From Frondihabitans australicus (lineage in GTDB: Bacteria > Actinomycetota > Actinomycetes > Actinomycetales > Microbacteriaceae): a stretch of DNA of 64,000 nucleotides. The stretch spans positions 2,108,001 to 2,172,000 of the forward strand of contig NZ_RBKS01000001.1 in NCBI RefSeq assembly GCF_003634555.1, in the 5' to 3' direction. Of this stretch, positions 1 to 64,000 are shown one piece after another. A model generated the notes under the pieces. The model was not told the origin of the DNA, searched no databases, and saw only the letters and a program-made list of their open reading frames with translations. The position numbers and the translations under genes are program-made. Each line of letters opens with the position of its first letter. The first letter of the stretch is position 1.

Positions 1-1962
1 GGAATCCCACGCGTAGAGCGTCACCTTGCCGGTGTACGCGTCGACCGTCGCCTTCACCGAGTTGCGGATGTAGTTGATCTGGTCGGACGGGAAGGCCGGG
101 TTCGATGCCGACGAGCTCGACGTGGCGGCCGTGAGGCTCTGCTGGTCGGAGTAGGGGTAGTCGTCGGTGGTCGTGTAGCCGTCGACGATCCAGACGACGT
201 GGCCGTTGATGATGGCCGCGTACGGGTCTTTGTCGATCGTGAGGTAGGGCGCGACCTTCTGCACGCGCGTGGCCGGGTCGCGGTCGTAGAGGATCTGCGA
301 CTTCGAGTTCACGGCGTTCGAGAGCAGGATCTGCGTCGACTGGAACTTGATGGCGTAGATCAGCTTCGAGAACAGGCTGTCGAGCTTCGGACCGCCGTTG
401 CCCGAGTACGTCGTCGTGGCGTTGTTGCCGTTGTCGTCGTTGCCGGACGGGTAGTCCAGCTCGACCTTGTTGAGGCCGTTGCCGCCGACGATGCTGTACT
501 GCGGGCTGTTCTCGCCGAAGTAGATGCGCGGCTGGATGGTCTTGGACGTGCCGAGGTCGCCCTTCTGCGGGATGCCCGACTCGAGGAAGACGGGCTGCCC
601 GTCGCTCGAGGCGCGGTTGCCGTAGGCCGCGACGACGCCGTACCCGTGCGTGTAGACGAAGGTCGAGTTGTACGGCGTGTTCGCCGTGCCGAGGCTCGCC
701 TGATCGAGCTCGCGGACCGCGATGACGACGTCCTGCGACTTGCCGTCGATCGTGTAGCGGTCGACGTCGAGCGAGGAGAACGAGTAGTACTGCTTGTACT
801 GCTGGAGCTGTGCGAACGCGTCGGTCACGAGGTTCGGGTCGATGATGCGGATGTTCTCGGTCGTCGCGGCGTCACCGGCGAGGGCGTCCTTCGTCGGCGT
901 CGACTTGGCGTCGTAGTTCGTCTCCTTGACGTTCGCGACGCCGTACGCCTCTCTCGTCGCCTTGATGTTCCGTTCTATGTAGCTCGACTCGACGGTCTTG
1001 ACCGAGGGGTCGACCGTGAAGCGCTGGACGATCCACGGGTACACCGCGCCGATCAGGAGGCTGATGATGATCAGCAGCGCGGTGCCGATGAGCGGCAGGC
1101 GCCAGCGCCCGGCGAACGCGGTGACGATGAACAGGATCGCGACGACCGCGGCCGCGTAGGCGAGGATCTGCTTCGCCGGGATGCCTGCCACGACGTCGGT
1201 GTAGGTGGCGCCGGTGAGCAGCTTGTTCGTGCCGTCGGTCAGGGTGGCGTACTGGTCGAGCCAGAGGCTGATCGCCTGGAGGGCGAGGTAGACGGCGGCG
1301 GTGGTCGCGATCTGGACGCGGGCGACGCGGCTGATCCTGAGCTCGCGGCCGGAGAGCCGGAGGCCGCCGTAGAGGTAGCTCGTGGCCAGCGCGGCGATCG
1401 CCGAGAGCAGCACGACGGCCGACGCGAAGCCGACGATGCCCTGGTAGAAGGGCAGCGAGAAGACGTAGAAGCCGACGTCGAGGTGGAACTGCGGGTCGGT
1501 CTTTCCGAACGGAGTCCGGTTGAGGTACTCGAGCACCATCGACCAGTGGCTAGAGGCGGCGATGCCTCCGAACAGGCCGAGGACGACCGGGATGCCGACC
1601 ATGACGGTGCGACGCAGAGGCTCGATGACCTGCTGGTAGCGGTCGAGCTGCGAGCCGAGCTTCGCGTAGACCGGACGGAAGCGGAATGCGAGGCTGATCG
1701 AGACGTAGACCGGCGCGGCCATGGCGAGGAACCCGATGAAGAACAGCGACGTGCCGGTGATCCACTGGGTCATGATGACCCGGGTGAAGCCGAGCTGCTG
1801 GTACCAGAGGTAGTCGGTCGCGAGGCTGGCGAAGATGAAGAAGAAGATCACCAGGACGGCGATGATGCCGATGGTGATCAGGATCGGGGCGCGCGACGAC
1901 CGGCCCGGACGACCGGCGCCTGACGAGGCGGGGCCCGACGCCGCGGATGCAGAGGAAGTCAA
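1..1962 (-). CDS. UPF0182 family integral membrane protein (3' end beyond window)
   Basis: Reading the minus strand from a TTG at 1962 gives 654 codons that run off the window edge without a stop. The start is supported by an AGGAGC ribosome-binding site just upstream and a TAGGAT -10 box about 40 bases further up. After a Pro/Ser/Ala/Gly-rich N-terminus come several hydrophobic helices over roughly residues 24-310, then a long extracytoplasmic region with FVYTHGYGVVAAYGNRAS, typical of the UPF0182 (COG1615) family, which is usually 900-1000 residues. Function is unknown; it is thought to be a cell-envelope protein. It is the same-strand downstream neighbour of the PDZ/Lon-like protease, as is the case for Rv3193c and Rv3194c in mycobacteria. 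Family assignment is confident; biochemical role is not known. Confidence 0.9.
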   Translation of the reverse strand, partial: MTSSASAASGPASSGAGRPGRSSRAPILITIGIIAVLVIFFFIFASLATDYLWYQQLGFTRVIMTQWITGTSLFFIGFLAMAAPVYVSISLAFRFRPVYAKLGSQLDRYQQVIEPLRRTVMVGIPVVLGLFGGIAASSHWSMVLEYLNRTPFGKTDPQFHLDVGFYVFSLPFYQGIVGFASAVVLLSAIAALATSYLYGGLRLSGRELRISRVARVQIATTAAVYLALQAISLWLDQYATLTDGTNKLLTGATYTDVVAGIPAKQILAYAAAVVAILFIVTAFAGRWRLPLIGTALLIIISLLIGAVYPWIVQRFTVDPSVKTVESSYIERNIKATREAYGVANVKETNYDAKSTPTKDALAGDAATTENIRIIDPNLVTDAFAQLQQYKQYYSFSSLDVDRYTIDGKSQDVVIAVRELDQASLGTANTPYNSTFVYTHGYGVVAAYGNRASSDGQPVFLESGIPQKGDLGTSKTIQPRIYFGENSPQYSIVGGNGLNKVELDYPSGNDDNGNNATTTYSGNGGPKLDSLFSKLIYAIKFQSTQILLSNAVNSKSQILYDRDPATRVQKVAPYLTIDKDPYAAIINGHVVWIVDGYTTTDDYPYSDQQSLTAATSSSSASNPAFPSDQINYIRNSVKATVDAYTGKVTLYAWDS

Positions 1963-2120
1963 GAGGGTGCTCCTGGCTCGTGGAGAGGTGGAACCGCCAT
2001 CCTATGTGCCCGACCTGCGCGGTCGAGCTCCGTGCGCTCAGCCTGTGGAGAACCTCGGCGACACCATTGCGAGCCCCCGACGCCCCGGCTCGGGCGACCT
2101 CGAGGAGTCTCGCCGCGCGG

Positions 2121-3239
2121 CTAGGACGCGGGGCAGGTGGGCAGCGAGCTCGTCGAGCCTTTGCCGGAGAGTGTCTTCAGGATCGTCACCGACTGCGACA
2201 GCGACGTCGTCGCGTAGACGTGCAAGCCGGACGGAATGTGGCCGGTGACCTCGTTGCAGTTGCTCTTCGGTGCGAGGAACACGGTCGCCCCCGCTTCGCG
2301 GGCGCCGTACATCTTCTGCCGGATGCCGCCGATCGCGCCGACCGTGCCGCCGGCGTCGATCGTGCCCGTGCCGGCCACGCTCGCGCCGCCGTTCAGCTTG
2401 CCGGGCGTGATCTTGTCGATGATCCCGAGCGCGAACATCATGCCGGCGCTCGGGCCGCCGACGTCCGCGAGCTTGAGGGTGACGCTGAACGGGAAGTCGT
2501 AGGTGACGGTGGCGCCGATGCCGAGAAGGTAGGTGCCCTGTTCGTCCTGCGGGGTGATGGAGGTCGTCTTCACACCGGTCGAGTCGCCGGAGCGGAAGGC
2601 GATCGTCGCCGGCTTCGCTCCGTTCTTCGCGATGAGGGCGCGCAGGGTGTCCACGTCGCTGTTCGACGTGAGCGAGTGGCCGTTGATGGCCGTGATGACG
2701 TCGCCCTTCGCCAGCTTGCCGCTCGCGGGCGACCCCTTCTCGACGTCCGAGACGGTGATGGCGGTGCCGACCGCGTAGCCCTCCTCGGCGAGCGCGGCCG
2801 TCACGGCCGACTTCTGGCTCTGCTGCATGTCGATGGTGTTCTGCTGGTCGACCTGCTTGTTGGAGACGCCCGAGGGGAAGATCTCCTCGACCGGGATCAC
2901 CGCGCGGCTGGGATCGAAGTAGGCCCGGACCAGCTCTGCCCAGTTGGGACGCTGCGTCTGGTTGCCGACGACGCTGACGGTGAGCAGGTCGAGCGATCCC
3001 GAGGTGGCGTAGGTCTTGTGGCCCGAGACCGTGATCAGCGGCGTCTGCTTGCCGTCGTACGGGTTCGTGCCGAGGGTGTTGAACACCGGGCCCGGCTGCT
3101 CGATCAGGTAGGGAGCGGGGAGCAGTGACAGCACCACCGCGATGACGAGCGCCGCGCCGAGGAAAGCGAGGCCGAGGACGCCGCGTCGGCGGCGGGGCGG
3201 GGCGATCGTCGGGGTCTCGGGTGCGGCGAAGTAGGCCAC
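2121..3239 (-). CDS. Membrane-anchored PDZ domain / Lon-like (S16) serine protease
   Basis: Predicted 372 residues from a GTG at 3239. A basic N-terminus (PPRRRRGVLG) precedes one membrane helix (about residues 20-42). The rest would be extracytoplasmic: a YlbL-like region, a PDZ domain (KGDVITAINGHSL) and a C-terminal Lon-type domain. That domain carries the catalytic Ser in GGPSAGMMFALGIID and the Lys in GGIRQK, so the Ser-Lys dyad is intact. A longer reading frame reaching 3332 exists, but it passes through a 16-base tandem repeat whose unit is not a multiple of three, so I reject that extension. Orthologous context is Rv3194c. Likely role is envelope protein quality control or regulated proteolysis; the substrate is unknown. 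Confidence 0.88.
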   Translation of the reverse strand: MAYFAAPETPTIAPPRRRRGVLGLAFLGAALVIAVVLSLLPAPYLIEQPGPVFNTLGTNPYDGKQTPLITVSGHKTYATSGSLDLLTVSVVGNQTQRPNWAELVRAYFDPSRAVIPVEEIFPSGVSNKQVDQQNTIDMQQSQKSAVTAALAEEGYAVGTAITVSDVEKGSPASGKLAKGDVITAINGHSLTSNSDVDTLRALIAKNGAKPATIAFRSGDSTGVKTTSITPQDEQGTYLLGIGATVTYDFPFSVTLKLADVGGPSAGMMFALGIIDKITPGKLNGGASVAGTGTIDAGGTVGAIGGIRQKMYGAREAGATVFLAPKSNCNEVTGHIPSGLHVYATTSLSQSVTILKTLSGKGSTSSLPTCPAS

Positions 3240-3288
3240 GGGGCTCGTTTCTCGTAGTGCTTGCGGCGGGAGGTGCCCCGTGGGTGCT

Positions 3289-3352
3289 CGCCGTGGGCGC
3301 TGATCGCCACGGGCACTGTTCGCTGTGGGCACTGTTCGCCATGGGCGCAGTG
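3289..3352. repeat. Four tandem copies of a 16-bp unit in a divergent intergenic region
   Basis: Four consecutive 16-mers are visible: CGCCGTGGGCGCTGAT, CGCCACGGGCACTGTT, CGCTGTGGGCACTGTT and CGCCATGGGCGCAGTG. The core is GTGGGCACTGTTCGC-like. A degenerate fifth copy (CCGTGGGTGCT) lies just before, near 3278. The array sits between the start of the Lon-like protease gene (minus) and the -10 box of the DUF2342 gene (plus, 3403-3408). It could be a regulator-binding array or a slippage-prone spacer. Confidence 0.85.
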
Positions 3353-3415
3353 GAAGGCACTCAGAAGTGGGGGAATCCCAGGCTGGTCGTGAGGCCAGAG
3401 GCTAGCGTAGTTGCC

Positions 3416-4780
3416 ATGTCTGAAGATTCGCAGCCGGGCTCGGAGGACGAGTTCCGCGACATGCTGCGGCAGTTCCTGTCCGGCGATTCCGAGATCGACC
3501 CGTCGAAGCTGGTCGGTGCCGCAGGGCTGCCCAACGACCCCGCGTTCATGGCGCGGCTCATGAGCCAGCTGCAGTCGGCCGTCAACCGCTCGGGCGACGG
3601 GATCGACTGGTCCCTCGCCACCGAGCAGGCCACCGGCATCGGCACTCAGTCCGCGGTCGAGACGGCTCCTGGCCAGGTGAGCGCTCTCGAGCAGGCCTTC
3701 CACGTCGCCGCCCTCTGGCTCGACGAGGTCGTGAGCGTCTCCGAGCTCACCGCCACCCCGAAGCTCCTCACGCGCGCCGAGTGGTCGCGCGCCTCCATGC
3801 CGGTGTGGAGCCAGTTGGCCGAGCCGGTCGCCGACTCCATCGCGGCCTCCCTCACCCGCGTGCTCAGCGAGCAGGCACCGGAGGAGATGCAGGGCATGCT
3901 CGCCGGTGCGAGCCAGGTGATGCGCTCGGTGGGCGGCGCGCTGTTCGCCATGCAGCTCGGCCAGGTCGTCGGTCAGCTCTCGACCGAGGTCGTCTCGGGC
4001 GGCGACGTCGGCATCCCCCTGCTCGACGACGGCCAGGCCGCCCTCGTGCCGCAGAACGTGTCGGCGTTCGGCGAGGGACTCGACGTCGACGCCTCGCAGG
4101 TGCAGCTCTACCTCGCCGTCCGCGAGCTGGCTCACGCACGGCTCTTCCGCCACGCGCGCTGGCTCCGTCTGCACCTCATCACGTCGATCCGCGAGTTCTC
4201 GCAGGGCATCACCATCGACACCAGCCGTCTCGAAGAGCTCGCCGCCGACTTCGATCCGCAGAACCCCGAGCAGTTGCAGGAGGCGATGCGGTCGGGTGCG
4301 CTCATCCCGCCGAAGACCGACGAGCAGCTCGCCGCCCTGGCCCGCCTCGAGACCACGCTCGCCCTGATCGAGGGCTGGGTCGACGTCGTCACGGCCAAGG
4401 CCACCGAGCGGCTGCCGAAGGCGACCGCGATCGCCGAGATGGTCCGCCGTCGCCGCGCGGCGGGCGGCCCGGCCGAGCAGGCCTTCGCCACCCTCGTCGG
4501 TCTCGAGCTCCGCCCGAGGCGCCTGCGCGAGGCGGCCGCCATGTGGCAGGCCGTCTCCGATCAGACGTCCGGCGAGGTGCGCGACTCCCTCTGGGCGCAC
4601 CCCGACATCGTCCCCACGACCGCCGACATCGACGACCCGACGGCGCTCATCGCACGTCTCACCGGAGGCGAGCCCGAGCTCGACGACGTCGACCGCGCCA
4701 TCGAAGACCTCCTCAACGACGACACCTCCGAGCGTCCACGCGAGGCGGGCGACGGCACCGCCGACGAGCCGGAGCACTAG
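3416..4780 (+). CDS. Zinc-dependent metalloprotease-like protein, DUF2342 family
   Basis: 454 residues. The ATG at 3416 is chosen because a TAGCGT -10 box (3403-3408) ends seven bases before it, indicating a leaderless transcript, and because the frame upstream is filled by the tandem repeat. The sequence YLAVRELAHARLFRHARWL carries the R-E-x-x-H arrangement typical of DUF2342 proteins, which have a metzincin-like helical fold and are annotated as zinc-dependent hydrolases. The C-terminus is acidic (DDVDRAIEDLLNDD). It is transcribed divergently from the PDZ/Lon-like protease, as Rv3195 is from Rv3194c. Substrate unknown; the hydrolase label rests on the family, not on demonstrated activity. 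Confidence 0.88.
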   Translation: MSEDSQPGSEDEFRDMLRQFLSGDSEIDPSKLVGAAGLPNDPAFMARLMSQLQSAVNRSGDGIDWSLATEQATGIGTQSAVETAPGQVSALEQAFHVAALWLDEVVSVSELTATPKLLTRAEWSRASMPVWSQLAEPVADSIAASLTRVLSEQAPEEMQGMLAGASQVMRSVGGALFAMQLGQVVGQLSTEVVSGGDVGIPLLDDGQAALVPQNVSAFGEGLDVDASQVQLYLAVRELAHARLFRHARWLRLHLITSIREFSQGITIDTSRLEELAADFDPQNPEQLQEAMRSGALIPPKTDEQLAALARLETTLALIEGWVDVVTAKATERLPKATAIAEMVRRRRAAGGPAEQAFATLVGLELRPRRLREAAAMWQAVSDQTSGEVRDSLWAHPDIVPTTADIDDPTALIARLTGGEPELDDVDRAIEDLLNDDTSERPREAGDGTADEPEH

Positions 4781-4898
4781 CCGGGCGCAGGATCACCCCA
4801 CCGCCGCCGGTGAGAACTCCCCAGGGTTCGGCCTCGCCCGGCCACCCCTGTGGAGAACTTCCGCCCCCGTCGGCGGATCTCGGGCATGATTCGTGCCC

Positions 4899-5867
4899 AT
4901 GGACATCCGCTTCGACCCACGCCTCCCGCTGGTCTGGCGCGATCCGCACACCCTGCAGATCGGCGCCGATCGGCCCGTGGTCGTGCTCGAGCGCATCACG
5001 GCGCGCGAGGAGCGCGTCGTGTCGGCCATCGCGTCGGGGCACGGGCTCTCGGGGCTCGGTGGGCTGATCGCCCGGACGGGGCAGCGGGACGCCGAGGTGG
5101 CGACGATCGTCGAGCGGCTGGCACCGGCTCTCGCCGAGCCGCGGAAGGTGAGGCGCCCTGTCGTGGAGGTGGCGGGCTCCTGCAACCTGACCCGCGCGAT
5201 CGAGGCCCTGCTGACCGCCTCCGATGCATCCGTCCGGCGTGTCGATGCGACGTCGGCCGGTCTCGCCGGTGACGCCGATGCCGGCGTCGCCGTCTCGCGG
5301 CACGCTCACGATCCGGCGGTCGCCGCGGCGTGGTTGAGGGTCGACCTGCCGCACCTCACCGTGGTCACGGGCGATCGCTCGACCAGGGTCGGCCCGGTCG
5401 TCGTGCCCGGGCGCACGGCGTGCTCGCACTGCCTCGATCTGCATCGCGCCGACGTCGACGCCTCCTGGGGCGTGATCGCAGCGCAGCTCTGGGGGCGGGT
5501 AGGGCCGGCGCTGCCTCCGGTGGCGCAGAGCGAGGTGGCCGCGAAGGCCGTGCGCCGGATCCTGCGCCGACACGAGGCCCTCGCCGCCAGACATCCCGGA
5601 GCACCGGTGCGAGACGGCCCGGCAAAGGCCTCTCCGGGCGAGTCCGACGACGACGACCGCGCCCGGGCCCTCGACGAGGCCTCCGACGACGCGGTGATCG
5701 AGACGATCGACACCGACAGCGGGCGGGTCACCTCGTCGCGGAGCCGACTTCATCCCGGCTGCGGATGCGCAGCTCTTGCAGAAAGCGGCTGGGGCGGCGA
5801 TCCTGACCCGAGCGCCCCTGCCCCTCATGGCTCCACGACAGCCGGAGGCGATCCCGAGCACGGGTGA
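4899..5867 (+). CDS. TOMM/RiPP cyclodehydratase-like (ThiF/E1-like) orphan protein
   Basis: 322 residues from ATG 4899; a GTG at 4893 in the same frame is an alternative. A CATGAT element (4885-4890) ends eight bases before the ATG. The protein resembles the 'TOMM precursor leader peptide-binding' E1-like fold: a central VGPVVVPGRTACSHCLDLH motif and a C-terminal HPGCGC, which together provide the CxxC and CxC pairs of a structural zinc site. Residues about 225-265 form an acidic linker. No YcaO enzyme, precursor peptide or dehydrogenase is nearby, so it is an orphan, as Rv3196 is in mycobacteria. Its 3' end overlaps the convergent uvrD2 gene by 140 bp. Family call is fair; function is unknown. 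Confidence 0.75.
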   Translation: MDIRFDPRLPLVWRDPHTLQIGADRPVVVLERITAREERVVSAIASGHGLSGLGGLIARTGQRDAEVATIVERLAPALAEPRKVRRPVVEVAGSCNLTRAIEALLTASDASVRRVDATSAGLAGDADAGVAVSRHAHDPAVAAAWLRVDLPHLTVVTGDRSTRVGPVVVPGRTACSHCLDLHRADVDASWGVIAAQLWGRVGPALPPVAQSEVAAKAVRRILRRHEALAARHPGAPVRDGPAKASPGESDDDDRARALDEASDDAVIETIDTDSGRVTSSRSRLHPGCGCAALAESGWGGDPDPSAPAPHGSTTAGGDPEHG

Positions 5868-7440
5868 TTCCGACGTAGAGAAGGCGGCGCTCCTCGTCGA
5901 TGGCGTCGTCGTCACGGGCGTAGCTGATCGGCAGAAGGCCCTCGGAGAGACCGACGATGTAGACGCTCGACCACTCCAGGCCCTTGGCCGAGTGGAGCGT
6001 CGCGAGGGTGACAGCCTGGACAGTCGGCTCGTGATGCCCCGCCTGCCGGGTGAAGAGGTCGTCGACGAACTGCTTGAGCGAGGTCGACTCGCCCGCCTGC
6101 TCCGCGAGTCCCATGAGGGCGTTCAACGACTCCCAGCGGTCGCGGACGGCCCCGCGCTGCTCGGGCGGCTCCTGCGCCCAGCCCAGCGAGCGGAGAACGT
6201 CGCTGACGGTTTTGAACAGCGGTTCGCCGACGATGCTCACCGCGGCGCCCTTGAGCATCATGAGCGCCTGCTTGACCTCGCGCTGGTCGAAGAAGCGGCC
6301 GGCACCGTGGAGGCGTGTGCTGACGCCGACGTCGTCGAGGGCTCGTTCTAGCAGAGCCGCCTGGATGTTGACGCGGAAGAGCACGGCGATGGACTCGGGA
6401 GCCGCGCCCTGCCGGATCTCCTCAGCGATGCTGTCCGCCACGGCCCGCGCCTCGGCCGAGTCGGAGGCGAAGTCGGCGGTCTTGGGGGCAGGCCCCGGCT
6501 CGGTGTGGACGGGGTGGAGATCCAGCGCACCCGGCCGCCCGCGCATGAGCTGGTTCGCCGTCTCGACGATGGGCCTGGCCGACCGGTAGTTCTGCTCGAG
6601 CCGGAGGACGGTGGAGTCGTCGTACCGGCCCGCGAAGCCGAGCAGGAAGTCGGCCGACGCCCCCGCGAACGAGTAGATGGTCTGGCTGGCGTCGCCGACG
6701 ACGCACACGTCGCTGCGGTCGCCGAGCCAGAGGTCGAGGAGGTCCTGCTGCAGGGGCGAGACGTCCTGGTACTCGTCGACGACGAAGAAGCGGTACTGCT
6801 CACGCACCTGCGCGGCCACACGGGGCTCGACCTCGAGCATGCCGGCGGTGGCCAGGAGGACGTCCTCGAAGTCGATCTGCCGCCTGTCGTCCTTGACGCT
6901 CTCGTACACCCGGTGCAGGTCGAGCGCCTGTTCGGCCGTCACGCGGGGAGGCAGCGCGCGGTCGGGCAGGGCGAGGGCGTACTGCTCCATCGTGAGCCGC
7001 GAGATCTTCCGCCACTCGATCTCGCCGGCCAGGTCGCGCAGGCTCGCGGTGTCGAGGCGGAGGTGGAGGGTCTCGGCGGCGTGGGCGATGACCTTCGCCT
7101 TGTTCTCGACGAGGCGCGGCATGGTGCCACCCATCGTCTGCGGCCAGAAGTACGCCAGCTGTCGGAGGGCCGCCGAGTGGAAGGTCCGGCTCGACACTCC
7201 CCCGGCCCCGAGCGCACGGAGGCGACCCCCGAGCTCGGCGGCGGCACGTGTCGTGAACGTGAGCGCCATGACCCGCTGCGGCGCGTAGACGCCGGTCGCG
7301 ACGCCGTACGCGATCCTGTGCGTGATCGCCCTGGTCTTGCCGGTTCCGGCTCCGGCCAGCAGGCACACCGGCCCGAGCAGGGTCTCGGCGGCCACGCGCT
7401 GCTGCTCGTCGAGACCGGCGAGGAGGTCGACGGCCTCCAT
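5728..7440 (-). CDS. uvrD2: ATP-dependent DNA helicase UvrD2 (SF1A), short form
   Basis: 570 residues. Walker A is GAGTGKT (residues 30-36), motif II is DEYQD (222-226), motif III is GDASQTIYSF, motif IV is QNYR, motif V is TLHSAKGLEW and motif VI is YVGITRARDRL, so a full 3'-5' SF1A motor is present. Mycobacterial UvrD2 is about 700 residues and adds a tetracysteine linker plus an HRDC domain; this protein stops shortly after motif VI with no cysteine cluster and no HRDC. It lies 29 bases downstream of nudC on the same strand and is probably cotranscribed. Its 3' 140 bases are also coding on the other strand. Probable role: DNA unwinding in repair or recombination. Confidence 0.93.
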   Translation of the reverse strand: MEAVDLLAGLDEQQRVAAETLLGPVCLLAGAGTGKTRAITHRIAYGVATGVYAPQRVMALTFTTRAAAELGGRLRALGAGGVSSRTFHSAALRQLAYFWPQTMGGTMPRLVENKAKVIAHAAETLHLRLDTASLRDLAGEIEWRKISRLTMEQYALALPDRALPPRVTAEQALDLHRVYESVKDDRRQIDFEDVLLATAGMLEVEPRVAAQVREQYRFFVVDEYQDVSPLQQDLLDLWLGDRSDVCVVGDASQTIYSFAGASADFLLGFAGRYDDSTVLRLEQNYRSARPIVETANQLMRGRPGALDLHPVHTEPGPAPKTADFASDSAEARAVADSIAEEIRQGAAPESIAVLFRVNIQAALLERALDDVGVSTRLHGAGRFFDQREVKQALMMLKGAAVSIVGEPLFKTVSDVLRSLGWAQEPPEQRGAVRDRWESLNALMGLAEQAGESTSLKQFVDDLFTRQAGHHEPTVQAVTLATLHSAKGLEWSSVYIVGLSEGLLPISYARDDDAIDEERRLLYVGITRARDRLRLSWSHEGQGRSGQDRRPSRFLQELRIRSRDEVGSATR

Positions 7441-7469
7441 CTCAGGCGGCTCGCGGTCGCGGCGCGTGG

Positions 7470-8417
7470 TCAGTCATCGATCTCGGACCCGTACCAGTCC
7501 TCGATGATCGCCCTCGCGATCGACGACCGACCCGGCAGGATCACCGAATCGCCGGCCGCGATCAGCTCGTCGCGGGTGAACCACCGCAGGTCGACGATCT
7601 CGGCGCCGTCGGGCTCGAGGCTGCCCGGGTCGTCGACGTCGACCGTGGCGCGGAAGCCGAGCATGAGCGACGCCGGGAAGGGCCAGGGCTGCGAGCCGAG
7701 GTACACCGGGTCGACGACGCGCACACCGCTCTCCTCGAAGATCTCACGCTGCACGGCCTGCTCGAGCGACTCGCCGGGCTCGACGAAGCCGGCGAGGAGC
7801 GAGTAGCGGTTCTTCTCCCACATGGCGTTCGAGCCGAGCAGGAGCCGGTCGTCGGCGTCGGTCACGCCGACGATGATCGCGGGGTCGGTGCGCGGGAACA
7901 CCTCGTGGCCGTCGTCGGGGTCGACCAGCACCCAGCCGCCCTTCGTCGAGAGCAGGGGCTTGCCGGTGCGGGGCGAGAAGCGGTGCGAGGCGTGCCAGTT
8001 GGTGATGGCGAGAGCCTCGGTGGCGAGGCCGGCGTCGCGCGCGCTGAGACCGGTGGCGAACATGCGGAGATTGCCCCACTCGTCCTCACTCGCGACGCTC
8101 GATGCCTGCTCGTCGGTGAGGAGCGCCGCGACGAACGCGGTACCGGCCGGGAGGTCGTCGTCGGACGTCGAGCGGCCCAGGTAGACGAGGCGGGCGTCGG
8201 CCGGCACCGCGGCCGGCTCGACGAGGTTCAGGGCGGTCTCGCCGCGGAACAGCGCCCGACCCTTCCAGACCGGCAGCACGCGAGTCGCGGCGTCGGCCAT
8301 GAGCACGGTGAAGAGGTCGTCGCGCTCACGGGCGAGATAGTCGCGGTCGACCGTGTGGCGCGACAGGGGCAGCCGATCGGTGAACGAGGCCTGATCTTCG
8401 GGCGAGCGAGCAGGCAT
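7470..8417 (-). CDS. nudC: NAD(+) diphosphatase NudC (Nudix), zinc ligands lost
   Basis: 315 residues from ATG 8417; a GTG at 8462 would add 15 residues without any family similarity. The Nudix box GFVEPGESLEQAVQREIFEE with EESGV and the downstream NADH-pyrophosphatase signature SQPWPFPASLM identify NudC, which cleaves NAD(H) to AMP and NMN(H) and can decap NAD-capped RNA. The zinc-ribbon region reads RFSPRTGKP and VDPDDGHE where other NudC proteins have CxxC pairs, so all four cysteines are substituted. Upstream of uvrD2 in a probable operon and divergent from the phosphotransferase-fold gene. Activity is expected since the catalytic motif is intact. Confidence 0.92.
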   Translation of the reverse strand: MPARSPEDQASFTDRLPLSRHTVDRDYLARERDDLFTVLMADAATRVLPVWKGRALFRGETALNLVEPAAVPADARLVYLGRSTSDDDLPAGTAFVAALLTDEQASSVASEDEWGNLRMFATGLSARDAGLATEALAITNWHASHRFSPRTGKPLLSTKGGWVLVDPDDGHEVFPRTDPAIIVGVTDADDRLLLGSNAMWEKNRYSLLAGFVEPGESLEQAVQREIFEESGVRVVDPVYLGSQPWPFPASLMLGFRATVDVDDPGSLEPDGAEIVDLRWFTRDELIAAGDSVILPGRSSIARAIIEDWYGSEIDD

Positions 8418-8517
8418 CCGGCCACCAATCGTCGAGGGCGGCTCGGACAGCCGCCGGATCACGGGGTTTGCGCGTGGCGAAGGGACCCCCTCGCCAGGAC
8501 CGGCCTACCCTTGCGGC

Positions 8518-9519
8518 ATGGCCAGATCCCATCTCACTCTAGCCGCGTTGGCGACGGCGGCCGTCGCCGGCATCGACGTCCGGCAGACGGGCCCGCACGG
8601 GTCCATCGGGTCCGGCGACTACGACTCCGCCCGTCTCCTGGGCGCCGGAGGCGAGCAGTGGATCATCCGCATGCCCCGGAGTCAGCGGGCCGAGGCCCAG
8701 CAGTCGGCCGACCTGGTCGCCATCCGGGCTCTCTCGACGGGCATCAGGAGCCGACTCACGTTCTCCGTGCCCACCTACCGGGGTCAGGCCCCCATCGCCG
8801 ACACACGCGCGATCGTCTACGACTACCTCGAGGGCTCGCCCCTCCACGTCGGCGGCGTCATGGCCGGGACCGGCCTGCCGTCCGCCGTCGGAGCGGCCAT
8901 CGCCGCGATCCACATGCTTCCGACGAGCTTCGTGACGGACGCCGGGCTCACCAGCCACACTCCGTTCGAGGCGATGAGGTCGTCGGCGTCGGTCGTCGAC
9001 CGTGCGGCGGCGACCGGGCTCCTGCCCGCCGCCCTCCTCGAACGCTGGGAGGGGGCGATCCAGGACTCCAAGCTCTGGCAGTTCCAGCCCACCGTGATCA
9101 ACGGATCGCTCGAGGCCGAGTCGTTCCTGGTCGACGACTCCGGCGTCCGGGCCGTTCTCGGCTGGCAGGATCTCCAGGTCGGCGACCCCGCGCGCGATCT
9201 CGCCTGGGTGCTCGGCGGCCCGACGCCCGACAGCATCGACTCCGTCTTCGAGGCATACAACGCGTCCCGCGACACCAGCGAGCGGTCGCTGCGTCACCGG
9301 GCGACGCTGTATCACGAGCTCGACCTGGCGCGGTACCTGCTTCACGGAACCCACACGAAGAGCACCGAGGTCGTCGACGACGCGATCGAGATGATGTCGA
9401 GGCTCGTCGACGTGATCCAGCAGCCGGATGAGCGGCCGCTGGTCTCGGGCGCTACCGAGGCCCTCGACCTCGAGGGCGTCGAGGACCTCCTGACGGCCAC
9501 CGAACGCCGCCACGGCTGA
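8518..9519 (+). CDS. Phosphotransferase-fold protein, probable pseudokinase
   Basis: 333 residues. The ATG at 8518 follows a TACCCT -10 box (8506-8511) by six bases, so the mRNA is probably leaderless. The overall pattern is that of the aminoglycoside/macrolide phosphotransferase (APH) family: an N-lobe with AIVYDYLEGSPL as hinge, and a C-lobe. However the catalytic loop, normally HGDxxxxN, reads NGSLEAESF (residues 195-203), replacing the His, the catalytic Asp and the Asn; the following metal-binding Asp is replaced in LGWQDLQVGDPARDLAW. It is therefore unlikely to transfer phosphate by the normal mechanism. It sits divergent to nudC/uvrD2 and convergent with adnB. A role as a scaffold or nucleotide-binding partner is inference only. 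Confidence 0.75.
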   Translation: MARSHLTLAALATAAVAGIDVRQTGPHGSIGSGDYDSARLLGAGGEQWIIRMPRSQRAEAQQSADLVAIRALSTGIRSRLTFSVPTYRGQAPIADTRAIVYDYLEGSPLHVGGVMAGTGLPSAVGAAIAAIHMLPTSFVTDAGLTSHTPFEAMRSSASVVDRAAATGLLPAALLERWEGAIQDSKLWQFQPTVINGSLEAESFLVDDSGVRAVLGWQDLQVGDPARDLAWVLGGPTPDSIDSVFEAYNASRDTSERSLRHRATLYHELDLARYLLHGTHTKSTEVVDDAIEMMSRLVDVIQQPDERPLVSGATEALDLEGVEDLLTATERRHG

Positions 9520-9561
9520 CTGAGGCTCTCGGCGGCGCACGCTGCTCTCCCCGGCCGCGGC

Positions 9562-12500
9562 TCAGAGCCGACCCTCGACACCCTCCCACAGCCGCTCGAG
9601 CTCGGCCCGATCGCTGACGTGCTCCGGCTCGAGCACGGCGTCGTCGGCCACGAAGTAGAACGCCGCGTCGATGAGCGCCGGGTCGATGCCGCGGTACGAC
9701 GCGTACGCCTCGCGGTACAGGGCCAGCTGCAGCTGCTTGAGCGCGAGGTCGGCCTCGTCGCGCGGAGCCTTCCCGGTCTTCCAGTCGACGACCTGATAGC
9801 GATCGCCGCGCTCGAACACCGCGTCGATCTTGCAGATCACGGTGCGGGCGCCGAGGGGCAGGTGGATCTCGAGCTCGACGTCGACGGCGTCCAGCCCCGC
9901 CCACTCCGACTTCTCGAACGTCGCCTGCAGCTCGGCGAGGCGCCGCGCGTCGTCGGGGTCGACAGGGGCTCCCGGCACGACGCCGAACGCACTCTCGCCC
10001 TCGTCGGGGTCGATGTCGAAAGCGTCGGCGTCGAGGACCTCGCTGCGCCCGGTCGGCCGGAATCTCTCCTCCACCCAGGTGTGGAAGAGGGTGCCCAGCC
10101 GGGTGGCTCGATACGGTCGCTCGGGCAGCGGTCGCCGGAGCGCGGCGACCACGGCGGCGGGGTCGTCGACGTAGTCCTTGAAGCGTGAGGCGGGGATGCG
10201 CTGCGGCAACTCGGTGCCACCGGCTCCTGCGCGGGCTTCGTCCCTCTCGCGGACCAGCAGCTCGATGTCGTCGTGCCACCGCCCGACCGCGGCGGCCGCG
10301 CCCGGGGCGCGGACGCGTGCGGCGGCGAACTCGACCGCCGCGCGCCTGCCCCCCAGCGGATCGAACGGCCACTCGGGGTACGCGAATCCGGCGGGCAGCG
10401 GGTTCTCGTCGTGCTCGCTCGCGCCCGGCAGGGCGTCGCCGGGCACGAGGCCGGCCTCGACGAGTTCGCCGAGGTAGCGACTGGGGCGGCGAGGCTTCTT
10501 CTGCGACGCCCAGAACGAACCGCTGAGCATGAGTTCGTCCTGCGCGCGGGTGAGGGCGACATAGGCGAGACGGCGCTCCTCGGCGAGGTGGCGTTCGCGG
10601 TTCTCCGCTGTGAACGCGTCGATCGCCGCATGGAGCTCTTCGCGGTCGGCCGCCCCGCGCCAGGCGAGCACCGGCAGCTCGGCGGAATCGCCGCGGAACT
10701 CGTACGGCAGCTCGCCGAACGACAGCCACCCCGAGGTCGACTTCGGTCGTCCCGGCAGCTCGTCCTCGACGAGTCGGGGCACGGCGACGAGCTGCCACTC
10801 GAGTCCCTTCGAACCGTGCACGGTGACCAGCTGCACCACGCCCTCTTCGCTCGGGTCCGAGCGAGGCCCCATGTCGTCGCGCCTGGCGGCGGCATTCAGC
10901 CAGCCCAGGAGCCCGGCCAGGTCGGCGGCGTCGCTGGTCGCCGCGTAGCCCGCCACCTCGTCGGCGAAGGCCTGGAGGTAGGCGCTCCCCTCGGCCATCC
11001 CGTGGTTCGCGACCGCCTCGATGTCGAGCAGCATTTCCTGTTCGACGAGCTTCACGAGGTCGACGAGGTCGAGCCCGATGCGGTTGCGGAGGAACACCAG
11101 CTGCGCAGCGAGTCTGCGCAGGCGCATGAGCCCTTCGGCGCTGAACCCCTGCAGCTGCGAGTGCGTCTCGGACGCCGCGCCCACGAAGTCGAGCGCGTCG
11201 ACGAGCGAGCCGTCCTCGCCCGCGGCGACGGATGCCCGAAGTCGCTGCCGGACGCTCTCGGGCAGCTGCTTCTGGGCGTGGTCGCGGTCGAACAGCCACC
11301 GCGACACGTCGCGAAGCCGAGCGACGTCGCGCAGGCCGATACGCCAGCGGGCGCCCGTCATGAGCCGGATGAGCTCCGACCCGGCGGAGGGGTCGTGGAG
11401 CACCCTCAGGCAGCACATCAGGTCGACGATCTCGGGGCGCGACAGGAGTCCGCCGACACCGAGCACGTGGGCCGGCACGCCTCGCTCGCGCAGCGCGTCG
11501 GCGAAGGTCTGCATGGTCTTCCGCGAGCGGAACAGGATGGCCGCGGTGCGCTTCGTGCCGTCGGGGTTCAGAACGGACAGGCGTTCCTCGAACCAGGTCG
11601 CGACGGCTGTGGCTTCGTCCGGCAGGGTATCGCGGAATGCCGTGGTGACGGAGCCCGCCGGCGCCCCGGGCCTCGGCGCGAGGCGCCCGACCCGCACGGG
11701 CGATGCCTGAGACAGCGGATCGACGACGACATTGGCGGCGTCGAGCACGGCGATCGGATTGCGCCAGCTGGTCGAGAGCGTGTACGTCGGCCCGTCGGGC
11801 GAGCCGAAGTCGCGCGGAAACCGGCCGAGGTTGGCCGCGCTCGCGCCGCGGAACCCGTAGATCGACTGGTGGGGATCGCCCACGGCCATGACGCCCGTCC
11901 CGGCGAAGAGCCGCGAGAGAAGCCTCGTCTGGACGACGCTGGTGTCCTGGTACTCGTCGAGCAGAACGACGCGGTACCGCTCGCGGTAGTCGTCGACGAC
12001 CCGTGGTGCCGTCTCGCAGACGCGCAGTGCCAGGGCAACCTGATCGGAGAACTCCACGAATCCCTGCCGCGCCTTCTCGGCGTCGAAGCGCCGAGCGAGG
12101 TCGAGCAGCGGCCCGAGCGACCTCACGGTGTCGGCCGCCGTGTCGATGTCGGCCCGCGCGTAGCGCCCCGCGGGCAGATCGACCACGCCGCCGAACCGCT
12201 CGGCCATCGCCGACACGTCGTCCGCGTCCGCCACGTTCTCGCCCAGCGCGTGGCTGATCGAGAGCACGGCCTCGGTGATCTGGTCGACCGATTTGCCGAT
12301 CGACGCGAGTCGCCGGTCGTCGCTCGAGACGACGAGCGACCGTGCGAGCTGCCACGCCGAGGCCTCGCCCAGCAGCTGGGACTCGTTCTCGCGACCCACG
12401 CTCAGGGCGTTGTCGCGGAACAGGGCGTTCGCGAAGGCGTTGTACGTCGACACCGTGGGGCTGTCGAAGACGTCGTGCGTCTCGGGCAGCAGCCCCTGGC

Positions 12501-12783
12501 GTTCGAGGAGCGCGATGCGACCCTCGATGCGCTCGGCCAGCTCACCCGCGGCCTTTCGGGTGAAGGTGAGGCCCAGGATCTCGGACACCTCGACGAGGCC
12601 GTTGGCCAGAAGCCAGACCACCCGGCTCGCCATCGTCTCGGTCTTGCCGCTGCCTGCGCCCGCCACTACGAGGGCCGGCTCGAGCGGGGCCTCGATGACG
12701 GCCGCCTGCTCGTCGGTGGGTCGGGGCCGTCCGAGAACCTCGGCGAGCTGCACCGCCGAGAACCGGATTCCGGTCGTGGTCAC
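9562..12783 (-). CDS. adnB: AdnB, helicase-nuclease subunit of the AdnAB DSB-resection complex
   Basis: 1073 residues from a GTG at 12783, which overlaps the adnA stop codon as GTGA. N-terminal UvrD-type motor: AGAGSGKT Walker A (residues 41-48), LLDEYQDTS motif II, GDPHQSIYGFRG motif III, VHGSKGLEW motif V and YVALTRAQDEL motif VI. C-terminal RecB-family nuclease: CKIDAVFERGDRYQ followed by VVDWKTGK, giving the acidic and Lys catalytic residues. In mycobacteria AdnB supplies the main translocating motor of the heterodimer that resects double-strand breaks. Length is close to the mycobacterial protein (about 1095). It is translationally coupled to adnA and ends 42 bases from the convergent pseudokinase gene. 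Confidence 0.94.
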   Translation of the reverse strand: MTTTGIRFSAVQLAEVLGRPRPTDEQAAVIEAPLEPALVVAGAGSGKTETMASRVVWLLANGLVEVSEILGLTFTRKAAGELAERIEGRIALLERQGLLPETHDVFDSPTVSTYNAFANALFRDNALSVGRENESQLLGEASAWQLARSLVVSSDDRRLASIGKSVDQITEAVLSISHALGENVADADDVSAMAERFGGVVDLPAGRYARADIDTAADTVRSLGPLLDLARRFDAEKARQGFVEFSDQVALALRVCETAPRVVDDYRERYRVVLLDEYQDTSVVQTRLLSRLFAGTGVMAVGDPHQSIYGFRGASAANLGRFPRDFGSPDGPTYTLSTSWRNPIAVLDAANVVVDPLSQASPVRVGRLAPRPGAPAGSVTTAFRDTLPDEATAVATWFEERLSVLNPDGTKRTAAILFRSRKTMQTFADALRERGVPAHVLGVGGLLSRPEIVDLMCCLRVLHDPSAGSELIRLMTGARWRIGLRDVARLRDVSRWLFDRDHAQKQLPESVRQRLRASVAAGEDGSLVDALDFVGAASETHSQLQGFSAEGLMRLRRLAAQLVFLRNRIGLDLVDLVKLVEQEMLLDIEAVANHGMAEGSAYLQAFADEVAGYAATSDAADLAGLLGWLNAAARRDDMGPRSDPSEEGVVQLVTVHGSKGLEWQLVAVPRLVEDELPGRPKSTSGWLSFGELPYEFRGDSAELPVLAWRGAADREELHAAIDAFTAENRERHLAEERRLAYVALTRAQDELMLSGSFWASQKKPRRPSRYLGELVEAGLVPGDALPGASEHDENPLPAGFAYPEWPFDPLGGRRAAVEFAAARVRAPGAAAAVGRWHDDIELLVRERDEARAGAGGTELPQRIPASRFKDYVDDPAAVVAALRRPLPERPYRATRLGTLFHTWVEERFRPTGRSEVLDADAFDIDPDEGESAFGVVPGAPVDPDDARRLAELQATFEKSEWAGLDAVDVELEIHLPLGARTVICKIDAVFERGDRYQVVDWKTGKAPRDEADLALKQLQLALYREAYASYRGIDPALIDAAFYFVADDAVLEPEHVSDRAELERLWEGVEGRL

Positions 12784-15700
12784 TGGGTCACCTCTCCGAT
12801 CACGTGGATCCGGCACGACTGCCCGGGCCGGTTCAGGCAGTGCTCGTCGATGTGCGCCGCGAACACGCGCCTCGCCATGCCGCGCGCGTCCTCCTCGACG
12901 CGCAGCCGGAAGGCGTCGGCGGCGCTCTCGTCGAACGGCGCCTGCCGGCGCTCGTCGTACGGCTTCTTGGTCGCGCGGACGCCGACGTAGAGCAGCTTCG
13001 CGCCACCGAGGACGGCGTCGGCAGGAGCCGAGTCGATGGCCCCGTCGAGCAGCGCGAGCTGGTAGCTGCCCAACTGGGGGTCCTTCTGGGCCTGAGGCAT
13101 CGAGAGCGCGTATTTCCCGGTCTTCAGGTCGACGATCGTGACCTTGCCGTCGGCGGACTGCTCGACGCGGTCGATCTTGCCGTTCACGACCGCGGGCCCG
13201 ATCTCGAGCCGGAACGACGACTCGGCGCCGAGGAGGGTCGCGTGGTCGGCGACGAAGTCGCCGAGGTAGGCCGCGAGGCTCGTCGTCATCCGCCGCGCGC
13301 GTTCCTTCTCGGACTCGGCGATCCAGTCGGACTCGAACTCGAGTTCGCCCCAGCGGGCCTCGACCGCGCGCCACAGCGAGTCGGGGTCGATGTCGACGGC
13401 GTGCTCCATGACGTCGTGGATGATCGTGCCGAGGCCGGCCGCCGGGCTCGAAGTCCCGCCGGCGTATCGGTCGATGAACCAGTGCAGGGGGCATTCCTCG
13501 AACGACGACATGGCGGAGGGCGACACGGGCACGCGCGCCTCCGGGTCGGTGAGGTCGACGAGGTCGGTGTCGGTCGTCGCCTCGGCGAGGCCGTACCACT
13601 CGTCGGGCCAGGCGCCCACGACGCCCTCGGCGGCGAGGCGGGCGAGCCCGGCGGCGGCGTCGGCGCGGTCCCGCTCGAAGGTCGAGGACACCTGCGCGTG
13701 CCGGAGGTGTCCGACGAGCCCCCGCAGCGACAGGGGCGAGCGGACGTCGAGCGCAGGCAGGTCGCGAGGGAGGAGGCGGAGGAAGAGCGAGGGCGACTCG
13801 TCGTCGTTCGCCGTGCACGAGACGACGAGCTGGCGCGTGGCCCGCGACACGGCGAGAGCCAGCATGCGCAGCTCGTCGCTCATCACGGCGGCGCGGCGGT
13901 CCACGGGTGCTGTTGCCGTGGACGCCCCCGAGCCCGCCGCCTCGACCTCGACGAGGGAGTCCGGTGCCAGGAGCGCGCCTCGCACGCGGAGGTTCGGCCA
14001 GACGCCGTCCTGGAGGCGCGCGACGACCACCACCTCGGCCTCGACTCCGATCGCAGCGGTCGGTGTTCCGACGAGCACCGAGTCGGCGCGGGTCTGCGGT
14101 GCCAGAGAGTCGTCGGCGACATCGGCGCCGAGCATGGCCTCGAGGAACGTCGTCGGGTCGGCCGAGGGCTGGCGCTCGACGAAGCGCTTGGCGCTGGTGA
14201 ACAGGGCGACGACTCCGTCGAGGTGGCGGTTCGCCTCATCGGCGAGGATGCCGTGGCCGCGGGCCCTCTCGCTCCACTCGCCGGCGAGGCGGCTGCGTTC
14301 CCAGAGACCCCAGAGCACCTCCTCGATGCTCGCCCCGGCGGACGCCGCCTCCCTCGCGGCCTGCAGGCTCGCGGAGAAGCGCCCGGCGCGCGCGGCGAAG
14401 CGCGAGTCGACGGTCGCGAAGCGGCCCGCGCCCGACAGCGCCTCGACCAGCAGGTCGTCGGACGACCGGCGCCCGTCTCCCGCGAGCTCCTCGGCGCGCA
14501 AGGCGAGTCGGAGGCGTCGCAGCGACACCGAGTCGAGCCCGCCGAGCGGCCCGCCGAGGAGCTCGGCCGCGATCTCGGCGGTGAGCTCGTCGCGGCCCAC
14601 CGCCACGGACGCGGCCAGAAGCAGGTGCCGGGCGCCATACTCGTCGCGGACCGCGCGACCGGTGACAGGGGTGCGCGTCGGCACCTCGGCGAGCTGCAGC
14701 GCGCGGGCGACGCTCGGCACGAGGGCGCCGCTGCGCACCACGACGAGCATCTGCGACCACGGCACGCCGTCGACGAGGTGCCGCTCGCGCAGCTGACGCG
14801 CGACGGCCGCCATCTCGTGCGCCGGGGTGTCGGACTGGATGCGCAGGATCGGCTCCAGCCGCACGTCCGCAGCCTGCGGCCGCTCGAGGGCGGACCGCGC
14901 CGCGTGCTGCCGTCCGGCACCCGCGGCGCCGATCCGCTCGGTGACGCGCGACACGAGCCCGCGGATCTCCTCGCCGTGCCGGTGCACCCGCTCCAGCGTG
15001 ATGGTGGTCACCGAGTCGAGGCCGAGCCGGGCGCCGAGACGCCCGAGGACGTCGGGCATGCCGCCGCGGAAGGCGTTCGTGGCCAGGTCGGGGTCACCGA
15101 ACGCGACGATCGCGATGCCGCGGCGGGCCAGTGCCCGCAGCAGGGCCAGAGTCGACTCGGTGGCCTCCTGCGCGTCGTCGACCACCACGACGCGCAGCCC
15201 GTCGACGAGCGGCGCCGTCTCGCCGCGGTCGAGGGCCGCCACCGCGTAGTCGACCAGCTCGGCGGAGTCGAGGGAGTTCGCCTGCAGACCGTCGACGACC
15301 CGGTGGTACTCCACGGCGAAGTCGGCCGCGGCGACCCACTCGGGCCGGTCGGTCGCCCGGCCCAGCTCGCGCAGACGATCGGGCGAGATCCCGTGCTCGG
15401 TCGCGCGCATGAGCAGCTCGCGCAGCTCGGTGCGGAAGCCCCGCAGAGCGCGGACCGCAGGATGCAGGTGGTCGGGCCAGGCGGGCCCCGCCCCGTCGTC
15501 GAGATGCCCGGCCAGGAGGTCGCGGATCACGGAGTCCTGCTCGCCGCCGGTGAGGAGTGTGGGTGGCGGCGAGCCGGCGAGGCGCGCGGCGTGGCCGGCG
15601 ATGTCGAAGGCGAGGGACGCCACCGTGCGCGCCAGCGGCCCGGGCGTCGGCACGCCGACGGCAGCCGCGAGCGCGTCGCGGAGCCTCGTCGCCGACTGCC

Positions 15701-15896
15701 GCGTCGGCGTCAGCGCGAGGACGGACGACGGGCCCCAGCCAGAGCGCCGGACGCGGTCGACCACGAACGCGACGAGGGCGGTGGTCTTGCCGGACCCCGG
15801 CGCGCCGATGACGGCGGCCGACTCGCCGTCGCCGAGCGCGAGCACGGCGAGCTGCCCGGCGTCGAGCGGGGGTGGCGGGGAGGTGGGGGCGACCAT
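12780..15896 (-). CDS. adnA: AdnA, helicase-nuclease subunit of the AdnAB DSB-resection complex
   Basis: 1038 residues. I choose ATG 15896 because a TAACGT -10 box (15904-15909) ends seven bases upstream, indicating a leaderless start; an in-frame ATG at 15926 lies upstream of that promoter. Motor: GAPGSGKT (residues 31-38) and a degenerate motif II, DDAQ (240-243), instead of DExQ, as expected for the AdnA subunit, whose ATPase is secondary. C-terminal nuclease: GKIDRVEQS then TIVDLKTGKY. Cysteines occur in EECPLHW and in HCLNRPGQSC near the C-terminus, fewer than in Fe-S RecB nucleases, so a cluster is uncertain. Divergent from the DUF3107 gene. The protein acts on DNA ends with AdnB. Confidence 0.93.
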   Translation of the reverse strand: MVAPTSPPPPLDAGQLAVLALGDGESAAVIGAPGSGKTTALVAFVVDRVRRSGWGPSSVLALTPTRQSATRLRDALAAAVGVPTPGPLARTVASLAFDIAGHAARLAGSPPPTLLTGGEQDSVIRDLLAGHLDDGAGPAWPDHLHPAVRALRGFRTELRELLMRATEHGISPDRLRELGRATDRPEWVAAADFAVEYHRVVDGLQANSLDSAELVDYAVAALDRGETAPLVDGLRVVVVDDAQEATESTLALLRALARRGIAIVAFGDPDLATNAFRGGMPDVLGRLGARLGLDSVTTITLERVHRHGEEIRGLVSRVTERIGAAGAGRQHAARSALERPQAADVRLEPILRIQSDTPAHEMAAVARQLRERHLVDGVPWSQMLVVVRSGALVPSVARALQLAEVPTRTPVTGRAVRDEYGARHLLLAASVAVGRDELTAEIAAELLGGPLGGLDSVSLRRLRLALRAEELAGDGRRSSDDLLVEALSGAGRFATVDSRFAARAGRFSASLQAAREAASAGASIEEVLWGLWERSRLAGEWSERARGHGILADEANRHLDGVVALFTSAKRFVERQPSADPTTFLEAMLGADVADDSLAPQTRADSVLVGTPTAAIGVEAEVVVVARLQDGVWPNLRVRGALLAPDSLVEVEAAGSGASTATAPVDRRAAVMSDELRMLALAVSRATRQLVVSCTANDDESPSLFLRLLPRDLPALDVRSPLSLRGLVGHLRHAQVSSTFERDRADAAAGLARLAAEGVVGAWPDEWYGLAEATTDTDLVDLTDPEARVPVSPSAMSSFEECPLHWFIDRYAGGTSSPAAGLGTIIHDVMEHAVDIDPDSLWRAVEARWGELEFESDWIAESEKERARRMTTSLAAYLGDFVADHATLLGAESSFRLEIGPAVVNGKIDRVEQSADGKVTIVDLKTGKYALSMPQAQKDPQLGSYQLALLDGAIDSAPADAVLGGAKLLYVGVRATKKPYDERRQAPFDESAADAFRLRVEEDARGMARRVFAAHIDEHCLNRPGQSCRIHVIGEVTQ

Positions 15897-15903
15897 GCGG
15901 TCG

Positions 15904-16013
15904 ACGTTATCGGTCGCGACCGACATCGGGCGTCGGATCCTGCGCCCTGCTCCGACTCGCGCTTCTGCCGACAGTGAACGCGCCCGACGACGTGCTCCGG
16001 AGTCGGTTATCGT
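15904..16013. promoter_or_regulatory. Divergent leaderless promoters of adnA and DUF3107
   Basis: On the minus strand TAACGT (15909-15904) is followed by seven bases and the adnA ATG at 15896. On the plus strand TATCGT (16008-16013) is followed by seven bases and the GTG of the DUF3107 gene at 16021. Both fit the actinobacterial TANNNT -10 consensus with transcription starting at or next to the start codon. No convincing -35 boxes are visible. Confidence 0.55.
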
Positions 16014-16020
16014 ACGTCTC

Positions 16021-16245
16021 GTGGACATTCGCATCGGTATCGCCAACAGCCCCCGTGAGATCTCGTTCGAGTCGAACCAGACCCCGGCCGACGTCGAGAA
16101 GGTCGTCGCCGACGCTCTCGACTCGAAGAAGACGTACTTCACTCTGAAGGACGCCAAGGGCAAGGTCTTCCTCGTGCCGACCGCCGGTGTCGCCTACGTC
16201 GAGGTCGGCAGCGAAGAGCGCGGCCGCGTCGGCTTCGTGAGCTGA
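16021..16245 (+). CDS. DUF3107 family small protein (TB9.4-like)
   Basis: 74 residues from GTG 16021, preceded by TATCGT at seven bases (leaderless). The sequence MDIRIGIANSPREISFES followed by a short alpha/beta domain ending GSEERGRVGFVS is characteristic of DUF3107, the family of mycobacterial Rv3208A (TB9.4). No enzymatic motif is visible. The gene lies between adnA (divergent) and a small membrane protein whose start is one base after its stop, so those two are probably cotranscribed. Function unknown. Confidence 0.88.
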   Translation: MDIRIGIANSPREISFESNQTPADVEKVVADALDSKKTYFTLKDAKGKVFLVPTAGVAYVEVGSEERGRVGFVS

Positions 16246-16246
16246 C

Positions 16247-16546
16247 GTGGAGCTCCTGTTCGCCGCTCTCGGCGGCGCCCTGCTCGGCTTCATCTTCCAC
16301 TACGCCCTGCCCGGTCAGGAGACCCGGGGCGTCCTCTGGTCGGCGGCCTTCGGCACCTGCGCGGCGATCGTCGTGTGGGAGGCGCTGGTCTGGGCGGGCA
16401 TGGGCCCCGGCGACGGCTGGATCTGGGTCATCGACCTCGTGGTCGCTGCTCTCGCCGCCGCCGGCATCACGCGGCTGTCGACCGTCCGTCGGCGTGCCGC
16501 CGACCGGGAGCTGCTCGAGCGGCTCTTCAAGGGCGAAGCCGCGTAA
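16247..16546 (+). CDS. Small integral membrane protein of unknown function
   Basis: 99 residues from GTG 16247, starting one base after the DUF3107 stop codon. Three hydrophobic segments are visible, around residues 2-20, 30-50 and 58-77, followed by a basic/acidic tail (TVRRRAADRELLERLFKGEA) that is probably cytoplasmic. No motif identifies a transported substrate or reaction. The tight spacing implies cotranscription and perhaps joint function with DUF3107. It is convergent with the ferritin-like gene. Confidence 0.7.
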   Translation: MELLFAALGGALLGFIFHYALPGQETRGVLWSAAFGTCAAIVVWEALVWAGMGPGDGWIWVIDLVVAALAAAGITRLSTVRRRAADRELLERLFKGEAA

Positions 16547-16570
16547 CAAGCACAGTCAGGGCCAGGAGGC

Positions 16571-17296
16571 CTAGGCCGTCAGCCCCAGGGCGTCCATCCG
16601 CCGCGTGTGCGCCGCGATGAGCTCGGTGAAGACCGGCTCGAGGCGCTCGTCGTCGGCCGACTCGTGCGATGCCGAGATCGCCGCGCGCGCCACGAGGAGC
16701 GTGTCGCCGACCAGTCGTCGACCCCAGAGGGCGAGGCGCGAGGCGAGCTTCGGGTCGGCCTTGATCGCCAGCGACAGCTCGGAGACGATCGCCGCGTCGT
16801 CGTCGGCGGCCCCGGCCTCGAGCACGCGGACGACGCGTTCGCGGTCGGCGTCGGAGAGCCCCGCGGCGAGGCGCGAGAAGACGTCGTTGAGGAGCCCGGC
16901 TGCGACGTAGGAGGCGAGGATGGTCTCGTACCAGTCGCCCCCGCCGGTTCGCCGCTGGAAGTCGTCGATGACCGCCCGGTGCGGCTGCATGGCCTCGGGG
17001 GCGTCGCCGCCGGCGCGCTCGATCTCGGCGACGAGGCCGCGGTGCCGCTCGAGGGTCGACGTGGCCACCCGGCCGGTGAGGGTCTTCGTGCGAGTGGACG
17101 GTGCGATGCCGGAGGCGCGGCCCAGCGACTCGAACAGCGCGAGCTGCAGATAGGCCGCCTGGCCGAGGTACACGTCGAGGTCGGGCGTGAAGTCGCCGAG
17201 TTCGACCCGGCTCACGACGAGCGGGCGGGAGCTCGCTCGGGGCCGCGGATTCGCGGGGCGGGCCCTGCGCGCCCGGAAGCTGAACCATGACACCAC
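16571..17296 (-). CDS. Ferritin-like fold-containing protein
   Basis: 241 residues from GTG 17296; TAGGGT (17308-17303) ends six bases upstream, supporting a leaderless start at that GTG. The protein is almost entirely helical with conserved segments VYLGQAAYLQLALFESL, DWYETILASYVAAGLL and HESADDERLEPVFTELIA, matching the ferritin-like fold proteins found beside rhlE in mycobacteria (Rv3210c). Metal-binding E-x-x-H pairs are not obvious, so it may be a non-iron member of the fold. It is divergent from the DEAD-box helicase gene. Role unknown. Confidence 0.78.
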   Translation of the reverse strand: MVSWFSFRARRARPANPRPRASSRPLVVSRVELGDFTPDLDVYLGQAAYLQLALFESLGRASGIAPSTRTKTLTGRVATSTLERHRGLVAEIERAGGDAPEAMQPHRAVIDDFQRRTGGGDWYETILASYVAAGLLNDVFSRLAAGLSDADRERVVRVLEAGAADDDAAIVSELSLAIKADPKLASRLALWGRRLVGDTLLVARAAISASHESADDERLEPVFTELIAAHTRRMDALGLTA

Positions 17297-17354
17297 GGCA
17301 CCACCCTAGAGGGTCCTGCCTGGGCTCTCGCATCGGCCGCGTCGGGCTACCGGC

Positions 17355-17360
17355 TAAACT
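17355..17360 (+). promoter_or_regulatory. -10 element of the DEAD-box helicase promoter
   Basis: TAAACT matches TANNNT well and would start transcription near 17367, leaving a leader of about 31 bases that contains GACAGGGC before the GTG at 17398. The leader is unusually AT-rich for this genome. Confidence 0.45.
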
Positions 17361-17397
17361 ATGGGCTTACCCCTACATATGAGACAGGGCTCTTTAC

Positions 17398-18840
17398 GTG
17401 ACATTCAGTGATCTCGCGATCGACCAGGACATCGTCGACGCCCTCGCAGCGAAGGGCATCATCGAGCCCTTCCCCATCCAGACCCAGACCATTCCTCTGG
17501 CACTCTCCGGCCAGGACATCATCGGCCAGGCCAAGACCGGCACCGGCAAGACCTTCGGCTTCGGCCTCCCGATCATCCAGCGCATCGGCCTCCACCCGGC
17601 CGACGGCGTGAAGGTGCTCGTCGTCGTCCCCACGCGCGAGCTGTGCGTGCAGGTCTCCGAAGACCTCGAGACGGCCCTCGCGAACCGCCCCGACACCAAG
17701 GTCGTGTCGATCTACGGCGGCAAGGCGTACGAGGGGCAGGTCGAGCAGCTGAAGGCCGGCGCCCAGATCGTCGTCGGCACCCCCGGTCGCCTCCTCGACC
17801 TCTCGGGCCAGCGCCTCCTCGACCTCAAGAACGTCTCCGAGGTCGTCCTCGACGAGGCCGACAAGATGCTCGACCTCGGCTTCCTCCCCGACATCGAGAA
17901 GATCTTCGCCCAGATCCCGGCGACCAGGCACACCATGCTCTTCTCGGCGACGATGCCCGGGCCGATCGTGGCGCTCGCCCGTCGCTTCATGACGAAGCCG
18001 ATCCACATCCGCGCGAACGACCCCGACGAGGGCCTCACGCAGGCGAACATCAACCACGTCGTCTACCGGGCCCACTCGCTCGACAAAGACGAGGTCATCG
18101 CCCGCATCCTCCAGGCCGAGGGCCGCGGCAAGACCGTGATCTTCACCCGCACGAAGCGCGCCGCCGCGAAGCTCGTCGAAGAGCTGAACGACCGCGGGTT
18201 CTCGGCGGCCGCCGTCCACGGCGACCTGAACCAGGAACAGCGCGAGCGCGCCATGGCAGCGTTCAAGGCCGGCAAGAAGGACATCCTGATCGCCACCGAC
18301 GTCGCCGCCCGCGGCATCGACGTCAACGACGTCACGCACGTGATCAACCACACCGTGCCCGACGACCACGACACCTACCTGCACCGCGCCGGCCGCACCG
18401 GCCGCGCCGGAAAGACGGGCATCGCGGTCACGTTCGTCGACTGGGACGACCTGCACAAGTGGGCCCTCATCAACCGCGCCCTCGAGATGGGCATCCCCGA
18501 GCCGGTCGAGACCTACTCGTCCAGCCCGCACCTCTACACCGACCTCGGCATCCCCGAGGGCACGCGCGGCCGCCTCAAGCCGACGTCGCGAGAGGCAGCT
18601 CCCCGCTCCGAGTCAGGCGCCGGCTCGCGCCCGTCGAACTCCTCACGGAGCCGCAGCCGCACCCGGGGCGGCGCGTCCGCCTCGCGTCCGACGCAGGGCG
18701 AGAAGACGGCTGCGCCGGTCCAGGGCGCAGGAGCAGACGCGGCCGGCACCGCGGGCGAGTCGGGTGCGCCCCGCCGCCGCAGCCGCAACCGGCGTCGGCG
18801 CCCCTCGGGCGACGGCGCTCCCCAGGCCCCGCAGCAGTAG
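17398..18840 (+). CDS. rhlE: DEAD-box ATP-dependent RNA helicase
   Basis: 480 residues from GTG 17398. All SF2 DEAD-box motifs are present: Q motif with FPIQTQTI, AKTGTGKT (motif I), PTRELCVQV (Ia), GTPGRLLDL (Ib), VLDEADKMLDLGF (II), FSATMPG (III), VIFTRTKRAA (IV), TDVAARGIDV (V) and HRAGRTGRAGKTG (VI). After about residue 390 comes a low-complexity tail rich in Ser, Arg, Gly and Ala ending in RRRSRNRRRRPSG, a typical basic RNA-binding extension. Expected to remodel RNA structures in ribosome assembly or mRNA decay. Mycobacterial counterpart is Rv3211. No good terminator is visible before the convergent PHP gene 48 bases away. Confidence 0.95.
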   Translation: MTFSDLAIDQDIVDALAAKGIIEPFPIQTQTIPLALSGQDIIGQAKTGTGKTFGFGLPIIQRIGLHPADGVKVLVVVPTRELCVQVSEDLETALANRPDTKVVSIYGGKAYEGQVEQLKAGAQIVVGTPGRLLDLSGQRLLDLKNVSEVVLDEADKMLDLGFLPDIEKIFAQIPATRHTMLFSATMPGPIVALARRFMTKPIHIRANDPDEGLTQANINHVVYRAHSLDKDEVIARILQAEGRGKTVIFTRTKRAAAKLVEELNDRGFSAAAVHGDLNQEQRERAMAAFKAGKKDILIATDVAARGIDVNDVTHVINHTVPDDHDTYLHRAGRTGRAGKTGIAVTFVDWDDLHKWALINRALEMGIPEPVETYSSSPHLYTDLGIPEGTRGRLKPTSREAAPRSESGAGSRPSNSSRSRSRTRGGASASRPTQGEKTAAPVQGAGADAAGTAGESGAPRRRSRNRRRRPSGDGAPQAPQQ

Positions 18841-18888
18841 CCGCACGGGCGAGGGCCCGCCCGCAGGCTCTGCCGAGCGGTCGGGCTC

Positions 18889-19743
18889 TCAGCCTTCGAC
18901 GGGCGCTGATCCTGCGCCCTGATCGATGATCCGCTCGAGCTGATCGGGCGCCGTGGAGTTCTCGGCCAGACGGTTGGGCTTGCCCTCGCCGTGGTAGTCG
19001 CTCGACCCCGTGACGATGAGGTCGTGCTGCTTCGCGAAGGCCAGCAGGGTGGCGCGCCCGGCCTCGGTGTTCTCGCGGTGCCCGACCTCGACGCCGCCGA
19101 GCCCTGCCTCGACGAGCTCGAGCAGGTGCGACATGGAGAGGTTCGTCTCGCGCCCTCGGGTCGCCGGGTGGGCGAGCACGGGGACTCCCCCGGCCTCGCG
19201 GATCAGCCGGACGCCGAGCAGGGGGTCGGGCGCCTCGTGCGGCTCGTAGTAGCCGCTGCGCCAGTGCAGGATCCCCGCGAACGCGGCACTGCGATCGCGC
19301 GCGTAGCCCTTGGCGACGAGCGCGTCGGCGATGTGCGGCCGGCCGAGCGTCGCGCCCGGCGACGCCTGAGCGAGGACGTCGGCCCAGTCGAGGTCGTAGT
19401 CGGCCGAGATCCGCTTCACCATCCGCTCGGCGCGGTGGAGACGGTCGTCGCGGAGCCGCTCGGTCTCGCGCACGAGACCGGGCGACGTGGGGTCGAAGAG
19501 GTACGCCAGCATGTGGACGCTGTTGTAGCCGACGCGGGTCGACAGCTCCATGCCGGGGATCAGGGTCATGCCGGTGCCCTGCACCGCGGCCGTCGCGGAC
19601 TCCCAGCCGGCCGTCGAGTCGTGGTCGGTGAGGGCGGCGGCGGCGAGGCCCGCCTCGGCGGCCGCGGCGATGAGTTCGGCCGGGGTCTCGGTCCCGTCGG
19701 AGACGCTCGAATGAGTGTGCAGATCGATCGGGCCGGCCTTCAT
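18889..19743 (-). CDS. PHP-domain phosphoesterase
   Basis: 284 residues. TACGAT (19755-19750) ends six bases before the ATG, so the gene is probably leaderless. The metal-ligand set of PHP phosphoesterases is complete: DLHTHSSVSDG, LTDHDSTAG, PGMELS, VHMLAYLF, VLAHPATRG and TGSSDYHGEG. Related proteins (YciV/RNase AM, Cv1693) hydrolyse 3',5'-nucleoside bisphosphates or short 5'-phosphorylated RNA, which is the most likely activity here. It is divergent from the EEP-family gene with 35 bases between the starts, and convergent with the RNA helicase. Confidence 0.9.
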   Translation of the reverse strand: MKAGPIDLHTHSSVSDGTETPAELIAAAAEAGLAAAALTDHDSTAGWESATAAVQGTGMTLIPGMELSTRVGYNSVHMLAYLFDPTSPGLVRETERLRDDRLHRAERMVKRISADYDLDWADVLAQASPGATLGRPHIADALVAKGYARDRSAAFAGILHWRSGYYEPHEAPDPLLGVRLIREAGGVPVLAHPATRGRETNLSMSHLLELVEAGLGGVEVGHRENTEAGRATLLAFAKQHDLIVTGSSDYHGEGKPNRLAENSTAPDQLERIIDQGAGSAPVEG

Positions 19744-19749
19744 CCCTCC

Positions 19750-19769
19750 ATCGTAGGTGCCGCTATGCT
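19750..19769. promoter_or_regulatory. Back-to-back -10 elements between PHP and EEP genes
   Basis: The 35-base divergent gap carries TACGAT on the minus strand (six bases from the PHP ATG) and TATGCT on the plus strand (19764-19769, nine bases from the GTG at 19779). The two -10 boxes are only eight bases apart, so polymerases initiating at the two sites should interfere with each other. Confidence 0.5.
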
Positions 19770-19778
19770 CAGTCCACC

Positions 19779-20804
19779 GTGGTCCGTCGAATCGTCACCT
19801 TCATCCTCCTGGTCGCCGTCGCGGCAGTGCTGCTGGTGGCCGCCTTCCCGCAGCTGATCGGCTGGCAGAGGCACTACTACGTCGCCCAGTTCATCGCGTT
19901 CCGCGGCGCAGCCGTCGCGATCGCCGTGGTCGCGGCCGTCGTGTTCCTCGTCGTCGCCCTCGCGGTGCGGCCCGTGCGCGGATTCTTCGGCGGCCTGACC
20001 ACCCTGCTGATCGTGTTCGCCCTCGTCTCCGCCGGTGTGCTGGTGGAGCGCGGCACGGGCGACGCGAAGACGAGCGCGAGAGAGACGGGCGACGTGACCG
20101 TGCTCTCGTGGAACACCCGCGGCGGCGCCCCGGGGGCCGAGGCGATCGCGAAGCTCGCCCTCGCCGAGCACGCCGACGTCGTGAGCCTGCCCGAGACCAC
20201 TGACCCCGTCGCCGACCAGGTCGCCGCCCTGATGAAGGCGGGCGGCATCGACACGAGCGAGTACACGCTGGCCTACAGCCAGACCGACAAGTCGAAGTCG
20301 ACCTCCCTCCTCATCGCGAAGAGCCTCGGCGCCTACGACGTCTCGGTCGACAAGACCACCACCGAGATCCTGCCGACCCTCATCGCGAAGCCCGCATCCG
20401 GCACCGGGCCCACCATCGTCGCCGTGCACTCGGTCGCACCGGTCAAGTGGTACATGCCGCAGTGGCGCCACGACCTGGCGTACCTGTCGAAGCTCTGCAG
20501 CGGCACGAACATGATCATGGCGGGCGACTTCAATTCCACCCTCGACCACCTCAAGGGGCTCGGCACGGGGAGCGCGACGCTCGGCAGCTGCCGCGACGCG
20601 GCCCTCGCCACGTCGAACGCCGCGGTGGGCACCTGGCCGACGAGCGTCCCCCCGCTCGCCAGCGCGCCGATCGACCACGTGATGGCGACCTCCGACTGGA
20701 AGATCGACGGCTTCCACGTCATCACGACCGAAGACCACGCCGGCAGCGACCACCGCCCCGTGGTCGCGCAGCTCAGCCCGAAGGACATCCAGGCGAACCC
20801 CTAG
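19779..20804 (+). CDS. Membrane-anchored endonuclease/exonuclease/phosphatase (EEP) family protein
   Basis: 341 residues from GTG 19779. Three hydrophobic segments occupy about residues 5-25, 38-62 and 68-88, followed by an extracytoplasmic EEP domain. Catalytic residues are visible as VLSWNTRG (Asn), SLPETTD (Glu), MAGDFNSTLDH (Asp/Asn) and GSDHRPVVAQL (Asp-His). Such membrane-anchored EEP proteins in Actinobacteria are uncharacterised; phosphodiester or phospholipid hydrolysis outside the membrane is plausible. The pepP gene follows 22 bases downstream with its own leaderless-type promoter. Confidence 0.85.
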   Translation: MVRRIVTFILLVAVAAVLLVAAFPQLIGWQRHYYVAQFIAFRGAAVAIAVVAAVVFLVVALAVRPVRGFFGGLTTLLIVFALVSAGVLVERGTGDAKTSARETGDVTVLSWNTRGGAPGAEAIAKLALAEHADVVSLPETTDPVADQVAALMKAGGIDTSEYTLAYSQTDKSKSTSLLIAKSLGAYDVSVDKTTTEILPTLIAKPASGTGPTIVAVHSVAPVKWYMPQWRHDLAYLSKLCSGTNMIMAGDFNSTLDHLKGLGTGSATLGSCRDAALATSNAAVGTWPTSVPPLASAPIDHVMATSDWKIDGFHVITTEDHAGSDHRPVVAQLSPKDIQANP

Positions 20805-20826
20805 CGCGACGCGCCATACTGGTCCC

Positions 20827-22320
20827 ATGGCTGAACAGAAGGCTCCTCGCGCTACCTCCAACCGTTCGACGACCCCGGTCTCCGACACGTTCAAGGAGTA
20901 CATCTCGTCGTCGTGGGCCGATCGCCCTGAGGCCGAGGTGAGTCCGGCCGAGCAGGCCCCGTTCGCCGCCGCCCGCCGCGCGAAGCTCTCCGCCCTCCAC
21001 CCGGGCAAGCGCCTCGTGCTGCCCGCCGGTCAGGCGAAGGTCCGCTCGAACGACACCGACTACCCGTACCGCGCGCACGCCGCCTTCTCGCACCTGACCG
21101 GCTGGGGCGCCGACACGGTGCCCGGCTCCGTCCTCGTCCTGGAGCCCACGGCCGACGGCCACGACGCCACCCTGTACTTCCGCGCCAGCGCGGGCCGCGA
21201 CTCCGACGAGTTCTACGCGAACCCGGAGATCGGCGAGTTCTGGATCGGGCCGCGCCCGTCGCTCGCCGAGGTCGGGGCCGTCCTCGGTCTCGCCACGCGC
21301 GACCTGGCCGACTTCGAGGCCGTCGTCGCGGCGTCCGACGCCGACACCCTGCTCGTCCGCGGCGCCGACGCCGACCTCACCCGCCGCGTCGACGCGCTGG
21401 TCGAGACCGCCCCCGACCTCGAGACCGTCGACACCGCCGCCGACCGCGCAGCCGCCCTCGACGTCCTCACCCGCGACGTGAGCGAGCTGCGCCTGGTCAA
21501 GGACCCCTACGAGATCGCCGAGATGCGCGCCGCGGTCGCCGCCACCAAGCGCGGCTTCGACGACGTCATCGCCGACTTCGGCGACATCGTCGCCCACACC
21601 CGCGGCGAGCGGCTCGTCGAGGGCACGTTCAACCGTCGTGCGCGCGCCGACGGCAACACCGTCGGGTACGACACGATCGCGGCTTCCGGTGACCACGCCT
21701 GCATCCTGCACTGGACCCGCAACGACGGTGCCGTGAAGCCTGGCGACCTGATCCTCATCGACGCCGGCATCGAGCTCGAGAGCCTCTACACCGCCGACAT
21801 CACCCGCACCCTCCCGGTGTCGGGCCGCTTCAGCGACGTGCAGCGCCTCGTCTACGAGGCCGTGCTCGAGGCCGCCGACGCCGCCTTCTCGATCGTGAAG
21901 CCGGGCATCCGGTTCCGCGAGGTGCACGCCACGGCGATGGCCGTGATCGCCGAGAAGACGGCCGAGTGGGGCTTCCTACCGGTCTCGGCGGAGGAGTCGC
22001 TGAAGCCCGAGGCGCAGTACCACCGCCGCTACATGGTGCACGGCACGAGCCACCACCTCGGCATCGACGTGCACGACTGCGCGGCCGCCCGCCGCGACCT
22101 GTACCTCGACGGCGTCGTGGAGGAGGGAATGGTCTTCACGATCGAGCCCGGCCTGTACTTCCAGCCCGACGACCTCACCGTGCCGGAGGAGTTCCGCGGC
22201 ATCGGCGTGCGCATCGAGGACGACATCCTCGTGACCGCCGACGGCGCCGAGAACCTCTCCATCGCGATCCCCCGCACCGCGGGCGACGTCGAGGCGTGGA
22301 TCGCCCGCCAGGCGGGCTAG
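20827..22320 (+). CDS. pepP: Xaa-Pro aminopeptidase (aminopeptidase P)
   Basis: 497 residues. CATACT (20815-20820) ends six bases before the ATG. N-terminal AMP_N domain (FAAARRAKLSAL to about residue 200) and C-terminal pita-bread M24B domain. Dimetal ligands are visible in LIDAGIELESLYTADITR (two Asp), HGTSHHLGIDVHD (His), FTIEPGLYF (Glu) and GVRIEDDILV (Glu). It removes N-terminal residues that precede proline and is expected in the cytoplasm. Its TAG stop codon forms part of the -10 box (TAGATT) for the next gene. Confidence 0.95.
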   Translation: MAEQKAPRATSNRSTTPVSDTFKEYISSSWADRPEAEVSPAEQAPFAAARRAKLSALHPGKRLVLPAGQAKVRSNDTDYPYRAHAAFSHLTGWGADTVPGSVLVLEPTADGHDATLYFRASAGRDSDEFYANPEIGEFWIGPRPSLAEVGAVLGLATRDLADFEAVVAASDADTLLVRGADADLTRRVDALVETAPDLETVDTAADRAAALDVLTRDVSELRLVKDPYEIAEMRAAVAATKRGFDDVIADFGDIVAHTRGERLVEGTFNRRARADGNTVGYDTIAASGDHACILHWTRNDGAVKPGDLILIDAGIELESLYTADITRTLPVSGRFSDVQRLVYEAVLEAADAAFSIVKPGIRFREVHATAMAVIAEKTAEWGFLPVSAEESLKPEAQYHRRYMVHGTSHHLGIDVHDCAAARRDLYLDGVVEEGMVFTIEPGLYFQPDDLTVPEEFRGIGVRIEDDILVTADGAENLSIAIPRTAGDVEAWIARQAG

Positions 22321-22323
22321 ATT
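22318..22323 (+). promoter_or_regulatory. -10 box overlapping the pepP stop codon, driving the MgtE-N gene
   Basis: TAGATT begins with the TAG stop of pepP and is followed by six bases and the GTG at 22330. The position predicts a leaderless mRNA and decides that GTG as the start. Confidence 0.5.
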
Positions 22324-22329
22324 GGTCTC

Positions 22330-23649
22330 GTGAGCGCCACGAGAGTCTTCGTCGCCCGACTGGCCGGGTGCTCCGTTTTCGACCCCGCAGGCGACCGCGT
22401 GGGCAAGGTCCGCGACGTCCTCGTCGTCTATCGCCGCTCCGAGGCGCCGCGGGTGGTCGGCTTCATCGTCGAGGTGCCCGGCCGGCGTCGGGTCTTCGTG
22501 TCGATCGGCCGCGTGACCAGCATCGGCTCCGGCCAGATCATCACCACGGGCAGCGTCACCATGCGCCGCTTCGAGCAGCGCGGCGGCGAGGTCCGCGTGA
22601 TCGCCGAGCTGCTGGGGCGCAAGGTCCGGCTGCGCGCCGACGACTCGTCCGCGACCATCGAAGACGTGGCGATCGACGAGGTCGCCGAGGGCGAATGGGA
22701 GATCGGTCAGGTCTTCCTCCGCAAGCCCAAGGCGACGCCGTCGCCGTTCGGCAAGGGCGCGACCGTCTTCGCGGCCTGGAACGACGTCCGCGAAGAGAAC
22801 GCCCCCGGCGAGGCGCAGAGCGCCGAGCACGTCATCGCCGCGTACTCCGACCTCCTGCCCGCCGACCTTGCGAACACGCTTCTCGACCTCGGCGAGGAGC
22901 GCCGCTACGAGGTCGCCGAAGAGCTCTCCGACGACCGCCTCGCCGACGTGCTGGAGGAGATGCCGGAGGACGAGCAGGTCGCGATCCTCAACCGCCTCGA
23001 CGACGACCGCGCCGCCGACGTCCTCGACCAGATGCAGCCCGACGACGCCGCCGACCTCATCTCGCAGCTGAGCACGGAACGCTCCGAGGCCCTCCTCGAC
23101 CTCATGGAGCCCGAAGAGGCCGACGACGTCCGCATGCTCCTGAGCTACGACTCCGACACCGCGGGCGGCCTCATGACCACCGAGCCGGTGATCGTCTCCG
23201 GCGACGCCACGGTCGCCGAGGGCCTCGCCATGATCCGCCGCCACGAGATCGCCCCGGCGCTGGGCGCCGCGGTGTGCGTGGTCCTCCCGCCGTACGAGCC
23301 GCCCACGGGCCGGTTCCTCGGCATGGTGCACTTCCAGCGGATGCTCCGCTACCCGCCGAACGAGCGTCTCGGCACGCTCCTCGACCAGCAGCTCGAGCCC
23401 GTGAACGTGGCCGCGTCCGCCCTCGAGGTGACGCGCGTCATGGCCCGCTACAACCTCGTGTCCGTCCCGGTTGTCGACGACAGCCACCGTCTCGTCGGGG
23501 TGGTGACAATCGACGACGTCCTCGACCACGTGCTGCCCGACGACTGGCGCAGCCAGGACCCTGAGCAACCCTTGGGCCGCACCCGGCCCCGCCTCAGAAG
23601 AGCACCCGTGACCAGCACCGGAAGGAGGTCGTCGAATGGCACGCGATAG
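22330..23649 (+). CDS. PRC-barrel / MgtE N-terminal / CBS domain protein (soluble, no transporter domain)
   Basis: 439 residues. An N-terminal PRC-barrel-like segment (SVFDPAGDRVGKVRDVLV) is followed by an MgtE N-domain of superhelical repeats (EELSDDRLADVLEEMPEDE and later RAADVLDQMQPDDAADLI) and a CBS pair (TTEPVIVSGDATVAEG; LVSVPVVDDSHRLVGVVTID). The membrane channel domain of MgtE is absent. In MgtE the N and CBS domains sense cytoplasmic magnesium, so this looks like a detached sensor. It overlaps the DUF1003 membrane protein gene by 14 bases, suggesting that the two work together. Same order as mycobacterial Rv1232c-Rv1231c. Confidence 0.88.
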   Translation: MSATRVFVARLAGCSVFDPAGDRVGKVRDVLVVYRRSEAPRVVGFIVEVPGRRRVFVSIGRVTSIGSGQIITTGSVTMRRFEQRGGEVRVIAELLGRKVRLRADDSSATIEDVAIDEVAEGEWEIGQVFLRKPKATPSPFGKGATVFAAWNDVREENAPGEAQSAEHVIAAYSDLLPADLANTLLDLGEERRYEVAEELSDDRLADVLEEMPEDEQVAILNRLDDDRAADVLDQMQPDDAADLISQLSTERSEALLDLMEPEEADDVRMLLSYDSDTAGGLMTTEPVIVSGDATVAEGLAMIRRHEIAPALGAAVCVVLPPYEPPTGRFLGMVHFQRMLRYPPNERLGTLLDQQLEPVNVAASALEVTRVMARYNLVSVPVVDDSHRLVGVVTIDDVLDHVLPDDWRSQDPEQPLGRTRPRLRRAPVTSTGRRSSNGTR

Positions 23650-24169
23650 CCGCAGCGACGTCCGACTCGACTCCCCCAAGGGCCTCCGCGTCCGCGTCCT
23701 CCCGGGGCGGGGCCGACCGAGTCGCGATCGCTTCGGCCGTGCGACCGAGGCGATCGCCCGAGGCATGGGCACGCCGTACTTCCTCGTCGCGCTGACGGTC
23801 TTCTGCGCCGTCTGGATCGTCTACAACACGATCGCGCCCGTCGGCATCCGGTTCGACTCGCAGGCGAACGGCTACACGGTGCTCACGCTCGTGCTGTCGC
23901 TGCAGGCCTCCTACGCCGCGCCCCTGATCCTGCTCGCGCAGAACCGTCAGGACGACCGCGACCGCGTGCAGGTCGAGCAGGACCGACAGCGCGGCGAGCG
24001 CAATCTCGCCGACACGGAGTACCTCGCGCGCGAGGTCGTCGCCCTGCGCCTGGCGATCAAGGACATGGCGTCGAAGGACTTCATCCGCGACGAGCTGCGG
24101 ACGCTCCTGGAAGAGCTGTCGCAGCGCGAGGGGGACGAACAGGTCGCCGGGGGCGCGGCGCGTGACTGA
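23636..24169 (+). CDS. DUF1003 family membrane protein
   Basis: 177 residues from ATG 23636, with a strong GGAGG site inside the previous gene. After a basic N-terminus there are two membrane helices (about residues 47-66 and 81-100) with the DUF1003 signature SLQASYAAPLILLAQNRQDD between helix 2 and the cytoplasm, then a long charged coiled-coil-like tail (about 105-165). The overlap with the MgtE-N/CBS gene and the 8-base overlap with mrp imply one operon. Function unproven; a partnership with the upstream Mg-sensor-like protein is inferred from context. Confidence 0.88.
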   Translation: MARDSRSDVRLDSPKGLRVRVLPGRGRPSRDRFGRATEAIARGMGTPYFLVALTVFCAVWIVYNTIAPVGIRFDSQANGYTVLTLVLSLQASYAAPLILLAQNRQDDRDRVQVEQDRQRGERNLADTEYLAREVVALRLAIKDMASKDFIRDELRTLLEELSQREGDEQVAGGAARD

Positions 24170-25337
24170 GGGGCTGTCCCCTGATCCTGCGACGCCTCAG
24201 AGCCTCGAGGGCCGCGTGCGTGCCGCTCTGGGCGGGGTCGTCGACCCCGAGATCCGCAGGCCGATCACCGAGCTCGACATGGTCGGCTCGGTCGAGGTGT
24301 CGGCCGACGGCTCGGCGCGCGTGGGCGTGAGGCTGACGATCGTCGGCTGCCCGGCCGCCGACACGATCGAGCGCGACGTCCGCGAGGCCACGGCCCGGGT
24401 CGACGGCGTGACGAGCGTCGAGGTCGACGTGTCGGTGATGACGCAGGAGCAGCGGAAAGCCCTCACGACCAAGCTCCAGGCCGGCCGTGCCGCCCGCGGC
24501 CCCCAGTTCGGACGCGACTCGCTCACGCGCATCTTCGCGGTCACGAGCGGCAAGGGCGGGGTCGGCAAGTCGTCGGTGACCGCGAACCTGGCCGTCGCCC
24601 TCGCCGAGCGCGGGCTGGCCGTCGGCATCATCGACGCCGACGTGTTCGGCTTCTCGATCCCCGGGCTGCTCGGGCTCGTGGACGAGTCCGGCGCGACGGT
24701 GAAGCCGACGCGGGTCGACGAGATGATCCTGCCGCCCGTCGCGTACGGCGTGAAGGTGATCTCGGTCGGCATGTTCGTCGACGACACCTCGACCGCGGTC
24801 ATGTGGCGCGGGCCGATGCTCCATCGCACGATCGAGCAGTTCCTCACCGACGTGTACTTCGGCGACCTCGACGTGCTGCTGCTCGACCTCCCGCCCGGCA
24901 CGGGCGACGTGGCCCTGTCGATCGGGCAGCTGCTCCCCCACGCCGAGGTTCTGGTCGTCACGACCCCGCAGCCGGCCGCCGCCGACGTCGCCGAGCGGTC
25001 GGGCGTGGTCGCGCGCCGGACCGGCCAGCGAGTCGTCGGCGTGATCGAGAACATGGCCGGGCTGCCGCAGCCCGACGGCACCGTGCTCGAGCTGTTCGGC
25101 TCGGGCGGTGGGGCCGAGACCGCCCGCCGTCTCTCGATCGGTCAGGAGTCGCCGGTCGAGGTGCTGGCGTCGATCCCGCTGAGCGTCGCCCTCCGTGCCG
25201 GTGGGGACGCAGGATCCCCGATCGTCGTCGCCGACCCGTCCGACGCGGCTGCCATCGCCCTCACGGCCCTCGCCTCCCGGCTCGCCGTGCGCACCGACTC
25301 GCTCGCCGGCCGTCGCCTCGGCCTCAGCGTCTCCTGA
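24162..25337 (+). CDS. mrp: Mrp/NBP35-type P-loop ATPase, putative Fe-S carrier
   Basis: 391 residues from GTG 24162, overlapping DUF1003 by eight bases. An N-terminal DUF59 (MIP18) domain with VVDPEIRRPITELDMV and VGCPAADTI is followed by a MinD-like ATPase: deviant Walker A SGKGGVGKSS, GIIDADVFGFSIPG and LLLDLPPGTGDVALS. Family members carry Fe-S clusters for apoprotein maturation. The CxxC pair usually found after ENM is missing here (IENMAGLPQPDGTVLELFG), so cluster binding by the usual ligands is doubtful. Convergent with tatB. Confidence 0.92.
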   Translation: MTEGLSPDPATPQSLEGRVRAALGGVVDPEIRRPITELDMVGSVEVSADGSARVGVRLTIVGCPAADTIERDVREATARVDGVTSVEVDVSVMTQEQRKALTTKLQAGRAARGPQFGRDSLTRIFAVTSGKGGVGKSSVTANLAVALAERGLAVGIIDADVFGFSIPGLLGLVDESGATVKPTRVDEMILPPVAYGVKVISVGMFVDDTSTAVMWRGPMLHRTIEQFLTDVYFGDLDVLLLDLPPGTGDVALSIGQLLPHAEVLVVTTPQPAAADVAERSGVVARRTGQRVVGVIENMAGLPQPDGTVLELFGSGGGAETARRLSIGQESPVEVLASIPLSVALRAGGDAGSPIVVADPSDAAAIALTALASRLAVRTDSLAGRRLGLSVS

Positions 25338-25367
25338 CGGCGGTCGCGCGGCTCGGGAGTCGACGGG

Positions 25368-25778
25368 CTAGGTGGCCTCGTTGTCGTAGGGCGGCGCCTC
25401 GCCCACGGCGAGTGGGATGACGGTGCGCGAGGGCACCGGAACGTACTCGGGCTCGAAGCCGACCGAGCCCGCACCGGACTCCAGCTCGCCCGAGGCGGCC
25501 GACGCAGGCGTCGAGATCGCGGTCGTCGGCTCTTCGAGCAGAGCGTCGCGGATGATGCGCCGGGGGTCGTACTGGCGCGGATCGAGCTTCTGCCAGTCCA
25601 TGTCGGCGAACTCGTCGCCCATCTCGTCGCGCATGCGCTCGCGAGCCTGGTCGGCCATGCCCCGCACGGTGCGGACGAGGCCCGCCAGCTTGGCGGCGTA
25701 GGTCGGAAGGCGTGTCGGACCCAACAGCAAGATCGCGATCAGACCGATCACGAAGAGTTTGTCGAGGGATTGCAACAC
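25368..25778 (-). CDS. tatB: Sec-independent (twin-arginine) translocase subunit TatB
   Basis: 136 residues. A TAGTCT -10 box (25790-25785) ends six bases before the GTG at 25778, supporting this start. One N-terminal membrane helix (LFVIGLIAILLLGPTRLP) with the TatA/B Gly-Pro hinge precedes an amphipathic helix (YAAKLAGLVRTVRGMADQA) and a polar tail. The GPTRLP hinge and longer tail favour TatB over TatA. It helps recognise and insert folded Tat substrates. No tatA or tatC lies in the window. Neighbours match mycobacterial Rv1224. Confidence 0.9.
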   Translation of the reverse strand: MLQSLDKLFVIGLIAILLLGPTRLPTYAAKLAGLVRTVRGMADQARERMRDEMGDEFADMDWQKLDPRQYDPRRIIRDALLEEPTTAISTPASAASGELESGAGSVGFEPEYVPVPSRTVIPLAVGEAPPYDNEAT

Positions 25779-25840
25779 GAGAAGAGACTAACTGCTCCGG
25801 AGCCAAACTCCCCCATAGAGTTGACCGACGAGGAGTGAGA

Positions 25841-26467
25841 GTGCCACACAGAGAGTCAAGCTGGAAGTTCGCCGAAGAGCTGGTCACCGAGAGCGACGCG
25901 ATCACCCTCGCACGCCAGCACTCCGTCGAGGCCGGCGTCGACACGGTGTCGCCCGGGGTCGGCGCTCAGCTGGCCGTCGCGACCTCGCTCCTGAAGGCCC
26001 GCAGCATCATCGAGATCGGCACCGGGCTCGGTGTCTCGGGGCTCTGGCTCCTGCACGGCGCCCCCGATGCCACCCTCACCTCGATCGACACCGAGGTCGA
26101 CCACCAGCAGTCGGCTCGTGAGGCCTTCGCCCTCGCGGGCGTCCCGGCGGCCCGCGTGCGCATGATCACCGGCCGGGCGTCCGAGGTGCTGCCGCGCATG
26201 AACGAGGCCGCGTACGACGTGGTCCTCGTCGACGCCGACCCCGAAGGGGTCATCGAGTACGTCGAGCACGCTCTCCGGCTCGCCCGCACCGGCGGCATCG
26301 TGCTCGTCGCGCACGCGCTCGCCGACGGTCGCGTCGCGAACCCCGCGGCCCGCGACCGGGTCGTCAGCGACCTCCGCACCCTCCTCACCGAGGTCTCGTC
26401 GTCGCCCGCCGTGATCTCGTCGCTCGCGACGGCCGGGGACGGCCTGCTGCAGCTCGTCAAGCGCTGA
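25841..26467 (+). CDS. O-methyltransferase (class I, SAM-dependent)
   Basis: 208 residues from GTG 25841, which has GAGGAG upstream; the frame extends further upstream but crosses the divergent tatB promoter, so I reject the longer form. A TAGAGT box lies at about 25816. The SAM-binding motif is IIEIGTGLGVSGLWL, followed by SIDTEVDH (acidic ribose binder) and DVVLVDADPEGVIEYVEHAL, as in catechol-type O-methyltransferases of the Rv1220c family. Substrate unknown. It is followed by a strong terminator. Confidence 0.88.
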   Translation: MPHRESSWKFAEELVTESDAITLARQHSVEAGVDTVSPGVGAQLAVATSLLKARSIIEIGTGLGVSGLWLLHGAPDATLTSIDTEVDHQQSAREAFALAGVPAARVRMITGRASEVLPRMNEAAYDVVLVDADPEGVIEYVEHALRLARTGGIVLVAHALADGRVANPAARDRVVSDLRTLLTEVSSSPAVISSLATAGDGLLQLVKR

Positions 26468-26493
26468 GCCGGCACGTACAGCGCTGCGCGCAC

Positions 26494-26537
26494 GAGAAAG
26501 CCCCGCCGTCACGCTGATGCGCGACGCCGGGGCTTTC
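26494..26537. terminator. Bidirectional hairpin terminator between O-methyltransferase and DUF3117
   Basis: GAAAGCCCCGCCGTC pairs with GACGCCGGGGCTTTC across a short loop, giving a long GC stem flanked by A-run and T-run on either side. It sits between two convergent genes and can serve both. Confidence 0.85.
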
Positions 26538-26560
26538 GTCGGGTGTGAGAAACCTGGGCG

Positions 26561-26737
26561 CTAGGAAGCGGCCTGGACGACGCCCGCCAGGGCGTCGTGC
26601 AGCTCGCGGGCCTCGTCGTCGTTGACCGAGACCACCAGGCGGCCACCACCTTCGAGCGGAACCCGCACGATGATGAGGCGACCCTCCTTCACGGCCTCCA
26701 TTGGTCCGTCGCCGGTTCTCGGCTTCATGGCTGCCAT
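26561..26737 (-). CDS. DUF3117 family small protein
   Basis: 58 residues: MAAMKPRTGDGPMEAVKEGR at the N-terminus and LIIVRVPLEGGGRLVVSVND following, ending in ALAGVVQAAS. This is the conserved actinobacterial DUF3117 family (55-60 residues). The ATG at 26737 is chosen because GGGGAG lies six bases upstream; an internal ATG at 26728 is an alternative. A GATAAT -10 element is present about 30 bases upstream. Function unknown. The gene ends next to the shared terminator. Confidence 0.9.
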   Translation of the reverse strand: MAAMKPRTGDGPMEAVKEGRLIIVRVPLEGGGRLVVSVNDDEARELHDALAGVVQAAS

Positions 26738-26769
26738 CTGTTCTCCCCTTTCGCGGAATGCTCCCCTCC

Positions 26770-26799
26770 ATTATCCGTGTTTTCGGCGGATACCCCCAA
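26770..26799 (-). promoter_or_regulatory. Probable promoter of the DUF3117 gene
   Basis: On the minus strand TTGGGG is followed by 18 bases and GATAAT (26775-26770), then about 32 bases of leader with GGGGAG before the ATG. The -10 is one of the best sigma-A matches in the window; the -35 is only partial. Confidence 0.45.
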
Positions 26800-26832
26800 A
26801 ACGTCGCGGATCCCGCCTCGCCGAGCCGTCGA

Positions 26833-28077
26833 TCACGGCGGCGTCCAGTCGTAGCCGTTCACCCACCAGCAGATGTAGAGCCAGCCCCACTGCCCGGCGA
26901 TCGACACGACGACCAGCCCGACGCGCCACACCCACGACCGCGGCACCGCCAGCGCTCCGAGCAGAGGGAACATCGGCATGAGCACGCGGAACGTGCTCGA
27001 CTGCGGGAAGAACACCGCCAGCAGGTACACCGCGTACGACGCCGGCCACACGCGCAGGTCGAGCGGCAGCCGCCGCGCCCACGCCGATGTGAGGAAGAGC
27101 ACGAACAGCAGCACCACCACGCCGAGCACGAGCAGCCCCGCCCCGCCCTTGAGCCACCAGTTCGCGCCCTGGATCCACGCGGTGAACGGCACCAGCTTCT
27201 GGTAGCCGATGTAGTCCGCCCGCCACGACAGCTCCGTGGCCGTGTAGGCGTCGAGGCGCCCCGTCACGAGCCCCGCGACGATCGGCCAGGCGAAGCCCAG
27301 GGCGCAGGATCCGACGGTCACGACGGCGACCGTCACCCGTTCGCGCACCGGGAACCCCTCCCGCCCGCGCCTGACGTACCACACCACGAAGTGCACCGCG
27401 AGTGCGAGCCCGAACGCCACCACCCCCGGCCGCGTGAACGACGCCACGGCGAGCACGGCGAGCATCCACCAGTACCGCCGCTGCAGGAGCAGCAGGAGGG
27501 CAGCCGCGAGCAGGAACAGGAAGAGCGACTCCGCGTAGTCGACCTGCATCAGCGGCGACAGCGGCGCGACGCAGAAGAGCGTCACCGCGAAGAGGGCGGA
27601 CGACGCGGGGAGCGCCCGGAGCATGAGGCGGTAGACGAGGAGCGCTGCTCCTGCGGCCGAGAGCACCGACACGGCGATGGCGACCGGCGAGAACGCCAGC
27701 CCCGTGACGACCATGAAGGCGCGCACCAGGAACGGGTACACCGGCAGGAAGGCCCAGGCGTTCTGGCCCACGTGGCCGAGCGTGTCGAGGGGCAGCGTCG
27801 CCGGGTAGCCGCTGACGGCGACGATGTAGTACCACTGGCCGTCCCAGATCTGGGCGTAGGTCGCGTAGCCGGGCTTCGCGGCGGTCCAGGGGTTGGCGGC
27901 CTGGGTGTCGGCGAACGACAGCAGCAGGATCGTGCTCACGACCCTCGAGAGGACGAACACGGCCAGCACACGTGCCCACCACGGAGCAGCACGGTAGGCC
28001 CGTCGGGCGAGACCCGCGGCGCCCTCGTCGGTCGTCGCCGCCGCGTGCGAGGCGCGCGTGGCGAGGGAGTCGGCCAT
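26833..28077 (-). CDS. GT-C fold glycosyltransferase, PIG-V/mannosyltransferase-like membrane protein
   Basis: 414 residues from ATG 28077, starting 11 bases after the dapE stop on the same strand. About ten hydrophobic segments are visible. The first loop carries AQIWDGQWYYIVAVSGYP, with the acidic residue expected of polyprenol-phosphate-dependent GT-C enzymes, and later LSWRADYIGYQKLVPFTAW. Both are typical of the PIG-V (GT76-like) family that transfers mannose to lipid or protein acceptors outside the membrane. Substrate cannot be deduced. Cotranscription with dapE is likely from the spacing. Confidence 0.78.
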   Translation of the reverse strand: MADSLATRASHAAATTDEGAAGLARRAYRAAPWWARVLAVFVLSRVVSTILLLSFADTQAANPWTAAKPGYATYAQIWDGQWYYIVAVSGYPATLPLDTLGHVGQNAWAFLPVYPFLVRAFMVVTGLAFSPVAIAVSVLSAAGAALLVYRLMLRALPASSALFAVTLFCVAPLSPLMQVDYAESLFLFLLAAALLLLLQRRYWWMLAVLAVASFTRPGVVAFGLALAVHFVVWYVRRGREGFPVRERVTVAVVTVGSCALGFAWPIVAGLVTGRLDAYTATELSWRADYIGYQKLVPFTAWIQGANWWLKGGAGLLVLGVVVLLFVLFLTSAWARRLPLDLRVWPASYAVYLLAVFFPQSSTFRVLMPMFPLLGALAVPRSWVWRVGLVVVSIAGQWGWLYICWWVNGYDWTPP

Positions 28078-28088
28078 GCGTCGCCCTG

Positions 28089-29159
28089 CTAGGCGGTCAG
28101 CCAGGCGCGGAGGCCCTGCTCGCAGGCGGTGATCTGGTCGACGGCGACGCGCTCGTCGTCGGCGTGCGCCTTCATCGGATCGCCGGGGCCGTAGTTGACG
28201 GCGGGAATCCCGAGGCCGGCGAAGCGCGCGACGTCGGTCCAGCCGTACTTCGGGGCGGGCGTCCCGCCGACGGCGGCGAGGAACTCCTGCGCGAGCGGTG
28301 CGTCCAGGCCGGGCCGGGCGCCCTGGGCGAGGTCGACGATCTCGACCTCGAATGCGCCGAAGAGCTCGCGGATGTGCGCGACGGCCTCTTCGGCCGACCG
28401 CGACGGGGCGAAGCGGTAGTTGACGTGGACCATGCACTCGTCGGGGATCACGTTGCCGGCGATGCCGCCCGAGATGCCGACCGCGTTGAGGCCCTCACGG
28501 TAGACGAGGCCGTCGACCTCGACCTGCCGGGGCTCGTACGCGGCGAGGATGTCGAGGACTGGCGCGGCCTTGTGGATGGCGTTGTCGCCGATCCACGAGC
28601 GGGCGCTGTGCGAGCGGAGCCCGTGCGTGCGGATCTCGGCGCGGAGGTTGCCGTTGCAGCCGCCTTCGACGCTGGCGTTCGACGGTTCCATGAGGATCGC
28701 GAAGTCGGCCCGCAGGAGCTCGGGATACAGCCTCGTGAGACGGCCGAGCCCGTTCAGCGCGTCGCTCACCTCCTCGTGGTCGTACCAGACCCAGGTGAGG
28801 TCGACGGTCGGCTCGGCGAGCTCGACGGCGAGCAGGAGCGCGACCGCGCAGCCGGCCTTCATGTCGACCGTGCCGCGACCCCAGAGGTAGTCGACTCCGT
28901 CGAGCGTCTCGTAACGGGTCGGCACGTTGTCGTTGATCGGCACGGTGTCGATGTGGCCGGCGATGACCACTCGGCGGTCGCGGCCGAGATTCGTCTTCGC
29001 GACGATCGCATCGCCGTCGCGGAACAGCTCGAGGTGCGGGGCTTTCTCGAGGACCGCCCAGATGTCGTCGGCGACCCGCTTCTCGTCGCCCGACTCCGAC
29101 GGGAGGTCGCACAGCTGCCGCGTGAGGTCGATGGACGAGACGGAGAGGTCGAGAGCCAT
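28089..29159 (-). CDS. dapE: Succinyl-diaminopimelate desuccinylase
   Basis: 356 residues. TAGGCT (29172-29167) ends seven bases before the ATG, so the mRNA is probably leaderless. M20 metallopeptidase fold with [13 protein letters not shown] (metal His and Asp), [13 protein letters not shown] (bridging Asp), [13 protein letters not shown] (catalytic Glu pair) and a C-terminal metal-binding region. It removes succinate from N-succinyl-LL-diaminopimelate in meso-DAP and lysine synthesis. It is divergent from dapD, with which it shares a 73-base promoter region. Same order as mycobacterial Rv1202-Rv1201c. Confidence 0.94.
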
Positions 29160-29166
29160 GACGACG

Positions 29167-29226
29167 AGCCTAACCGGCCGCGCCCCGGGTCATCCGGAGA
29201 AGCACTCCGGCCGGGCCCGATACGCT
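29167..29226. promoter_or_regulatory. Divergent leaderless promoters of dapE and dapD
   Basis: TAGGCT on the minus strand (29172-29167) lies seven bases from the dapE ATG, and TACGCT on the plus strand (29221-29226) lies six bases from the dapD ATG at 29233. The two pathway genes share this 73-base gap and could be co-regulated. No clear operator palindrome is visible. Confidence 0.55.
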
Positions 29227-29232
29227 TCTGCC

Positions 29233-30198
29233 ATGAGCAGCGACACCGCCCCCTCGTCCGCCTGGGGCTACGGCCTCGCCACGGTCACCGCCGACGGCCG
29301 CACCCTCGACACCTGGTTCCCCGAGCCGCGGCTCGGCGCCTTCCCCGCCGACCGCGACCGCGAGCTGGTCCCGGCCGAGATCGAGAGCCTCGCCGGCGCC
29401 GACGAGCGCCGCGACGTCACCCTCGTGCCGGTGACCGTCGAGAGCTCGCTGCAGGAGCCGCCGACGTCCGTCTCCGATGCGTATCTCCGCCTGCACCTGC
29501 TCAGCCACCTCCTCGTGAAGCCGAACACGATCAACCTCGACGGCCTCTTCGGCGTGCTGCCGATCGTGACGTGGACGAACGCGGGGCCCGTCGATCCTGA
29601 CGCCTTCACGCGGCTGCGGATGAGCCTGCAGCGCGCGGGGATCCACACGACCGGGATCGACAAGTTCCCCCGGCTGCTCGACTACGTCTCGCCCGAGCGC
29701 GTGCGCATCGCCGACGCGGCCCGCGTGCGGCTCGGCGCCCACCTGGCTCCGGGAACCACCGTCATGCACGAGGGCTTCGTCAACTACAACGCGGGCACGC
29801 TCGGCTCGTCGATGGTCGAGGGGCGCATCTCGCAGGGCGTCGTCGTGGGAGACGGGTCCGACGTCGGCGGCGGCGCGTCGATCATGGGCACGCTGTCGGG
29901 CGGCGGAACCCAGCGCGTCTCCATCGGCCAGCGCGCGCTCCTCGGCGCGAACGCCGGCGTCGGCATCTCGATCGGCGACGACACCGTGGTCGAGGCCGGC
30001 CTCTACGTGACCGCAGGAACGAAGGTCGTCGTGGTCGGCGCGCCCTCCGACTCGAATGGTCGCCCGCAGACCGTGAAGGCCGTCGAGCTCTCCGGTCGGT
30101 CGGGGCTGCTGTTCCGCCGCAACTCGGTGACCGGCGCGGTCGAGGCCGTGACCCGCAAGGGCATCGGCGTCGCGCTCAACGAGGCGCTTCACGCCTGA
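29233..30198 (+). CDS. dapD: 2,3,4,5-tetrahydropyridine-2,6-dicarboxylate N-succinyltransferase
   Basis: 321 residues. Left-handed beta-helix acyltransferase of the actinobacterial DapD type: hexapeptide-repeat region with [40 protein letters not shown] and [18 protein letters not shown]. It transfers succinyl from succinyl-CoA to tetrahydrodipicolinate. TACGCT ends six bases before the ATG (leaderless). It pairs with dapE (divergent) and dapC in this window. A GC hairpin follows the stop codon. Confidence 0.94.
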
Positions 30199-30209
30199 CC
30201 GCGGCGTGC

Positions 30210-30235
30210 GCGTCGCGGCCGGCGGGGCGCGACGC
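30210..30235. terminator. GC hairpin between convergent dapD and gltA
   Basis: GCGTCGCG and CGCGACGC form perfect 8-base arms around a 10-base loop, directly between the two convergent stop codons. There is no T-run, so its terminator strength is uncertain. Confidence 0.4.
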
Positions 30236-30259
30236 TGGCGGTCGGCAGGCGGCGCGGGC

Positions 30260-31555
<1,296 letters not shown>

Positions 31556-31662
31556 TCCCCCAGCCTAATCGCCCGGCCCGGTGCCCGACACTCGTGGCCG
31601 ACCAGGTCGTTCGGTCGTAGAGAGATCGCCCTGGTGAGAGCGGGCGACCGGGCCGCGGCGGC

Positions 31663-32793
31663 TCAGTCGTCGAGCGAGGCGCGGAGCCGGTGCACGGCGG
31701 CGTCGATTCGCTCGTCGGTCGAGGTGAGGGCGATGCGCACGTGTCGCGCGCCCGCGTCGCCGTAGAACGTGCCGGGAGCCACGAGGATCCCGAGGCGCGC
31801 CAGCCACTCCAGGGTGACCCAGGCGTCTTCGTCGCGCGTGGCCCAGAGGTAGAGCCCGGCCTCACTGCGATCGATCCGGAAACCGGCGTCGACCAGGGCG
31901 GCCGAGAGCCGGTCGCGGCGGCCTCGGTACAGCTCTTTCTGGGCGCGCACGTGGGCGTCGTCGCCCAGCGCCGTCACCATCGCGCGCTGCACCGGCGCCG
32001 GCGGCATGAGGCCGGCGTGCTTGCGCACCGCGAGCAGCTGCTGGATCACGTCGGCGCAGCCTGCCACGAACCCCGCCCGGTAGCCGGCGAGGTTCGACTG
32101 CTTCGAGAGCGAGTAGACCGAGACCACGTTGTGGCGGCTGTCGCCGATCACCTCAGGGCTCAGGATGCACGGGGTCGCGTCGGTGTCGTACTCAGGAGTC
32201 CACCCCAGCTCGGCGTAGCACTCGTCGCCAGCGATCACCGCGCCGAGTTCGCGCCCCCGCTCCACCGCTCGGCGCAACGCCTGGGTCGAGAGCACGCCGC
32301 CGTCGGGGTTGCCCGGAGAGTTCAGCCACACGAGCCTCGTCGTCTCGGGCCATTCGTCGGGGTCGTCGCTGGCCAGGGCGTCGGCTCCGACGAGGGCTGC
32401 GCCGAGCGCGTACGTCGGGTAGGCGTTGCGCGGGTAGACGACGGTGTCGCCCGGGCCGATGCCGAGCCAGAGCGCCATGCCGGCGATCAGCTCTTTCGAC
32501 CCGATGGTGGGGAGGACGTTACGGTCGCCGAGCCCGGTCACGCCGCGGCGACGGGCGTACCAGTCGATGATCGCCGCACGCAGTGCCGGTGTGCCGGCCA
32601 CCTGCGGGTACGAGTGCGCGTCGGTCGCCTCGCGGAGCGACTCGCGGATGATCTCGGGGGTCGGGTCGACGGGCGACCCGACGGAGAGGTCGACGATACC
32701 GCCGGCCATGTCGTCGGGAAACACAGCCGACCGCGCCAGCTCGGTGGCGGGCACGAGGCTGTCCCAGGGGAAGTCAGGCAGATCGAGGGCCAC
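31663..32793 (-). CDS. dapC: Succinyldiaminopimelate aminotransferase
   Basis: 376 residues, fold-type I PLP enzyme. Landmarks are VDLSVGSPVDPTP, LPTIGSKELIAGMALWLGIG, WLNSPGNPDGGVL, IAGDECYAELGW and SVYSLSKQSNLAGYRAGF with the Schiff-base Lys in SLSKQSN. This is the actinobacterial DapC type found beside ferredoxin in mycobacteria (Rv1178). It converts N-succinyl-2-amino-6-ketopimelate to N-succinyl-LL-DAP, the step between DapD and DapE. It starts 16 bases after fdxA and is probably in one operon with it and the PIG-L gene. Confidence 0.93.
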   Translation of the reverse strand: MALDLPDFPWDSLVPATELARSAVFPDDMAGGIVDLSVGSPVDPTPEIIRESLREATDAHSYPQVAGTPALRAAIIDWYARRRGVTGLGDRNVLPTIGSKELIAGMALWLGIGPGDTVVYPRNAYPTYALGAALVGADALASDDPDEWPETTRLVWLNSPGNPDGGVLSTQALRRAVERGRELGAVIAGDECYAELGWTPEYDTDATPCILSPEVIGDSRHNVVSVYSLSKQSNLAGYRAGFVAGCADVIQQLLAVRKHAGLMPPAPVQRAMVTALGDDAHVRAQKELYRGRRDRLSAALVDAGFRIDRSEAGLYLWATRDEDAWVTLEWLARLGILVAPGTFYGDAGARHVRIALTSTDERIDAAVHRLRASLDD

Positions 32794-32809
32794 GAGGATC
32801 CCGTGCGCC

Positions 32810-33136
32810 TCAGTGCTCGGCGGACTGCGGAGGCAGGGCCGCGATGATCGGGTGGTCCTTCGCGATCACACCGACTTTGGCCGCGCCGCCGGGCGACCCG
32901 ATCTCGTCGAAGAACTCGACGTTGGCCTTGTAGTAGTCGGCCCACTGGTCGGGCAGGTCGTCTTCGTAGTAGATCGCCTCGACGGGGCAGACCGGCTCGC
33001 AGGCACCGCAGTCGACGCACTCGTCAGGGTGGATGTACAGCGAGCGTTCACCCTCGTAGATGCAGTCGACCGGGCACTCGTCGATGCAGGCGCGGTCTTT
33101 GACATCGACACAGGGCAGGGCGATCACGTACGTCAC
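32810..33136 (-). CDS. fdxA: Ferredoxin, 7Fe (3Fe-4S/4Fe-4S) type
   Basis: 108 residues from GTG 33136; its first bases overlap the stop of the PIG-L gene as GTGA. Eight cysteines at positions 9, 17, 21, 25, 40, 43, 46 and 50 ([20 protein letters not shown] and [17 protein letters not shown]) give the spacing of Azotobacter-type 7Fe ferredoxins. A soluble low-potential electron carrier; likely partners include P450s, glutamate synthase or 2-oxoacid oxidoreductases, none of which is in the window. Matches Rv1177 in context. Confidence 0.95.
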
Positions 33137-34440
33137 AGGCGGTTCTTTCCATTCGCGTCGGGCGACCCGCTGACGGGTCGCGGCGATGTGTTCATCCTAT
33201 CGCCACCGCCGGTGCCTCCCCGCTGGGGGCGCGGCGGCAGCTTCGGCCAGATCAGCACGATCGCGGGCAGGAGGATGGCGCCGCCGATCCAGGCGTAGCC
33301 GATGGCGTTGCCCGGCACGAGCACCGACCCGCCCCCGCTCGTCGACGAGAGCAGGAAGTTGACGACGGTGAGCCCGATCGCGACGGCGATCCCGACGAGC
33401 CGGGTCTCGAACACCAGGCGGAAGCCGATCACGAGCACCGTCACGACGAGGAGAGCCAGGATCACGCCGTAGGGGAACGAGCCCGCGACGTTCTGATGCG
33501 CCACCGTTCCGATCGCGCCGAACAGCCCGCCGACGACGACCGCGAGCACGTACATCGCGATCTTGCCGGGAAGCCCGTAGTCCGACAGGTCGGTGGACGA
33601 CAGCGGCGACGCGGGCTGCTGGGGCTCGGGCACGTGACGGAAGGTCTCCACGACCGTCACGGGCTCGACGGCGCCGTGCGGGAACTCGAGGGCGGGGCCG
33701 GAGCCGGTGTCGACGACGGTCACCTGTGAGCGGTAGCGCCGGAGCGCCGCGACCTTGCGCGGCAGGACGGCCGCGCCGTCGATCGACACGTCGGCGCGGG
33801 CGACGACGTCGGCCGGGTGGTTCTCGGGGGCGTCCTCGCCGGATGCACCGGCGCTGATCGCGAAGTAGGGCACGCCGGTGAGACGCGCGGCCCGCAGGCT
33901 CGCTCGATTGACCCGGACGTGGTCGGGGTGACCGTAGCCGCCGAAGGTGTCGTAGCTGACGATCGCGTCCGGGCGGACGTCTTCGACGACGGCCACGAGG
34001 TCGGCCACGATCTCGCCGAACTCGGCGGCGCAAAACGAGGTCGGATCGAGGTCGGGCACCGGCACCGGCACTCCCCCGTTGCCCCAGACCATGCCGGAGT
34101 CGCGGTAGGCCCGCGGGGCGAGGTGGCCGGCTCGGGCGTTCGCCTCGCCGAGGAACCGGTGATCCTGCACCCCCAGCTCGGCCATGGCCCCGGCGATCTC
34201 GCCCTCGCGGTGCACGGCCAGGGCAGCCGGATCGTCACGCAGCGCGGCGAGGTCGTCGGGGATGACCTCGCCCAGCTCGCCTCGCGTGCACGTCACCAGC
34301 GTCACCGCCGCGCCGGCGTCGACGAGCGTGGCCAGGGTCGCCCCGGTCACGATCGTCTCGTCGTCGGGGTGCGCGTGCACGAACAGGACCCGTTCGACGT
34401 CGAGCGGGAAGGCGGTGGAGTCGGGCGTCGTGGACATCAC
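33133..34440 (-). CDS. PIG-L (MshB-like) deacetylase fused to a C-terminal membrane domain
   Basis: 435 residues from GTG 34440 (an ATG follows immediately). TATCCT (34451-34446) ends five bases before the GTG. Residues 1-270 form a PIG-L zinc deacetylase: [16 protein letters not shown] and [16 protein letters not shown] give the zinc ligands His-Asp/His. In mycothiol synthesis MshB deacetylates GlcNAc-inositol. Residues about 290-410 contain four hydrophobic helices, resembling the separate membrane protein next to mshB in mycobacteria (Rv1171, DUF6113). The fusion and the fdxA-dapC neighbourhood support MshB-like function, but other LmbE-type substrates remain possible. Confidence 0.85.
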
Positions 34441-34501
34441 TTCTCAGGATAGGCGAGCGCGCCAGGGCTCTCCTGTGCGGCCTCAGCCTCTCGTAATTGT
34501 G

Positions 34502-34515
34502 ATATCCGATATTCT
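34502..34515 (+). promoter_or_regulatory. Palindromic operator-like site overlapping the doxX -10 box
   Basis: ATATC-C-GATAT (34502-34512) is a perfect 5-1-5 palindrome in an AT-rich patch. It overlaps TATTCT (34510-34515), a good -10 element. Transcription would start near 34522, downstream of the ATG at 34518, so the true start is the ATG at 34548, which has GAAAGG six bases upstream. Confidence 0.5.
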
Positions 34516-34547
34516 CCATGGATCACCCAGAATCGCGAAAGGCGCTC

Positions 34548-34964
34548 ATGAAGTCCACCTCCATCTCCCTCGGCCTGGTCGCCCTCCGCATCGGGCTGGG
34601 CGTGATCTTCGCCGTGCACGGCGCGCAGAAGCTCGCCGACATCGCCGGCACGCAGTCGTTCTTCGCGTCCATCGGGCTGCCGCTGGCCACCCTCCTCGGC
34701 CCGGCCATCGGCGTCCTCGAGCTGGTGGGCGGCATCGCCGTCGTCGCGGGCCTCGCCACGCGCGTGTTCGCCGGGCTCCTGGGCTGCACGGCCGTGGTCG
34801 CGATCATCACCACGCACGCGGCCAACGGCTTCACGGTCGACGCCGGCGGCTACGAGTATGTGCTCGTGCTGGCCCTCGCCTGCGCGGGTCTGGCCCTCAC
34901 CGGCCCTGGCTCGCTCGCCCTCGACCACGCCGTGGCGCGCAGAGTCAGGCACGACGCCGCCTGA
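34548..34964 (+). CDS. DoxX family membrane protein
   Basis: 138 residues. Four hydrophobic helices with the DoxX pattern: ALRIGLGVIFAVHGAQKL in the first, GPAIGVLELVGGIAVVAG in the second, then AGLLGCTAVVAIITTHAANG and a final helix. DoxX proteins are membrane redox-related or thiosulfate:quinone-type subunits; in mycobacteria a DoxX forms an oxidative-stress complex with SodA and a thiosulfate reductase. Here it stands alone, upstream of a terminator and convergent with typA. The promoter carries a palindrome, so regulated expression is likely. Confidence 0.85.
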   Translation: MKSTSISLGLVALRIGLGVIFAVHGAQKLADIAGTQSFFASIGLPLATLLGPAIGVLELVGGIAVVAGLATRVFAGLLGCTAVVAIITTHAANGFTVDAGGYEYVLVLALACAGLALTGPGSLALDHAVARRVRHDAA

Positions 34965-34974
34965 CACCGCACGC

Positions 34975-35012
34975 GCGAACGCCCCGCCTCTCAGTGAGAG
35001 TCGGGGCGTTCG
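34975..35012. terminator. Bidirectional terminator between doxX and typA
   Basis: CGAACGCCCCG and CGGGGCGTTCG form 11-base arms with an internal CTCTCAGTGAGAG that pairs as well, making a long extended hairpin between convergent genes. Confidence 0.85.
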
Positions 35013-35045
35013 TCGTGCCGGGCGTCGCCGCGGGCGGAAGCGCTG

Positions 35046-36953
<1,908 letters not shown>

Positions 36954-37087
36954 AGTGGTGTCCTTTGGAGATGGGGAGCGGGGAGAAGTCGAGAAGGGGG
37001 CGGCCGTGGCCCCGACTGAAAGAGTCTACCCGGCTCCCGGTGAACGTTCGGTTCCGTGCGCCCAGGGCGTAGCGCCGTCGGCGGGTG

Positions 37088-37130
37088 CGTGCTCCTGCGA
37101 CCCGATGTCACGACCCGTCGCAGGAGCACG
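37088..37130. repeat. Perfect 14-base inverted repeat containing GCAGGAGC on both arms
   Basis: CGTGCTCCTGCGAC (37088-37101) and GTCGCAGGAGCACG (37117-37130) are exact reverse complements separated by 15 bases. It lies between typA and the opp operon, beside a separate terminator. It has no T-run, and each arm carries the octamer GCAGGAGC that recurs throughout the window. Confidence 0.8.
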
Positions 37131-37166
37131 CGAAAGGGCCCCGCGACTGTCGTCGCGGGGCCCTTC
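37131..37166. terminator. Terminator downstream of the opp operon
   Basis: AAGGGCCCCGCGAC (37134-37147) pairs with GTCGCGGGGCCCTT (37152-37165) around a 4-base loop, with flanking A and T bases. It follows oppC on the minus strand and precedes the typA promoter region. Confidence 0.85.
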
Positions 37167-37183
37167 CACGTGGGAAGCCGTTC

Positions 37184-38191
37184 TCAGTTCGTGCGGCGCG
37201 GGTCGAGCGCGTCGCGGAGGCCGTCACCGAAGAGGTTGAAGGCCATGACCGAGATGAAGATCGCCAGACCCGGCAGGAACAGGTACATCGGGTCGATCTG
37301 GTAGTAGTTGCCGGCGTCCGACAGCATCTGGCCCCAGGAGGGGGTCGGCGGCTGCACGCCGACGCCGAGGAACGACAGCCCCGCCTCGCCGAGCATGTTG
37401 TTCGGGATCGTCAGGGTCGTGTAGACGAGGATCGGGCCGATGAGGTTCGGCGCGATCTCGCGGAACATGATCCACGAGTTCGTGGCACCGAGGCTCTTGG
37501 CCGCGTCGACGAACTCCTTCTCGCGAAGCGACAGCACCTGGCCTCGCACGATGCGGCCGATGTACGGCCAGCCGAAGAAGCCCAGCACGAAGATGATCAC
37601 CGACGCACGCAGGATCGACGATGACGAGATCAGCGCGATCACCGTGATGAGCGAGATCGACAGCAGCAGCGTCGGGAAGGACAGCAGGACGTCCATGATG
37701 CGCGAGATCACGATGTCGGCCCAGCCGCGGTAGTAGCCGGCGACGAGGCCGAGCGTGACGCCGAAGATGAGCGACAGCAGGGTCGCGAGCGCGCCGATGA
37801 TGAGCGAGGTGCGCGCGCCCTGCATCAGCAGCGTCAGGATGTCCTGACCGAGGACCGGCGTCACGCCGAGCCAGTGCTGGGCGGAGACGCCGCCGAGCGG
37901 CCCCTTCGGCATCGACGTGAGCGAGTCGAGAAGGCTCGTGGTGCCCGTGTTGTGCTGCGTGAGGTAGCTCTGGCCGTAGAGCGCGCCGATCTGGTCGGCG
38001 AAGATCGCGATGAGCACGATCACCACGATGACGATGCCCGCCGTCATGGCCACCTTGTCTTTGCGAAGCCGTCGCCAGGCGATGGCCCAGAGCGAGCGGC
38101 CGGCGATGGCCTTCTCGCCGTGGTCCTGGGCGTCGATGCTGATCGCTTCGCCTTCGGTGACGACCTGGAGTTCACCCGGTGTGAGTGACAT
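37184..38191 (-). CDS. oppC: Oligopeptide ABC transporter permease, OppC type
   Basis: 335 residues. After a cytoplasmic N-terminus (WRRLRKDKVAMTAG) there is one helix, a periplasmic-side loop with HWLGVTPVLGQDILTLLMQG, and the five-helix permease core. The EAA-type loop that contacts the ATPases is visible around VDAAKSLGATNSWIMFREIAPN. The start codon shares one base with the oppF stop (TGATG), so translation is coupled. Unusually, this permease gene is the last of the operon, after both ATPase genes. Works with OppB, D, F and the lipoprotein OppA in the cytoplasmic membrane. Confidence 0.92.
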   Translation of the reverse strand: MSLTPGELQVVTEGEAISIDAQDHGEKAIAGRSLWAIAWRRLRKDKVAMTAGIVIVVIVLIAIFADQIGALYGQSYLTQHNTGTTSLLDSLTSMPKGPLGGVSAQHWLGVTPVLGQDILTLLMQGARTSLIIGALATLLSLIFGVTLGLVAGYYRGWADIVISRIMDVLLSFPTLLLSISLITVIALISSSSILRASVIIFVLGFFGWPYIGRIVRGQVLSLREKEFVDAAKSLGATNSWIMFREIAPNLIGPILVYTTLTIPNNMLGEAGLSFLGVGVQPPTPSWGQMLSDAGNYYQIDPMYLFLPGLAIFISVMAFNLFGDGLRDALDPRRTN

Positions 38192-39321
38192 CAGCGGTTC
38201 TCCTCTCCGGGCAGGGCGGGCGACGCGGGGGCGGCGCCGGGGCGGGTGGTGACGGAGCCCGTCTTGATGAACTCCTTGGAGCCGCGCGAGGACGGGTAGT
38301 GGCAGTAGACCTCGTGGCCCGGTGCCTTCTCCTCCAGGACGGGCTCGACCGTCATGCAGTGCTTGCGCTGGTCGTCGTTCAGCTCTTCGCGGAACTTCTG
38401 GCAGCGCGTGTGGAAGACGCAGCCGGTCGGCGGGTTCGCCGGGCTGGGCAGGTCGCCCTTGAGCAGGATCCGCTCGCGGCGGGCCTCGGCGCGGGGGTCC
38501 GGCACCGGCACGGCCGACATGAGCGCGTGCGTGTACGGGTGCAGCGGGTCGGCGTAGAGCGTGTCGCGGTCGGTGATCTCCATGATCTTGCCGAGGTACA
38601 TGACGGCGACGCGATCGGAGATGTGACGGACGACCGAGAGGTCGTGCGCGATGAAGATGTACGCGACGCCGAACTCGTTCTGCAGGTCTTCCAGGAGGTT
38701 CACGACCTGGGCCTGGACGGAGACGTCGAGCGCCGAGACGGGCTCGTCGCAGACGATCAGCTTCGGGTCGAGCGCGAGGGCGCGGGCGATGCCGATGCGC
38801 TGGCGCTGACCGCCCGAGAACTCGTGCGGGTAGCGGTTGTAGTGCTCGGGGTTGAGCCCGACGCGCTCCATGAGACCCTGCACCTCGGCCTTGATGCCGC
38901 GCTCGGTCTTCTCACGCTGGATGTGGTACGGCGCCCCGACGATCGTGCCGATCGTGTGCCGCGGGTTGAGCGACGAGAAGGGGTCCTGGAAGATCATCTG
39001 GATCTCGCGGCGCATGGGACGCATCTGCCGCGGGCTGAACTTCTCGATCCGGCGCCCGTCGAACTCGATCGTGCCGCCGGTCGGCTCGAGGAGCTTGGCG
39101 ACGACGCGGCCGGTGGTCGACTTGCCGCAGCCGGACTCGCCCACGATGCCGAGCGTCTCGCCCTTCGACACGGTGAAGCTCACCCCGTCGACGGCCTTGA
39201 TCGGGTTGCCGCGTCGGCCGAGGAGGCCGGCCGCGCCGCCGGGGAAGTGCTTCTGGATGCCCTGGACGGACAGGAGGGGATCGCCCGCCGGCTTCGTCTG
39301 GGGCTCTGTCACTGAACTCAT
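38191..39321 (-). CDS. oppF: Oligopeptide ABC transporter ATP-binding protein, OppF type
   Basis: 376 residues. Walker A GIVGESGCGKST, signature HEFSGGQRQRIGIARALA, Walker B LIVCDEPVSALDVS and the H-loop FIAHDLSVVRHISDRVAVM are intact. The C-terminal oligo_HPY region has CVFHTRCQKF and the CMTV/CHY cysteines typical of peptide-transport ATPases. The long Ala/Pro-rich tail after about residue 350 is not conserved. It follows oppD by 28 bases and is translationally coupled to oppC. Confidence 0.94.
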   Translation of the reverse strand: MSSVTEPQTKPAGDPLLSVQGIQKHFPGGAAGLLGRRGNPIKAVDGVSFTVSKGETLGIVGESGCGKSTTGRVVAKLLEPTGGTIEFDGRRIEKFSPRQMRPMRREIQMIFQDPFSSLNPRHTIGTIVGAPYHIQREKTERGIKAEVQGLMERVGLNPEHYNRYPHEFSGGQRQRIGIARALALDPKLIVCDEPVSALDVSVQAQVVNLLEDLQNEFGVAYIFIAHDLSVVRHISDRVAVMYLGKIMEITDRDTLYADPLHPYTHALMSAVPVPDPRAEARRERILLKGDLPSPANPPTGCVFHTRCQKFREELNDDQRKHCMTVEPVLEEKAPGHEVYCHYPSSRGSKEFIKTGSVTTRPGAAPASPALPGEENR

Positions 39322-39349
39322 AATCAGCTGGTTCTCTTTCGGTCGCAGA

Positions 39350-40417
39350 TCAGAGCGTCGGCTGGATCTCGGTGCGGAAGATCTCGAGGCGCTGCTCGTG
39401 CGGAATGTGGCAGCGCACCTCGTGCGTGCCCTCGGCTACCTCGAGATCGGGGTGCTGCGTGAAGCACGCACGGCCCTCGACGCGGTCCGCGAAGGGGCAG
39501 CGCGCGTTGAACACGCAGCCGGTCGGCACGTTGATCAGCGACGGCGGCTGGCCGGGGATCGGCGTGAGGCGCGACTCGCGGTCGCGGTCGACGCGCGGCA
39601 TCGAGCGCAGCAGACCCCACGTGTAGGGCATCTCGGGGCGGTAGAAGAGGTCTTCGACCTTCGCCTTCTCGACGCACTGGCCGCCGTACATCACGAGCAC
39701 CTTGTCGCAGGTCTCGGCGACGACGCCCAGGTCGTGCGTGATGATGATGACGGCCGAGTCGAGTTCGTCGTGCAGCTCTTTGATCAGCTCGAGGATCTGG
39801 GCCTGGACGGTCACGTCGAGCGCGGTCGTCGGCTCGTCGGCGATCAGCAGCTTGGGTTTGCAGATGAGCGCCATGGCGATCATGGCGCGCTGGCGCATGC
39901 CGCCCGAGAACTGGTGCGGGTAGTCGTCGTAGCGGCTGGCGGCCTTCGGGATGCCGACCTTCTCGAGCATGCGGATCGTCTCGGCGCGGGCCTCCCTCTT
40001 GGAGACCCGGTTGTGCACGAGATAGGCCTCGGAGATCTGCGAGCCCACCGAGTAGAACGGGTGCATCGCCGACAGCGGGTCCTGGAAGATCATCGCCATC
40101 TCGTTGCCGCGGAGCTCGCGCACCTCGTCTTCGGAGGCGGCGATGAGCTCTTTGCCGTCGAGCCAGATCTTGCCCGAGATGCGTGCGTTCGAGTTCTTGT
40201 GCAGGCCGAGGATCGCCTGGCTGGTCACGGACTTGCCGGAGCCCGACTCGCCGACGATGCCGAGGATCTCGCCGCGCTTGAGGTCGAACGAGAGTCCGTC
40301 GACGCTCTTGACGAGGCCGTCGTCGGTCGGGAAGTGGACACGGAGGTCCTCGACGCGCAGGAACGCGTCGCCGGCGCCGGCCGTGGTGGCTTCTGGACTG
40401 GGGAGTGTTGTGGACAT
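39350..40417 (-). CDS. oppD: Oligopeptide ABC transporter ATP-binding protein, OppD type
   Basis: 355 residues from ATG 40417, which has AAAGG upstream; a longer open frame reaching into oppB is an artefact. Walker [20 protein letters not shown], signature [17 protein letters not shown], Walker [16 protein letters not shown]-loop [12 protein letters not shown]. The C-terminal cysteine region ([20 protein letters not shown]) is as in OppD/DppD. Partner of OppF; together they power uptake. The start lies 14 bases after the oppB stop. Confidence 0.94.
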
Positions 40418-40431
40418 GAGCCTTTCCGCCC

Positions 40432-41442
40432 CTAGATGGTGACGCGCGGGTCGATGACGGCGTACAGGATGTCGACCAGGAAGTTCGCGACGACGAGCGC
40501 GAGCGCGGCGACGATCGTGACGCCCTCGATCACGGGCAGGTCGAGCGTCGAGATCGCGTTGATCGACAGGTAGCCGAGGCCGCGGAGGTTGAACACCGTC
40601 TCGGTGATGACGGTCGTGCCGACGAGCGTGCCGACGTCGATGCCGAAGATCGTCACGATCGGCGTGAGGGCGGCGCGCAGGCCGTGCTTCACGACGACGG
40701 TTCGACGCGACAGGCCCTTGGCGCGCGCGGTGCGGATGTAGTCCTCGCCCATCGTCTCGAGCATGTTCGAGCGCGTGAGTCGGGCGTACAGGGCCGCGAA
40801 GAGGAACGCCAGCGCGATCCAGGGCAGGATCATGCTCTTGAACCACTGCAGCGGGTTCTGCGTGAACGGCGCGTACTGCACATCGGGCAGCCAGCCGAGC
40901 GTGTACTCGAAGATGAGCAGCAGCACCGGGCCGGTGAAGAAGATGGGCAGCGACACAGCGGCGAGCGAGCCGGTCATGCCGACGCGGTCGATGATCGAGC
41001 CCGGCTTGAGGGCCGAGAACGTGCCGACGGCGACACCACCGACGAGCCACAGGATCGCGGCGCCGATGAGGAGGCTGACGCTGACCGGGGCGGCCTGCAG
41101 CAGCATCTGCCCAACCAGGTCGTTCTGCTTGAACGAGTAGCCGAAGCAGGGGGCCGGGCAGTGGATCGGGGTCGAGACGCCATCGGTGATGGTCTGCCCG
41201 AACATGATGCCGGAGATGTAGTGCCAGTACTGCTCGGGGACCGGGAGGTCGAACCCGAAGCGGTGCTCGAGCGCCAGGAGCTGGGGCGAGCCGGGTTTGA
41301 ACGGCACCTTGCCGATGTAGTAGTACACGGGGTTCGTGTGCGACAACGTGGGCGCGATCTGGAAGATCAGGAACGTCACGAGGCTGACGACGAAGAGGAC
41401 GACGATGGCGCCCGCGAGACGGAAGAGGATGAAGCGAATCAT
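40432..41442 (-). CDS. oppB: Oligopeptide ABC transporter permease, OppB type
   Basis: 336 residues. N-terminal helix (FILFRLAGAIVVLFVVSLVTF) followed by a long external loop with an HCPAPCFGYSF insert that has two cysteines, and five further helices. The EAA loop is at DYIRTARAKGLSRRTVVVKH. The external loop is longer than in E. coli OppB and the paired cysteines could form a disulfide outside the membrane. The gene follows oppA after an intercistronic hairpin. Confidence 0.93.
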   Translation of the reverse strand: MIRFILFRLAGAIVVLFVVSLVTFLIFQIAPTLSHTNPVYYYIGKVPFKPGSPQLLALEHRFGFDLPVPEQYWHYISGIMFGQTITDGVSTPIHCPAPCFGYSFKQNDLVGQMLLQAAPVSVSLLIGAAILWLVGGVAVGTFSALKPGSIIDRVGMTGSLAAVSLPIFFTGPVLLLIFEYTLGWLPDVQYAPFTQNPLQWFKSMILPWIALAFLFAALYARLTRSNMLETMGEDYIRTARAKGLSRRTVVVKHGLRAALTPIVTIFGIDVGTLVGTTVITETVFNLRGLGYLSINAISTLDLPVIEGVTIVAALALVVANFLVDILYAVIDPRVTI

Positions 41443-41461
41443 GGTGTGTGGTCACAGCGGT

Positions 41462-41490
41462 GGCCGCCCGGGTCGATGACCCGAGCGGCC
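41462..41490 (-). other. Intercistronic stem-loop between oppA and oppB
   Basis: GGCCGCCCGGGTC and GACCCGAGCGGCC form 13-base arms (one mismatch) with a 3-base loop. It lies between the substrate-binding protein gene and the first permease gene, where such structures usually stabilise the upstream mRNA or partly terminate transcription, giving more binding protein than permease. That role is inferred from position. Confidence 0.7.
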
Positions 41491-41549
41491 CCCGCCGCAG
41501 AACCCTTCTCTATCTGTTGATCCGAAGGATACTTGCTCGATCTCTCAGA

Positions 41550-43304
41550 TCAGCCGCCGACACCGACGTTGACGAAGTCGTAGATGCCGAACGCGAGAGC
41601 GTTGTCCGACGTGACGTTCGTGAGTCGCGGGTTGCGGTAGTAGAGGTTCTTGCCCCACAGCAGCGGCAGGTTCTGAGCCGTCGCCATGAGCGCCTTGTTC
41701 AGCTTCTCGCCCGTGGCCTGGGTCGACGGCGCAGCCGTGTCGTCAAGGATCTGGTTCACGGTCGGGTCGTTCAGGCTGCCGTAGTTGCTGTTACCGGTCG
41801 GCAGGATGGACGCACCGTTGGCGATGTTGTTGTAGAAGCCGTAGTAGGTCGGGAAGTCAGCACCCCAGCCGGCGTTGATGATGCCGAGGCCAGCGGACTT
41901 GACGTGGGCCGGCGAGCCGACGAACGTCGCGTAGTAGCTGGAGGCGGCGTCGGTCGCGGCCGTGATCTTGATGCCCACGCGAGCGAGAGCGGTCTGCTCG
42001 GCCTGGAAGATCTTCGGGCCGGTCTCGGACGGCGTGGAGTAGGTGAACTTGGTCGAGAAGCCGTTGGGCTGGCCGCACTTCTGCAGAGCCTCCTTGGCCT
42101 TCGTCAGGTCACCGGTGTTGTCCTTGCCGACCGGGTAGGGGTCGTACGAGGGGTCGTACCCGGGGACGCCCGGAGGGGTGAACGAACCGGCGATGGTGCC
42201 GGCCGCTGCTCCGCCGTAGGCCTGCTGGATCGCGGCCTTGTTGGTCGCGTAGAAGATCGCCTGGCGGCAGTACTGGTTCGGGATCACCGAGGACGGGATC
42301 ACGAAGTAGTCGGTCGAGTCGCCCGCGGGGTCGTCGGCGTACTGCTTGAGCTTCGGGTTCGAGAGGACCTGCGCCTGAAGCGTCGTGCCAATTCGCGTGT
42401 CGGCCTTGGCGTCGTACGTGCCGGCCTTCAGCTTCGAGTCGATGTCGTTCGGGTCGCTGTCGATCGTGTAAGTGACCTCGTTGACCAGCGGCTTGCGGAT
42501 CTTGTCGGTCGACTGCTTCCAGTACTTGTTGCGGGTGAAGGTCACCGACTTGTTCTGGGTGTAGTCCGAGAAGACGAAGGGGCCGGACGAGACGGGGTCC
42601 TTGCCGTACGTGGCGCCGGTGTAGCTGGCGCCGTTCTCGGTCTTGTAGGGCACCGGAGCCGTGGTCGGGAGCGCCATCAGGTAGTCGAAGTCGGCGAACG
42701 ACTTGTTCAGGTGGAACGTGATGGTGTTCGACGTGGTCGAGATGGCCGAGTCGGGCAGGTCGCCGGACTTGTACGGGCCGGCGTAGCCGGACGGAGCCGC
42801 GATCAGACCGGTGAAGTAGAACGTCGGGCCGCCGTTGATCACGTCGGTCGCGAACAGACGCTCGGTGGCGTACTTGATGTCCTGCGTCGTGATGGTCTTG
42901 CCGTTCGAGTACTTCAGACCCGACTGGAGCGTGTAGGTCCAGGTCTTGTAGTCGTCGGACGACTTGCCGAGCGACGTGGCCATGTCAGGGGCGAGCTCGA
43001 ACTTCGTGCCGTTGACCTTCTTGTAGCCGACGAGGGTGCGGCTGAAGAGGCGCTGCATGTTCCAGCAGAAGCCGTAGTAGGTGCGCGCGGGGTCCCACGA
43101 GTCGCAGTCGCTCGCAGCGATCAGCTTCAGCGTGCCGCCGACCTTGGTCGAGGGGTTGTACACGGCGTTCGTGGCCGCGTTGAAAGCCGGCGTAGCCGAC
43201 GAGCTCGAGCTCGTACCGCCACCGCTCGACGTACAACCCGCGAGCGCCAGCGCCGCGGCGGCTGCGACAGCGACGATCGCCAGCCTCTTTGATCTGAGTC
43301 GCAT
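41550..43304 (-). CDS. oppA: Oligopeptide ABC transporter substrate-binding lipoprotein
   Basis: 584 residues. Lipoprotein signal peptide with lipobox ALALAGC (Cys at about 23), a Ser/Gly linker, then an SBP family 5 fold: GGTLKLIAASDCDSWDPART, WTYTLQSGLKYSNGKTIT and ITFHLNKSFADFDYL. The region resembles BldKB-type actinobacterial peptide-binding proteins. It captures peptides outside the membrane for OppBCDF. It is the promoter-proximal gene of the operon; a GAAGGGG ribosome-binding site lies about ten bases upstream of the ATG. Actual ligand not predictable. Confidence 0.93.
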   Translation of the reverse strand: MRLRSKRLAIVAVAAAAALALAGCTSSGGGTSSSSSATPAFNAATNAVYNPSTKVGGTLKLIAASDCDSWDPARTYYGFCWNMQRLFSRTLVGYKKVNGTKFELAPDMATSLGKSSDDYKTWTYTLQSGLKYSNGKTITTQDIKYATERLFATDVINGGPTFYFTGLIAAPSGYAGPYKSGDLPDSAISTTSNTITFHLNKSFADFDYLMALPTTAPVPYKTENGASYTGATYGKDPVSSGPFVFSDYTQNKSVTFTRNKYWKQSTDKIRKPLVNEVTYTIDSDPNDIDSKLKAGTYDAKADTRIGTTLQAQVLSNPKLKQYADDPAGDSTDYFVIPSSVIPNQYCRQAIFYATNKAAIQQAYGGAAAGTIAGSFTPPGVPGYDPSYDPYPVGKDNTGDLTKAKEALQKCGQPNGFSTKFTYSTPSETGPKIFQAEQTALARVGIKITAATDAASSYYATFVGSPAHVKSAGLGIINAGWGADFPTYYGFYNNIANGASILPTGNSNYGSLNDPTVNQILDDTAAPSTQATGEKLNKALMATAQNLPLLWGKNLYYRNPRLTNVTSDNALAFGIYDFVNVGVGG

Positions 43305-43660
43305 CGAAAGATGCCCCTTCTGTGCTGTGTGTAGGGACGTCGTCTACCGAACGCAGCGTGACGCGATCTGGCTGGACGACATTGTGGAGCAGTACGCGGT
43401 CCGGAAGCACACCCGTCTAGGGGGCGCGACCCGCACGCGATATGAAGACAGTAAGTAAATCGTGGCGAAACGCCAAACCACGAACGAAAGCGTTACGTCT
43501 TGGAAACACGAAATGCCGATTTCTTGCGAGGCTGTGAGGATTCGTGCGCGCTTTTCGCACCCGGCGCACGATCGTTGCGTTTTTAGGGTGCCCTCATCGC
43601 TCTGGGCCGGAGAACCCTGCCGCGTGTCAATCTGGCACGATGGGTGAGACAGGAGGCTCG
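43305..43660. other. Intergenic regulatory region between oppA and the CPBP gene
   Basis: This 356-base stretch is clearly more AT-rich than its neighbours and holds no convincing gene; short open frames across it lack family features. It must contain the divergent promoters for oppA (minus) and the CPBP protease (plus). A nested inverted repeat lies at 43460-43483. A TAGGGT at about 43584 is a candidate -10 for the CPBP gene. Confidence 0.6.
43460..43483. promoter_or_regulatory. Nested inverted repeat upstream of oppA
   Basis: TCGTGG and CCACGA are perfect outer arms, with GGCG-AAA-CGCC nested inside at 43464-43474. It lies about 160 bases upstream of the oppA ATG and may be an operator for nutrient control of the operon. 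Confidence 0.4.
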
Positions 43661-44458
43661 ATGCTCGTCCACCCCACTGCCGAGCCCCTCGGGCCCGGTG
43701 TCACGCGCGGGCGGATCCGCGCCGAGATCCTGCTGGTCCTCGGCCTCTCGCTGGGCGCCAGCGCGGTCTACTCGGTCGTGCAGATCCTCGACCTGCTCAC
43801 GCGCTCGACGCCGCTGTCGAGCCAGACCGCCGAGCTCAACACCTCGCAGTCGAGCCGCGAGATCTTCGACTTCGTCTACCAGGTGCTCGAGAACGGCTTC
43901 GACCTCGTGCCCGTCGTGCTGGTGGGCTTCCTGCTCTGGAAGACCGCGAGCCCCCACCTGGTGCGCCTGGGTGTCGGCGGGCGCAGGATCCCGCGAGACG
44001 CGCTCTGGGGCGCCGCCCTGGCGCTCTCGATCGGCATCCCGGGCCTCGCCCTGTACTTCGCCGGCCGCGCGATCGGCATCACGGTCGACGTCGTCCCCAC
44101 GAACCTCGCCGCGCACTGGTGGACCGTGCCCGTGCTGCTCTTCTCCGCCCTCCGCTCGGGAGTGACCGAGGAGGTCATCGTGGTGGCGTACCTGTATGCG
44201 AGGCTGAGGGACCTGGGCTGGGGCAACTGGGCGATCCTGCTCTCCGCCGCTCTGCTGCGGGGCACGTACCACCTGTACCAGGGGTTCGGGGCGTTCGTCG
44301 GGAACGGCGTGATGGGGCTCGTCTTCGGGTGGCTGTACATGAGGTACGGCAGGATCCTGCCGCTCGTCATCGCGCACTTCCTCATGGACGCCGCCGTCTT
44401 CGTGGGATACCCGTGGGCCGCAGCCGCGTTTCCCTCGCTGTTCGGCGCCCATCACTGA
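43661..44458 (+). CDS. CPBP family intramembrane metalloprotease-like protein
   Basis: 265 residues from ATG 43661, with AGGAGG five bases upstream; the frame extends to 43544 but without a site. About seven hydrophobic helices. The CPBP/Abi motif 1 reads TEEVIVVAYLYARLRDLGW, with the Glu pair present but the usual Arg of EExxxR replaced; motif 2 is around RGTYHLYQGFG and motif 3 is AHFLMDAAVF (His and Asp). Family members process prenylated proteins or act in bacteriocin self-immunity; the substrate here is unknown. The peroxiredoxin gene follows closely. Confidence 0.82.
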   Translation: MLVHPTAEPLGPGVTRGRIRAEILLVLGLSLGASAVYSVVQILDLLTRSTPLSSQTAELNTSQSSREIFDFVYQVLENGFDLVPVVLVGFLLWKTASPHLVRLGVGGRRIPRDALWGAALALSIGIPGLALYFAGRAIGITVDVVPTNLAAHWWTVPVLLFSALRSGVTEEVIVVAYLYARLRDLGWGNWAILLSAALLRGTYHLYQGFGAFVGNGVMGLVFGWLYMRYGRILPLVIAHFLMDAAVFVGYPWAAAAFPSLFGAHH

Positions 44459-44472
44459 CGTACCCTGGTGCG

Positions 44473-44952
44473 ATGGGCATCCCCGATGTCGGCGATCAGG
44501 CGCCGGACTTCGTGCTTCCGGGCGTGCGCGTCGTCGAGGGAATCACGACGCGACAGGACTTCGCGCTGTCGAAGAGGCCCGGCTCGGCCGTCGTGCTGGC
44601 GTTCTACCCGGCCGACGAGTCGACCATCTGCACGACGCAGCTGTGCAGCTACCAGGACGAACTCGACGGCTTCGCCGGGCTCGGAGCCGAGGTGTGGGGC
44701 ATCAGCCGCCAGTCGCTGGCCAGCCACGAGCGCTTCGCGGCGAACTTCGGGCTGAGCTTCCCGTTGCTGAGCGACGAGGGCTCGACGGTCATCAAGCGCT
44801 ACGGCATCGGTCTGCCCGGGCTCGGCCTGCGGCGCAGCGTCTTCGTCATCGACGGGTCGAGCATCGTGCGCTGGAAGCACGTGGCGCTTCTCGGCGCCAC
44901 GTTCGTGAAGGCGTCCGTGATTCAAGACGCCCTCACGAGCGTGATCGCCTAG
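44473..44952 (+). CDS. Peroxiredoxin, PrxQ/BCP-type atypical 2-Cys
   Basis: 159 residues from ATG 44473; TACCCT (44461-44466) ends six bases upstream (leaderless). Thioredoxin fold with [19 protein letters not shown]: the peroxidatic Cys and a second Cys five positions later (C-x4-C), the PrxQ arrangement that forms an intramolecular disulfide. It reduces hydrogen peroxide or organic hydroperoxides at thioredoxin expense. Its TAG stop overlaps the convergent gcvP stop through a shared CTAG. Confidence 0.9.
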
Positions 44953-47846
44953 GCGAAGGCTTCCACGGGCGGGCAGGCGCAGAAGAGGTTGCGGTCGCCG
45001 TAGGCCTGGTCGATGCGCCGCACGGGCGGCCAGTACTTCGACCGCACGAGCGAGCGAACCGGGTAGACGGCCTCCTCGCGCGTGTACGCGGCCGTCCACT
45101 CCCCCGCGATGACGCTCTCCGCCGTGTGCGGCGCCCCGCGCAGCGGCGACTCGTCGGCCGCCCACTCGCCCGCGCCGACGCGGTCGGCCTCGGCGCGGAT
45201 GGCGATCATCGCCTCGACGAAGCGGTCGAGCTCGGCGAGGTCCTCGCTCTCGGTCGGCTCGACCATGAGCGTGCCGGCGACCGGGAACGACATCGTCGGG
45301 GCGTGGAAGCCGTAGTCGATGAGCCGCTTGGCCACGTCGTCGACCGTCACCCCGGTGGCCTCGCGCAGCGGCCGCAGATCGAGGATGCACTCGTGCGCCA
45401 CGAGGCCGCCCTCGCCGGCGTACAGCACCGGGTAGTGCTCGCGCAGGCGCGCCGCGACATAGTTCGCGGCGAGGACGGCGGCCCCGGTGGCGTCCGTGAG
45501 GCCCCTGGTGCCCATCATGCGGACGTAGGCCCACGAGATCGGCAGGATGCTCGGGGACCCGTACGGCGCAGCGCTCACCGGCACTCCGGCGTGAGCGAGT
45601 CGCTCGCCGGCCTCCTGCACCGCCCCGGTGCGACGGTCGGCCTGCTGCGCCAGCGGGTGCCCCGGCAGGAACGGCGCCAGGTGCGCCTTCGCCGCGACAG
45701 GCCCCACACCCGGCCCTCCGCCGCCGTGCGGGATGCAGAAGGTCTTATGGAGGTTCAGGTGCGACACGTCGCCGCCGAACTCCCCGAACCGCGCGTAGCC
45801 GAGCAGGGCGTTGAGGTTCGCGCCGTCGACATAGACCTGACCGCCGGCGTCGTGCACGGCGTCCGTGATGTCGCGGATGTCGTGCTCGTAGACGCCGTGC
45901 GTCGACGGGTACGTGACCATGAGCGCCGCGAGCTCGTCGGCGTGCGAGGCGACCTTCGCCCGCAGGTCGCCGAGGTCGACGTTGCCCTGGGCGTCGCACG
46001 CCACGACGACGACGCGGAGCCCGGCGAGCACCGCACTGGCGGCGTTCGTGCCGTGAGCGCTCTCGGGGATCAGGCACACCGTGCGCGCCTCGTCGCCGCG
46101 CGACAGGTGGTAGCCGCGGATCGCGAGGAGCCCGGCGAGCTCACCCTGGCTGCCGGCGTTGGGCTGCAGCGATACGGTGTCGTAGCCGGTGACCTCGGCG
46201 AGCCAGCCCTCGAGCTGACCGATGAGCTCGAGGTAGCCCTCGACGTCGGCCGCGGGCGCGAACGGGTGGATCCCGGCGAACTCGGGCCAGGTCACGGCGG
46301 CCATCTCGGTGGCGGCGTTGAGCTTCATGGTGCAGGAGCCGAGGGGGATCATGCCGCGATCGAGCGCGTAGTCCTTGTCGGCCAGATGCTTGAGGTAGCG
46401 CATCATGCTGGTCTCGGACCGATGCGTGCGGAACACCGGGTGCGTGAGGAAGTCGCTCGTGCGCTCGAGCCCCGCGGGGATCGGCGACGTCGACCCGGTC
46501 GGCACGGCGAACCCGAGCAGGTCGCCGACCGCCTCGAGGTCCTCCCTGGTGGTGGTCTCGTCGACCGCGACGGAGACCGTGTCGGCGTCGGGCGCGTGCA
46601 GCAGGTAGCCGCGCTCGTGGGCCGCGGCGACGATCTCGTGGGCTCGGCCCGGGACGGCGAGGGCGACGGTGTCGAAGAACACGTCTGCGGCGAGGGCGAG
46701 GCCGGCCGCCTGTGCTCCTGCGGCCAGATCGGTCGCGTGCTGGTGCGTTCGCCTCGCGATGTGGGTGAGCCCCCACGGGCCGTGGTACACGGCGTACATG
46801 GACGCCATGACGGCCAGGAGCACCTGGGCGGTGCAGATGTTCGACGTGGCCTTCTCGCGGCGGATGTGCTGCTCGCGCGTCTGCAGGCTGAGGCGGTAGG
46901 CGGGGTTGCCCACTGCGTCTTGCGAGACGCCGACGAGGCGGCCGGGCAGCTGCCGCTCGAGGCCGGTGCGCACGGCCATGTAGCCGGCGTGCGGGCCGCC
47001 GAAGCCCATGGGCACGCCGAAGCGCTGGCTGGTGCCGACGGCGACGTCGGCTCCGAATTCGCCCGGCGCCGTGAGCAGCGTGAGGGCGAGCAGGTCGGCC
47101 GCGACGACCGCGAGGCCGCCGACCGCGTGAACGGCGTCGACGACGGGCGCAGGATCCCAGACCCGCCCGCTCGCCCCCGGGTACTGCACGAACACGCCGA
47201 AGCTCTCCGGCAGCGAGGCGGGCTCTGCCGCGGCCAGCGAGACCTCGACCAGCTCGATGCCGACCGCCCGGGCGCGCCCCGCGAGCAGAGCCTTGGTCTG
47301 CGGCAGGGCGTCGGCGTCGACGACGAAGCGGTTCGACGCGGACTTCGAGGCGCGGCGGGCGAGGAGCATGCCCTCGACGACCGCCGTCGACTCGTCGAGC
47401 ATCGACGCGTTCGCCGTCGTGAGACCGGTGAGCTCGGAGACCATCGTCTGGAAGTTGATGAGCGCTTCGAGCCGACCCTGCGAGATCTCGGGCTGGTACG
47501 GCGTGTAGGCGGTGTACCAGCTCGGGTTCTCGAGCACGTTCCGCTGGATCACGCTCGGGGTGACCGTGCCGTAGTAGCCGAGGCCGATCATCGAGCGGTT
47601 GACGCGGTTGCGGGAGGCCAGCGTGCGGAGCTCGGCCAGTGCCTCCTGCTCCCCCACGGGCTCGGGCAGCACGCTGCTCGGAAGCGGCAGGGCGGAGATG
47701 GCGTCGGGCACGGCGGCGCGGACGAGGGACTCGACGCTGTCGTGGCCGAGCAGGTCGAGCATCGCCCGCTGCTCGGGCGGCGTCGTGCCGATGTGGCGGT
47801 CGACGAAGCCGTCGGCGGCGACGCCCTGGACGAGAGCCCCGCTCAT
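44949..47846 (-). CDS. gcvP: Glycine dehydrogenase (aminomethyl-transferring), P-protein
   Basis: 965 residues from ATG 47846, which overlaps the gcvH stop as ATGA. Full-length homodimeric P-protein (usual 950-970). Hallmarks: [54 protein letters not shown], and the PLP-lysine loop [18 protein letters not shown] near residue 700. It decarboxylates glycine and passes the aminomethyl group to lipoylated GcvH. Cotranscribed with gcvT and gcvH behind a glycine riboswitch. A longer upstream frame through gcvH is an artefact. Confidence 0.97.
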
Positions 47847-48217
47847 TCGGCGGTGAGGGCGACGTACTCGTCGCGCGAGAGGAGGGTCGGGAGGTCGCCG
47901 GAGAGCGTGATCTTCACCAGCCAGCCGTCGCCGAACGGCGACGAGTTGACGAGGTCGGGGCTGTCGACGACGGCGTCGTTGATCTCGGAGACGGTGCCGA
48001 GCACGGGGGCGAAGAGCTCGCCGACCGACTTCGTCGACTCGATCTCGCCGACGACGGTGCCCGCCTCGACGGTGCTGCCGACCGCGGGCAGGTCGACGTA
48101 GACGACGTCGCCCAGCTTGTCGGCGGCGTAGTCGGTGATGCCGACGGTGGCGGTGTCGCCGTCGATCAGGAGCCACTCGTGCTCCGCGGTGTACTTCAGG
48201 GTGGTGAGGTCGGTCAC
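47843..48217 (-). CDS. gcvH: Glycine cleavage system H protein
   Basis: 124 residues from GTG 48217. Lipoyl-carrier fold with the modified Lys in [18 protein letters not shown] and the C-terminal [13 protein letters not shown]. It shuttles the aminomethyl group from GcvP to GcvT. The 21-base gap after gcvT and the ATGA overlap with gcvP place it in the middle of the operon. GCGAAAGG upstream is the ribosome-binding site. No lipoate ligase or synthase gene is in the window. Confidence 0.97.
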
Positions 48218-48238
48218 GGATATGCCTTTCGCAGGGGC

Positions 48239-49405
48239 CTAGGAGCGCTTGTAGAACGGGAGGGCGACGACGGTCGCCGGGATCACGGTGCCGCGCACGT
48301 CGACGCCGAGCGACGTGCCCGCGTCGGCGACGCCCGGGTCGACGTAGGCCATCGCCACCGGGTGGCCGAGCGTGGGCGACAGGGCGCCGCTCGTGACGAC
48401 GCCGACGACGGCCCCGGCGGAGTCGACGACGTCGTACTCGGCGCGGGCGGCGCGACGGCCCTCGAGGGCGAGGCCGACGAGCACGCGGGCGTCAGGAGCA
48501 GGCGTCACGCCCTCGCGGCCGGCGAACGACGGCTTCGTCATGTCGACCACGCGCCCGAGGCCGGCCTGGACCGGCTTCGTGTCGAGGCCGAGTTCGTGGC
48601 CGTAGAGCGGCATGCCCGCCTCGAGGCGCAGCGTGTCGCGGCTCGCGAGCCCCGCGGGCACGACGCCGCGGGGCGCGCCGGCCTCGGCCAGGGCCTCCCA
48701 GAGCGCAGGAGCCGAGTCGGGCTCGATGTACAGCTCGAAGCCGTCCTCGCCGGTGTACCCGGTGCGCGCGATGAGAAGCGGCACGTCGTCGAAGGTCGCC
48801 CGCAGCACGCGGTAGTAGCGGAGGTCGTCGACCGGCGAGTCGGGAGCGAGGCGGTCGGAGGCGACGAGCTCGTCGAGCACGCCCGCCGACTCGGGGCCCT
48901 GGATCGCGATGAGCGCGGTGTCGTCGCTCTCGTCGTCGACGGTGACGTCGAAGCCGTCGGCGCGGCGCGCGAGCAGGGCGAAGGCGGCCTCGCGATTGGC
49001 GGCGTTCGCCACCACGAGGTAGTCGTGCTCGTCGAGGCGGTAGACCACGAGGTCGTCCACGATCCCGCCGTCCGTCGACAGCAGCAGCGAGTACTTCGCC
49101 CGCCCCACGGCGATGGTCGAGAGGGTGCCGGCCAGGGCGTGGTCGAGGAAGTCGCCCGCCTCGTCGCCCACGACGGCGATCTCGGCCATGTGCGACAGGT
49201 CGAACAGCCCGGCCGCGGTGCGGACGGCGTGGTGCTCCTGCAGGTCGGAGGAGTAGCGGACGGGCATCTGCCAGCCGGCGAAGTCGGTGAAGGAGGCGCC
49301 GGCGGCGACGTGGACCTCGTGGAGGGGGCTGTGCCGCGGCTCCTGCGCCCCCTCCGCCAGCAGCAGCTCGGACGGTTCGCCGGGAGGGGTGGGGGAATCG
49401 GACAT
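48239..49405 (-). CDS. gcvT: Aminomethyltransferase, T protein
   Basis: 388 residues. [20 protein letters not shown] and [20 protein letters not shown] at the N-terminus, then [14 protein letters not shown] and the GCV_T C-terminal domain are as in T-proteins. It releases ammonia and forms 5,10-methylene-tetrahydrofolate from the GcvH-bound intermediate. First gene of the gcvTHP operon; its leader carries a tandem glycine riboswitch, so expression should rise with glycine. CCGGAGC lies eight bases before the ATG. Confidence 0.96.
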
Positions 49406-49452
49406 TCGGTTGCTCCGGATGGTCGAGGGCGGGCGGTCGCGGATTCGCGAGC

Positions 49453-49675
49453 GTTCTCCCCCTCTGTCATAGGCCTGAGAGCTTCACCCGGGCCACGAGG
49501 GCCGGGCTTTCACCGTGGGCGAGCCGCCGAGTGCGCGACTGCTTTTCAGAGCGGCCGAGTGGTCGTCGCGGTTCTGTGACCTGAGAGATTGGCGGGGATG
49601 CTTGCTCCTTCGGTGGCCGACCGCGGCGCCCTGGGGCGGTGCGCGGTCGTGCGCTCTCCCGCGACGGGAGGCGGC
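49453..49675 (-). ncRNA. Tandem glycine riboswitch (two gcvT aptamers)
   Basis: Read on the minus strand, the first aptamer (about 49665-49580) has GGGAGAGCGC, CCGAAGGAGCAAGC and AATCTCTCAGG. A short linker leads to a second aptamer (about 49560-49453) with TGAAAAGCAG, CGGTGAAAGCCC, GGTGAAGCTCTCAGG and the closing ACAGAGGGGGAG. These are the conserved core blocks of the gcvT motif in the usual tandem layout. It lies in the leader of gcvT; glycine binding is expected to switch on the cleavage operon. A TAGGCT at 49702-49697 is a suitable -10 for the leader. Confidence 0.93.
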
Positions 49676-49806
49676 CCGATGTTCGATTGTGGCTCGAGCC
49701 TAGCAAGCGACGGCGCCCCGCTCGGCGCGCGCACCGCGGGCACGGTAGATTCGACTTCTTGAACGGCGACCTCCCTCGGACGCCGCGCACGAGAAAGCGC
49801 TCCGCT

Positions 49807-50703
49807 ATGCCCGTCGACTCCCCCGAGCTCGCCTGCGTGGTCCTCGCCCACAGCGATCCCGCGCAGGTGCACCGCCTGATCGAGGCCCTCGACCCGTTCC
49901 CCGTGTTCCTGCACGTCGATGCGAACACGGCCGAGCCCGTGTTCGACGCGATCGTGCGCGACCTGCCCGAGCGGGTCACGATCCTGCGCCGCATCCCCAC
50001 CCCGTGGGCGACCTGGGGCGCCGTCGAGGCCGAGATCGAGGGGTACCGCGCGGCTCTCGGAGTACCCGGCATCACGCACGTGGCGCTCGTCTCGGGCGCC
50101 GACTACCCGATCGCGCCGATCGACGACATCCGCAGGATGCTGCGCGAGCACCCCGGCGACTCGTTCGGGGCGACCTCTCCCCTGCCGTACAGCGAGTGGG
50201 GCCACTCCGGTGGGTTCGACCGCCTGCGCTACCGCCACTGGGCGCGAGGCAAGCGGATGCTGCGCCTGCCGATCCCGCGATCGCTGCCGAAAGGCGTGGA
50301 CTTCGCCGGAGGGGCGACCTCGAAGATCCTCGCCGTCGATCACGCCCGAGCGCTCGTCGCGACCTACGACGCGCGCCCCGACCTCGTCGCGTTCTGGCGC
50401 CGCTCGTGGTCGGCGGACGAGACGTTCGTGAACTCGATCCTGAACACGCCCGCGTTCGTGCCGGGCTGGCGCGACGCGCACGTGAACACGCCGCTGTGGT
50501 GGATCGACTGGGGCGGACCCCGGAAGAAGAGTCCGCCGTGGCTCACGCTCGTCGACCTGCCGCGCCTCGAGACGCGCCACGTCGACGACGCCCAGCTGGT
50601 GCCGTGCACCTTCGCCCGGAAGTTCTCGACGCAGGCGTCGACCGACCTGATGGACGCGCTCGATGCGAAGCTCGGGCTGCGCCCCGGGGCCGCCGCGCGC
50701 TAG
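49807..50703 (+). CDS. GT14-like (core-2/I-branching type) glycosyltransferase
   Basis: 298 residues from ATG 49807. An in-frame TTG at 49759 lies seven bases after a TAGATT -10 box and could be a leaderless alternative start adding 16 residues. N-terminal AHSDPAQVHRLIEALDP, FPVFLHVDANT, TWGAVEAEIEGYRAAL, LVSGADYPIAPIDDIRRML and later SWSADETFVNSIL follow the beta-1,6-N-acetylglucosaminyltransferase pattern (SGxDYPL and DExF motifs). No signal peptide, so cytoplasmic. Acceptor unknown; possibly a cell-wall or exopolysaccharide unit. It is divergent from the gcv operon. Confidence 0.8.
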   Translation: MPVDSPELACVVLAHSDPAQVHRLIEALDPFPVFLHVDANTAEPVFDAIVRDLPERVTILRRIPTPWATWGAVEAEIEGYRAALGVPGITHVALVSGADYPIAPIDDIRRMLREHPGDSFGATSPLPYSEWGHSGGFDRLRYRHWARGKRMLRLPIPRSLPKGVDFAGGATSKILAVDHARALVATYDARPDLVAFWRRSWSADETFVNSILNTPAFVPGWRDAHVNTPLWWIDWGGPRKKSPPWLTLVDLPRLETRHVDDAQLVPCTFARKFSTQASTDLMDALDAKLGLRPGAAAR

Positions 50704-50710
50704 AGAAGAA

Positions 50711-51232
50711 CTAGAAGTTCGGGATCGCGCTCGGGTCGACCTTGGTCGACGCCGGCGGCTGGTCGCTCGAGGACGCGTCGTCCTGGTTGACACCCTGCGC
50801 CGCCGCCATGGCCGCGATCATGCCGCGGACGTCGTTGGCGAGCTGCTGGACGCCCTCGGGCAGCATCTCGAACCCCTCCTCGTTGCCGGGGTTGACGACG
50901 AGTCCGGCCTCGGCCGGGATGGCCTGCACGAACTCGGCGGCGGGCAGCTCGACCGCGTAGCCGGCGACCTCGGCGACCTGCTGCGGCACCCGGTCGATGT
51001 GCGTGAACACGGCGAGCATCTGCGTGCCCTCGCGGTCGAAGAGCACGGGCTGGAGCTCGTTCATGTCGTCTTTCACCTCGGTCGCCGTGGGCACGACGAT
51101 GGTCGAGTTGACGAACTGCGAGATGACCTCCTGCATGTCGGAGGCCCCGGCCTGACCCTGGCGGATCGCCGCCTCGAGGGCGGTGGGCTCGCGGGTCTCG
51201 TCAGACGTGGGGGTGGGCTCTGGGGATGTCAT
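50711..51232 (-). CDS. SseB-family protein
   Basis: 173 residues. The N-domain of the SseB family is recognisable as STIVVPTATEVKDDMNELQP then VLFDREGTQMLAVFTHIDRV and ELPAAEFVQAIPAEAGLVVN. The name comes from a Salmonella enhancer of serine sensitivity; many actinobacteria carry such proteins without a known job. The C-terminus is low-complexity (QDDASSSDQPPASTK). The only -10 visible, CAGTCT six bases before the ATG, is weak. Convergent with the glycosyltransferase gene, eight bases apart. Confidence 0.78.
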   Translation of the reverse strand: MTSPEPTPTSDETREPTALEAAIRQGQAGASDMQEVISQFVNSTIVVPTATEVKDDMNELQPVLFDREGTQMLAVFTHIDRVPQQVAEVAGYAVELPAAEFVQAIPAEAGLVVNPGNEEGFEMLPEGVQQLANDVRGMIAAMAAAQGVNQDDASSSDQPPASTKVDPSAIPNF

Positions 51233-51266
51233 CGCTCCAGACTGCCTGGGAAACCTCCGTGTGCGC

Positions 51267-52454
51267 TCAATCGCGCGTCACCCGGTGCCAGGCGCCGTCC
51301 GCTGCCGAGGCCTCCGCGGCCTCCACGACGCGGGCCGCGGCGAGCGCGTCGGCGACCGACGGCGCGACCTGCTCGCCGGTGACGACCGACTGCAGGAACT
51401 GGTACGCCTCGATGGTCTTGAGGTCGTCGAAGCTCATCGAGATGCCGGCGCCCGGCTGGAAGTGCGAGTAGTCGCCGTCGCCGGGGCCCGCGAGCACGGT
51501 CGTGTAGCCGTGGGTGTCGCCGCCGCGACCGAGGCAGACCTCGAGCTCGTTCATCCTGGCGAAGGTCCACTTCAGAGACCCCTCGGTGCCGAAGACCTCG
51601 ATGGAGTAGTCGCTGCGCGGGCCGACCGCGACGCGGCTGGCCTCGAAGAAGCCGACGGCCTTCGAGTCGCGGAAGCGCACGAGAAGCGAGGCGTAGTCCT
51701 CGTTCTCGACGGCGCGCTTCGGGTCGTCGTCGCTCGCGAGCTGGTGTCCGACGGTGGCGTGCTGAGGCACCGGACGCTCGCCGATGACGGTCTGGGTGAG
51801 CGCGGTGACGCTGTCGGCCTCCCCGACGATCTGCGAGGCGAGGTCGACGCCGTGGCTGAGCAGGTCGCCGAGCACACCTGATCCTGCCCTCGCCGTCTCG
51901 TAGCGCCAGGTGAACGCGCCCAGCGGGTCGGCCGAGTAGTCGGCGAGCAGCGACACCTTCACGTTGGTGATCTCGCCCAGAGCCCCGTCGCGCACGAGAC
52001 GCTTCGCGTGCTGGATCGCAGGAGCCTGCCGATACGTGAACCCGACCCCCGTCACCAGGCCCGCGGCCGCCGCCGCCCCCACGATGTCGGCGGTCTCCTC
52101 GGCGTTCCGGCCGGTCGGCTTCTCGATCCAGAACGGCTTGCCGGCCTCGGCGGCGGCGAGCGCGAACTCGCGGTGGAGGAAGTTCGGGGCGCAGATCGAC
52201 ACGACGTCGACCTCGGGGTCGGCCAGCACGTCGCGGTAGTCGAGGGTGGAGCGCTCGTAGCCGAGGACGTCGACGGCGTAGTCGGCGTTTGCCTGCACGG
52301 CGTCGGCGGCGACGACGAGACGGGGGCGGAAGGTCGCCTCGGGGTAGGCGAAGCGGATCGATTCGTACGCCTTGGAGTGCAGGCGGCCCATCCAGCCGAC
52401 GCTGATGAGTCCTACGCCGAGGGTGCGGTGGGCCGGGTGCGACGATGCAGTCAT
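51267..52454 (-). CDS. Gfo/Idh/MocA family NAD(P)-dependent oxidoreductase
   Basis: 395 residues. ATG 52454 follows a TATCAT -10 (52466-52461) by six bases, excluding the longer frame from 52502. Rossmann N-terminal GVGLISVGWMGRLHSKAYES, VDVVSICAPNFLHREFALAA and the EKP catalytic Lys in KPFWIEKPTGRNAEE. The C-terminal domain has GGSGVLGDLLSHGVDLA-like features (RAGSGVLGDLLSHGVDLASQ). Acts on a sugar, inositol or related polyol; the substrate cannot be told. It stands alone and is divergent from the heme peroxidase gene. Confidence 0.88.
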   Translation of the reverse strand: MTASSHPAHRTLGVGLISVGWMGRLHSKAYESIRFAYPEATFRPRLVVAADAVQANADYAVDVLGYERSTLDYRDVLADPEVDVVSICAPNFLHREFALAAAEAGKPFWIEKPTGRNAEETADIVGAAAAAGLVTGVGFTYRQAPAIQHAKRLVRDGALGEITNVKVSLLADYSADPLGAFTWRYETARAGSGVLGDLLSHGVDLASQIVGEADSVTALTQTVIGERPVPQHATVGHQLASDDDPKRAVENEDYASLLVRFRDSKAVGFFEASRVAVGPRSDYSIEVFGTEGSLKWTFARMNELEVCLGRGGDTHGYTTVLAGPGDGDYSHFQPGAGISMSFDDLKTIEAYQFLQSVVTGEQVAPSVADALAAARVVEAAEASAADGAWHRVTRD

Positions 52455-52536
52455 GCGTAAATGATAGGACAAACGGACATGCAGCGGGTGCGGACTACGC
52501 ACAATCGCTTATCGACGTCGGGTACAGCCGCCTTCT

Positions 52537-52542
52537 AGCGTG
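52537..52542 (+). promoter_or_regulatory. -10 element of the peroxidase-patatin operon
   Basis: TAGCGT fits TANNNT and sits about 38 bases before the ATG, leaving a leader with a good GAAGGAGAG ribosome-binding site. TCGACG lies 18 bases upstream as a poor -35. Confidence 0.4.
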
Positions 52543-52579
52543 TGGCGCGATCACACACCCACGCTCGAAGGAGAGCACC

Positions 52580-54316
52580 ATGACCGCTTCGCACTCCACG
52601 TCGGCCAATCCGGCCGGCGGTCACGGCGGCGGTGTCCGCGGCGACCTCGTCGCACACCGCTCGAGCCAGTTCGAAGGCCGCTACGGCCGCCTGTTCCGCT
52701 CCCTCCCGGCGGCCTCCTGGCCGATGTCCGCGCTCAACGCGCTCGGGCACGCCATGACCGCCGATCCCGAGACGGACCCCGCCGACCCGACGATGCCGGC
52801 GGCCTCGCCCGAGACCGACGCGATCCTCCAGGACGACGAGGAGAACGCCGGGATCCCGGCCGGGTACACCTACTTCGGCCAGTTCATCGATCACGACATC
52901 ACGTTCGATCCTGCCTCCAGCATGATGAAGGCGAACGACCCGGACGCCCTGATCGACTTCCGCACGCCTCGCCTCGACCTCGACAACGTCTACGGGCGGG
53001 GGCCCGACGACCAGCCGTACCTCTACGTCGGCAACAAGCTGCGCCTCGGCCGCCACCTCACCGAGGGCGTGGGCAGCGCCACGCCGGGCCGAGGTCACGC
53101 GGTGAACCTGCGCGACGTGCCGCGGTACGCAGACGTCGACGACCCGACGCTGCCCAAGCGAGCCCTGATCGGCGACAAGCGCAACGACGAGAACGTCATC
53201 GTCTCGCAGCTGCAGTCGTCGATCCTGCAGTTCCACAACCGCCTCGTCGACCTGCACCCGACGTCGACGTTCGCCGAGGTCCAGCAGCTGGTGCGCTGGC
53301 ACTACCAGTGGCTCGTCATCAACGACTTCCTGGTCAGGATCTGCGGGAAGGACCTCGTGGACGAGATCTTCCCGCACCGCCTCGACTCCGTGCCGGCAGC
53401 GGAGAAGCGCCCGACGCTCAGCCTCTACCGCTTCAAGAACGACCCGTTCATGCCGATCGAGTTCTCGGTCGCGGCCTACCGCTTCGGCCACTCCATGGTG
53501 CGGCCGATCTACCGCCTCAACACGGTGCTCGACGGCGGCGACGACCCGCTGCACGCGACCGCGCACGAGAAGGCGATCGGCCTCGCCGGGCGGTTCTTCA
53601 TCTTCGCCGGCGTGCAGATCCGCGGCCTCGACGGGTTCGACGAGTTCCCCTCGCCGTGGGCGATCGACTGGAGCCTGTTCTTCGACATCCCGGGCGTCGC
53701 GCCGGTGGGCGGCAAGCGCCGCGTGCAGCCGGCCTACAAGATCGACACGTCGCTGGTGAACCCGCTCGGCTTCCTGCCCGAGTTCTCGACGCTCCTCAAG
53801 CCGCCGGTGTCGCCGCCGATCACCGTCGAGAAGCTGCAGGCGAAGCCGGTCGACCCGACCAACGACCCGGCGAACCTCGCGATCCGCAACCTGCTGCGCG
53901 GCATGGCCCTGCAGCTGCCGAGCGGCCAGGCCGTCGCCGACGCGCTCGGCATCGACCGGATACCCGACGACCAGCTCACCGTGCAGAAGGCGACCCTCGC
54001 CGACACCGCAGCGAGCCCGCAGAAGCTCGTCGACCTCGATACGTCCTTCGCCGGCAACGCGCCGCTCTGGTACTACGTCCTGGCCGAGGCTCAGGTGGAA
54101 TGGCTGAAGAAGGCGAAGGGGGTCAACGGCAAGGGCGACGCCGAGCCGCTCCACCTCGGGCCCGTGGGCGGCAGGATCGTGGCGGAGACCCTCATCGGCC
54201 TGATCCAGGGCGACAGCGAGTCGTACCTCAACCAGCGGCCGAACTTCGAGCCCGTCGTCGACGGCAAGCGCCTCGACACCGTGGGCGCCCTCCTCCAGTG
54301 GGCGGTGCGCTCATGA
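52580..54316 (+). CDS. Animal-type heme peroxidase (peroxidase-cyclooxygenase superfamily)
   Basis: 578 residues from ATG 52580 with GAAGGAG upstream. The active-site set of this superfamily is complete: Gln101, Asp104, His105 (distal) and Asp106 in FGQFIDHDITFDP; Arg201 and Glu204 in GDKRNDEN; proximal His304 in AYRFGHSMVRP. Asp104 and Glu204 are the positions that bind heme covalently by ester bonds in mammalian peroxidases. The Tyr found three residues before the proximal His in cyclooxygenases is Arg here, so peroxidase chemistry is more likely than fatty-acid dioxygenation. No signal peptide is visible. It overlaps the patatin gene as ATGA. Confidence 0.9.
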   Translation: MTASHSTSANPAGGHGGGVRGDLVAHRSSQFEGRYGRLFRSLPAASWPMSALNALGHAMTADPETDPADPTMPAASPETDAILQDDEENAGIPAGYTYFGQFIDHDITFDPASSMMKANDPDALIDFRTPRLDLDNVYGRGPDDQPYLYVGNKLRLGRHLTEGVGSATPGRGHAVNLRDVPRYADVDDPTLPKRALIGDKRNDENVIVSQLQSSILQFHNRLVDLHPTSTFAEVQQLVRWHYQWLVINDFLVRICGKDLVDEIFPHRLDSVPAAEKRPTLSLYRFKNDPFMPIEFSVAAYRFGHSMVRPIYRLNTVLDGGDDPLHATAHEKAIGLAGRFFIFAGVQIRGLDGFDEFPSPWAIDWSLFFDIPGVAPVGGKRRVQPAYKIDTSLVNPLGFLPEFSTLLKPPVSPPITVEKLQAKPVDPTNDPANLAIRNLLRGMALQLPSGQAVADALGIDRIPDDQLTVQKATLADTAASPQKLVDLDTSFAGNAPLWYYVLAEAQVEWLKKAKGVNGKGDAEPLHLGPVGGRIVAETLIGLIQGDSESYLNQRPNFEPVVDGKRLDTVGALLQWAVRS

Positions 54317-55374
54317 GCGACACGATGCTCGACCCGGTCGAGGCGAAGGAGAAGGACGCCGGCGCGAAGTTCGCCGACCTCGTCCTCGAAGGCGGCGGCG
54401 TCAAGGGCATCGGGCTCGCAGGAGCCGTGACCACCCTCGCGCGGGACGGCTACCGGTTCCCGCGCATCGGCGGCACGTCGGCCGGCGCGATCGTCGCCTG
54501 TCTCGTCGCCGTCTTCGAGCAGAAGAACGTCGGGCTCGACACGCTCGAGGAGGTCATGAAGTCGATGACGTTCTCGAACTTCGAGGGCCGGTCGTGGGCG
54601 CAGCGGGTCTTCGGGCCGGTGGGGAACGCCGCGGCCGTGCTCGCTCACCAGGGCGTGTACTCGTCGGACTACCTCGAGACCTGGCTGGGCGGGATCCTGA
54701 AGGAGCACGGCGTCGAGACCTTCGGCGACCTGCGCCTCGACGACCCCGGCGCCGACGCGAACCTCCCCGACGAGCGCAAGTACCGGCTCGTCGTGCACGC
54801 CTCCGACCTCACGCGCAAGTGCCTGGTGCGGATCCCGTGGGACCTCCCGCAGTACCTCTGCGCGCCCGACGCCTCGCCCGAGGAACGGAGGGCCGCGATC
54901 GACTCGTATCGGCTCGTCGACGCGGTCCGCGCCTCCATGTCGATCCCGTGGTTCTTCCGGCCGTTCCTGCAGCGCACGGCGACCGGGTCGTGCACGTGGG
55001 TCGACGGCGGGCTCCTGGAGAACTTCCCGGTCACCGTGTTCGACCGCACCGACGGACGGCCGAACCGCTGGCCCACGTTCGGCGTGAAGCTGTCGAGCCG
55101 GCCGGGGCCCGCGTCGAACGACCGCACCGTGCTCGGCAACATCGCCGAGCTCAAGGCCGTGGCGTCGACGACGCTCGGCCAGTGGAACCGCTACGTCCTC
55201 ACCGACGACGGCGTGGACGCCCGCACCGTCTGGGTCGACACCGACGGGATCTCGGCGACCGAGTTCCACCTCAGCGGCGCGCAGCAGGACACCCTGTACG
55301 CCAACGGCACGGCGGCCGCCGACAGGTTCCTCACCGAGTGGCGGCAGATGCAGGCGCCGAAGGTGACCGCCTAG
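54313..55374 (+). CDS. Patatin-like phospholipase (acyl hydrolase)
   Basis: 353 residues. The ATG overlaps the peroxidase stop codon as ATGA, so the two are translationally coupled. Patatin fold: oxyanion loop LEGGGVKGIGLAGA (about residues 25-38), nucleophile Ser56 in GGTSAGAI and Asp231 in TWVDGGLLENFPV, the intact Ser-Asp dyad. It should release fatty acids from phospholipids or neutral lipids. No signal peptide or membrane helix is visible. The pairing with a superfamily that oxidises fatty acids in other organisms suggests a joint lipid pathway. Its TAG overlaps the convergent methyltransferase stop. Confidence 0.92.
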   Translation: MSDTMLDPVEAKEKDAGAKFADLVLEGGGVKGIGLAGAVTTLARDGYRFPRIGGTSAGAIVACLVAVFEQKNVGLDTLEEVMKSMTFSNFEGRSWAQRVFGPVGNAAAVLAHQGVYSSDYLETWLGGILKEHGVETFGDLRLDDPGADANLPDERKYRLVVHASDLTRKCLVRIPWDLPQYLCAPDASPEERRAAIDSYRLVDAVRASMSIPWFFRPFLQRTATGSCTWVDGGLLENFPVTVFDRTDGRPNRWPTFGVKLSSRPGPASNDRTVLGNIAELKAVASTTLGQWNRYVLTDDGVDARTVWVDTDGISATEFHLSGAQQDTLYANGTAAADRFLTEWRQMQAPKVTA

Positions 55375-56165
55375 GGGAGCCCGACGAGCAGCCGGAGGGA
55401 GCCGTCGAACTCCGGCTGCTCGCGGAGGTGCCCGTGGGCGGCGTCCCACGCCCCGGAGGCGAGGTCGGCCGAGAGGGTGTCGACGAAGCGGGCCTCCACA
55501 TCCTGCGCCACGAAGCTCCAGGCCGAGTTGGCGAGCCGGGCCCCGGGCTCCAGCAGCCGCTCGGGGCGCCCGTAGTACGCCTCGCCGAAGCCGTCGGTGC
55601 AGTCGAGCGGGATGCCGACGTGCTCGATGCGCACCTGCCCGCCGAGCGCCCGGGCGACACGCTCCGGTTCGGGGTAGCGCGACGCCTCGGTGGCGATGAC
55701 CTCCGGCGCGTAGTCGACCAGCCAGAAGCGGTCGAGGGCCGCAGGATCGCACGACAGCAGCACGACAGGGCCCCGGGTGACGCGACGCATCTCGGCGAGA
55801 CCCCGCTCGAGGGCGGACCACTGGTGGATCGAGAACGTGGCCATCGACGCGTCGAAGGAATCGTCGGCGAACGGCAGGCTCTCGGCCGTGGCGTCGATCG
55901 CCGGTGCCAGGTCGGCGGGCCGCTGGGCGCGCATGGAGGCGCTGGGCTCGACCGGCGTGACCGTGCGGTCGCGCGGCTCGTACGACCCCGCGCCCGCGCC
56001 CACGTTCAGCACGGTGACCGCGTCGCCGAGGGCGCGCTCGATCGCGGCGGCGATGCGCGGGTCTGGCTGCCGGTAGTCGGTGTAGCCGCGGCCGATGGTG
56101 CCGTAGTCGGCGTCGCCGGCGCTGCCGTCGAGGTGGCGCCCGTCAGGCGCGGTGTCGGTGCTCAT
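55371..56165 (-). CDS. Class I SAM-dependent methyltransferase
   Basis: 264 residues; TAGGGT (56177-56172) ends six bases before the ATG (leaderless). SAM-binding glycine motif VLNVGAGAGSYEP, then TPVEPSASMRAQR, ATAESLPFADDSFDASMAT and SALERGLAEMRRVTRGPVVL, as in Methyltransf_11 (UbiE-like) enzymes. Small-molecule substrate unknown. It is convergent with the patatin gene and shares a CTAG with it, so it is probably not part of that operon. Confidence 0.85.
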   Translation of the reverse strand: MSTDTAPDGRHLDGSAGDADYGTIGRGYTDYRQPDPRIAAAIERALGDAVTVLNVGAGAGSYEPRDRTVTPVEPSASMRAQRPADLAPAIDATAESLPFADDSFDASMATFSIHQWSALERGLAEMRRVTRGPVVLLSCDPAALDRFWLVDYAPEVIATEASRYPEPERVARALGGQVRIEHVGIPLDCTDGFGEAYYGRPERLLEPGARLANSAWSFVAQDVEARFVDTLSADLASGAWDAAHGHLREQPEFDGSLRLLVGLP

Positions 56166-56259
56166 GACTCGACCCTACGGTCGGTCGCGAGCGCGCAGCG
56201 CTCGACGCGTCGGCTTCGGCCGAGGAGCGCTGCGCCTCGGCCGAGACGGAGCGCCGACC

Positions 56260-56532
56260 TCAGACCAGGTAGTAGAGGTCGTCGATGGCGTCGCGACCGC
56301 GCGCGGGCGACCCGCTGATGCCGCGGATGATGTCGCGTCGCGCGAGGATCCGCAGGTGCGCGTGCAGGGCTCGCGGCGAGCACGGGATCAGCGTGAGCAT
56401 CTCGGCGGGCGCCAACGCGGCCCGCCCGGAGAGGGCCGTCACGATGCGCGCCCGGATCGGCGACACCGCGACGATCTGAGCGTCGGTGAGGCCGCGGGTG
56501 GGCTCCATCGGGCAGAATGTCGGGTTCGTCAT
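56260..56532 (-). CDS. ArsR-like winged-helix transcriptional regulator
   Basis: 90 residues from ATG 56532; TAGAAT (56544-56539) ends six bases upstream (leaderless). A winged helix-turn-helix is visible in SPIRARIVTALSGRAALAPA, EMLTLIPCSPRALHAHLRIL and RRDIIRGISG. No metal-binding cysteine cluster of the classic ArsR type is evident. It is divergent from the Old Yellow Enzyme gene, and the palindrome between them covers both -10 boxes, so it probably represses itself and that gene. Confidence 0.78.
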   Translation of the reverse strand: MTNPTFCPMEPTRGLTDAQIVAVSPIRARIVTALSGRAALAPAEMLTLIPCSPRALHAHLRILARRDIIRGISGSPARGRDAIDDLYYLV

Positions 56533-56533
56533 A

Positions 56534-56553
56534 CTGAAATTCTATCATTTCTG
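56534..56553. promoter_or_regulatory. Operator-like inverted repeat between the ArsR-type and OYE genes
   Basis: CTGAAAT and ATTTCTG are 7-base arms (one mismatch) around TCTATC. The minus-strand TAGAAT (56544-56539) and plus-strand TATCAT (56543-56548) -10 boxes both fall inside, so one bound repressor could block both directions. Confidence 0.55.
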
Positions 56554-56668
56554 TCTGTCATGGAGGAAGAGTCAGGGCTGAGAGCATCCTGTGCAGGGGA
56601 ATGCGAGCGCGCCGGATGAGGTCGCACTCTGGGTACGTCGGGTGCAGGATCCGGCGGAAAGGACACCC

Positions 56669-57742
56669 GTGGATCTCTTCTCCCCGCTCACCCTCGGCGA
56701 CCTCGACCTCGCGAACCGCGTCGTCATGGCCCCGCTCACCCGCACCCGCTCCGGGCAGTCGGGCGTGCCGAACGATCTCAACGTCGAGCACTACGCGCAG
56801 CGCGCCGGAGCCGGCCTGATCATCACCGAGGGCACCTGGCCGAGCGCGGAGGGCCGCTCCTACCCCGGGCAGCCGGGCATCGTCACGGACGAGCAGGAGG
56901 CCGGCTGGAAGCGGGTCGCCGACGCCGTCCACGCCCGAGGCGGGCGACTCGTCATGCAGGTCATGCACGGCGGCCGCGTGTCGCACACCGACATCACCGG
57001 CACCGACCGCATCGTCGGGCCCAGTGCCGTCGCCATCGAGGGCGAGACGCACGTGCCCGACGGCAAGAAGGCGTTCCCCGTGCCGCACGAGCTCACCGTC
57101 CACGAGCTCGACGACGTGAGGGCCGAATTCGTCGAGGCGTCGAAGCGCGCCGTCCGCGCCGGGCTCGACGGCGTCGAGATGCACTCCGCCAACGGCTACC
57201 TCCTGCACGAGTTCCTCTCCCCCGCGTCGAACCGGCGCACCGACGACTTCGGCGGGAGCCCGGAGAACCGCATCCGCTTCGTCGTCTCCGTCGTCGAGGC
57301 CGTCGCCGCCTCGGTGGGGGCCGGGCGCGTGGGCATCCGGATCTCGCCGTCGCACAACATCCAGGACGTCGCCGAGACCGACGCCGACGACGTGCAGGCG
57401 ACCTACAGCGGCCTCATGAAGGCGCTGGCCCCGCTCGGGCTCGCCTACGTGAGCATCCTGCACGCCGACCCCACGGGCGACTTCATCCAGGGCCTGCGCC
57501 GGGACTTCGGCGGCGGCTTCATCGTGAACTCCGGATTCTCGCACGTGACCACGCGCGAGGAGGCCATCTCGCTCGTCGAGGGCGCGCACGCCGACGCCGT
57601 CGCGGTCGGCCGGGCGATCATCGCCAACCCCGACCTCGTCGAGCGCTGGCGCACCTCGGCTCCCGAGAACGAGCTCGACCCCACGACGCTCTACGGCGCG
57701 ACCGCGAAGGGCTACATCGACTACCCCGCGCTCGGCGCGTAA
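56669..57742 (+). CDS. Old Yellow Enzyme family alkene reductase (FMN)
   Basis: 357 residues from GTG 56669, with GGAAAGGAC directly upstream; a GTG at 56591 in frame would add 26 residues lacking similarity. OYE barrel motifs: FSPLTLGDLDLANRVVMAPL, QVMHGGRVSH, GVEMHSANGYLLHEFLSP (substrate-binding His and Asn) and SNRRTDDFGGSPENRIRF. FMN-dependent reduction of activated alkenes, nitro compounds or nitrate esters with NAD(P)H, as in NemA and XenB. Divergent regulator suggests induction by electrophiles. Confidence 0.93.
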   Translation: MDLFSPLTLGDLDLANRVVMAPLTRTRSGQSGVPNDLNVEHYAQRAGAGLIITEGTWPSAEGRSYPGQPGIVTDEQEAGWKRVADAVHARGGRLVMQVMHGGRVSHTDITGTDRIVGPSAVAIEGETHVPDGKKAFPVPHELTVHELDDVRAEFVEASKRAVRAGLDGVEMHSANGYLLHEFLSPASNRRTDDFGGSPENRIRFVVSVVEAVAASVGAGRVGIRISPSHNIQDVAETDADDVQATYSGLMKALAPLGLAYVSILHADPTGDFIQGLRRDFGGGFIVNSGFSHVTTREEAISLVEGAHADAVAVGRAIIANPDLVERWRTSAPENELDPTTLYGATAKGYIDYPALGA

Positions 57743-57752
57743 GGTCGACGGC

Positions 57753-58235
57753 GTGAAGCCGTTGACCGAGGACGACATCCGTTCGTCGTTCGTGAACGCC
57801 CAGCCGGGCGACCTCGACCGCCTCCCGATCCCCGGGCTGCACGAGATGCTCTGGAACGAGAGGGAGTACCTCGGCTGGCGCGACAGCCAGGCGCACCTGC
57901 GCGGCTACATCGTGCACTGGATGGACGGCCGGCCCACGGGCCTCGTCGTGCGGACGTCGTCGACCCCGCTGCGACCCGGCATCGCGGCGATGTGCTCGCT
58001 GTGCCACTCCCCTCAGCCGGCGACGCAGGTGCGGCTGTTCACCGCGCCGCGCGCCGGCGAGGCGGGGCTCAACGGCAACACGCTCGGCACGTACATCTGC
58101 GAAGACCTCGCCTGCTCGATCCTCATCCGGGTCGCGCCGCCGCACCTCAACCCGCCCGAGCGGATCGCCGAGCGGGCGGAGGGCCTGCTCCAGCGGGTGC
58201 AGAACTTCACCGCCAGCGTGATGAAGACCGCCTGA
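57753..58235 (+). CDS. FBP domain protein (EF-G-binding-like treble-clef zinc finger)
   Basis: 160 residues from GTG 57753, ten bases after the OYE stop. MKPLTEDDIRSSFVNAQ and LPIPGLHEMLWNEREYLGWRD precede a treble-clef zinc finger with MCSLCHSPQPA and TYICEDLACS, matching the C-terminal domain of FusB-type elongation-factor-G-binding proteins (FBP). FusB releases EF-G stalled by fusidic acid. This is a stand-alone C-domain type widespread in Actinobacteria; resistance is not shown. Probably cotranscribed with the OYE gene. Confidence 0.82.
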   Translation: MKPLTEDDIRSSFVNAQPGDLDRLPIPGLHEMLWNEREYLGWRDSQAHLRGYIVHWMDGRPTGLVVRTSSTPLRPGIAAMCSLCHSPQPATQVRLFTAPRAGEAGLNGNTLGTYICEDLACSILIRVAPPHLNPPERIAERAEGLLQRVQNFTASVMKTA

Positions 58236-58365
58236 CCTCGACGGTTCCGGCCCCACGTCATCCCCTGGTCTGATTTCCGGCCCGAACGCAGGATTCGAGG
58301 GCGCTTTGCAGACAGCGGAGGTACCGTTCCGGCACGGCCCACACCACACCGAAAGCTGGCCTGCC

Positions 58366-59547
58366 ATGACTCTCGAATCCCCGACCTCCAAGGCGCGGCT
58401 GCGCTGGATCCCCGCGCTCGCCGTGCCCGCCGCGGTCGTCGCCGCCGTGATCGCCGTGCCGCAGATGGCGAACGCCGACGTGAAGCTCCCGTCGAAGACG
58501 CCCGCGGCCATCGTTGCACTCGCCGAGTCGAGCCAGGGCGTCTCGTTCTCCGGCACCGTCAGCGAGACCGCGAACCTCGGCCTGCCCGACATCTCGTCGT
58601 CCGCCCTCGGCGGCGGCAGCGACTCCGACAGCGTCTCGAGCGCTCTCTCGCAGCTCACCGGAACCCACACCGCGAAGGTCTACGTGTCCGGCACCACGGC
58701 GTCGCGCATCCAGACGCTCGACAACCTCGCCGAGCGCGACGTGATCCGCAACGGCGACTCCATCTGGACCTACGACTCGAAGTCCAACAGCGCCGTCCAC
58801 ATCACGTTGCCCGCGAAGGGCGTCCACGCGACGCCGCAGACCGACACCGGCCAGGCTTCCATGACGCCGCAGAGCGTCACGGCCGAGGTGCTGAAGAACG
58901 TGAAGAAGTACTCGACGGTGTCGACCAGCGAGAACGTCAAGGTCGCCGGCCGCACCGCCTACGGCCTCACCGTGACCCCGAAGACGTCGAAGACGCTCGT
59001 CAAGTCGGTCACTCTCGACATCGACTCCGCCACCGGCGTGCCGCTGCGCGCGACGATCCTGGCGAAAGGCCAGACGAAGCCGGCCTTCGAGGTCGGATTC
59101 ACCGACATCTCGTTCTCGAACCCGTCGGCCTCCGTGTTCTCGTTCACACCCCCGAAGGGCGCAAGCGTCAAAAACGTGAGCCCCGCGGAGCACTCCGGCC
59201 TCGCCCACGGCGTCCAGCCGGGCGTGCAGACGCAGAGCGGCGAGGCCGCGACGGCGCAGCAGAAGGCCCAGGCCAAGTACAAGTCAGCGCTGGCCAAGTA
59301 CGACCCGCAGGTGCTGGGCTCGGGCTGGACCACGATCCTCAGCGCGACGCTGCCGAACGGCGCCGCCGGGCTCTCGGCGGGCGGCGGCCAGTCGTCTCAG
59401 CTCCTGAACCAGGTGCTCACCCGCGTCGACGGCGGCCGCGTGCTCCAGACGGCGCTCGTCTCCGTCTACATCAGCGACTCCGGGAAGGTCTACGTGGGGG
59501 CCGTGAGTGCGGCGACGCTGGAGGCCGAGGCAGCGTCGCAGAAGTGA
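58366..59547 (+). CDS. LolA-like exported lipoprotein-carrier fold protein
   Basis: 393 residues from ATG 58366. A long N-terminal signal/anchor helix (WIPALAVPAAVVAAVIAVPQ) ends near ANADV; no lipobox Cys is present. The extracytoplasmic part has the LolA/LppX-like pattern (TPAAIVALAESSQGVSFSGT; IRNGDSIWTYDSKSNSA; KVAGRTAYGLTVTPK; GVPLRATILAKGQ). Its stop overlaps the ATP-binding gene as GTGA, so the three-gene unit may be a lipid or lipoprotein handling system. A TACCGT at about 58321 is a candidate -10. Confidence 0.82.
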   Translation: MTLESPTSKARLRWIPALAVPAAVVAAVIAVPQMANADVKLPSKTPAAIVALAESSQGVSFSGTVSETANLGLPDISSSALGGGSDSDSVSSALSQLTGTHTAKVYVSGTTASRIQTLDNLAERDVIRNGDSIWTYDSKSNSAVHITLPAKGVHATPQTDTGQASMTPQSVTAEVLKNVKKYSTVSTSENVKVAGRTAYGLTVTPKTSKTLVKSVTLDIDSATGVPLRATILAKGQTKPAFEVGFTDISFSNPSASVFSFTPPKGASVKNVSPAEHSGLAHGVQPGVQTQSGEAATAQQKAQAKYKSALAKYDPQVLGSGWTTILSATLPNGAAGLSAGGGQSSQLLNQVLTRVDGGRVLQTALVSVYISDSGKVYVGAVSAATLEAEAASQK

Positions 59548-60509
59548 CCTCCGCGGCTCCTGCGCCCCTCGCCATCGAGACGACGGGGCTGACGAAGCGG
59601 TTCTCGAAGCAGCTCGCCGTGCAGGGGCTCGACCTGGCGGTGCCGCGCGGCAGCGTGTTCGGGTTCCTCGGGCCGAACGGCTCGGGCAAGACCACCACGA
59701 TCCGCATGCTGCTGGGCCTCACGCGCGCCACGAGCGGTGACATCCGCCTTCTCGACGGCGACATGCCCGGGCAGCTCGCCGCCGTGCTGCCTCGCGTCGG
59801 CGCGCTCGTCGAGGGGCCGGCCTTCTACCCGTTCCTCACCGGCCGACAGAACCTGCATCGGCTCGACACCGCCGACCGGTCCGCGCCGACCGCCACGCGC
59901 TCCGAGCGGGTCGCCGCCGCCCTCGACCGCGTCGGGCTCTCGCACGCCGCCGACAAGAAGGCCCACGCCTACTCGCTCGGCATGAAGCAGCGGCTCGGCA
60001 TCGCGAACGCGCTGCTCATGCCACGTGACCTGCTCGTGCTCGACGAGCCGTCGAACGGCCTCGACCCGCAGGGCACCCGCGAGGTGCGATCGCTGATCGG
60101 CTCGCTCGCCGACGACGGCACGACCGTGTTCGTGTCGAGCCACCTGCTCAGCGAGATCGAGCAGATGTGCTCGCACGCGGCGGTCATGAGCGCGGGGCGC
60201 CTCGTCACCCAGGGCACCCTGGAGGAGCTGCGGGCGGCCGGGCGACAGCGCGTCAGCGTGACCACGCCCGACGTCGACGCGGCGCTCGGCGTCCTCGGCC
60301 GACTCGGGCTCGACCCCGAGCCTCGGGGTCACGGCGAGCACGTCACGGGCGTGGCGGCCGACGTGCCCGCCGACGGGCCAGCCGCCGAGATCGTGGCGAA
60401 AGCCCTCGTCGACGCAGGCGTCAGGCTTCGCGGCTTCGAGGTCGCCGGCGCCAGCCTCGAAGACCGCTTCGTCGACCTGACCGGGGAGGGCTTCGATGTC
60501 GCAGGCTGA
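59544..60509 (+). CDS. ABC transporter ATP-binding protein (ABC-2 type partner)
   Basis: 321 residues from GTG 59544. Walker A FLGPNGSGKTTTIRMLLG, signature AYSLGMKQRLGIANAL, Walker B LLVLDEPSNGLDP and switch His in VFVSSHLLSEIEQM. It is the DrrA/CcmA-like class used by ABC-2 exporters. The C-terminal 100 residues include a DUF4162-like tail. Translationally coupled to the LolA-like gene (GTGA) and overlapping the permease gene by 14 bases. Confidence 0.93.
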   Translation: MTSAAPAPLAIETTGLTKRFSKQLAVQGLDLAVPRGSVFGFLGPNGSGKTTTIRMLLGLTRATSGDIRLLDGDMPGQLAAVLPRVGALVEGPAFYPFLTGRQNLHRLDTADRSAPTATRSERVAAALDRVGLSHAADKKAHAYSLGMKQRLGIANALLMPRDLLVLDEPSNGLDPQGTREVRSLIGSLADDGTTVFVSSHLLSEIEQMCSHAAVMSAGRLVTQGTLEELRAAGRQRVSVTTPDVDAALGVLGRLGLDPEPRGHGEHVTGVAADVPADGPAAEIVAKALVDAGVRLRGFEVAGASLEDRFVDLTGEGFDVAG

Positions 60510-61395
60510 CGAGACCACGGCCGCACCGATCCGGGCGCAGGAGCAGGCGACAGCCCCCCGCGCCTCCGTCTCCGGCCCCGGCCCCGGCCCGGCCCTCCTC
60601 CTCTCCGAGATCCGCACGCTCTTCCGCCGCGCGCGCACGATCGCGATGCTCGGAGCGCTCGCCGCGATCCCGATCCTGCTCGCCGTCGCGGTGCGCATCA
60701 CGACGCGGGGCGACGCCGGTCGCGGTCCGGCCTTCCTCGGCTCGATCGCCGGCAACGGCCTGTTCGTCTCGCTGACGTCGCTCGTCGTGGCGATCCCGCT
60801 ATTCCTGCCGCTCACGGTCGGAGTGGTCGCCGGCGACACGATCGCGGGCGAGGCCGGCCACGGCACGCTCCGGTACCTGCTGGTGGCACCTGCCGGCCGC
60901 GTGCGCCTCTTGGTCACGAAATACCTCGGAGCGGCGCTGTTCTGCCTCGTCGGCGTCGTCGTGATCGTCGTCGTCGGCGGCATCATCGGCGCGATCCTCT
61001 TCCCGGTCGGTCCCGTGACCCTTCTCTCGGGGCAGACGGTCGGCTTCGCCGCCTACGCCGGCCGGATGGCCCTGCTGGTGCTTTACGTCACCATCTCGCT
61101 GCTCGGCCTCACGGCCATCGGCCTGTTCATCTCGACGCTCACCAGCGTGCCGGTCGGGGCGATGGCGGCGACGATCGTGCTCTCGACCGTCGCCCAGATC
61201 ATCGGGCAGCTGCCGCAGCTGTCGTTCCTCGACCCGTTCCTGTTCACGAACTACTGGCTGGGCTTCGCCGACTTCCTCCGGTCGCCGATCTCCTGGGACA
61301 ACCTCCAGGCGAACGCCGTGCTGCAGGGCTGCTACATCGTCATCTTCGGCTTCCTGGCCTGGGGTCGCTTCACCACGAAGGACATCCTCAGCTGA
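60496..61395 (+). CDS. ABC-2 type transporter permease
   Basis: 299 residues, starting inside the ATPase gene. A Pro/Gly-rich N-terminus precedes a juxtamembrane segment (LLSEIRTLFRRARTIAML) and six hydrophobic helices, with the ABC-2 loop GDTIAGEAGHGTLRYLLVAP after the second. It forms an exporter with the preceding ATPase. The LolA-like partner on the outside suggests export or extraction of a lipidic cargo, but the substrate is not known. Confidence 0.9.
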   Translation: MSQADETTAAPIRAQEQATAPRASVSGPGPGPALLLSEIRTLFRRARTIAMLGALAAIPILLAVAVRITTRGDAGRGPAFLGSIAGNGLFVSLTSLVVAIPLFLPLTVGVVAGDTIAGEAGHGTLRYLLVAPAGRVRLLVTKYLGAALFCLVGVVVIVVVGGIIGAILFPVGPVTLLSGQTVGFAAYAGRMALLVLYVTISLLGLTAIGLFISTLTSVPVGAMAATIVLSTVAQIIGQLPQLSFLDPFLFTNYWLGFADFLRSPISWDNLQANAVLQGCYIVIFGFLAWGRFTTKDILS

Positions 61396-61487
61396 ACTGC
61401 CGCGCTGCCCGCTGCGGACCGACCGCGGTGTGAGCGCGGACCGGACTGGGGGTCGCGCGAGCCCTCGGCGCCATTCATACTGAGGCG

Positions 61488-62417
61488 ATGCCGACGTCGC
61501 CCGAATCGACGCCGAGCGGCCCCGCCCGGCACCGTCCGTCGCGCCGCACGGTGATCCTCGGCGCGGGTGCGGCCGCCGTCCTGATCGCCGGCGGCGCCAC
61601 GGCGGCCGCGATCTCCTCCCGCCGCCCCGCCCCGACCACGCCGGGCAAGCTCGTCTCGCCCCTCCTCGCCTCCGAGCGCTTCACCGTCGCGCACCACGGC
61701 TCCGACCTCGACTGGCCCGAGGAGTCCGGCTACGCCTACCGCCGCAGCGTCGAGGCCGGCGTGGACGCCCTCGAGGTGTCGCTCGCGCGCACCTCCGACG
61801 GCATCTGGTTCGGCCTGCACGACGCCACCCTCGACCGCACCTCCGGCACGAAGGACTTCGTGGCCGCCGACCACACCTGGAGCGAGGTGCTGCAGCACCG
61901 GATCACGAGCGCGGGCACCTCGGACCGTGCTCAGCCGGCCCGGCCGTACGTGCGGTTCGTCGACCTGCTCGACGCTTACGGGGCGACGCACACGTTCTTC
62001 GTCGACCCGAAGGTCGTCGACGCGACGCACTTCGACGAGCTGCTCGACCTCATCGGGAAGCACGTTCCGCACCCCGCCGACACGGTCATCGCGAAGGGCT
62101 ACTGCACCGCCACCGCGTGGGGATCGTTCGCGCGCAAGCACGGCCTCGAGACGTGGGGGTTCTACTACGGCAACGAGATCGAGGGGCAGAAGAACCTCCT
62201 CGCGTCGACGCAGGAGACCTGGAGCACCGTCGGTCTCAACTACACCGCGACGGCCGCGCAGTGGGCGATGATGCAGGCCCTCGGCAAGACGATGATCGGC
62301 CACGTGCTGCCGTCGGCCGAGGCCGCTCGCGAGAGCCTCGACCGCGGTGCGACGGGGCTCATGATCGCGAGCCTCGAGAAGACCCTCGGCGGGCTGCCGT
62401 CGCCGAGCCCGTCGTAG
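61488..62417 (+). CDS. GDPD-like protein with Tat signal and altered active site
   Basis: 309 residues from ATG 61488; CATACT (61476-61481) ends six bases upstream (leaderless). N-terminus SRRTVILGAGAAAVLIAGG is a twin-arginine-type signal. The barrel resembles glycerophosphodiester phosphodiesterases: FTVAHHGSDLDWPEESGYAY, GVDALEVSLARTSDGIWFGL, HDATLDRTSG and FVDPKVVD. Canonical HRG, PENT and ExD motifs are changed to HHG, PEES and EVS, so metal binding may be weakened. It could still be a phosphodiesterase on another substrate or a non-catalytic relative. Convergent with deoC. Confidence 0.8.
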   Translation: MPTSPESTPSGPARHRPSRRTVILGAGAAAVLIAGGATAAAISSRRPAPTTPGKLVSPLLASERFTVAHHGSDLDWPEESGYAYRRSVEAGVDALEVSLARTSDGIWFGLHDATLDRTSGTKDFVAADHTWSEVLQHRITSAGTSDRAQPARPYVRFVDLLDAYGATHTFFVDPKVVDATHFDELLDLIGKHVPHPADTVIAKGYCTATAWGSFARKHGLETWGFYYGNEIEGQKNLLASTQETWSTVGLNYTATAAQWAMMQALGKTMIGHVLPSAEAARESLDRGATGLMIASLEKTLGGLPSPSPS

Positions 62418-62447
62418 ACCCCAGAAGGTCGCAGCGAGCGGCGCTCG

Positions 62448-63137
62448 TCAGTAGGACGAGGAGGCGGCGCCGGCCGGGGTGGTGTCGGCGAGGAGCGCCC
62501 TCGATCCTGACACCCCGAGGCGGCTGGCCCCGGCTGCGATCATGCGGCGGGCGTCGTCGAGGGTGCGGACGCCACCGGAGGCCTTGACGCCGAGGGCGTC
62601 GCCGACGGTCTCGCGCATGAGCCGGACGGCGTGCTCGGTCGCCCCGCCCGCGGGGTGGAAGCCCGTGGACGTCTTGACGAAGTCGGCGCCCGCCGCGACG
62701 GCGGCCCGGCAGACCGCGACGATCTCGTCGTCGTCGAGCACGGCCGACTCGATGATGACCTTCAGCACGGTGGGCGACGGAACGGCCTCGCGCACGGCGC
62801 GGATGTCGGCCTCGACGTCGGCGAAGCGCTTCTCTCTCGCGGCGCCCACGTCGATGACCATGTCGATCTCGTCGGCACCGCGCTCGACGCTCTCGCGGGC
62901 CTCGGCCGCCTTGATCGCGGAGGTGTGCTTGCCGCTGGGGAACCCGCACACGGCGGCGACCTTGAGGCCGGCAGCAGGAGCCGACAGGGGCAGCATCGAC
63001 GGCGACACGCAGACCGAGTACGTGGCGAGCTCGACGGCCTCCCGCACGAGCGCCTCGACATCGTCTCGGGTCGCCTCGGGCTTCAGCAGGGTGTGGTCGA
63101 TGATGCCCGCGATCTCGCGGCGTTCGGCGTCGTTCAT
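62448..63137 (-). CDS. deoC: Deoxyribose-phosphate aldolase
   Basis: 229 residues. I choose ATG 63137 because TAGTGT (63150-63145) ends seven bases before it; the GTG at 63146 overlaps that -10 box and cannot be the start of this transcript. Class I aldolase barrel: [45 protein letters not shown] and the Schiff-base Lys in [17 protein letters not shown]. It converts 2-deoxyribose 5-phosphate to acetaldehyde and glyceraldehyde 3-phosphate in nucleoside salvage. No other deo gene is in the window. Confidence 0.95.
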
Positions 63138-63144
63138 GGCCTTC

Positions 63145-63150
63145 ACACTA
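63145..63150 (-). promoter_or_regulatory. -10 box deciding the deoC start
   Basis: TAGTGT on the minus strand lies seven bases from the deoC ATG at 63137 and overlaps the alternative GTG. A TAGGGT on the plus strand near 63191 probably serves the divergent lipoprotein gene. Confidence 0.5.
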
Positions 63151-63271
63151 CGCGGGTGCCGTGGCCGAACGAGCCCGTGCGGTCTCGTGGTCTAGGGTCG
63201 TCTCAGGGGGTTCTCGATGAGCGCTCTCTGAGGCGCCGAGGAAGGCGCTCCGCGAATACGAGGGGGATCCC

Positions 63272-64000
63272 ATGAAGTTCCGTTCCGCTGCCGTCATCGC
63301 CGTCGCCGCCGGCGTCCTGGTCGCCACCGCCGCCTGCTCGTCGGGTTCGGGCGCAGGATCCGGGTCGGGTGCGTCGGGGTCGAGCTCGACGCCCGCCGCG
63401 TCGAAGGCCGCGAGCGCCAAGACCTGGACCGCCGACGAGCTCCCGCCGCTCCTGCAGACCGCGGCGAAGCAGGTCGGAGTCACCGGCACCGTCCTCGACA
63501 ACGCGCAGGTGCAGTCGAAGATCTCGTCCGCCGGCGGCGCCAACGGCATCTCGTCGCTGCTGTCGCAGTCGGGGATCACGATCTCGCCGGCGTCGTGCAA
63601 GCAGATCATCACCGACAACCTGTCGACGACTCCTCCGGCGGGCACCGTCAACAGCATGCTCACGTACGGGTCGAACGCGGTCTTCGTGACGACTGAGGCC
63701 GGCAAGAGCCTGCCCGCGTCGCTCACCACCGACGCGCAGAAGAAGCAGGAGCAGGCGCTCTCCGAGTGCGGCTCGATGAAGCTGTCGCTCACCGAGAGCG
63801 GGCAGACGATCAGCATCCCGCTGACGATCAAGAAGGTCGACGTCTCGACCGACGCCGACCAGACCTACGCCTACCAGGAGACCGTGACGCTCCCCGCCGC
63901 GGCCGGCGGGACCTCGACGGCGATCGAGATCGTCAGCGCGATCTCGGGCAACCTCGTCATCACCTCCGAGGCGGCCTCGGGCTCGACGGCGACTGCGTCG
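63272..64000 (+). CDS. Putative lipoprotein of unknown function (3' end beyond window)
   Basis: 243 codons without a stop before the window ends. The ATG at 63272 has GAGGGGG upstream. Signal peptide AAVIAVAAGVLVATAAC ends in a lipobox Cys (residue 22), followed by a Gly/Ser linker. The mature part contains two more cysteines (SPASCKQIITD and LSECGSMKL), spaced as in some actinobacterial two-domain lipoproteins and possibly disulfide-bonded. I do not recognise the family. Promoter candidate TAGGGT lies about 80 bases upstream. Confidence 0.8.
   Translation, partial: MKFRSAAVIAVAAGVLVATAACSSGSGAGSGSGASGSSSTPAASKAASAKTWTADELPPLLQTAAKQVGVTGTVLDNAQVQSKISSAGGANGISSLLSQSGITISPASCKQIITDNLSTTPPAGTVNSMLTYGSNAVFVTTEAGKSLPASLTTDAQKKQEQALSECGSMKLSLTESGQTISIPLTIKKVDVSTDADQTYAYQETVTLPAAAGGTSTAIEIVSAISGNLVITSEAASGSTATAS

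Follow-up and report, generated by a model that had tools for sequence, protein, structure and literature searches.

In the peroxidase-cyclooxygenase superfamily the distal motif GQxxDHD is typical of all families except Families 4 (the cyclooxygenases) and 7, RxxE is a further distal motif, and the proximal histidine is bonded to an asparagine, again with the exception of Families 4 and 7, according to the parts of the 2015 superfamily review drawn on here (PMC4420034). The same source assigns the short bacterial peroxicins, with actinobacterial and proteobacterial members, to Family 5, and calls the physiological role of bacterial peroxicins, Family 5 included, completely unknown (PMC4420034). 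Halide oxidation is described for the characterised bacterial relatives, and RbMPO of Rhodopirellula oxidises iodide, thiocyanate, bromide, and chloride (PMC10204396). Another bacterial member with a tested activity is the Mn(II)-oxidising long peroxicin MopA of Erythrobacter, a large multidomain protein with a hemolysin-type calcium-binding domain (PMC6247904), whereas the peroxidase considered here consists of a single short domain.

Within the window (the whole 64,000-nucleotide stretch of Frondihabitans australicus DNA that was analysed, to which all coordinates refer) a gene for a short-peroxicin-like haem peroxidase of this superfamily (PF03098, 578 aa, + strand, 52580..54316) is followed by a gene for a patatin-like acyl hydrolase (PF01734, 353 aa, + strand, 54313..55374). 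The peroxidase gene begins with an ATG at 52580, preceded just 5' by AAGGAG, and ends with a TGA at 54314–54316; the patatin gene begins with an ATG at 54313 and ends with a stop codon at 55372–55374. Both frames are intact, their G+C content at third codon positions is 96 and 98%, respectively, and they share the 4-base ATGA stop-start overlap at 54313..54316 on the + strand, as the original prediction had said. Nothing else in the whole window genome (4.04 Mb in a single contig) matches PF03098, and PF01734 matches are found three times. No obvious signal peptide or membrane helix was seen in the first 60 residues of either protein by a crude hydropathy measure (highest 19-residue mean 0.64 for the peroxidase and 1.1 for the patatin), in agreement with the earlier claim that both lack export signals.

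Membership of the superfamily follows from the Pfam An_peroxidase match (E 3.1e-12, 46.3 bits against a cut-off of 25), and the heme-pocket residues Gln101, Asp104, His105, Arg201, Glu204, and His304 are each found at the position predicted for them. The motifs read GQFIDHD at residues 100–106 and RNDE at 201–204 on the distal side and RFGH at 301–304 on the proximal side, and Asn437 is expected to pair with His304. With Q101, D104, H105, D106, R201, E204, H304, and N437 in place the protein carries the signature of the peroxidase-type families (1–3, 5, and 6), which is that of peroxidases oxidising halides and other donors. Like the short peroxicins it is a bacterial peroxidase of small size that has GQxxDHD, RxxE, and the His-Asn pair on the proximal side (PMC4420034), and it differs in the overlapping patatin gene that follows; its assignment to Family 5 relies on signature and length. 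In comparison with 56 relatives (55 of the 61 other peroxidase loci described below, with L066, L067, and L177–L180 left out, plus the homologue in genome G150, a second species of the genus) Gln101, His105, Asp106, Arg201, Arg301, and His304 were conserved in every one, Asp104 in 53, and Glu204 and Asn437 in 51 each, so that a few relatives are without an ester residue or the asparagine. The window protein has both residues that would form the covalent haem esters, Asp104 and Glu204, and shares these and the catalytic residues with myeloperoxidase and lactoperoxidase, with LspPOX of Lyngbya, and with RbMPO, as these are described in the sections of PMC10204396 used here. It is only distantly similar to these enzymes in sequence and has Asn205 where myeloperoxidase has the sulfonium Met243. 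As a single sequence it matched nothing in the PDB at E ≤0.001, whereas a profile of 14 peroxidases matched 24 PDB sequences at E ≤0.01 (best E 8.2e-14), all of them lacto-, myelo-, or eosinophil peroxidase or peroxinectin.

These features bear on the suggestion that the two genes form an intracellular lipid-oxidation module, in which the patatin would free fatty acids and the haem enzyme would oxygenate them in the manner of phospholipase A2 and cyclooxygenase. Superfamily membership and adjacency are all that speaks for such an oxylipin module. The tyrosine that cyclooxygenases and dioxygenases of Family 4 carry three residues before the proximal histidine is replaced by Arg301 in the window protein and by arginine in 56 of 56 relatives. 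That tyrosine is kept by cyclooxygenase and by fungal and cyanobacterial dioxygenases (PMC13049297), and likewise by two mushroom dioxygenases (PMC9579011), as far as the material from these two papers extends. In the alignment the RFGH of the window peroxidase falls on the RYGH of myeloperoxidase, so both have arginine three residues before the proximal histidine; as the aligned peroxidases carry arginine there, Arg301 is no blemish on a cyclooxygenase. Nor does Tyr300, one place further out, help this reading, since it is tyrosine in 47 and phenylalanine in 9 of the 56 relatives, and the aligned myeloperoxidase has phenylalanine at this place followed by arginine. Neither a cyclooxygenase nor an alpha-dioxygenase was found among the 24 PDB profile matches, and the GQxxDHD and His-Asn signature is of the peroxidase type. 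Work by Brash from 2014 reportedly concerns a cyanobacterial linoleate 10S-dioxygenase with a catalase-related hydroperoxide lyase. The cyanobacterial linoleate 10S-dioxygenase keeps the catalytic tyrosine and oxygenates linoleate (PMC13049297), and its partner is no lipase, unlike the arrangement in the window. On its residues the window protein is thus a short-peroxicin-like peroxidase and not cyclooxygenase-like, and a role as a fatty-acid oxygenase was rejected because of the arginine in place of tyrosine and the peroxidase signature. The arginine, offered as a caution in the original prediction, turned out to weigh heavily against an oxygenase, and the oxylipin reading is contradicted by it together with the peroxidase-type signature; a lipid-oxidation module is not supported. 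As the peroxidase is without the tyrosine used by fatty-acid-oxygenating relatives, a bacterial prostaglandin-like module is unlikely, and the oxylipin reading as a whole is considered very improbable.

The second protein is matched by the Pfam Patatin model at E 8.9e-30 (104.8 bits against a cut-off of 27.7) and carries GGGVKG from residue 27, Ser56 in GTSAG, and Asp231 in DGG. It therefore has the Ser56-Asp231 dyad previously ascribed to it and, with the PF01734 match and the Ser-Asp dyad, the features of a patatin-like phospholipase. The Gly-rich loop, the GxSxG serine, and the DGG aspartate are shared with the patatin-like phospholipases PlpD (5fqu) and the cUMP-AMP-activated phospholipase (9iom), to which the similarity is weak (E 3.1e-6 and 7.7e-4, respectively); it differs from these in that no obvious export signal is seen in the window patatin and the neighbours scanned include no cyclic-nucleotide enzyme. 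It was considered whether the genes could be an anti-phage pair with the patatin as a membrane-degrading effector, as the patatin gives weak matches to the NCBIfam model CBASS_lipase (25.8 bits), the anti-phage model DS2_1 (23.2 bits), and a PADLOC effector model (34.4 bits). The NCBIfam cut-offs lie far above these scores, at 200 bits for CBASS_lipase and 400 bits for DS2_1, and the best NCBIfam match is VpdC (34.8 bits of 1000), another patatin model, so that the effector scores reflect general patatin likeness. The peroxidase matched no PADLOC model at E ≤0.1. Neither a nucleotide cyclase nor any other defence domain was found in the 10 neighbouring proteins scanned, save the AAA_21 domain of an ABC transporter ATPase, and the 25.8 bits in the absence of a cyclase among these neighbours do not identify a CBASS phospholipase effector. 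A defence effector was rejected on the weak model scores and the lack of a defence system among the neighbours scanned, and an anti-phage function of the pair is regarded as extremely improbable.

The pair is bounded by genes on the opposite strand, both outside the operon. Upstream lies a divergent gene for a GFO/IDH/MocA oxidoreductase (51267..52454, − strand), and downstream a convergent methyltransferase gene (Methyltransf_11, 55371..56165, − strand), the 3' end of which overlaps the 3' end of the patatin gene. The ten neighbours scanned include, on one side, the divergent oxidoreductase and an SseB protein, and on the other the convergent methyltransferase, a small helix-turn-helix protein, an Oxidored_FMN flavin oxidoreductase, an FBP zinc-finger protein, and an ABC transporter. 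No sigma-70-like promoter and no terminator was predicted between 52300 and 55600 (shuffled sequences gave 0.1 and 1.1, respectively), which has little meaning at such G+C content. In G150 the corresponding junction is predicted to read GTGA, and the next in-frame patatin start after it would omit the start of the patatin domain. As a 4-base overlap is thus predicted again in a second species, there with a different start codon, the proposed co-production of peroxidase and patatin is probably real. The 4-base overlap as such is not a rare arrangement. By crude gene calls potential NTGA-overlap starts were found for 20 of 160 same-strand neighbours in the window and 31 loci (some of them duplicates), a count that excludes the window pair itself as the gene caller missed the patatin gene of the window.

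Within this genus of the Microbacteriaceae the peroxidase was found in two of seven genomes, a patatin match in three, and the adjacent pair in two, i.e., the window genome and G150. The peroxidase is absent from the five other genus genomes, and none of these has the pair beside the FBP gene. In four of their loci (L143, L144, L145, and L147) both flanks are visible, the far one marked by gcvT and gcvH, and across the genus the content of the stretch between gcvT and the FBP-domain gene is variable. The GFO/IDH/MocA gene is present without the pair in two relatives, adjoining the flavin oxidoreductase gene in L143 and the methyltransferase gene in L147. In L146 (genome G087) and in G150 the stretch examined showed the interval on its FBP side only, so the shared site of the pair in the window and G150 rests on one flank. 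Synonymous divergence (dS) between the window and G150 is 0.55 and 0.53 for the pair and 0.48 for FBP, the one flanking gene measured, and as these values are close the pair probably dates from about the time when the two species separated. The peroxidases are 77% and the patatins 63% identical in amino acid sequence, and pN/pS is 0.39 for the peroxidase, 0.71 for the patatin, and 0.17 for FBP. The fast change of the patatin between the two species suggests that it is under weak constraint.

Outside the genus 61 further distinct peroxidase loci were examined, the closest relatives at 62–70% identity among them, and none has a patatin gene adjoining the peroxidase gene. Of these loci 13 came from genome contigs, 8 from the draw of family genomes, 32 from that of phylum genomes, and 4 from plasmids, and 4 were late additions; mostly they extend several kb to each side, and 10 have <1.5 kb of DNA on one side. 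The nearest peroxidase relatives are in three genomes of genus g25 (67–70%) and in Undibacterium terreum (62%), none of which has an adjoining patatin. In a tree with 56 rows, made up of the window protein and relatives, the window and G150 proteins group together (97/93) and join those of g25, with Undibacterium outermost and support of 100/99 for all six. Among 299 family genomes 18 had the peroxidase, 14 the patatin, and only the window genome (G000) and G150 had both; in a larger draw of 398 family genomes 22 had the peroxidase, and no patatin was near any of the four added. The adjacency, proposed as something to be surveyed for, comes close to failing that survey: it is not confined to a single strain, but as far as searched it is limited to two of seven genomes of one genus and seen at none of the 61 other loci. 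As far as searched a conserved system with adjacency in unrelated genomes was not found, and a widespread two-gene system was rejected on this survey. Since no locus examined elsewhere has the two genes side by side, neither needs the other as neighbour. Among 396 phylum genomes 35 had the peroxidase, 67 the patatin, and 12 both, where 5.9 would be expected by chance (p 0.007 in a one-sided Fisher test with no correction for kinship or genome size); without the window genome the figures are 11 and 5.7 (p 0.015). In these 11 many-contig assemblies the two genes are on different contigs. This co-occurrence could hint at a common lifestyle or a looser link, perhaps at a tighter link than assumed. 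From the 35 phylum genomes with the peroxidase, 28 gave 33 loci, one (G142) was known from earlier, one is the window genome, and five (G340, G409, G481, G487, and G656), in which the matches were weak or fragmentary, were left out. In genera g12 and g46 the matches were weak and short and were seen within short loci only.

It is possible, though somewhat doubtful, that chance brought two accessory genes with unrelated tasks onto one transcript in a single lineage. The narrow distribution of the adjacency, the occurrence of the two genes apart in other genera, the ordinary nature of NTGA overlaps in the crude count, and the variable content of the gcvT to FBP interval are all as expected for chance neighbours. 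Chance would not lead one to expect an overlap preserved while the two species diverged by about half a synonymous substitution per site, two genes that are both intact, and co-occurrence of the proteins in phylum genomes somewhat above chance, the latter uncorrected for kinship. What is found is a genus-level pairing of two known kinds of enzyme, both intact and probably co-expressed. The preferred explanation, to which we give about an even chance, is a two-gene operon for a cytosolic, myeloperoxidase-like (short-peroxicin-like) peroxidase and a patatin, perhaps serving in oxidative stress and with no hand-off of substrate. One lineage of a Microbacteriaceae genus would have acquired or retained the operon. 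By what is known of the families, the peroxidase would turn over H2O2 and oxidise small donors such as halides, thiocyanate, or phenols, its haem would probably be ester-linked via Asp104 and Glu204, and the patatin would cleave acyl esters of lipids. Both enzymes might act in one oxidative or membrane stress response, in parallel and with no substrate passed between them; that they belong to one common stress response is a guess from the co-expression presumed for the two species. Against this explanation count the single genus on which the operon link is based, the loci elsewhere at which neither gene has the other beside it, and the fast change of the patatin.

Haem peroxidases are able to reduce hydroperoxides, and it is tempting to speculate that oxidised acyl chains are clipped off membrane lipids by the patatin, and that the hydroperoxides so freed are then reduced by the peroxidase. 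Both proteins look cytosolic, which would suit such lipid-peroxide repair, and a single PF00487 fatty-acid desaturase gene in the window genome makes unsaturated chains possible. The membranes of Microbacteriaceae are usually branched and saturated and therefore poor in oxidisable lipid, and the desaturase fits no NCBIfam equivalog (best match 33.3 bits against a cut-off of 380). By analogy, mammalian iPLA2-gamma, which is stimulated by H2O2, may release oxidised fatty acids, as presented in the part of PMC8146845 consulted. The restriction of the pair to two species speaks against repair, as do relatives of the same peroxidase that manage without an adjoining patatin. Repair of lipid peroxides by the pair is accordingly thought unlikely, and the fuller version, a membrane repair unit whose two members, the myeloperoxidase-like enzyme and the patatin co-translated with it, would jointly remove oxidised acyl chains in the cell, slightly more so; the lipid-damage reading is weakly supported. 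Should repair be true, it would be the first physiological role for short peroxicins relative to the state given in the excerpted 2015 review (PMC4420034). The present result mainly argues against a prostaglandin-like reading, and a partner gene retained beside the peroxidase in two species offers a modest clue, open to testing, to the role of short peroxicins.

No description of a peroxidase-patatin pair was found in the open-access library searched, which does not prove the pair undescribed. Viral carriage was rejected: by scans that reach close relatives only, no stretch of the viral contigs matched the six peptide patterns of the peroxidase, and a single patatin was found at 28% identity (L148). 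For plasmids, 4 of the 34 records with a peroxidase match and 2 of the 7 with a patatin match were examined. The first patatin profile was narrow, giving only E 0.017 and 0.11 for the two Pfam patatins of locus L098, and a broader profile was then used; genome searches with the patatin as query were similarly narrow, and the one across the phylum did not list G658, the genome that holds these two patatins. At L098 the two patatin-domain genes overlap each other and are located about 2.9 kb upstream of the peroxidase gene on the same strand, belong to another subfamily, and are separated from the peroxidase gene by another open frame and a gap.

The interval from the gcvT/gcvH genes to the FBP/rseB-like genes (47843-60509 of the window), which holds the peroxidase-patatin pair, is a small variable region: the genomes of the genus that were compared do not all have the same genes there. 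A glycine riboswitch aptamer (49559-49671, reverse strand; 48 bits against a gathering score of 32) lies upstream of gcvT. The Branch-family ORF nominally begins at 49639, inside this aptamer, and its real start probably lies later.

The peroxidase of Undibacterium terreum, a member of the Pseudomonadota (locus L003, 7965-9662), is 62% identical to the actinobacterial peroxidase of the window, and in the tree it clusters with the latter with support of 100/99, as the outermost of six members. Together, this identity and this grouping suggest that the peroxidase gene has passed from one phylum to another. The Undibacterium peroxidase is followed on the same strand by a gene that matches no Pfam family and by one for a STAND NTPase (nSTAND1).

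Elsewhere in the phylum, in genome G658, two overlapping patatin-domain genes (locus L098, 10617-12532) lie about 2.9 kb upstream of a peroxidase; by eye, the glycine-rich loops of both deviate from the usual GGGxxG. A patatin of a viral contig from IMG/VR (L148, 4980-5852) is 28% identical to that of the window, and an ORF upstream of it resembles, by eye, a lysozyme-type muramidase. The genome of the window also carries a fatty-acid desaturase gene (L168, 1288-2400; PF00487) with a last histidine box of QAEHH, a form known from front-end desaturases.
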